NCBI GenBank assembly: GCA_003614735.1
Contig: KZ992520.1
Coordinates: forward strand, 1-36,203
Length of the DNA stretch: 36,203 nucleotides
Direction of reading: 5' to 3'
DNA from: Thamnocephalis sphaerospora
Lineage: Eukaryota > Zoopagomycota > Zoopagomycetes > Zoopagales > Sigmoideomycetaceae
The notes beneath the pieces are model-generated. The model saw only the letters and a program-made list of their open reading frames with translations, ran no database searches and was not told the origin of the DNA. The position numbers and the translations under genes were made by a program. Position 1 is the stretch's first letter, and each line of letters begins with the position of its first letter. Shown one piece after another: positions 1 through 36,203 of the stretch.

Positions 1-269
1 TGGTGCACGCACAACTAATGTTACAGAAAAAATGTTGACCCTGGTTATCACTCATTTGACTGAGTGTCTGCTGACGCGAGGACGCGGCTTTCGAAAACCA
101 CCTTCTCGCGCCCTGGCCCTCCGCCGCTGTCAAAGACGAACCATTGGCAGCGCTGGCTGAACCAGCTCTTCTCAAACTTGTCCACATACCACGTCAAAAA
201 GGCGGCACATCTTTTGGATTGTCAAAAATAGATCGTTTATATATGTATCTACGACTCTTTTCGCTGTAA
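1..269. other. Intergenic, 5' flank of tRNA-Asn
   Basis: No coding signal or RNA is seen here. The last 40 bases before the tRNA are AT-rich (TTTATATATGTAT around 235-247), as is common upstream of fungal tRNA genes. The window begins inside this region, so a gene end could lie just outside it. Confidence 0.5.
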
Positions 270-343
270 GCTTCCGTGGCGCAATCGGCTAGCGCGTCTG
301 ACTGTTAATCAGGAGGTTGGTGGTTCGAGCCCACCCGGGAGCG
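270..343 (+). tRNA. tRNA-Asn (anticodon GTT)
   Basis: A full cloverleaf can be drawn. The acceptor stem GCTTCCG (270-276) pairs with CGGGAGC (336-342) with one G-T wobble, and G343 is the discriminator base. The anticodon loop CTGTTAA carries GTT at 304-306 on a stem CTGA/TCAG. The T arm holds the invariant GGTTCGAGCC, which also forms the B box, and the A box is the TGGCGCAATCGG region. There is no intron. A run of four T (344-347) directly after it is a Pol III terminator. The gene is 74 nt, a normal length. Confidence 0.96.
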
Positions 344-403
344 TTTTAATTTTTGCGTTATGTATTTTCAGCAAGCTTTTACGCCTAGGGCTAGACAAAT
401 TGA

Positions 404-840
404 GCTATTTTGGCTGAAAGTAAGCAGGAAGAAGCTAGTAAAGCGTCTAGAGTGTGCGCTGACGTTGAGGGGTTGATTGATAGCGTCCACCGGCACATCT
501 TGATCAAGGGAATGATGACAATGTCAAGTCAGTCAGAAAGACATGTCAATGTACGTGGTTTCATTAGCGCATCACTCAAACCTTACCAAGTTTAGTGAGC
601 GTGTACAAAGAATACGACAGGTGATCGAGCGAAGGCGATTGCCATCATTGAGAGGGCCAAGAAATGTCTTGGCTGTCGGTGACTTGATGCTGGCGAACTA
701 TGCTAGGAGCCCGACGCAGTCAAGAAACTGCCAAGCAAGGGGTGCCTTTTACTTTCATTGGCGGCGTTGATGAAGCGAATGTGCTATATGTGCTCGTCGT
801 AAACAAAGTAGAATGGCAATTAGTGTGCACTGTGTTGGTC
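404..840 (+). mobile_element. Decayed mobile-element fragment (retroelement-like) downstream of tRNA-Asn
   Basis: No intact gene is present, but coding traces run through several frames. Positions 442-545 match 27940-28048, a similar relic behind tRNA-Lys, at about two thirds of bases over the best 47 positions; in one frame they read ASRVCADVEGLIDSV against ATRTYADIEKWIRSV. Further on, 664-715 reads VGDLMLANYARSPTQ, and after a frameshift 725-820 reads VPFTFIGG then NVLYVLVVN. A 'GD-x-V/M-L ... KL ... GPF.I ... Y.L' arrangement is typical of the C-terminal part of Ty3/Gypsy integrases just after the catalytic core. That family assignment is an inference from a weak pattern. The position beside a tRNA gene suits Ty3-like targeting. 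Confidence 0.38.
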
Positions 841-1701
841 TGACGCTATCCCCGAAACCAGCATGCGCAAAGATCCAGGCTGTGGAACTTTTGAAAGACC
901 CAGCATACGTTACAGTCTGGCGAGCACAGTTCACAAGCTTAATATTTCAAACAGTGCGCAAGAAACGTAAAGTTAGAATAAAGAAAGGTTTTGTGCGAGT
1001 TGTGGCCTGTGTGCAAGCACTCCAAACTTTCCAATATTGCTATTCCCCAGAAGCCAACAACGATAAACTCAAATAGAGTGGGGTAAGATGGTCAAGTGTG
1101 TCGCTCGTTTTGGGGCTGGCTAGACCAACCTCTGCATTGCGCCAGGGAGAGCTTCGCATAGGCACTTTTTTGGTCTCAAGTCATCAACGTGCTACTTGTC
1201 TCGGTTATGCAAAATGACGCCAACCGCCCGTATGCTACATTATCTGTTGTAGTATATAAAAGTACTGCAATGACTAATGCACCATCTCGTGTACAAAGTA
1301 GTCAGGCGCTCCGCAAACGCATGCAGAGTAGCCACATAATATGGTCCAGATATTCACATGATATACTGATCGCAAAACTGGAGGAAATGATGCATACTGT
1401 ATTATGTGCGCACATTAATGCAGGTATGAGATAGACTGATTAAAACGCTAAACACCCATGGTATTTACTATCCTGTATGCGTAGACGGTGATACTGCGAC
1501 GGCTTAGGCTCAGCGGTGCTATAAATATGATGATGTAACTAGTCCAGTCATGCTATTTGGCAGGAAAGGATGTTGCATGTGACTGGAAGGCCAGAGAGGC
1601 GAAGAAGGAGATGAGTAAATAGCATACAGGTCAATCAGGTAAATGGATATTTGATGCAGGTGTGATGTTGCTGAAAGAGGCTGCCGTATAGCAACAGCAG
1701 C
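841..1701. other. Gene-poor intergenic sequence
   Basis: I see no convincing gene, RNA or regular repeat. The sequence is more AT-rich than the coding parts of the window, and the short open frames do not resemble proteins. It may be a continuation of the decayed element upstream, and its last part is the 3' flank of the minus-strand gene ending at 1702. Confidence 0.5.
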
Positions 1702-3477
1702 TCATAGTGTGACAGAGACGCTGCCTAGGGGGCTAGCACCTATGGGTGGCGAAGGTAGTGCGTCCTTCACACTGACGCCGCAAAGTGCAGTAAGTTCCCG
1801 ACTGTCGAGTGTAGATAACATCGAATGGCAGCCAGAGTCGTCCATGGAATGTTGGGTAACAACCACAGTAGGCGGCTGACGGCGGAGCGTTGCGCAAGAG
1901 CGTGAACGCCGGCCGAGATCTCGCGTTGCATGTGACGGTGGCAGCACGAATGTGATTAGTGGCGACGACTCCGTTGACGAATAATCAGGCTGTACTGGTG
2001 GGGCCAAGGAGCGCTCGGCCGTGTTAGATTGGTAGCTGGGGGGACGCGGTGCGCGTGGGTTTGCGTCTGTTTCCACAGGCTGATAGTCGTCTGGCAGTCT
2101 TTGTGATCCGGACATACTAGCTTCAGATAAGCTCTTTGGAAGTGCATTGATGGTGCAAGCGAGCGACCTTTTCTGAATCCTGTCGGCCTTACGAAACTCT
2201 GGCGTGGAGGCTACGCGCAGTACTGAACGCTCTGCCAAGCTGCGTTTCTCGTTTGATGTTTCCTTGATCTCTGGTGCAGACGCATCGTCAGCTGTGCAAT
2301 GTTGGGCGTCGACGGTCGTAGCTGATGGTGCTGTCGCAACGCGCTGCACCCGCCGGGCAAACGAAGCAGCGGCCGCCTCTGATGAAAGCACTGGTGGGGT
2401 ACTGACGGCAAGCAGCGACAAAGACCCATGCGCGCAGTGACCATTGCTCTGCGAATGTCGACGCTGTGTGCTGACCGGCGATGTTTCCAACTCGCTTGCG
2501 TAAAACACATCGCAAAACTCGGCTCCACCCTGTACAGGAAGCGTCATGCCAACGGGCGTGGTTGGCGAAGCCAAAAACGAGTCTGGACGCCATACGGCGC
2601 GCGACCGAAGCGCAGTTTGCGAGCGTGATCGGCGTCGTGTTGTCAGCGCATGCGCTGCATCCGTAGATCTGTGATTCACTGGATCACAGTGGCTGGGTAG
2701 TGGCAAATGGGTAGGCTTTACCGGGCTGTTAGATGCTCCTGGTGTATCTACCGCACTAGGCCTTTGCGGCTGGCGGTAGTAGTGAGGCGGAGCAATGGCG
2801 GCGCTTAGCGCCTTGGCCTCGTGCGGCTGGATGTAATCCCGTTTCGCTTCGTTGTCTGTGACGACGTCCAAATTGCACGGCATGTTCTGCGCAGCACACA
2901 GGCCAGCCGAGCCCGCACGCTGAAACTTGTGCCATTTGTGACTCTGGCCTTGGCCCGCAGCCCGGGGCGATGTTGCCGGCGAGTCAGCGGTGCTTGCTGC
3001 ATGACGCGGCAGCAAGCCCGCCCGCTCCAGCACAGACACCCAACCAGCGAGTTTCGGTCGTGGCAGCAATGTTGTCGCTGATTCCTCCTGGATCACTGGC
3101 TGCACATTAGGGCGGCTCTGGTGCATTTGGGATGCAACATGATGTGGCACTTGCAAGTGCGTATCAGGAAGGCTGAATGACCGCGCAGGTATTGATTGCG
3201 TAGGCGAGTGCGAAAAGGAGTGGCTTTTTGGCTTGTGCTTTTGGAATATGCCTATCGCCTTTGGCCTACCAAAGGTAGATGTCAGTGCAGTTGCCAGTCC
3301 CTGAAAGCGCAGAGTGCCGCTGGTGCGCGATGCCATCTGCGCAGGTAGCGATATTGACGAGGCGCTGACTGTCGATGCGTAGATTGATGGCGAAGAGGCC
3401 GATCGCGAGTGGCTCATTGCCGTCGACATTTCGCAGCTTTGCATTGGCGCGGATATGTCAGCGTTGATGCCAAGCAT
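1702..3477 (-). CDS. Ser/Pro-rich disordered protein, 591 aa, with kinase, 14-3-3-like and PPSY motifs
   Basis: A single long open frame, taken from the first ATG (3475-3477) to TGA at 1702-1704. I do not recognise a folded domain. The protein is rich in Ser, Pro, Thr and Ala and looks intrinsically disordered. It has many basophilic phosphosite motifs (RRRSRSQ, QRRHSQS, GRRSRSC). It carries an RVASTPEF motif near residue 420 (RxxSxP, a 14-3-3 mode-I-like pattern) and RVATAPS about 50 residues earlier. A PPSY near residue 480 fits the PPxY consensus bound by WW domains of Rsp5/Nedd4 ligases. These features suggest a phospho-regulated adaptor or scaffold, which is an inference. It is transcribed away from the similar 5408-7360 gene. 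Introns are not needed to keep the frame open. Confidence 0.7.
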   Translation of the reverse strand: MLGINADISAPMQSCEMSTAMSHSRSASSPSIYASTVSASSISLPAQMASRTSGTLRFQGLATALTSTFGRPKAIGIFQKHKPKSHSFSHSPTQSIPARSFSLPDTHLQVPHHVASQMHQSRPNVQPVIQEESATTLLPRPKLAGWVSVLERAGLLPRHAASTADSPATSPRAAGQGQSHKWHKFQRAGSAGLCAAQNMPCNLDVVTDNEAKRDYIQPHEAKALSAAIAPPHYYRQPQRPSAVDTPGASNSPVKPTHLPLPSHCDPVNHRSTDAAHALTTRRRSRSQTALRSRAVWRPDSFLASPTTPVGMTLPVQGGAEFCDVFYASELETSPVSTQRRHSQSNGHCAHGSLSLLAVSTPPVLSSEAAAASFARRVQRVATAPSATTVDAQHCTADDASAPEIKETSNEKRSLAERSVLRVASTPEFRKADRIQKRSLACTINALPKSLSEASMSGSQRLPDDYQPVETDANPRAPRPPSYQSNTAERSLAPPVQPDYSSTESSPLITFVLPPSHATRDLGRRSRSCATLRRQPPTVVVTQHSMDDSGCHSMLSTLDSRELTALCGVSVKDALPSPPIGASPLGSVSVTL

Positions 3478-5407
3478 GCACAAAGCACCATATCCTGCCT
3501 TACCAATAGCACAGTCGACGAACGTGCAAGTATAGGTGTATGTAGACTGTCAAATGAATGTAACTTATATGCACGGTGAAAGAATGAATGCTGGATGCAG
3601 CGCACAGCCTAACAACAGCAGGCGCGATAATAAGGACTGGGCAGGTGGCGAGAAGAATGAGCGAATGACGCGACCAGCGTACACGCAATTGCAGAACCAG
3701 CTGGAGTTGGACGCTGTTGGTGAACGCGAGTGGAATGAAGGCGGATAGCCGGCGAGAAGAGGAAGCTGCGGAAAGACAGATGATATGGGCCTGCAGCGGA
3801 GCGGTAGATGGATGGGCTCATCCTGCCTGTAGTGACGCCGTGTTACAGCTGGCACCCTGGTGCAGTAGACACATGGTGGGCAGGCTAAAACGCTGATTAC
3901 AACAAAGTTTTCTCCTGACGCCCGCTTGTACCACCGCTGCTCTCCCCTATGCCGAAACGTTGCCGCATCAAATCCAACGAGTACTTGTGCAAGAGGTTGC
4001 TGCGGGTAGGAGCATGCCGCCATTGCCAAAGCGGGTGGGCCTTGTTGCGCTAATGAGTGTGTGCGTGCACTCGTGAGTGCGTGCGTGTATGCTGCCCGCC
4101 CGCTTATGGTTGTCTCTGCTACCGCCGTGCGAGCAGCATACAAAGTAGGAATATTCTCCGCAAGTTGTTCCCGAGTATGTGTGTTTCCAATGGACACGGA
4201 AAGAAGCCGCAACCCAAGGTGTACGGCTATGGCGTCAGCGCGAAAATACTTTGTTGGCAGATAAACATAGATTATCGGACACAGAAACACACTGCGGACG
4301 GCCTGCTGCCTGTCACGCTCGGTTGGCCGCATCAGATTTGGCTAGAAGGAGCAGTGAAGCATAGCACGGGCACTCGCCCGCAGAGACATGTAGACAGGCG
4401 GGCATAAGCAGTGCTGTGTATCCAACCAAGTGCCGTCTCTTCGTAAGCAGCCGCCCAGGCTTTTCGTGGCGATGATGCGCATGAATACTCACGGTGTACA
4501 CGCTTTGTTGCTCCCGTCGCTGGTGCTACGGCGGTCATCTGCGAACAATACTGTGTATTGCGGCATGCACTCGGATACCTGTAACGCCTTTGTAGTACAG
4601 ACCAGAGTATTGCACTGCTGTTATGTATGGCCTTTTGCGTCTGCTGGGCTACACTAGGTCTGCTACGATATCAGCCTGACTGTCGGGCAAAGCAAGTGTG
4701 TACAGCCAAAATACCCCAGTGCTGAATGAGAGATTCGCTGCCGCTTCCACCGACGACTGCCTGTCGACGCCAATGCAGCTGGCGATGACATGCTCGTCTC
4801 TCTCTTTCGCATCCATCCCGGTAAACATACATGAGCAGTGGACTGCTAGTGGTGCTGTTGAGCTGTGTGGTCAAGCTACCTTGTACTATTTATTGCTAGC
4901 ACGCCATGCTGCGTCTGACATGCACCCACATTTGCCAGTAGTGGCCGGGCGCAAACGGCAAGGCCATCGGTATATCCGATGATACAGCGTTGGAGTCTTG
5001 CCCAATAAGGCATTGCCGCAGTCTACTTTCGTTGTCGGCAACTGAAACATGGCGCCACTTTAGTCTACTTTATGCTAGAGCACTGGACTGGCCACATGCA
5101 AGTCAACGGTTGGTGGGTGCGCGTGGCAGAAAGCAGACACCACGCGCGCTTCTACACTGCTCGTTGTTCCTTCCGCTACATTTCCTTCGCTACTACACTC
5201 ATCACCTATTTCACCTAGTGCTTTTGCATACATAGCATCCTTCGCATTCTGCCGCTCGGTGCCAGACCGTAACACGCCGATAGCTGTGACACCAAACATT
5301 GCTACCGCGGAGCGCCGGCTGGTCTGGCTTCTCCGCTACTACACGTCTGGTTGGCAACACCTAGCAACAGCAATTTCGCAGGCCTTTCAGCTTTTCACTC
5401 ACATAGC
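3478..5407. promoter_or_regulatory. Divergent intergenic region (shared 5' region of two disordered-protein genes)
   Basis: This 1.9 kb stretch separates two head-to-head genes and must hold both promoters and 5' leaders. A GT-rich, nearly alternating purine-pyrimidine tract lies at about 4052-4092. A 255-codon ATG-initiated open frame on the minus strand (3565-4332) shows no domain and I do not call it a gene. I cannot identify a specific TATA box or binding site with confidence. Confidence 0.5.
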
Positions 5408-7360
5408 ATGCATTCGTCTACGTCGCACTTTGGCGGCTCGCCTACGGCCATCCAGGGCCATCGGCGGCGGGCAGTGGGCGGTCTTGGCCATCTGACACTG
5501 ACGTCGCCGCGATCACCGCGGTTTTCAGCCGCCGCTCGCCGTCAGCGGGCTGCTGCCAACAGACTGCAGCGTGCGATGAATATACCGCATCTCGATTCTA
5601 TCACGCTTTCAGAGCTGATGACCTGCCCGTATCCCTGGAAGCTGGTGCGCGTCAGTAGTGGCCAGCGTGTATCTGTGCATATTGTCAGTCCTCGGCATAC
5701 GGCAATCACCGGTTTGGCCGCGTCTGTACACACGGTTGGTGGCACATCAATGGTCTCGGATGGACACCTACCGACTGAAACGGGCACCAACTCGCTGCCG
5801 ACTGCCGCGCTAATCCATCGGGGTCAGTCGACAGGCGCGCGCGTCCCGCCCTCGCAGCCACTCAGTTGGCCGCACACGAGCATTATCAGTCCTTCTTGGC
5901 CGTCGCGCTTCCATGTGACATCGGCACGCTCAATTAGTCGTCGCTGCCGTGACAGTATCGAAATAACGCTGGCCAGCGGTAGCGTCACCGCGTCGCCACT
6001 TACTGATTCGGCGTTGAAGGGCGGTGCAATGCCAAACACAGCACACACACCCCATGTGCGTCAGCGCCGTTTGCAAGGACGAGTTCTTGAGTGGCTCGCA
6101 CAGTGTGATGCGCCGATGGGCGAAGCCAGTGTAGGCAACGTAGATCGCCCTCATGCTATGCCAAATGCCAAGACTTTATCCGGGAGTACAGCGAAAACGC
6201 ATGTTGCATCCAGCATACCAGACAATGACGCAGCTACAACATTAACATGCGAAAACGCCGTTTCACCGGCTGCGGTGCCGTTAGACGCTGCTCCAACACA
6301 TTCGGTGATCCGCCGCCCCTGCAGATCAGCTTCGCGTGCATATACTCGCAATGTTCGCTATGCTCTTCGGCCACGCCACTCTATACGGAAGCAGGACTGT
6401 AGTTTCCCAGTGGGAGAAAAGCTGGAATCGCAAACTTTATCGGTGCATGAGGCGAACAGCCGCCTGGCGCAGAGGCTTACCTCAGCGGAAGCACAGCAAG
6501 GCGCACATCACCGCTTGCCACGGGCTACAAGTACGCCCAATCTAGCTGCGTCGGCGCAGCAGGACTGCAATATGTGTCGTAACGAGACAAAAGTCGCTAG
6601 AAAGGGCCGCCGTACATATCGCTTTGAGGACGCTAGTGCTAACCCAATGCCGTCGCTGACGCTAAAAGTCCATGATGTCAATGCGACAAGCAGCGTTTCC
6701 AAGCCAATAAGCACGGAGAAGGCGTCACATCTTTGTCACGCCCGCATGCCCCAACGTGCAATGTCTGCTGGCTCGCGTGCCCATGCTCGACACCTTCGCA
6801 GAGGCCAGCTGCAGCCGGCATCGCCGCTGCCAGCGCTTTCGATCGGCGCCACGCGCAATACCACCCCGCTTACTACGCCCGCATTAACACCTGTTTCTTC
6901 GGTCGGATTCAGCGACCTGCCTACGCCTACCATCGAACTGCCACCACCTGTACCGCAGCTGCCTTCTTCCGTCATGAAGCCCTCTATACATCACGGGCCA
7001 CCAAGCGTGTCTTCTGCAGAGCTAGCAACAGCGAAGGGCGCGAGCACACCAGCAACAAGTACTGCTATTGCTCAGATCCATTCTACCGCATTGTTGCACA
7101 CGGAGACATCGACGCCATCGGTTGATGCCAAAGTAACTATCTCGTCTAGCAATAGCTTTTTGCAGCGCCGGCGCAGCATCCATCACCAAAAACACTACCA
7201 CAATCGCGCCAATTCCGCTGGTTCGCTGCAATATCCGGCTGCAGGCGCTGCAGCCATACGCATCCGCGCAAATTCGTTTCCACAAAGTCAGTCCGTTTCA
7301 TACGCCAACGAGCACTCCATACCGCCGCTTCCGACATCTAGCGTCACAGCCATACCATAG
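5408..7360 (+). CDS. Ser/Thr/Pro-rich disordered protein, 650 aa
   Basis: A single open frame from ATG 5408 (the open frame extends upstream but has no earlier ATG) to TAG at 7358-7360. No known domain is recognised. A more ordered-looking stretch near residues 55-100 contains LDSITLSELMTCPYPWKLV; the rest is low-complexity Ser/Thr/Ala/Pro. It has an RATSTPNL motif near residue 372 (RxxSxP), matching RVASTPEF in the divergent neighbour, and C-terminal RRRSIHH, RANSAGS and RANSFPQS sites that fit basophilic kinases. The shared motif style suggests the two neighbours belong to one regulatory class or are distant paralogues, but I found no long alignable segment. Function unknown. Confidence 0.72.
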   Translation: MHSSTSHFGGSPTAIQGHRRRAVGGLGHLTLTSPRSPRFSAAARRQRAAANRLQRAMNIPHLDSITLSELMTCPYPWKLVRVSSGQRVSVHIVSPRHTAITGLAASVHTVGGTSMVSDGHLPTETGTNSLPTAALIHRGQSTGARVPPSQPLSWPHTSIISPSWPSRFHVTSARSISRRCRDSIEITLASGSVTASPLTDSALKGGAMPNTAHTPHVRQRRLQGRVLEWLAQCDAPMGEASVGNVDRPHAMPNAKTLSGSTAKTHVASSIPDNDAATTLTCENAVSPAAVPLDAAPTHSVIRRPCRSASRAYTRNVRYALRPRHSIRKQDCSFPVGEKLESQTLSVHEANSRLAQRLTSAEAQQGAHHRLPRATSTPNLAASAQQDCNMCRNETKVARKGRRTYRFEDASANPMPSLTLKVHDVNATSSVSKPISTEKASHLCHARMPQRAMSAGSRAHARHLRRGQLQPASPLPALSIGATRNTTPLTTPALTPVSSVGFSDLPTPTIELPPPVPQLPSSVMKPSIHHGPPSVSSAELATAKGASTPATSTAIAQIHSTALLHTETSTPSVDAKVTISSSNSFLQRRRSIHHQKHYHNRANSAGSLQYPAAGAAAIRIRANSFPQSQSVSYANEHSIPPLPTSSVTAIP

Positions 7361-8076
7361 TTAGCGTCAACTGATCGATAGTAGTAATGGCGGTTGCCGT
7401 ATTGCAACGCTGTCAACTAAGAAGCTGTCTATACACCTTTTCGTTCACACAGCTACAGGCACTTACTAAACCGCACTGGCTGCTGTCGCCTGCTGTTTAT
7501 TCTAGATAGCTTACCTTGCGCAGCTCTTTCATCATCGTACTTTATATATATTCGCGACTGCATTTTCCGGTTCCGCATCTGCTGGCAAGGAAAAATTGTT
7601 TATTTAGCGGTTAATTCCATGATGGCTGAGCCGCGGTATAAATACATTATCGTGTTTTTGCATCTATTGGCAGGCTTGACAGCCACATCTTAGCGCAGGT
7701 ACTGTTTACAATATCAAGTCTACAGTGACGTGTCAAAGCATGCTTAATGAGCGTTTGAGTGTACATGCCACCATTGCCAGTAAGATCCCCGGCAGATGCT
7801 AGCGCATCACATCTCAGCTCCATTTTCGTTATTTCTGGGACATGCAACATAATCTGGTTATGAGTTCAGCTGTGCTATTGCACTGGGTGCTTGCAACATA
7901 ATCTGGTTGAATTTGCAATACTCGCACGGTGATGTAAAGATGACAGTGTTTAATTGGTTGCGACCAAGCATGTGAAACCAGAGCTGGAAAATGCATGCGT
8001 CAGTCTAATTTCACCGCATCGCAAAGCACCGGGCCGGATCGCCGATGCACAGTATACACTTTAAACTACACAGCTA
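7361..8076. other. Convergent intergenic region with a 17-bp direct repeat
   Basis: This is the 3' region between the plus-strand gene ending at 7360 and the minus-strand gene ending at 8077. It is AT-rich and includes TATATATA-like sequence near 7543. The 17-mer TGCAACATAATCTGGTT occurs at 7843-7859 and again at 7892-7908. No gene is supported. Confidence 0.55.
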
Positions 8077-8988
8077 TCACGCGCAGGTGCCTGCCCACTG
8101 GCCCGGGGCGATCTTGCACGTAGAGCCGGTGGCACAAGTGATGTACTGCTTATTGCATGGCTGGCCAGCCTGGGCCACGTTGACACAGGTGGTCTTGGCG
8201 GCATCTGGGTATGCGAGGCACTTTTGACCAGAGTTGGGCCAGCACTGGTAGTTGACGCCGCCAATCACACCGCAGTCGTTGCCAAGACCAACGTAGACTG
8301 GGGCAGGAGTCGGAGCTGGGCCTGGACCTGGAGCTGGGCCAGCTACACAGGTACCCGCCCATTGACCCGATGCGATATTGCAGGTAGCGCCGCTAGCGCA
8401 AGTGATGTACTGCTTGTTGCACGGCTGGCCGACCTGGGCTACGTTAACGCAGGTGGTCTTGGCGGCATCTGGATATGCAAGACACTGCTGGCCAGAGTTG
8501 GGCCAGCACTGATAGTTGACGCCGCCGATCACGCCGCAGTCGTTTCCAAGGCCGACGTAGACAGGGGCCGGGGTTGGTGCTGGGCCCGGGCCAGGGGACG
8601 GACCTGGGCCTGGAGACGGACCTGGGCCTGGAGACGGGCCAGGACCTGGAGACGGGCCAGGACCTGGAGCCGGACCGCCGGCCACGCAAGTGCCCGCCCA
8701 CTGATCCGGTGCAATCTTGCACGTAGCGCCGCTAGCGCAAGTGATATACTGCTTGTTGCACGGCTGGCCAACTTGAGCTACGTTAACGCAGGTGGTCTTT
8801 GCGGCATCTGGATATGCAAGACACTGCTGACCAGAGTTGGGCCAGCACTGGTAGTTGACGCCGCCGATCACGCCGCAGTCGTTGCCAAGACCAACGTAAA
8901 CAGGTGTCGATGTTTGCGGAAGAGCAAGCGCTGTGGTTGCAGAGGCAACCAGAGCAAGGGCAATGGCTGCAATGTTGAAGGAATGCAT
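8077..8988 (-). CDS. Secreted protein with three eight-cysteine modules and PGPGPS linkers, 303 aa
   Basis: ATG 8986-8988 to TGA 8077-8079, no intron. Residues 1-22 form a signal peptide with a hydrophobic Ala/Val/Leu core. Three nearly identical modules of about 72 residues follow, each starting YVGLGND and ending WAGTC. Every module has cysteines spaced C-x9-C-x7-C-x10-C-x9-C-x6-C-x5-C-x10-C, consistent with four disulfides. The second half (G..C.....C..G..C) recalls the colipase/Dickkopf-type cysteine pattern, but I do not assign it to a family. Modules are joined by Pro/Gly linkers; the first is a tandem PGPGPS hexapeptide array, the second shorter. It is likely a secreted or wall-associated protein. 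A paralogue lies at 11159-12307 in the same orientation, with matching leader and TATA box. Confidence 0.85.
   Translation of the reverse strand: MHSFNIAAIALALVASATTALALPQTSTPVYVGLGNDCGVIGGVNYQCWPNSGQQCLAYPDAAKTTCVNVAQVGQPCNKQYITCASGATCKIAPDQWAGTCVAGGPAPGPGPSPGPGPSPGPGPSPGPGPSPGPGPAPTPAPVYVGLGNDCGVIGGVNYQCWPNSGQQCLAYPDAAKTTCVNVAQVGQPCNKQYITCASGATCNIASGQWAGTCVAGPAPGPGPAPTPAPVYVGLGNDCGVIGGVNYQCWPNSGQKCLAYPDAAKTTCVNVAQAGQPCNKQYITCATGSTCKIAPGQWAGTCA
8577..8670 (-). repeat. 18-bp tandem repeat encoding PGPGPS linker
   Basis: Coding minisatellite between modules 1 and 2 of the secreted protein. The 18-bp unit (GGACCTGGGCCTGGAGAC and variants on the plus strand) is repeated about five times. Such linkers normally act as extended spacers and tend to vary in copy number. 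Confidence 0.8.
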
Positions 8989-9152
8989 GGTGAAGTGGTT
9001 GATGTGGGTGCTGATGGTATGTGCAGATGCGAGTGCCGAAGTGGTTTTTACAAGGTGCTGGTGCAGGGTGTTGCGTAGGATGATGCGGATGCGAATGCCG
9101 AAGCTTGTGGGTGTGGTGCTGAACTCTGCAATCGACCGTGTAAAGTCGCGGC

Positions 9153-9159
9153 TTATATA
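9153..9159 (-). promoter_or_regulatory. TATA box of the 8077-8988 gene
   Basis: TATATAA on the minus strand, about 165 bp upstream of the ATG, followed by GCCGCGAC. The paralogous gene at 11159-12307 has TATATAA at the same distance, followed by the related ATCGCGGC. Part of the 5' leader (CACCTTGTAAA near 9050) is also shared. The conserved spacing and flanks support a real core promoter. Confidence 0.65.
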
Positions 9160-9199
9160 CCCGACGACGCGCGGAGGCTACGTAAACAGCAAGCCTGCT

Positions 9200-11158
9200 G
9201 TGTAGACACCTGCAAATAGAACGTCAAAGGCTGGATTCATCCGGCCAGCATGTTAATTTTAGCTGCACAAATAAAGCTCTACTTACAATCATAGCATGAA
9301 TGGTTCTATTTCCTGCAATATACTCACGCTTGCAAAGCGGTTACACCCTGTGCGGCCATTGGTAGCCCCACAAGTAACCGTGATCATCTGGTCGGCGATC
9401 ATTGGATGACAGAGTAAGAACAGTAGGCCACAGTGGCTAACAGTGCATATTGCACAGACAGGCGGTACGTGTCAGCGCCATCTTTAGATTTTCTTTCTCG
9501 GCAGTCGACGAGGCGTTGCGGCAAGCAGATGATCAGCGCTAATCTGGCAGGCCGTCTTTTCCAAAGTACTACAGACACGTGATCTATTTTTAGAGAATCT
9601 AGCGGTGACATCTGCACTGTATGTGCACGTGCCCGCAGGCCATTATAGCCAGGTCGAGCTAGGGAAACGCGCTTGACAATTCCGACAACGGCTGGTGCGC
9701 CAGTGTTACGTTGCTGCATTGCACCAGCCTAGGACGAGCGTGCGAATGTAGAGGGAGCAGCGAGTCATGGTCAGCGGGGGTTGGTCGAAGGGCGTGGGAC
9801 AAAGGACGGGAACGACTTGCACCCGTCAAGTGTGCAGTTACGTGGCCTTACGTGGTGAGCGTGTAACGGCCTGCTGAAGACCACCGGGGCGGATATGCCG
9901 AGTACGTGCATGACGGCACAGTCGCGATAGCGTTGTCGATATGCAGTGGGTTCAAAGTGCGCGCAAAATCAAACGGGCATTCGGAGCGTTTCGGACACGT
10001 ACGGGAAGAGGATATCTGTGTAGCACAGCATGTGGCGGTGTCCGTGCAAAGGCAATAGACGCTTGGATATGCCAGATAATAGATGCTGCGTGGTAATCGT
10101 GGACACGTTTCATGCGGTCATCCCGGTGCCAACCTTCGCAATAGCGCCGCGGCTGCTCGCCTGTGCATGTCCGTGGCTTAATAGCGCATTATGCAAATCC
10201 AGAGCTAGCATGATACCACGCCCAAAACAGTGGTACAATAGGCACTGCACACCGTCTGACGCTGCCTATACTTTTCCAATCACTCACACGTACTATTGTT
10301 GTTCGCTCTGTCACACTTTCTCTGTGTGTGCGTACGCGTATGTGTGTGCGTATCCGTGCGTACATGGGTACGTGTATGCGTATATACGCGAAACACAGAT
10401 GCAAAGACGCGTCAGGCGCCACGCTATTCGCAGTGGCGTATTGTGCTGCTGTGGACGTACGCTTGTCGTGTAGCAAACGCTATGCCGCGAATAGCCGGAA
10501 ATGCGGTGTTTACCTGCACCTAACGACTCACCGACGCAGCTGTGGGTGCACACGCGAATGCGTCAAAGTATGCTGCAGCGTTAGTGCCAGCATACAAGCT
10601 ATTGGTAGACGTCTTGCAGCATGGTGGCCGAGAGTTGGAGGTACGACGCATACGTTATGCTTACACAGAGGGTCGACATCCAAAATACTCGGCCTTGACC
10701 ATGTTGCCCACTGCTTGCGTAAACCTGCACACGTTGATGCACATTGCCGCTATAGCGATAACATCGTGTTGAACGCATGGACAGTAGAAAAGAGCAATGA
10801 ATAAAGCCGGAAAATATGATAGCATAGCAAACCGCAGAAGCACATTCAGTGCGCTGGTGCTTTGTTTCCAACGTGCATTTGAGACTTGATATTTGACACG
10901 CATGCTCGGCTCAAGTATCTCAACGCTGTATCTACTAGCATGTTGAGCGCTTTGCGGTAATTACGGCTTCAACTCTGGTACTACAAAAAACACATGACGT
11001 CGACATCGAATGTGACTAAATAAAACGACAAGGAAAGGTGGTAGAGCAACACCGCTTTAATAGAGTATGCTGAATAGTACAGCATAAATTTTGGATGGCA
11101 GATCAAACAATCCAGAGTATGTTGATAAAAGCTAACGCGGTGCTTGGTAAGAGTGCAC
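9200..11158. other. Intergenic region between the two secreted-protein paralogues
   Basis: No gene can be supported. Features seen are an alternating purine-pyrimidine tract at 10322-10390 that ends in the 12-bp palindrome GCGTATATACGC, and several open frames without protein character. A frame at 10542-10769 starts at GTG and reads YAAALVPAYKLLVDVLQHGG; it is somewhat protein-like but has no start or partner exon that I could build. The region nearest 11158 is the 3' flank of the minus-strand paralogue. Confidence 0.45.
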
Positions 11159-12307
11159 TCAAGCCTGCGTCGGTGTCGGGCCGCTGATCACGCACGTGCC
11201 TGCCCAGTAGCCTGGTGCAATCTGGCAGGTGGCGTTGTCGACACAAGCAGTAAACTGCATATTGCACGGCTGACCAACCTGGGCTACATTAGCGCAAACC
11301 GACTTGCTAGCGCCCGGGAGCGTGAGGCACTTTTGGCCAGATTCGGGCCAGCACTGGTAGTCTACGCCATCAATCACACCGCACTCGTTGGCAAGACCGA
11401 CGTAGACGGGGGTCGGGCTAGGTGACGGGCTCGGATCTGGTGATGGGCTCGGATCCGGTGATGGGCTTGGATCTGGTGATGGGCTTGGATCTGGCGACGG
11501 ACTGGGATCCGGTGACGGGCTAGGGTCTGGAGATGGGCTAGGATCCGGCGTTGGGGAGGGGGATGGCGATGGGTCATCGGCCACACAGGTGCCTGCCCAG
11601 TATCCCGGTGCAATCTGGCAGGTGGCGTTACCGGCACAAGCAGTAAACTGCCTATTGCACGGCTGACCAATCTGAGCTACGTAGGCACAGACGGGCTTGC
11701 TGGCACCTGGGAGCGTAAGACACTGCTGGCCAGATTCGGGCCAGCACTGATAATTCGCGCCATCAATCATACCGCACTCATTGGCAAGACCGACGTAGAC
11801 GGGAGTCGGGCTAGGCGACGGGCTCGGATCTGGTGATGGGCTGGGATCTGGCGACGGACTGGGATCCGGTGACGGACTAGGATCCGGTGACGGGCTAGGA
11901 TCTGGTGATGGGCTCGGATCTGGTGACGGGCTAGGATCTGGTGACGGGCTAGGATCTGGTGATGGGCTCGGATCCGGTGATGGGCTAGGATCTGGTTCGT
12001 TGGCACAGACACCAGCCCACTGACCCGGGGCATATATACACACCAGACCTTCGGCACAGCGAGTGTGCTCTGGGTTGCAGACTTGACCGGCTTGTGCAAT
12101 GGTGACGCAAGTGGTCTGCGTGGCACCCGGCATCAGCGAGCAGGTCAGACCGGTGTTGGGCCAGCAGAGAAAGCGGTGGCCATCAATGTCGCCGCACTTG
12201 TCGCCACGGCCGACATAGTCTGTGGGTACTTGCTGAGGGTGAGCACGCGCCGGAGCGGTCGAAGCTACCAAAGCAAGTACAATGACTGCGATGTTGAGAG
12301 AATGCAT
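11159..12307 (-). CDS. Secreted protein with three eight-cysteine modules and DPSPSP linkers, 382 aa
   Basis: ATG 12305-12307 to TGA 11159-11161, no intron. A signal peptide (about residues 1-23) is followed by three eight-cysteine modules. Module 1 is diverged (YVGRGDKCG ... WAGVC); modules 2 and 3 are close copies (YVGLANECG ... YWAGTC). All three keep exactly the spacing C-x9-C-x7-C-x10-C-x9-C-x6-C-x5-C-x10-C of the neighbouring paralogue, including the diverged module. Linkers are tandem DPSPSP hexapeptides, about ten units after module 1 and about seven after module 2. The acidic Asp/Ser/Pro linkers replace the Gly/Pro linkers of the paralogue, so linkers evolve separately from modules. 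It is probably extracellular and O-mannosylated on Ser; molecular function is unknown. Confidence 0.85.
   Translation of the reverse strand: MHSLNIAVIVLALVASTAPARAHPQQVPTDYVGRGDKCGDIDGHRFLCWPNTGLTCSLMPGATQTTCVTIAQAGQVCNPEHTRCAEGLVCIYAPGQWAGVCANEPDPSPSPDPSPSPDPSPSPDPSPSPDPSPSPDPSPSPDPSPSPDPSPSPDPSPSPDPSPSPSPTPVYVGLANECGMIDGANYQCWPESGQQCLTLPGASKPVCAYVAQIGQPCNRQFTACAGNATCQIAPGYWAGTCVADDPSPSPSPTPDPSPSPDPSPSPDPSPSPDPSPSPDPSPSPDPSPSPDPSPSPSPTPVYVGLANECGVIDGVDYQCWPESGQKCLTLPGASKSVCANVAQVGQPCNMQFTACVDNATCQIAPGYWAGTCVISGPTPTQA
11413..11560 (-). repeat. 18-bp tandem repeat encoding DPSPSP, second linker
   Basis: Coding minisatellite with plus-strand unit GGATCTGGTGATGGGCTC and silent variants (GGATCC, GACGGG). 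About seven units separate modules 2 and 3. Most differences between units are synonymous, which points to selection on the peptide. Confidence 0.85.
11809..11995 (-). repeat. 18-bp tandem repeat encoding DPSPSP, first linker
   Basis: About ten units of the same 18-bp repeat as in the second linker, between modules 1 and 2. The shared unit sequence shows that the two linkers arose from one array, by module duplication or by exchange between arrays. Confidence 0.85.
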
Positions 12308-12467
12308 GGCGATGGTGGGCCAATGCGTGCGTGCGTGAGTATGTGCAAATGCAATTGATGAATGCGGATGTGTTTACAAGGTGTTGGGTGGATGGTTCAG
12401 TGAATGCTAAAGCCAAGGCTTGTTGAATGAAGTACCGGACGCGATCGCCAACCGCGAAGAGCCGCGA

Positions 12468-12475
12468 TTTATATA
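12468..12475 (-). promoter_or_regulatory. TATA box of the 11159-12307 gene
   Basis: TATATAAA on the minus strand about 161 bp upstream of the ATG, followed by TCGCGGC. It lines up with the TATA box of the paralogue at 9153-9159. The leader also shares CACCTTGTAAA (near 12371-12382) and TGCACATAC-like sequence, so the duplication included the promoter. Confidence 0.65.
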
Positions 12476-13289
12476 GCTAAGCAACGCAGTGAGAATCGGA
12501 AATGAAGCATGATGCCTACTACCACGATCCGTCGATTGCCTAGCTAATTTTAGCCAGCGTGTATGCATTCTATTTGCAAATCGCCTTTCATTCACGGTAT
12601 GGGCCCGCGGTGCTGGCTGCACTTTACCCACGCATACGGGCCCGCGTCGATTGGTAATACGCCATTTTGCTATCGAAGATCATGGATGCTCCGCCATACG
12701 AGCCGTCACGTGCAAGCTTTGGGAGATAGGAGAAGCGTCCTTTTCGCTAAAACAGTGCGAATGCCACTTGAATAGTAACGTCATCCCGGGTAAACCATCT
12801 TTTGGCCGTTTGTCCCCACGAGTGGCTAACAATAGCGCGCATGGCAGCTCAACATAGCCACCCAACGTGTGAACTGGTTGCCGGGTGTAATGACGTGTGT
12901 ATAGCGGTTGCATTCATGCAATCCGCAACATGCCGAGCATGGTTGGCATTGCTGGGCACACTTGCCCGATCTGCTCCACGATCAAGTGGCCGGCCCGGCT
13001 GTTTGCAAGACCACTGGTGGCAGCAGTTCGACTACGGCCGATAGAGCGCTACAACGCATCCAACTGCATCTTGGTGCACACATTTACTTTATTAGTGTGT
13101 GGTAGCATGATTGTGAGCATGAAGCGGCAGAGCTGGTACGTAGGCCTTTACACTGCAGCGCGTGCCGACAGATACAGCATGCAGTCTGCGCACAAGACGG
13201 GTCCACCGCCACTATTCGGGCTGCAAGTATAATGTCTCAGCACACTCTACTGGGCCGGCGCAGCCTTTAGTGACTGCACGCGGCGGCTG
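12476..13289. other. Intergenic region
   Basis: This is upstream sequence of the 11159-12307 gene and the 3' flank of the minus-strand gene ending at 13290. Several overlapping open frames under about 110 codons occur on both strands, but none has protein-like composition or a recognisable domain. No RNA gene or repeat is seen. Confidence 0.5.
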
Positions 13290-13763
13290 TTACGCGCTCT
13301 TCTGCTCGGTAGGCGGCTTCACCTTTGCAAAGCCTCCAAATAGCGCAGCTAGGCGCGATGGATCGTTGATGCCAAGCTTGGCGAACTTAGCTTTCAGCTG
13401 TTCAATATCAGCATTAATGTCATTACTCCCGAGACGGGCACTACGCCTGCCGCGGTAGCTACCACCACGCCTGTATCCCGGGCGTGGCTGCGGCCTTCCG
13501 GTTGCCGACGGTGGTGCAGTGGCATATGACGGCTTTGATGTGGGCACAGGGGCTGAAGGAAACTGGGTCGTAGCGGGCGCTGCGGGCCGAGTCGGTGCAG
13601 GTAGGGTGGTTGCCGTGGGTACTGGCACGCTGGCAAAACCGCCGGTTTGCGCAGCATCGCGCGATGGGTCGTCCGAGGGAGCGGCAAGTGTGCTATTAGG
13701 GATAGCCAGCGCAACCAACAGCGCAATGGCAACAGCGCCACGAGCGAGTTTGCGGATGAACAT
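13290..13763 (-). CDS. Small secreted basic protein with internal duplication, 157 aa
   Basis: ATG 13761-13763 is chosen because it starts directly with a typical signal peptide (MFIRKLARGAVAIALLVAL, with a cleavage candidate after residue 24). The frame stays open upstream without a better start. The mature part begins APSDDPSRDAAQTGGFA. It continues as a Pro/Thr/Ala-rich stretch, then an Arg/Gly-rich basic segment (GYRRGGSYRGRRSARLG) with dibasic sites that could be cut by Kex2, and ends with NDPSRLAALFGGFAKVKPP. The ends are an internal repeat, DPSRxAAxxGGFAxVxxP. No cysteine is seen in the mature part. It could be a wall-associated protein or a kexin-processed peptide precursor; this is inference. 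Confidence 0.72.
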   Translation of the reverse strand: MFIRKLARGAVAIALLVALAIPNSTLAAPSDDPSRDAAQTGGFASVPVPTATTLPAPTRPAAPATTQFPSAPVPTSKPSYATAPPSATGRPQPRPGYRRGGSYRGRRSARLGSNDINADIEQLKAKFAKLGINDPSRLAALFGGFAKVKPPTEQKSA

Positions 13764-14751
13764 GGTCGGAAAAGCCTTGAAAAGCAGCTGTAAGATCCAG
13801 CGGTAACGCAACGTAGCCAAGGAGGCCTGCTCCAATGTTGCGAACAAGGATGCAGCGGGAAAGGCAAAAGCACAGCTGAATTTGCGCTAGTATTAATCGA
13901 CGAAGGTAGACTGAGCAGGAAAGCGGCGATGGCAAGCTGACCGGCTGGTGAGTGCGGTAGAAGAGGGGGTGTATCTGATGAGCTACTACGACGATCCATC
14001 ATTCGCATGCGCTCCTTTTAACAGCGATGTCGCGTAGTGGTGCCCGACTCTCAGCCGAGTGGGGCCTGCTTCTAGGGCGCGGCGCTATCGCTGCCGCCCC
14101 ACAGTCCCATCGCCCCGCCGCCCCCTTGTTGCCTACTCCAGCCAAGCGCATCTAGTCGGCCGCGGTACTTTCTTGACCTCTTTTGTTTCCATTCGTACGA
14201 CAGAACCTCCCGTATCGCGGCACGTGTGGTGCCCTGGCCGTCGGCTTTAGCGTTTAGAGACCTGTGCACTCGCTTTTAAGGCAAGCCGACGAGAATGGCA
14301 GAGCAGTGTCGCCAGAATCACGCGCACCGCCGGGTACCGGCACCACAGCCATTTCGCCGTAGGTGTGTCAAGAGACGGGCATGCAGCGAAACAAGCACGG
14401 ATGGCAGCACAGAATGATGGTGACCGTCTCTGGGTCTCCACATGCGATATGGCGCAATACGGGCCTTGTGGCGTTTGCCAGTTTCTCTCATGTGCCAAAG
14501 GGACATCAGCGTTAAAGCCCGCATCTCTGGTCCTCATCACACTTCTTTCTCGTCCACCGCCTCGTCTCGTTTAACCGCCCACTTACGCCGCTGGACGGCA
14601 GCCGAGATTTGCGTCAGGCTACCTTGACAATAAACAATGCTGCCGTGAATGGCACTTTTGCCTATGCACGGCGTGTGCGCTGCGCCAGCACACACGCCAG
14701 TGTCTTTGTCTCGATTGAATGATTGACCGATGCGTGTGCGCAGTGTCTGCG
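13764..14751. other. Intergenic region upstream of the snoRNA and RPS13
   Basis: This contains the promoter of the minus-strand secreted-protein gene and sequence upstream of the first snoRNA. It is GC-rich around 14090-14130. Open frames here (for example minus-strand ones at 14247-14540) have no protein character. Part of it may be transcribed as the precursor of the snoRNA at 14752. Confidence 0.45.
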
Positions 14752-14858
14752 GCAGACGATGATGATTTTTTCTTCGCCAGGCCGACGACCGCCCTCGTAC
14801 ACAGAGTGGCGTAGCTCGCATGGTGGCGTGGTATTTCGTATTCACACTCTGAGTCTGC
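14752..14858 (+). ncRNA. C/D-box snoRNA (copy 1), predicted 25S rRNA 2'-O-methylation guide
   Basis: The terminal stem GCAGAC (14752-14757) pairs with GTCTGC (14853-14858). Box C ATGATGA is at 14759-14765 and box D CTGA at 14849-14852. A diverged copy with the same layout lies at 16034-16150, and stem changes are compensatory between the two. The 13 nt directly before box D (14836-14848, TCGTATTCACACT) are identical in both copies and act as the guide. By my recollection this is complementary to the AGUGUGAAUAC stretch of fungal 25S rRNA domain V. By the box D+5 rule it would methylate the second U of AGUGU. It lies about 220 bp upstream of the RPS13 start, so it may sit in a 5' UTR intron of that gene or be transcribed on its own. 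Confidence 0.85.
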
Positions 14859-15079
14859 TGCCTACTACACGCACACGCGTTGTTCTGTTTTTTTTGCGAT
14901 AAAATAAATGCCCAGGGCACTAGCAAAGACGTTAGAAACTGCAAAGTAGGAGTAGCGATGAAAATTTTTGCCACTACAAAACAGAAGCACGACGCGTTTG
15001 GCATCATTTGCTCCTCCTCTTTCTTCTGGTTCCGTTGTCCTCACCGTAGCGTACAGGAAACACCTACATCTCCGTCACC

Positions 15080-15862
15080 ATGGGTCGCATGCACACTCCT
15101 GGGTAAGTCGATATGCTTTGGCGAGTGCACAGACGTCTGAATCGTCGTGTCTGTCGATCTTGTCCGCGCAGCGTGCATTCTGCCCTGTTATTTCAGCCGC
15201 TAACCGTACCCCGTCCTCACCGTATACTTGCCGTTGTTGCTGTCTGCCTTGTTCATCGCTGGCCACGGATCACTCAACTGGCGCTGTTCCTACCGTTGTC
15301 ACTATGGATCGTGATCTTTTGCTGATCTACGACTCGACAACACGATTGGAATGCTCGGGTTTCGGCTCGGCACTGCCAATTTGCGTACCGTCATGGCTAT
15401 CCGTGTTGGTGACGTGCACGGTCATGTAGCAAGGGCATTTCGTCCTCGGCTCTGCCGTACCGCCGCACCCCGCCTTCCTGGCTCAAGATCTCTGCGGAGG
15501 AGGTGTGCGAGCAGATCGTGAAGCTGGCCAAGAAGGGCGTCACCCCGTCGCAGATTGGCGTTGTCCTCCGTGACCAGCACGGTGTTGCTCAGGTCAAGAA
15601 CGTCACCGGTAACAAGATCGTTCGTATCCTCAAGGCCAACGGTCTGGCTCCGTCGCTCCCGGAGGATCTGTACCACCTCATCAAGAAGGCGGTCGCCGTC
15701 CGCAAGCATCTGGAGCGCAACCGCAAGGACAAGGACTCCAAGTTCCGCCTGATTCTGATCGAGTCGCGCATCCACCGTCTGGCCCGCTACTACAAGACCG
15801 CCGGTGTCCTGCCGCCGAACTGGAAGTACGAGTCGTCCACCGCTTCGGCCCTGGTTGCCTAA
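15080..15862 (+). CDS. RPS13: 40S ribosomal protein S13 (uS15), two exons, 151 aa
   Basis: Exons 15080-15102 and 15430-15862; together they give 151 residues, the usual eukaryotic length. The protein starts [20 protein letters not shown] and has the uS15 signature region (VRDQHG-like [12 protein letters not shown], then [20 protein letters not shown] and the [18 protein letters not shown] segment). It ends [14 protein letters not shown]. It binds 18S rRNA in the small subunit body. The intron (327 nt, GTAAGT...TAG) interrupts codon 8 and is far longer than most introns here, as is common for fungal ribosomal protein genes. The coding sequence is C/G-biased at third positions, typical of high expression. 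An AATAAA lies 65 bp after the stop. Related snoRNAs flank the gene on both sides. Confidence 0.97.
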
Positions 15863-15926
15863 GCGCCGCGTACACTTTGTGTCTGGTGACGGCTGCCCGC
15901 TGTGCCATGCAGCGTGTGTTTGCAAC

Positions 15927-15932
15927 AATAAA
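15927..15932 (+). terminator. Possible poly(A) signal of RPS13
   Basis: AATAAA 65 bp downstream of the RPS13 stop codon, before the second snoRNA. Position and sequence are suitable; fungal poly(A) signals are loose, so this is tentative. Confidence 0.45.
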
Positions 15933-16033
15933 CTCACGCGACAGTGAGGCAGCATTGGCGATTATCGCCGCACTCTCCCGGCGTGTGCTTGCGCACGCCA
16001 GTGTACTGTAAATGTATGTGCGTATGCTGCATT

Positions 16034-16150
16034 GCAAGCAGGCGGTGATGACCTTCTTCACCAAGTCGACGACCGTCCTCACACACGAGTCGACGTTGTT
16101 CGCATGGCGACAATTGGTATATCGTATTCACACTGTCTGAGCCTGTTTGC
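16034..16150 (+). ncRNA. C/D-box snoRNA (copy 2), paralogue of the 14752-14858 snoRNA
   Basis: The terminal stem GCAAGCAGGC (16034-16043) pairs with GCCTGTTTGC (16141-16150) over ten positions with one G-U wobble. Box C GTGATGA is at 16045-16051 and box D CTGA at 16137-16140. The guide TCGTATTCACACTG (16122-16135) is shared with copy 1, but here two bases (GT) separate its common part from box D, so the predicted target shifts by two nucleotides to the first U of AGUGU. The internal block CGACGACCG-Y-CCTC is also conserved between copies and could be a second guide near a degenerate box D'. It sits about 100 bp before the start of the next plus-strand gene and 170 bp after RPS13. Confidence 0.85.
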
Positions 16151-16251
16151 ATGTAGCGTACTCGCGTGGAATCATTTAGTAAACATTAAACAATCTACAC
16201 TTTACCGTCTCCACACTCTGCCACATCTTCCTTTTTGCCGTCCACAGTAGC

Positions 16252-17990
16252 ATGTCTCAGAAACGACGTCGTGCAACGCGCAGCACAGCCAGCCCTGCGG
16301 TGCGAACGCCTGCTGGCACGCCTATAGGCACACCGGTGGCGAGACCAGGGCAGGTCGTTCCTGTTGCGCAACTGGCAGCATCGCCAACAGTGCGTGGTCT
16401 GCAAGCGTCCTCGCCCTTTCCGCGCCGTTCGTCGTCGCTGCTGGTGGCACCAACGCCGGCCAAACGACGGACGCGCAATGAGGAATTGAGTCGGCTAGAG
16501 CGCCAAATGGCTGCGCTGGATGACCAGGATGGCAGCTATACGTATGCCAGCGACCAGAGCGACGACAGCGACGAACAAAGCGAAAAGTCGGCACGCTTAC
16601 CGGCACCTCTTCAGTCAGACACCTCAAAACGCGACCTAAATACAAGCGAAAATGGCGTAAAAATAGAAAAGATAGCAGGTGGTACGCAAGAGTCTCAGCC
16701 AGCTGTAGTGCAGCCTGACAAAGGGCAGGCGTCAGAGCCAGCAACGGTCAGTCGAAACGAGAATATTTTGGACACCGAAAGCGAGTATACCGGCAGCGAA
16801 GAGAGCGACTGTGGTGGAGATAGCCGAGGAGTAAAAAGTCGGCATTCTCTGGCGGTGACATCGCGTTCTGCAGGGCGGCGTAAAAAGCAGCGCACTCTGT
16901 GAGTTCTCATGTGTAGCCGGCTTTTAGCAACAGCGCTAACCATTATTGCTGCTGCTGCACTGGTAGGCCGGCTACCTCACGCTGGCCAAAACCCGAGATG
17001 GCTAGGTATGTGCTTCTGCCGCCTGACTCTGTGTGGCTTGTGGTTGACTAACTGGTATCATGCAGAGAAAGCATTTGGGCGTCACCACAAAGTGCAAACG
17101 CCAATGCTCAGGAGCGCTGGCGTCTTGCCAAAAAAAATGATAGCGTCAAGGGAAGACATGAAGAACATCGCTCTTGCCAAGTGGCGCAGGATGTACACAA
17201 TACCGGTCGACTTGCCACCAGTGAACGGCAAAAGCAGGCAATACACGAACTGGATGAGCTCACAGGAACAAACGCTTCTGGCACAGCGCACATGCCGGCT
17301 CAAGCAGTGCTGGACGTCAACGCGGAGGCAGAACGACATCAGGCACTGGTATGGCAGCTGCAGCAGATGGTTCAACATACATGGCAGAATCTAGCGCAAG
17401 CACGGCTGGAAAAGCAGATGGCAGAGGCGATGCAAAGTAACGCGATGAACGACAAAGATACCGGAGCCTGTACGTTAATACTGTGCTGTTGATGTTTCTA
17501 GCATACTTACATACGTGTTGCACCATTGCGTAGCCAATGTTGCGACAGAGCTTCCCAGCATACCAGCTATTCCACCGCCTTATGTGTCGGCACTCGCCGA
17601 TGATCTGCTGGACAGACTGCGTGACCTATTGCTCACCCTAGTGAAGCTTCGTCGTCAAGGCCCGTCTGATCGTGGTCGCAGTATGGCGTCTACATGGCGT
17701 ACCGTGTGTGCTGCCGCGCGTTTAAGCGACTGGCCCGGCGAGTGAGTGATGCAGAGAGGCGCGTAGTGCAGTGGATCAGATGGTTAACAGGCCATATTAG
17801 AGTCGTCGACCGGGTTGAGGCCCGAATGCTGGAGAATTTCGGTGAGGTGTATGCAACCGAGTTTTTGGAGACGCGAAAACGTGGAAAAGCCAGGCAAAGC
17901 CGATTGCGATGCAACGAACGCACAGATGAAAGCAACAGCGAAAGTGATAGTGACATCGTCAATGAGAGCGACACCGAGGTCGAGTTGTAA
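16252..17990 (+). CDS. Putative nuclear protein, possibly an Rrn9-like Pol I factor; five exons, 495 aa
   Basis: Model: exons 16252-16898, 16967-17005, 17066-17469, 17534-17741 and 17801-17990. All introns are 59-68 nt with GTGAGT/GTATGT/GTACGT donors, and the total is 1488 nt. The N-terminal 220 residues are disordered and basic/acidic (MSQKRRRATRSTAS..., a run with SDQSDDSDEQSEKS, then GRRKKQRTL). The middle is a Gln/Glu-rich probable coiled coil (ERQKQAIHELDEL, HQALVWQLQQMVQ). Next comes a helical region (ALADDLLDRLRDLLLTLVKL) and TWRTVCAAARLSDW followed by VVDRVEARMLENFGE. The tail is acidic (DESNSESDSDI). The W..V..AA...W...VV.R......FGE pattern reminds me of fungal Rrn9-type subunits of the Pol I upstream activation factor, but only weakly. 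A nuclear role is likely from composition. Confidence 0.7.
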
Positions 17991-18211
17991 CTCTGGGCTA
18001 CCCTCAGTAACAGGCATGTACCCCAAGCTGAAATAGCGCTTGGGGCGGAGACCGCACGCTTGTATGTACGCTCGCCCGATGCCCTAGGCGTAGTATGAAT
18101 TCATTAGAGATCAAATATAATAAAGCAAATCTAGACACAGCCAGCGCAAAGACACGACAGGCTGCAGCAGCCTCTACTAGCAGTCGCATCGAGGTATGCT
18201 GGCCCGAAGGG

Positions 18212-21200
18212 CTACATTTGTTTAAAAGGCTTGGTGGTTAGCGGCGTTGAGTCTATGGACGATGGAACAGGCGTATTGCCCCGCTCGTCGGCCTCCAGGT
18301 GCGCCATTAGTTTGTCCATGTCCATCTCCGGGCCTGCACACAACCACGCGCGCATGGTCACGTAAGTAAGGCAGAATCGACGGTGTAAGAATTAGGCATG
18401 GAATAATGGCGATGCCACGGTGGAGCGAAAACATACACAAAGATACAGAATGACAAGAACGCAAACGCATCAACTCTGGCCTTTATGCGGGCCGCAACGA
18501 GAACGAAGCGACGCAACATGCATGCGCGTGCGGCACGTGGCGATACAAAGCGATGACTAGCATCGAACGCACCATTAGCCAAACGTACCCATCAGCGACG
18601 TGACAAAGCGGACAATATCCTTGGAAAGCTTTGGAAACAGAACGATTGCGCAGGTCAGCGGTGTTCACCACTGCATGTCTGCCGCCTACTCACATCGAAA
18701 TCTCGAGCATCAACCGCACGTTCCAGTAGGCGCATCGCCTCGGGTGGAATTTTTTCCTGCACAGAACAGATTGCCACGTGCATAAGCATAAGGGTGCGCT
18801 CAGTCAAAGGCTACGAAAGCGCGATACTCACCGGAGGCTCGCTACTCGTCTCTTCTGTGGAATCCAGCGTCTGCAATACCAGCAGATACGCAGTTGCTGT
18901 GCGTAGCTGGTTGCTCTCCATGCATTCCTAGTCCATGCACGCGTACTTGATGTCAGTCTACATTGCTGGCACGCTATTCCACCAATACCTACGTCGAAAA
19001 GCTCGCGCGGCGGACCGGCCATGGAGAAAAGATGGTCCCATAGTGAAACCTCAACCTTGCGTGCGCACTGCACCACCACTTCATGGTAGTTTGGAAAGCG
19101 CTTCAAAAACTGAATCACCCGCGGTAGCAGTGGCTCTGCACCAAATGGTTAGGCAAGTGCTTAAACACTGGTCAACATGTACATGGCGCAACAAACCTAC
19201 CCTGGTCCTGCAGATCGCCCTCGGCCTCATCCTCGAGCACACGATGCAACATCATTTCCAGAATGTGGCTAAAATATTTTTGATGCTGATAGTAACGCGC
19301 AAACATGATTGCCTCCTGTTCGTTGCTGCACATGGTTCATCGACGACTGTTAGCACCTGTCGTGTCGGCAAATTCTTTCTAGTCACCTACATGGTTAGCA
19401 GATGCCGAATCATGTCCGGCAAGTACAGATAGCTCTAGGGATGAAACGGTGAGTATACCGTTGCTTTGATGGCGGCCCAACCAGCGCACGAGCTCACCTT
19501 GCAACTGGCGCGAAAGTTGGTCACGCCTAACGGGTCGCTGTAGTTCATTTCTGGTTCAAATCCAACCACCACGCCCTCTTCTACGCGAACCACTGGTGTA
19601 CGCGCGCAGGTTAGCTGTTTGGTTCAAGCTGTGGCGGTGCAAACACATACCCAAAGGAGAGAATCCTGGCGAAACAACGCAAGGCGGGAACCGGCTAATG
19701 GCGGTGTCGATATCCGTGTCGGCAAGCTCCTTTTCAAGCACGGTCCACACCTGCCGCAAGTTCAGCGTACGGTGAGCGATAGGCGCCAGGGTGCAAAAGC
19801 AGGCCTCCATACCCGAATTTCATCGGCAGACATTGCCCACACCGTCAGGCCCACACCGCCAACACGTCGGTCGTCTACAAAGCAATGCTCCACGCGTTTG
19901 GCCAGCGTGCGCCGCTCATACTGCAGTTTTTGGCTGTTTTCCTACGATATTGGGTTGTGCATGTTAGCGCCATGCTTCCGCAAACATTGCAACAATTGCA
20001 AACTGCCCAAAACGGGCTCTTCCACATACGTCCACCTTGTTTGGATTAACCAGGATCAGCTCGCCATCGACAAGAACCAGTACTGTCGACCCGCGGGACC
20101 CTGTAGATATCCAGCAGATAGAACGCACGGCACCGGCAGCAGTGACCACTGACTCGAGTGAAATGTGCTGTCGAAGTGAAAGCTCAACGCCGCCCGCTGC
20201 ATGGCTGTATTAGTATGCTGTTGGGCAAACCACGCATCTCTGTCTGCTCACCTTGATTTACGTGAATGCCATAGTGGTACACTACGTTATCCGTGCAATG
20301 CACTGTCAATGAGCTGCCAAGCAGATTGAGGTGCACTGCCTGTGCCGCTAATAGCTCCACCAGCAGCAGTTGCTCATTGCCAAGATTGGCATCACGCGGA
20401 TAGAATCGCAGCTGGCGCAGACGTATAAACATTAGCTGAGCAACTGCTAAATGTGTACCTTGTTGCAGTTGGCACTGTGCAAATACCTGGAAACATTGAT
20501 GCACGAGATCATGGCATGCTGCTACGAGAATATCGTGAAACCAGAGCATCCCGCCGTAGCACACAAACTCCTGTTCCTGCTCGCCCAGCGGGAAATGTGC
20601 ACAACAGCCTGTCAACAAACCGTCGATTTGTCAGAACCTGGTGCTGCACCCACCTGCTGCTTGCTCCCAAACGTCTTCCAGCGTCGCGAAGGAACACTGT
20701 AATGCGCCACGCCAGCGCGTCCGGCTACAGAAATACGCCGGCCATCATCGCTCAGCGCCGCATACTGTGCAACAATACCGCAGTCAGTAGGGTGCAGTTG
20801 TTGCCATGGGTACGCAGAAACCTACGCGCAGCGGCCAGTTCTCGCTGATATATAAAGCTGGCAGCTAGCCAAATGGCCGTGTAGCCGGCATTAGTCACCA
20901 GCTAAATGCATTCGGTTCACCAGCCGTAGGCCCACCTGAATCTGCCGACAAAACGTATCCGGGCCCACTTCGTCCTGCACCTGAAGATCGCTACTGAATA
21001 GCATCAGCTTGTGATCAGCATATAGGAGAGGGTGCTTGGTATTGTCCTGCACAAGCGTTCAAGGTCATTTTGGTGAGTGCGTGCGATCAACTGCCACTCT
21101 GGTGCGCTTCATGCGTACCAACGTCTGGCACTTTGCAATGTTAGAAATGGCAAAAGGCAGAATGTACAGAGACTCGGCAAGGCCTAAAACACTATTGAAT

Positions 21201-23182
21201 AAGCAGGTATGGCATGCAAGCATCAAATAGTTGGCACCTACTTGGATCGTCCAGACTTGACGGCCAAGTGAACAGATCGTGATCGCCAGGACCCCAAAAC
21301 TGGCGCTAGCGTTAGCGCTTTGCTATGCAGCATGTTCTACACACAAACATACAAGATAATCTGTGCCGCGCAGGAACGCTTCTCGGCCCTGGTCGTCGCT
21401 AGCAATGCGCGTGGCTATCAAGTTAGCCCGCCAAATACATACTGTAGTGCGCTGGTGGCAGTGCTTACGCAGAAAGCGCTTCACGTCCAGGATGGAACAA
21501 TAACGATCCAAACACACTGTGCACCACCAATCCAACGCCGCGTCGCCGACCGACCGCCAGTGCGCATCCATCTGATGACCACGCCAATGCAGATATAACA
21601 CAATCTGCAAACAGCGACGTCATTAAACGGCGAAATAGACCCATGTTTACGTGCCCGATAACAAGGACAACCTACTGGTTTTGACCGAGGAATACGCCGG
21701 CACATCCAACGTATGAGAAAGCTTTGGTTGGTCGGTAGAATTCTCCGGAAGACGATATACATGAACCTGCCCGCTAGCACATTGTCTGTAACATTAACTG
21801 CAGGCCCCCAAAGTGCGCCCAGACACCACTTACGCCTCTGTGCCAACCGCAGCCAGATTGTAGAATGCATTTAGCTGGACACACGTCGCTGCAGCTGGCT
21901 CGCCATCGTGGCAGCACCAGCCATTCCACTGCGTCGCGGTGTAAGAGCCGTGTATTGGGTGCTGCACATGCATCCAAACAGCGAATTAACCAAAAGCACA
22001 CGTCGGTACTAGGCCCACCAGACGCCACCCACCTCAGCCAGTACCCGCACTCGTCTTGCAACATATACACAGCCATCAGACATTAGCATCGCCAAAAGAT
22101 CCAGCTCGTCGTTGTAGATGAGACGCTGAATAAGTGCTGCGTTCGTTGATTTTTCGTTAGCGCACCATGACCTGAAGGCCGACAGACCTGTACCAGTGAC
22201 CCACCATCCGGATCACTCATAAAGTTCAGCTGTGAAAGTGGCGTCAGCTCCGAGCTTGGATCAGCCCTGGTGTAGCCTCCGCGCTCCTCTCCCAGCGAGC
22301 AGCGGCGAAGGCCGGGAGGATCGCGTGTTGCCACATACAAAGCGTCATCCATGCCCGCACCGCTACGTTGGCTAGATTAGCATAACGCCATACAGTTTAT
22401 GCTACAAGTACTCACCAGAGAATGCCCTCATCAATGTGCAGCGCGCCGGCAAATTGCACAATGCAGCCGGGCACACCACGGCCTTCGCCGGGGCCGCGAA
22501 CAAAATTGTGCTCGCCCGAAAAGTGAAAGCGTAGCGACGACTCGGAAAGTAAGTCGACCGAATAATACAGCACATAGTCATTGGTCGTCTGTTGATGGTA
22601 GCTCGTAGGTGAGCCACATGCGCACCACACGCGCACTAATACGCTCATTTTCCGCGCGCCTACAATAACAGCCAGCGCCAGTCCGTCCGGTTTCCACATG
22701 ATATCCTGATTTTCGCCGTGCGTGCGGCGTGTTTCGCTATCGCGCACCACACGAGCTAAAAGCGCCACCGGCTGCATGCAATAGACGCATAAACTTAGCA
22801 ACATTACCGCTGTTCCAATAGTTCCGCTGCTGCCTACCCGTGTGCACCAGATGCAGAAAGAGCGACGGTCCCAGCTGACTATCAAGCTATTATCCGGACT
22901 TTGACGCAAAGCCAGAGGTCCGGGGCGCGTCAGTGCATTGGCTCCGGCCAGGAGTGCGTCGATACCTAGCTCGCGCGCTGGCGGCTGGTCATTCGTGCCG
23001 GCGCCATCCGTGTCCGGCCCCGTCTCGGACGTGCCGGCGCTGGCGACAGACTTGACCGACAGACTTTTGCGGAAGCGTCGTGCCAGCCCAGCCATGCCAG
23101 CAAACTCGCCCTGTTCGTCGGGTTCACCGCCATTGGCCACATGCAAGTTGACGGCGCGCGGACAGCCGCTTAAATAGTACAT
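18212..23182 (-). CDS. RIC1: RIC1, Ypt6/Rab6 guanine-nucleotide exchange factor subunit; 27 exons, 1024 aa
   Basis: Ric1 pairs with Rgp1 to activate Ypt6/Rab6 at the Golgi for endosome-to-Golgi recycling. Exons on the minus strand (high-low): 23182-22838, 22771-22664, 22588-22416, 22371-22188, 22125-22033, 21961-21834, 21773-21676, 21604-21469, 21398-21353, 21305-21242, 21183-21119, 21046-20936, 20864-20826, 20764-20654, 20576-20487, 20411-20252, 20196-20030, 19941-19813, 19750-19651, 19592-19498, 19434-19391, 19325-19201, 19135-18993, 18927-18832, 18756-18694, 18628-18589, 18333-18212. The sum is 3075 nt. Family marks are the start MYYLSGCPRAV, beta-propeller pieces (IMWKPDGLALAV, ISALAWSSDGCALAVG), SLYILPFAIS near residue 460, EFVCYGGMLW, LRFYPRD near 598, and the C-terminal RIC1 domain (FPNYHEVVVQCARKVEVSLW, LRTATAYLLVLQ, LSKDIVRFVTSLMG). 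Introns are 44-88 nt except the last (255 nt). Splice sites of exons 4/5 and 17 had alternatives. Confidence 0.93.
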
Positions 23183-23666
23183 GGTGTGCGCACACGGCGA
23201 CCGAGTCGCATACAAAGCGGTCGGCGTCAGCACCCAAAACGACTGCTACGCCAGCGCCAAAACAGCAGGTATTACTACAGTTAAAGATGCAGCAACCGCG
23301 TGGCAGAGCAGCGGTGCAGATGGGTAGACAAGGAGGTGCTACAGTCAGGAGTGCGAGACAGCAAGCGCGGTGGCAGTGCCCACGTATGCTGGCCAGCAAC
23401 AGCCGTCCCTTCCGCTGACGCTCGCTGGTGGATATGAACTATACAGTTTGTGCTGGTGCCAAAGCGAAAAAATGCGCACACATCACGTCCTCCTCGGTAT
23501 CACTCGCTGTCGTTGCTGCGAGCCAAAATACCTGCGCCGTGCTCACCCACAGCAAGCGCTCCTCCTTCCACGCGCTCATCTGCCTTTCAAATAACAGCGC
23601 CTTCCATCCGCGCAGTCTCCTTTGTCAGACTTTTCGTAGCAGCTACCCAAATCTGCCTATTCCAAC
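23183..23666. promoter_or_regulatory. Divergent promoter region of RIC1 and the eIF4B gene
   Basis: Only 484 bp separate the two start codons, so both promoters lie here. The half next to the eIF4B start is pyrimidine-rich on the plus strand (CTCCTTCC, CATCTGCC), as is common in leaders of translation-factor genes. No clear TATA box is seen. Confidence 0.6.
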
Positions 23667-26132
23667 ATGACGGACAGTAAGTGTTGCCCGCTCGTTAGCG
23701 ACTGCGCAGACCGACCGACCGACCGACCGACCGACCGACCGTCTGCCCACCTTCTGGTCCGGCGATGCTGGCCGCGCACATGCACCTGTGTCGGCGTCTG
23801 CCTGCCTAAACGGTTGTCCTACTGTGGCTGCATCTGCAGCGTCCTGGGTCCTCTGGACGGGTGCCTTGTTTGTGCGCACTACGCAGCTTGGATCCAGGAC
23901 AGTCGCATGTCTGCTGCCCGATCTGCGCTCGCACGATTGGTGGGCAACCTTTTGGCAGTCCAGTATTGCTGGCAGCGCTGTAGATGCAGACACAATGGCT
24001 GAGATAGCGTATCTACTGCGCTGGGGCAGGGCTGCTGGTTTGCATGCGCGTGCAGGCAGCGTCTTTGTACATATGCTGCCGACCGAAGAGCGCTTACGGC
24101 GCCTCATAATCCGCTTACGACATCTGCAAATGTTAACAATGCCTGCCTTTCCACACCGCAGAAAAGGGAAAGAAGAAGCCTGTCAAAATGGCCCTGAACG
24201 ACTTTCTGGCCAACACTCGTAAGTGACCGTGCACACCGCCTGGGCGGAGGTTGCGGTGGAACCGCCCCGGTTGACTAACGGCACGGCACTTTAATATAGC
24301 AAGCTCGTCGTGGGCCGACGAAGTGATTGACCTGCCGACGGCGCGTAAGTATGCCTGCGCACACGGATAAAGGCATGAACAGCATATGTCTGACTTGGCT
24401 GCGTCTCATGCGCCACCGCTCGGCGTATTGCCTAACTCATTTAGCCGCCTCGGCATACTCGGGTATGTAATGCGCCTGTCATACACCGGTTGCCCCGCAT
24501 GCGACTAACCTGGCGCGGTGTCTATGTAGACGTATCAGAGGACCGTCGTGGTGGCGGCTTTGGCGACCGTTACGGTGGCGGCGACCGTTACGGTGGCGGC
24601 GACCGTTATGGTGGCGGCGACCGCTATGGTGGTGGCGACCGCTATGGTGGTGGCGACCGTTACGGCGGTGGCGACCGCTACGGTGGTCGTGATGAAGGAC
24701 ATCATGGTGGCTTTGGTGATCGGACTGGTACGTGTGCATGATGCGCAATGCAACACTGCGGCGGATACTAACGCATCGTCGTGGCCCTCCTTTCCACCCT
24801 TGCAGAGCGCTTCTCCCGTGAGCGTCGCCCGCCTGCCCCGCTGCCGGATGAGCCACCCTTCACCGCGTACGTTGGCAACCTGCCCTATGACCTGAACGAT
24901 GCCGATATCGAGGACTTTTTTTCAGGCACCAAGGTGAGCGCTTGCATAGGCTTTTTGCTTACGTAGTCACGTGTTGCTGATGTAAAATGTCCGTGCGATG
25001 ATTAGATTGCCAACATTCGCATGATCCGCGACTTTAGCGACCGCCCCAAGGGCTTTGGCTACGTGGAGTTTGAGGACCGTGAGTCGCTCGCCGCTGCTGT
25101 GGAGCGCGATGGCCAGGTAGGCAAAGGGGAGGACGTGTTCTGTGGTAGTCTCATCAGTATCATTAGACTGACGACACCTGCTTATAGCCCATCAACGGCC
25201 GCTCCATCCGCGTGAACGTCGCCGAGCCACGTAAGTAACTGACAGTAGCGGCTAGCATGACGCCGTTACTCTGTGTGCACTCTGCCAACCAGGTCATCTG
25301 CTAACGCACGTGTCCTCGCGCGCTACTGCACTTGCTGCACACAGCAAAGGACCGCCCCGCTCGCGATGACCGCACCAATGTTGACACCTGGCGTCGTGCT
25401 ACGCCTGTTGATAGCCCGCGGCGCACTGCATTCGGCGACCGCCACGAGGGTGGCGACCGCTACGATCGCCCGCAGCGCACTGGTATGGGTGCGCGTCGCT
25501 TTGATGGCGAGCATGGTGGCGAACCGGATCGTGCCGATATGGCCTCGACCTGGCGCCGCCAGGAGCCGCTTCCGTCGCCGGGTGCTGGTTCGGACCGGCG
25601 CCGCGGCTGGGGCTTTAACCGCGGCTCGAACGGCGACCGTGAGGACCGCCCGTACGGCCACCGCCATCGCACCGACGAGTCGGAGGGTGGTCACTCGCCC
25701 TTCAGCCGCTCGCGTCGCACTAGCGTCGATTCCCGTGGTAGCGCGCACGGTGGCGACTCGCCCAACATGGGCTTCCCGCGTAAGTACTTTCTCGACGATT
25801 TGCAGCACACGTCCGTATCCTAACTACAAAGTATCGTGACGACGGCTCTCTGCGTAGGCGAGCGCAAGCGGCTAGAGCTGAAGCCGCGCACTGCGCCGCT
25901 CAACTCCAACCCGACATCACCAGTCCCGACGTCGGCGCGTAGCACGCGCTCCAACCCGTTCGGCGATGCCAAGCCGCGCGATGAAAATGAGATGCAGCGT
26001 CTTGCGGAAGAACGACGACGCCAGCGGGAGGAGCATGATAAGCAGCACAAGGAGACGGAGGCAGCCAAGGCTAGTGCTGCGTCCCCGGCCAAGGAGGCCA
26101 AGCCTGCGGCTGTTGATGCGGGCGCCGAGTAG
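23667..26132 (+). CDS. eIF4B-type translation initiation factor with RRM; ten exons, 439 aa
   Basis: eIF4B (yeast Tif3) binds RNA and stimulates eIF4A helicase during mRNA scanning. Exons: 23667-23676, 24162-24218, 24300-24344, 24445-24462, 24530-24727, 24806-24933, 25006-25116, 25188-25230, 25345-25779, 25858-26132; total 1320 nt. The N-terminus is MTDKKGKKKPVKMALNDFLA, then SSWADEVIDLPTAP, the motif typical of fungal eIF4B. Seven GDRYGG repeats follow, then an RRM with RNP2 YVGNLP (near 131-136) and RNP1 KGFGYVEF (167-174). A Gly/Arg/Asp-rich region follows, then RKRLELKPRTAPL and an EERRRQREEHDKQ helix near the C-terminus. The first coding exon has only 10 nt, before a 485-nt intron; exon 4 is an 18-nt microexon. 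It is divergent from RIC1. Confidence 0.93.
23709..23740 (+). repeat. (GACC)8 microsatellite in eIF4B intron 1
   Basis: Eight perfect tandem copies of GACC. The flanks GCAGA and TCTGC are inverted complements, so the transcript could fold around the array. It lies 32 nt inside the first intron. Confidence 0.95.
24562..24687 (+). repeat. 18-bp coding repeat, seven GDRYGG units of eIF4B
   Basis: Seven in-frame copies of an 18-bp unit (GGCGACCGTTACGGTGGC and synonymous variants) in exon 5. They match the DRYG-type repeats of eIF4B proteins, which promote self-association and RNA binding. Unit differences are synonymous. Confidence 0.92.
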
Positions 26133-27169
26133 AGGCTGCGCACCATACTGGTGTAGTAGATGGTGTGTGTATGTGGTGTGCGCTGGCGCCCATCCCTAGT
26201 TCCTTCCCTCACCGCTGCTGTCGGCGGTGCGCCGCTGTCGGTTCTACCTGAATTACCAGCGTGTGACGTACTACTTTCACTCTGCGGTCGATCGACGCGT
26301 CCGCACCGCCGCGCGCTTTTCCGCCCGACGCACCTTTGTCTACTCCGTTGTCCACACACCACATGCCTACACACCCGTGCATGCACGTACGCGTTTGCGA
26401 GCATGTGTTCTTTCGTCTTTTACGTTTGGGAATTCGTCGGCTACGATGACGCTTTTACTGCATTCGCCCTTTGCCGCTGTATCTCCATCTATTTCCTCGT
26501 TTTCCCGCTAAAACCGCCTACCCCGCCGTCATGGCCAGCCTCCTTCACCTGCCCCCCTCTATGCATCTCTGTCCGCTTTTGTCACGCCCTCTGACCGTTG
26601 CATAGGGCGCGTGCATGGCGTAGGAAAAAATTGCATTAGTAAAATGGGATATACGTTAAGCCACTGTGCCCGCATGTATTTTCAGCAGCAAGTTCAGCTC
26701 GTCTGCCACAGAGATCCAATAGGCTTTGCGCTACATTCCATCGTAGAATGGGTAAAGTCAAGTGGACTAGTTGTTGGCCCACTGTTGTTTAAACGATGCA
26801 TTTCGATATCTATCATCATTAGGCACCCGCCTTGCATGCTAGATTGTGTACACACTGATGCGTGCACAAATGTCGCGCTTGCGCCATGGGCCCAATAGAA
26901 TCAGCAGTAGTAACGCCTGATGAACAGAGCAGTACCGCCAACCCAAGCGGATCAAGTCACAGGATCGACAAGCTAAAGGCGTGACATTGCGACCAGCCAA
27001 GAAACTAAAACAGGAGCAACACTGACCACGAGAAAACATTGAGAGCTATAGTTGGCAGCATGCCACACGACGTAGCTTTGCCTCCTGCAAAGATTAAAGC
27101 AAGAGTAAGGATGAAGCTTGGTATTTTTGCATGTCCAAGGCGGCATACAAACCACCTGGCCAAGTACAC
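26133..27169. other. eIF4B 3' flank and gene-poor sequence
   Basis: Bases 26200-26600 are pyrimidine-rich and likely hold the eIF4B 3' UTR; the open frames there are by-products of that composition. From about 26620 the sequence turns AT-richer with no gene, RNA or regular repeat that I can support. Confidence 0.5.
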
Positions 27170-27670
27170 TTTCTCGAATCAAAAACATCACTTTTACTAC
27201 CGATGAGTATCCCATTGGCGTTTATCAGGTGTCTGCAAACTCTAGAGTGTCCAAGACACCGTAAGAAGTTGACAAATAGCAACTAGTTGAGTCACAAACG
27301 CGGGAACGAACTGCAATAGCGTTGATTGCACGTAAACTTGAAACTACCTGGTTTCTTTTTGATTGCTGAGAGTACCCTACTGGCGGTTATTAGGTGTCTG
27401 CAAACTATCGAACGCTCAAAGCTTCCAGCCTGCATCAGTAGCTTGTAGACCTGTATGCTACGGATACGAGAACGTGCGCTCAAAATTGAAATGCCCGTTT
27501 TTTTGGTTACTGGGGAGTATCCCACTGGCGTTTTATTAAGTGTCGGTGGGCCCGTAAGCATACAGCGCTCCCAGCCTGACTAGCGGCTCGCTGGCTGGCA
27601 TGTCGCAAACACAAGTACGCACTGCTGTCGTGATGATGGCGCACGCAAAAATTGAATGCCCGGGTACAAA
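27170..27670. repeat. Degenerate tandem repeat, about 145-165 bp period
   Basis: Three copies of a core GTATCCCAYTGGCGTTTAT followed by AGGTGTCTGCAAAC are centred near 27207, 27372 and 27517. A fourth, partial copy (CAAAAATTGAATGCCCG, 27646-27662) matches the start of the third unit (CAAAATTGAAATGCCCG, 27480-27496). Each core is preceded by a T-rich stretch. On the minus strand two copies read CRHLINANGILIGSK and CRHLITASRVLSAIK, so the unit may once have been coding. It lies just upstream of tRNA-Lys. Confidence 0.7.
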
Positions 27671-27725
27671 ATTGCGTAAAAATATGAAATGCAGAAAAAA
27701 AACATGTCCTCACGCTAAACATGAA

Positions 27726-27798
27726 GCCCGGTTAGCTCAATCGGTAGAGCGTGAGACTCTTAATCTCAAGGTTGCGGGTTCGACCCCCGCATTGGGCT
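27726..27798 (+). tRNA. tRNA-Lys (anticodon CTT)
   Basis: Acceptor stem GCCCGGT (27726-27732) pairs with ATTGGGC (27791-27797) with two G-T wobbles; T798 is the discriminator. The anticodon stem TGAGA/TCTCA carries the loop CTCTTAA with CTT at 27759-27761. The D arm is TAGCTCAATCGGTAGAGC and the T arm GGTTCGACCC, giving clear A and B boxes. It has no intron. A T run (27798-27802) follows as Pol III terminator. Confidence 0.96.
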
Positions 27799-27899
27799 TT
27801 TTGGCTCTCTGTGAGCTCTTTTGCCTTGCCAATCGGCAGCGAGTCTTGGCATTCTGTAACAATAGCGCTTTTTACACCCGTCTCTAGGTAGACTGGACG

Positions 27900-28130
27900 T
27901 GTATGACTTGAACTTGACAATCGGCGGAAAAGACTGCATAGCGACCAGAACATACGCTGACATTGAGAAATGGATCAGAAGCGTCCGCTGGTGTGGATAG
28001 TCCAAGAGCGGCGTCGATACTAATGTCAAGTCAGTGCCAAAGGACGTGTCTCGTCTTGTCGGGCAAGAAAACTCGAAAGCAGGTCAGACGCCAGCATACC
28101 GGCCAGCAGTGCCAGGTGACACGCAATAAT
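27900..28130 (+). mobile_element. Decayed element fragment downstream of tRNA-Lys, related to the one near tRNA-Asn
   Basis: One frame reads YDLNLTIGGKDCIATRTYAD and EKWIRSVRWCG, then a stop, then NVKSVPKDVSRLVG. Positions 27940-28048 align with 442-545: AGCG..C.AGA....CGCTGAC.TTGAG, then AGCGTCC, then the identical 14-mer AATGTCAAGTCAGT. At the protein level NVKSVPKDVS matches NVKSVRK-DMS there, across a 1-nt gap. The stop codon and drift show it is not functional. The element family is not established. Confidence 0.5.
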
Positions 28131-28964
28131 TCAGAGAATGCTGTGACGCTGGTATCAAGGCAGGAGAAGAGCGCACAGGCAAGTTTTTTGGACCAGGTTC
28201 AAAATCTGCCCTGTGTGAAAGCCAGGGAGATGTGCGCAGTCACGATAGTACTAGTAGGCGCCATTGGTTTGTCATGATATCTAGGCCCTCAACAGGTGCG
28301 ACATGACAGCGCTAGCTAGCACACGCTCAAGGCGCGCGGCCTGCCGCAGAGGGTCTCCTGGCTTGGGAAATGCTGTTTGCGCAGCGGCCATGCATTTCAA
28401 GGTCAAGGGCGTGGCAGCAGTCACATACTTTGCTATGTGTCGTCTTTCCACGCACGCCTCCTGGTGTCGCCTTTTTGCTTGCGCCTGCAACACGTACGCT
28501 TAAGCATGCCCAATGCCTTGTTCGCGCAGACATCATAAACAGTTCTATTGTTCATAGGCACGCGATTAAAGTACAAAGAAACAATGAATTAAAGTGAAAG
28601 CGTATGTGGCCATAAATAAGCAATGGCGGAAAGCCACCAAAGCCGGCGAGTTTTGCCAGCGCGGCGACTATCATGGATGAAATTGGTGCCTCCAAACGTG
28701 GCAGGCCAAGGGCAAAATGATCGTTATCGTAAGAATATATGTAGCTGTAACTAGGTTGGTGGCTGATGATGCAGGCGAGGCCGGCTCGATTGCTACACTG
28801 TCATGGCGCGAGCGATCGTGCCTACACAGACTCTATTGGTCGGGGCGTGGTGTAGATGGTAAGGCACCGGCATTACCGAGGCGTAGCGCTATGTGCAGCG
28901 CCGCACTGTGATCTCAGTCTCTTTACGTGGCGTTGAGATGGCACGAGACTCGACGCAACGGCAT
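28131..28964. other. Gene-poor intergenic sequence
   Basis: No gene, RNA or repeat can be supported. It may include more of the decayed element. The right end is the 3' flank of the minus-strand gene that ends at 28965. Confidence 0.5.
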
Positions 28965-29384
28965 CTACTGATACTGCGTTGCGGGGAGTATCGGCGTGGA
29001 GAGGGCGCGCGGCCGGTTCTGCCGTAGCATGAACATGGTGTGTCGCCGTAGGGTCAGTTTTGGCTTGGCGCTGACGAGCATCGACAACGAGGATAACGAC
29101 GAGGACGACGATGATGCGCATGGGCTGTGAGCGTAGAAGCTTCCAGGCCGCCGGCACTCTTCGCTCTGTTGGCTGAACAGCGGCGCTTGCACTCTCGGCC
29201 GGGCAAGCGACTCTGTCTCTGCGGGCGGCGATGGAGCGCGAACATGCATGCGGCGTAGGCACAATGCCTTGAAGTGTGCAAGTGGCACGCTAACCGACAC
29301 GGCGCGCATGCGCGACCGCGTGGTGCGTTCAACACCTGTGCGCGTCGCTGCTATCGCTGCACGCGTGAAATTGGGAAACAACAT
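28965..29384 (-). CDS. Possible small disordered protein, 139 aa, MLFPxF family
   Basis: ATG 29382-29384 to TAG 28965-28967. No domain is recognised. It is supported by its start, MLFPNFTRAA, which resembles those of the two 315-aa proteins nearby (MLFQRFTVAV and MLFPSFSDAV). A C-terminal RALSTPIL also fits the RxxSTP motif of the two large disordered proteins at the left end of the window. It has Arg-rich and Ser-rich segments and RRHT. Shorter than its relatives, it may be one exon of a longer gene or a false open frame. Confidence 0.45.
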   Translation of the reverse strand: MLFPNFTRAAIAATRTGVERTTRSRMRAVSVSVPLAHFKALCLRRMHVRAPSPPAETESLARPRVQAPLFSQQSEECRRPGSFYAHSPCASSSSSSLSSLSMLVSAKPKLTLRRHTMFMLRQNRPRALSTPILPATQYQ

Positions 29385-30619
29385 GTTTAACCGCAAAAGT
29401 GGGCACTGGTAGCGAGTGAACGAGCTGAGAGACTACTGCGCTGGACAGTAGACGTGATGGACGCAGCTGAGGATGTCTGCGTTTGCGGTCGTGTTGGTCA
29501 GGGCGGAAACACAGCGTACGGCACGGTAGCGCGGTTGACCAGTAGCGATTGTGTAAAAGGGTGACGATGGTATTGTGCGGGGCGGATGGCCTTTGGAAAA
29601 CGAGGGCGGGCGTTGATGCTGCGCGCGCAAGACGATAACGTCTGCATTTACTTTATAGGCCAATGTAGGCGGTGGTCTGTGGGTGGATGCGCTGCATGTG
29701 GCGGCCAAAGAGCTCATGTCGAGGCAATGTGGTACATGCACGAATGCCCCACACTTACTGTCGCCTCTTTGCTACTCTCACGCATGGTCGCGTGCATGCT
29801 GATGCCATTGCTGATACCATCCACTCATGACGCCGACCGGCCCGTCTACGCTATTGCATTTATGTGAGCGAAACGAAGCGCGCACGCAGATTCACACCGT
29901 CTCTCCACCCCTTGGACTATCGACGTTTCTTCACGCGCGTGACTCACATGCGCGGCAGCTATCGGCGGTGAGGCTCACTAGCGTGTGGGCACATGTGCAG
30001 ACCACACACACGCGTAGGACCACACGGCTGCGCGCGCTAGCCGGTGGAAAGTAGCGTAGCGCCAGTTTGAACGGCGGTTTGCATACATCCTCACGTGCTA
30101 GCCACCAACACATTCGCCAGCGGGACAATGGTCTTTGGGTGGCACATCTACTCGAATTGGCCATGGGCGGTTGATTTAGACGGTAGGTCGGATGCCATTT
30201 CAGCCGCGTACGCACATGCGTCGCACCGTCCTTGAGACAGCATCCTGCAGAAGCGCAGCCATGGGGCCATGCTTCCAACGCGCATATATGCACACCCTCC
30301 ATATCCGCTCGCGTCTGAGACCGTACGCCAGTGCGGGGCTGGCGTAACCGCTCAAGCGTACCAGTCGCTAGCATGCTCGCCTGGTCATTGTTCTGACTGT
30401 GGTTGTGTTTTTGCAAGCGTGTTCGCGACAAAAACACGTGCTGCCAAGGGCACAAGCTTGCGACAGCGAACGGGTGGGTGGACAGGGCGGCTTACGTGTC
30501 TGGACGCCTGGCGCTCCATGTTGAGCGCTGCCAAGTTGAATCGCTCGCCTAAAGCACGTGCACAGAGTGAGCGTCGATAGAGAACGTTATTGTAATATGA
30601 ATGTGTGTTTATATGAATG
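29385..30619. other. Intergenic region
   Basis: Sequence between two minus-strand genes, thus the promoter of the left one and the 3' flank of the right one. Open frames up to 174 codons exist (minus strand 29931-30455) but have unusual Cys/His/Trp-rich composition and no domain. Confidence 0.45.
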
Positions 30620-31567
30620 CTATTGGATGCGCATATTCAACAGTGCTTGTCGCAATGATGTGGCGACGGCAGAGGTAACGGTGTGACGACGAGACGCCCG
30701 AGACTTTGGATGATTGGCTGCATTGGCCATGCTTTTGCGTGCGACGGCCGGAAGCGGGGCAATGTCGTCCGACTCGACACCCGTGCTCTGTGCGCTAGAA
30801 CTCAAACAGAGCGTGTCGCAGGAGGCAAGGCCGTGCGTGTGCAGTGCTAGCGGGCGCTGCTGCGGTAGGTCGGCCGTGTCGGCCAGGGTGGCACCGCTCA
30901 GTCGGCCAGCTGGCGCGGGCGCGACCGTGTTGTGGGTGCTGCTGCTATCGCTGCTGGTGTCCAGGATCGCCGGGACGACGGCAGTGGTGGCGGTCGGATG
31001 TATCTGGCTGTATAGACTGTGGCGTCGTGGGCGCACTTCGTCGGTGCGCTCGCTTGTATCTGCACATGCTGGCGGATGCAGCGGTTGGTGCAGTTCAGAG
31101 GACGCTTCCGCCGGCGTGCTTTCTTGACTACCATTCATCCAAAGTCGGCCAAACGCACGTAGCGTGTCTCCCATACGCTGCCAGCGGCTAGTCTGCCGCG
31201 TGCTATCTTGAGCACTCGGTGGCGGCTCTACTGGCGGCAGCTTTGGCAGCAATGGTGCCTCGGGTGCCTCAACTTTTGCCCCGCTTCTCGACACGGGGTA
31301 TCTCAATGAGGCACGCCAGCGATTGCTGCGCAAACGAGGGTGGCGGCGGGTATCGTGGGTGTTTGTAGGGACAGCTGGGTTGTTAATGCATGGTGCTAGT
31401 TGGCTATCCAAGTGGTGTAGCAAAAGGGGGTGCGCATGTTCAGGGTGGGCATTGGCATCGTCCGCATATGCAGGCAAACGCCCATCTTTCGCAACAGCAG
31501 CGGGCGTGCTTTTGCTGGGCTCGCGCCACTGGCCGTTCACCGCTACTGTGAAGCGTTGAAACAGCAT
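30620..31567 (-). CDS. Disordered Ser/Pro/Ala-rich protein, 315 aa, MLFPxF family
   Basis: ATG 31565-31567 to TAG 30620-30622, no intron. It starts MLFQRFTVAVNGQW. No domain is recognised. It contains a Pro-rich stretch (LLPKLPPVEPPPS), a possible amphipathic helix (WQRMGDTLRAFGRLW), PRRHSLYSQ, and ends with ASRRHTVTSAVATSLRQALL. The RRxS/T sites suit PKA-like kinases. The 33528-34475 protein has the same length and a similar start but opposite orientation, suggesting divergent paralogues. Function unknown. Confidence 0.65.
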   Translation of the reverse strand: MLFQRFTVAVNGQWREPSKSTPAAVAKDGRLPAYADDANAHPEHAHPLLLHHLDSQLAPCINNPAVPTNTHDTRRHPRLRSNRWRASLRYPVSRSGAKVEAPEAPLLPKLPPVEPPPSAQDSTRQTSRWQRMGDTLRAFGRLWMNGSQESTPAEASSELHQPLHPPACADTSERTDEVRPRRHSLYSQIHPTATTAVVPAILDTSSDSSSTHNTVAPAPAGRLSGATLADTADLPQQRPLALHTHGLASCDTLCLSSSAQSTGVESDDIAPLPAVARKSMANAANHPKSRASRRHTVTSAVATSLRQALLNMRIQ

Positions 31568-33440
31568 GTTACAAGTTTTGTGTCGCAGCACGTTTGCTTA
31601 CACGAGCGACAACAATGGCACTGGTGTGATACGGCCGTCGCAGCTCTAACAACAACAGGCACGACTGTTATAGGGTGGGTGTAGTGTGCTGTACAGCAGA
31701 CGCTCAGCAAAAATGTTGCTGGTTGAGACTGGATAGCGAGTATGAATGCACACTGATGATGGCCTAGGGTGCACGCACAGAAGAAACGCCGTGCACAAAA
31801 AGGACAAGGCAAGGAGGTGGCTGCCTGAGTGAGGGCAGGTTGATCTAACAAACAGACAACGGTGTTGGTATCGTAAATGTGGTGGAGTGATGAACAGGCT
31901 GGTCGGCAGGTGGATCAACGAAAATGTTGGTGGCAAAAGAGCGACGACCACACTGACGACGCCAAAGATATGTTGGCGAGATAGGACGTCCCGCGCCCTT
32001 TCAGACCGTGTAAAGGATGCAACGGCTGTCGCTGACGCCGTGCAAGAGGGCAGGATTTGGCGGTGAGGAGCAGTAAGAAACGTTGAAAAGCGAGCTGGTG
32101 TTGCCAAGTGCACAGCGGTGCATGAAGCCAAGGGCGTATGCTATGCTAGCCAGCGGGCGGGAGAGATGCCGTAGAGCGGAAGGACGGGCGGCAAGGCGGG
32201 ATATGGTCGGCTGTCGGCGCTAGTGGCCATGCCGAGTGGTTTTGAATGCTTTACCACGCCCTTCCATAGACTCCGTGCTTTGTAACAAGCCCGCAACATC
32301 GTGTGCGTCTGCTACCCCGTTTGCGGCACTTGCACGCTGTCGATGCACACAAACAGTCGCACACCGTCGGCTATGGCAAAAGCGTCGTATCTGGAATAGT
32401 GCAACGGCTAAATGTCATGCCCATCAGCGTCAAGAAATCCGTTTCGCGCATGGACCCGCCAGAGCGCCCGCGCATTCCCGACGGGTGCCGTGCGTTTTGG
32501 GGAGTGCCCATGTGGAGACAGTGCAGCGTTCCACACGCCGTCAATAGAGTACGCTCAGCAGCGCATGGACCGCGCGCGGCGTGAGACGCGCTGTGCCATG
32601 CTGAGCGCCGGCGGTCGGCATGTACTCACACACCCACCCTCCCATATATACACGCCTATAAACGTGGGTATGTAACAGGTGGTCTAGTAGCCACAAACAC
32701 TGTGTTGGCGCCACTTTGCCAGCCTCTTCCATGCCAGCTGATCTTCTGTTCGGACCATCGGTGCGGGCTACTGGACGCTGAAAATAGCCGTTCACAATGG
32801 CGCTACAGCATGCACAAATAACCGTCCAGCTTGGTTGGGCAGACTGGAATATCAAACAGCGCCTGTCTCATCAATCCCCCCTTGGTCGGTTCTGGCCAAC
32901 CGCGCCTGTTGGCGTCATCTGACGGTGGCTGGGTATTTCACGCGTATAAGCGTCCGGCGCCAAAGCTCTCGGCTGTTTCGCATCCAGTTGCCTTTCATCT
33001 CCTCCAACCGCGGCATCCGTCACGCTTAGCCACGCTGGTGCCGAGCATCAGCGGCCGTCCCGTCTACTTTCAGCTCATTTCCTTACATCTCCTGCAGACT
33101 TCACCGTCCTAGTACAGCGCTGTGTGCCGTCTAGCACGATATGCCATTGCCCTTCACGCACAGGCTATTTCACGTGTCCTACTAGTTCCTCGTGGTGCTT
33201 TGACCAGCGAACGTGCAAGCGTCGCTGTTCGCCCGTCGGTCGGCCCGTCAGTCCGTCAGTCCGCTGTGTACCTGTTTTTTGGGAGTCTACAGCGTTCATA
33301 CTGTCGCTACGGAAAAGCACAGTACTCGGGGCCATCAGCCAATACGGTTAGCGATTCTTCAGCCCTGCAGTCCCCTTATTTCGTACTGCTTTTCTGTCGT
33401 CTGCGAATCGGTTAGGGCCCAGCCTAGTCTTCTCTGTTCT

Positions 33441-33443
<3 letters not shown>
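31568..33443. promoter_or_regulatory. Divergent intergenic region between the two 315-aa genes
   Basis: It holds promoters and leaders of the head-to-head genes starting at 31567 and 33528. The part near 33225-33270 has short GTCGGTC/GTCAGTC-type repeats. No gene is supported, and open frames here lack protein character. Confidence 0.45.

Positions 33444-33475
<32 letters not shown>
33444..33475 (+). repeat. (CA)16 microsatellite
   Basis: A perfect 32-nt CA run, 52 bp upstream of the ATG at 33528, so in the 5' leader or core promoter of that gene. Confidence 0.97.
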
Positions 33476-33476
<1 letters not shown>

Positions 33477-33527
33477 TGTCTTCTCCTTCTTGCTTACTCT
33501 CTGGTAATAGCTGCAACATTTCTCGCT

Positions 33528-34475
33528 ATGCTGTTCCCATCTTTTTCTGATGCAGTTCGGCGCGACATGGGCCTTGCTCACTGTCCGCGCTGGACGTCTT
33601 TTTCTGATCACGACACCACTCCCACGCGTACGCGCACGATGTCTCTGCCACCCCAAGGCATTATGACACTGACATCGTCCTCGGCAAAAATCACGCGCAA
33701 GCATAGCATTCGCGGCCGTCTGTGGCGTGCAAAGCCTAGCACGTCGTCAACGCTTGCACAGCCGCCGCACCATCCGGTTGCACAGCCAGCGCCACTACCG
33801 GTGGTGCAAGCACCGCAATGTGACACGCTTGGCAAAGCGGCCAAACCACCATCGCCACCGCCACTATCGCCACCACGAAAGAGTTCGCACGCGCACCGTG
33901 CCCGCAGGTATACGACAGGAGCACCGGCCACAGCCCCTGTCGCATATTTTCCCGCAACCGGTGCCGGTACCAGCGCCCCTGCCTTCGTTTCCTCGTACCA
34001 GTACTCGTCTTTGACGAAAGGAGCGACACTTCCGTGCGCGCCTGCACCCACCGGTAGACCGCATGGTCCAACCCATTCCCGGAGACGTACTATATCGCAC
34101 AATCTGCGCGTGTCTACCGACGCCAACGACACACGCGCAGACGACGACCACCTGTTTCACTCTTCACTGAGCGACGCAATGTGCTATGTCGCTGCGCTCG
34201 ATTCAACCTGGCGCCCGTCCGCTCCTTTGCCAGGCGTGGAACAACCACCGCCATTGCCGACCACGCCGCGGACGTTTTTCTTCACCAAAGTGGTCGGGTC
34301 CATGTCCAGCTCCGAGCGGCTGGCCGTACACTCTGGTGAGCTGGCCATGGCGCAGCGTTCCAGGCGCCATTTGCGCAGTCTTACGGCGCCACCCCGGGCT
34401 CTGACCAGCGACAAAGGCGTGATGGCGCCGTTGACGCCTGACAGTTGTATCACCGTGGAGCTGTATTTGCGCTGA
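33528..34475 (+). CDS. Disordered Pro/Ser-rich protein, 315 aa, MLFPxF family
   Basis: ATG 33528 to TGA 34473-34475. The frame is open further upstream, but that part translates the CA microsatellite as a Thr-His run and has no ATG, so the internal ATG is preferred. It starts MLFPSFSDAVRRDMGL. Features are TRKHSIRGRLWRAKP, a Pro-rich segment (KPPSPPPLSPPRKS, with SH3-type PxxP), RRYTT, SRRRTISHNLR, and a C-terminal part with TPRTFFFTKVVG and SRRHLRSLTAPPR. No domain is recognised. Probably a phospho-regulated disordered protein related to its divergent neighbour. Confidence 0.65.
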   Translation: MLFPSFSDAVRRDMGLAHCPRWTSFSDHDTTPTRTRTMSLPPQGIMTLTSSSAKITRKHSIRGRLWRAKPSTSSTLAQPPHHPVAQPAPLPVVQAPQCDTLGKAAKPPSPPPLSPPRKSSHAHRARRYTTGAPATAPVAYFPATGAGTSAPAFVSSYQYSSLTKGATLPCAPAPTGRPHGPTHSRRRTISHNLRVSTDANDTRADDDHLFHSSLSDAMCYVAALDSTWRPSAPLPGVEQPPPLPTTPRTFFFTKVVGSMSSSERLAVHSGELAMAQRSRRHLRSLTAPPRALTSDKGVMAPLTPDSCITVELYLR

Positions 34476-36203
34476 GTGCTGTGCCGTCGCAGCAACAACG
34501 ACGGTGACGCACGTGCAGTGCAGCCGGTGAAGGTGCGCTGCTGGGCGGGTGGCGTCGACTGTGCACGCACCACATCCATTGACGATGCACATGGTGCTAC
34601 CATCCACCATGCTGCCTGGTAGCACATGCTGCCATTGCTGCTATGATCCAGCATTGCTGATTTGCTATTTGGCCGCGAGTCGCGTGTCAAGCGACGGCTT
34701 TGCACCGCAAGGTGGGGTCTGTCGTGCTTCAATCTTCCGGCCGCCGCTGGCTGACGGCCTGCTGCTACCAGCGTGTCGCCGCTTGCAGCCAACCTGCACG
34801 CGATGCAACATGCGTGCCAGCTTGCTGGTGCATCATAGTGTAATCTCATAAAGCCACAGTATATGCAAACGCCCGGCATATTCTCAAAGTAAATCTTGCA
34901 GTTCAGTTATGCACAATACCCTCTATGCCGCACGCGAGCCACGGTGGCCGGCGCGCATGAGAGAGCATGCAGGTGCCGGATCGCGCTGCTTTTCTGCCAA
35001 GGGTCGCCATCGCTCTCGCGTGCGAACTCGTCACGCTGCCTGCGTCTGTGGTGGAGCTGTCGTGAAACACGCTGGTAGTCTGCATGTCCACGTCAGCGCT
35101 TCTTGCTTCCTTCGTGCGAATGCAAGCGGCCTTGTCGTGCTGTGGCCCTCATGTCCGTATGCGTATGCATGTATGTGCCATCCTCATGTGGCCGGGTATG
35201 TTTATGTTGCGCGTGTGTGTGTATGTGTGTGTGGTTCAGAATAGCACTGTGCTGACATTGCCAGTTGTATACAGTGCCGCCATTAGGCGTGCATTTGCCT
35301 GCGCGCGTGTGTGTTTTGCGCCAAAGTTGGCTGGCAAAGCAGCATACACACAGGCCAGCGGCGCCAACAGCCGAGCCTGTTTCCCGCTCAGCGTGTCACT
35401 CGACTTGTCACAGGCTCTGCACTAGCGTGCAAGCAGTCTTCGCTCGAGGCCTCTCTTTACCAGAATGATCCATGCTGACGCTGCAACTACACCTTGCCAC
35501 GCCGCCACGGATGCTTATGGTGTGATCACCCGCTCATGGCTCCACGTCGCCCATGCGGTGCGTGTTGGCATCGAATCACGTCTTTGCCCAACCAGCGGCT
35601 GTTGGGCTAATCACACTGCCACCTGGCGGTCTGGCGCGTGTCTTCCGCCGCAGTTAGCATCGGTACCAACGCTGCCGCCGTCGCGTGCACTCTGTCATTG
35701 TACATGCCACGGCCATATGTGCACGTATGGCACAATCTCAGCCGTGTGTCCTCTGCACGGCAGTCCATTCCGCTACCACAAGCCAAGTGCAGCGCGCGTC
35801 CACCAGTAAACGTGCACACAGCTGCAGCATTCCCATACCGCATTCCTAGGCTTGCATCATCGATGTCGCCCGTAGCACACGAGCGCCTTCCTTCACGCCA
35901 GCTCAACAGGCAGCCCATTTTTAGGCCGCCACTTGTCGCCTTCGCCCCGTCTGCTCGCAAGTCAAACTCACCATCAGCTCTTCTTCCACCGGCATTTCTT
36001 CTGCCAGTTTTCCATCTTATCCTACATTCGCCTGGTTTTGCGCCACATTATATTCACCCCCACTAGCCACTACTACCACTACTACCACTACCACCACTAC
36101 CCAGTAACCGTGCCTGGTTGCGTGCTATAACATTGCAGTTTCATCATCCGCCTGCCAACAATCACTCCCCGCAAACTTCTTCTTCTAGTCCTTGTTCACG
36201 CCT
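34476..36203. other. Intergenic region at the window end
   Basis: No gene can be supported. A GT-rich stretch lies at 35208-35232. Pyrimidine-rich sequence with an ACT/ACC microsatellite at 36067-36102 suggests the leader of a plus-strand gene that starts beyond the window. Confidence 0.45.
36067..36102 (+). repeat. (ACT/ACC)n microsatellite
   Basis: About twelve trinucleotide units alternating CTA/CCA registers (CCACTACTACCACTACTACC and on). It lies in apparently non-coding pyrimidine-rich sequence. Confidence 0.85.

Follow-up and report, generated by a model that had tools for sequence, protein, structure and literature searches.

Paralogous box C/D snoRNA genes on either side of RPS13 in Thamnocephalis sphaerospora carry one guide in two registers

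Two paralogous box C/D small nucleolar RNA (snoRNA) genes, separated by the ribosomal protein gene RPS13, were recognised on the + strand of the window (the whole 36,203-nt stretch of Thamnocephalis sphaerospora DNA analysed here), and they present the same guide at distances from box D that differ by two nucleotides. The explanation favoured, with somewhat better than even confidence, is that the pair are duplicates of the SNORD41/snR51 type, copy 2 having kept the ancestral register and copy 1 being both active and retargeted by two nucleotides. A more tentative proposal, which we consider possible if a little short of probable, is that active copy 1 would add a lineage-specific 2'-O-methyl group at the U two positions on (the +2 U), such that both U residues of a 7-nt rRNA loop would be methylated by paralogous guides.

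Both genes have a 5'-proximal box C of the form RUGAUGA and a 3'-proximal box D, CUGA, and in each the terminal stem is closed with six of six pairs (Table 1), confirming the anatomy described in a first-pass annotation of this DNA. The positions of the two elements, both on the + strand, were also essentially as first described, although copy 2 is better bounded at 16038–16146 than at 16034–16150. Alignment bore out the central observation that the guide core is identical in the two copies, abutting CTGA in copy 1 and standing 2 nt off in copy 2; the copy 1 sequence that carries the shorter spacing reads ACACTCTGA. As for internal C' and D' boxes, only degenerate candidates could be picked out by eye (CCGA or TCGA, and ATGGYGR).

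Table 1. Features of the snoRNA gene pair and the intervening RPS13 gene, in window coordinates.
Feature	Position	Strand	Basis or remark
Copy 1, box C/D snoRNA gene, shifted guide register (guide–box D spacing 2 nt shorter)	14752..14858	+	Sequence; paralogy to copy 2
Box C, copy 1 (ATGATGA)	14759..14765	+	Sequence, alignment
Possible internal hairpin A, copy 1	14790..14811	+	7 bp, one bulge; copy 2 counterpart 16074–16095
Guide, copy 1 (TCGTATTCACACT), abutting box D	14836..14848	+	D+5 on base 5 of AGUGUG (presumed yeast 25S stretch)
Box D, copy 1 (CTGA)	14849..14852	+	Sequence
Terminal stem 3' arm, copy 1	14853..14858	+	Partner 14752–14757; 6/6 pairs
RPS13 (uS15) gene, two exons	15080..15862	+	Between both snoRNAs; Pfam S13_N and S15
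GTATGT, possible 5' splice site	16014..16019	+	24 nt upstream of copy 2
Copy 2, box C/D snoRNA gene, SNORD41 register	16038..16146	+	Genome search, alignment, Rfam comparison
Box C, copy 2 (GTGATGA)	16045..16051	+	Sequence, alignment
Guide, copy 2, with 2 extra bases	16122..16136	+	Pairing with presumed yeast target over D+2 to D+13; D+5 at base 3 of AGUGUG
Box D, copy 2 (CTGA)	16137..16140	+	Sequence
Terminal stem 3' arm, copy 2	16141..16146	+	Partner 16038–16043; 6/6 pairs, one G-U

A DNA search with copy 1 of the whole T. sphaerospora assembly (a single draft assembly of 14.45 Mb in 594 contigs) returned two places only, copy 1 itself and copy 2 (77% BLAST identity). Under gapped alignment the copies differed by 17 substitutions in 103 gap-free columns (83% identity), 14 of the 17 being transitions, and their local alignment scored 86 against a maximum of 24 among 200 mononucleotide shuffles. 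Anatomy, alignment and genome search thus all support the claim of a paralogous C/D pair with a two-base register shift. None of the substitutions fell in the 23 columns formed by the box C core, guide and box D, all 17 lying in the other 80 (hypergeometric P = 0.009), and the sole change touching the box and guide part was a 2-nt indel located precisely at the junction of guide and box D. The P value rises to 0.04 with 12 substitutions counted and to 0.12 with 8, so the signal of constraint is weaker if only part of the substitutions arose on the copy 1 lineage; the intact guide and boxes favour an active copy 1 RNA, with recent decay of that copy possible.

Elsewhere in the genome, TATTCACAC followed by CTGA 0–6 bases on was found at four places (the two copies and two others), compared with one place for a reversed control pattern; at the two others, no TGATGA was seen by eye within about 120–140 bases upstream on the matching strand. 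A similar GC-rich stretch, GGCGTGTGC...CACGCCAGTGT, is present 5' of both snoRNAs (14669–14703 and 15979–16004). A duplication reaching into this upstream flank was considered and rejected, the alignment score of 23 comparing with a shuffle maximum of 27, and a genome search found no second copy of the upstream flank of copy 1.

The register of copy 2 is that of SNORD41. Residues 16118–16140 align without gaps to positions 43–65 of the Rfam family (UCUcucGUAUUCGUACUGGCUGA vs UAUAUCGUAUUCACACUGUCUGA), the spacing ACUG-x-CUGA included, in a match below threshold (13.4 bits, E 3.6, as against a gathering score of 41). This was one of six sub-threshold matches in a lax Rfam scan of copy 2, with SNORND104 (E 1) and sR28 (E 2.2) ahead of it by E-value; since other C/D families match equally weakly, what copy 2 displays is agreement with SNORD41 in guide and register, not family membership. 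Copy 1 likewise gave six sub-threshold matches in a lax scan, SNORD41 not being among the matches listed. When the window was scanned with Rfam, no family reached its gathering cut-off at either copy, and a scan of 14500–16500 allowing E up to 1 returned no snoRNA. A genome search for SNORD41 returned nothing, and was uninformative in that 14 control genomes were equally silent.

Pairing was worked out on a presumed yeast 25S stretch containing AGUGUG. Against it, copy 2 pairs from D+2 to D+13 (12 bp) and copy 1 from D+1 to D+11 (11 bp), placing D+5 on base 3 and base 5 of AGUGUG, respectively; D+5 thus lands on the counterpart of 28S U4306 and 25S U2729 in copy 2, and not in copy 1. The earlier arithmetic, by which the two RNAs address different U residues two bases apart, was therefore right on this presumed stretch, and the rRNA match proposed in the first-pass annotation fits the class, copy 2 having the guide register of SNORD41 (at sub-threshold score) and a known site, Um4306/Um2729. 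The Neurospora sites Am2904, Cm2906 and Gm2773 are presumably the same as yeast Am2946, Cm2948 and Gm2815, to which they are linked through their snoRNAs. As numbered in PMC2780460 and PMC11542601 these series are offset by 42, and Neurospora Um2687 therefore corresponds to yeast 2729. In Table 2 of PMC11542601, human Um4306, yeast Um2729 and tobacco Um2732 are given as counterparts.

The predicted target word in LSU rRNA is AGUGUGAAUAC. The Rfam LSU consensus here reads uuUCAGUAugaau, in which UCAGUAu forms an unpaired 7-nt loop, so both U residues would share one loop. Eight eukaryotic LSU loci were retrieved, and equivalents were legible by eye in three of them (CAGTGT in L008, CAGTAC in L009 and L013), the stretch being cut off or impossible to place in the other five; the ancestral U was kept in all three, and the +2 base was U once and C twice. 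All eight contigs (L006–L013) carry eukaryotic LSU rDNA and had been deposited as bacterial metagenome-assembled genomes, a probable case of contamination, and they served here only for the conserved loop and a scan for complementarity. In the T. sphaerospora assembly itself, a search for LSU rRNA with CAGTGTGAATAC matched copy 2 and two places judged by eye not to be rRNA, a query of 600 nt of presumed yeast sequence gave no match (a search run without a positive control), and a 28-nt eukaryotic LSU word that does find LSU rDNA elsewhere gave no match at up to 3 mismatches; a scan of the viral collection returned no LSU rRNA. As the LSU of the species was not found, the rRNA assignment rests on guide homology, with the target taken from other species, and the target of copy 1 is one that we infer.

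The complementarity scan set both copies against the rRNAs of three eukaryotes, one LSU being partial. Residues 16052–16061 of copy 2 (CCTTCTTCAC) can form 10 bp, one of them G-U, with GTGGAGAAGG, which both L008 and L009 carry in their LSU; this match lies near the candidate D' box and stops 4 nt before it, and copy 1 was below threshold there. Copy 1 (14828–14838) also shows an 11-bp complementarity to LSU UGAAAUACCAC, seen in L009 as well as in the presumed yeast stretch; it was discarded as a second guide, since 18 of 60 randomised sequences did as well against L009 and no box D follows it. SNORD58/Um4197, taken up as a lead on the target site, proved wrong.

The proposed course of events begins with a single guide of SNORD41/snR51 type, the duplication of which would have produced two box C/D guide snoRNA genes. 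With the ancestral spacing of copy 2, fibrillarin would 2'-O-methylate the conserved U of CAGU (yeast 25S U2729, human 28S U4306). In copy 1 a deletion would have brought the guide two nucleotides closer to box D without abolishing its pairing with the rRNA stretch; its D+5 position would then face the U two positions downstream (the equivalent of yeast U2731) and most likely direct the methylation of that residue, which belongs to the same 7-nt hairpin loop. Because copy 1 is two bases shorter than the widely shared register seen in copy 2, it is probably the derived copy, formed through a 2-nt deletion. We infer that the genes are expressed, that each directs methylation, that the indel is a loss from copy 1, and that copy 1 is active as opposed to redundant. 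The first-pass annotation had offered either a guide duplication that gained a target or the drift of a redundant copy; the duplication and the register shift stand, and a direction, with copy 1 probably derived, can now be added to them.

A substantial possibility, albeit one that we doubt, is that copy 1 is a redundant, decaying duplicate, out of register and either silent or engaged in unproductive binding of rRNA, and that copy 2 does the work. Copy 2 would by itself suffice for the conserved site, some LSU rRNAs have a base other than U at +2 (L009 and L013 again), and methylation at the +2 U is absent from Table 2 of PMC11542601, a table whose human and yeast sites are confined to those shared with plants; conservation of the guide, moreover, loses significance if about half of the substitutions occurred in copy 1 (the count of 8 above). 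Against such decay stands the retention in copy 1 of both boxes, of the entire guide and of a terminal stem with every base paired, despite differences between the copies in 17 of 103 columns. The U14 gene of T. sphaerospora was found by genome search, showing that other C/D RNA is detectable in this assembly, and this was counted in favour of the preferred explanation, that of an active, retargeted copy 1.

The shorter spacing could also be a sequencing or assembly error, both copies then guiding methylation of one and the same U. The draft state of the assembly and the position of the indel between short repeats (CACAC and CTGTCT) are compatible with this, but the indel lies outside any homopolymer and copy 1 retains an intact box D and terminal stem next to it, making an error quite improbable. 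It is exceedingly improbable that the elements are chance occurrences, or some other conserved non-coding repeat, rather than snoRNA genes: although neither reached an Rfam gathering cut-off and their single-strand folding energies were ordinary (z −0.73 and −1.04), in each of them a guide to a known methylation site occurs together with box C, box D and a terminal stem, and C/D RNAs are not expected to fold strongly. Nor is there much probability, on our estimate, that copy 1 is shifted and still methylates the ancestral U under a relaxed D+5 rule; its 11 bp of pairing with the target stretch would permit this, but D+5 is the norm as stated in PMC2780460.

Compensatory changes in the stems had also been noted in the first-pass annotation, and these did not exceed chance. 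The terminal stem has one two-sided change between the copies (A-U to G-C), with pairing kept in both, and two internal hairpins that can be drawn in both copies have one kept two-sided change each. Among the 19 pairs tabled for the terminal stem and both hairpins, 18 are retained in both copies (pair 14813–14828 fails in copy 1), three of the 18 having changed on both sides and two on one side. In simulations that moved the substitutions to random positions and then looked post hoc for stems of at least 4 bp common to both copies, 654 of 3000 runs reached the observed three compensated pairs, one of which sits, in this test, in a stem other than the tabled helices. With two sequences the compensatory evidence is therefore weak, and compensatory base changes were rejected as proof of function.

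Spliced across an intron placed by hand from the sequence (15103–15429), RPS13 encodes a protein with 100% identity over 151 aa to RPS13 of T. sphaerospora, the next-best match being Syncephalis (94%), from which the host is an early-diverging fungus. T. sphaerospora is a mycoparasite. Copy 1 lies 5' of RPS13, its end about 220 nt from the start codon, and copy 2 lies 3', beginning about 175 nt after the stop codon. The placing of the pair around a ribosomal protein gene, instead of inside it, had been thought unusual, a view that now looks less compelling: the arrangement is not clearly special, and copy 2 may sit within a 5'UTR intron of the downstream gene. Besides the possible splice donor upstream of copy 2 (Table 1), CAG and TAG directly precede the ATG of the next ORF downstream; GTATGT occurs 17 times on the + strand of the 36-kb window, so the intron evidence for copy 2 is mild. 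That ORF (16252–16902) had no Pfam domain, and no homologue at E 0.001. An intronic position in 5'UTRs for both copies was rejected, being possible for copy 2 only, since none of six donor words occurred within 450 nt upstream of copy 1. In the U14 gene (L019; G000 C212:4079–4171; 68.7 bits, above the Rfam cut-off), GTAAGT stands 43 nt ahead of box C, which suggests that the gene is intronic.

Two other observations were made in the window. A run of eight T residues lies at 14888–14895, about 30 nt 3' of copy 1, with GCGATAAAATAAATG after it; it may belong to the RPS13 promoter or act as a stop of the RNA polymerase III type. On the − strand, two similar ORFs (8077–8988 and 11159–12307) encode secreted-looking cysteine-rich repeat proteins, built of YVGLGNDCG...CWPNSGQQC... 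units with linkers PGPSPGPG or SPDPSP.

If the preferred explanation is true, the pair would offer a clean, small case in which an rRNA methylation site is gained by duplication and then a two-base deletion before box D. The mark would move by two while the pairing stays, a minimal step from guide duplication to new target. It would also place a SNORD41-like guide on the box D side in an early-diverging fungus, the Neurospora counterpart being given as D'-side in PMC2780460. The class, the target region and the route from duplication to new sites are already known, so the advance would be incremental. In the PMC open-licence literature, no paper was found for Thamnocephalis together with snoRNA, and the guide words searched as letters returned none that by its title was about snoRNAs.

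Among known guides, SNORD41/U41 of animals (Rfam RF00588) has its guide 5' of box D and addresses the same target stretch, its presumed target being 28S Um4306; copy 2 shares its register and its spacing to CUGA, whereas copy 1 is two bases out, and the family spans 70 positions compared with the 107–109 nt found here. Nc CD6 of Neurospora crassa, listed in PMC2780460 with target 26S-Um2687, location 'Exon' and homologues snR51 and human U41, has the rRNA site predicted for copy 2, but through a D'-side guide in place of the box D-side guide seen here. In other fungi, snR51 is described as part of an snR41-snR70-snR51 cluster (PMC3596301), whereas here two copies stand beside RPS13. According to PMC2653536, new guiding functions may arise, or guiding functions be destroyed, when chicken snoRNA paralogues acquire substitutions and indels, the examples being H/ACA RNAs. 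Methylations two bases apart have a precedent in Nc CD27, a single RNA given in PMC2780460 for 26S-Am2904 and Cm2906, which in yeast belong to snR71 and snR69. Overlapping guides are common to that case and this one, but Nc CD27 serves both sites with one RNA and yeast with two named snoRNAs, while the genes described here are paralogues that differ by an indel before box D. Duplication of plant snoRNA genes reportedly gives rise to isoforms with new rRNA sites, as the title of Barneche et al. 2001 has it. For plants and Chlamydomonas, PMC7671301 describes duplications leading to snoRNA isoforms with new methylation sites. There, as proposed here, gene duplication leads to new rRNA targets; the plant and green-algal isoforms belong to large multigene families, whereas in T. 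sphaerospora the same outcome would have been reached by a single pair of genes in a fungus.
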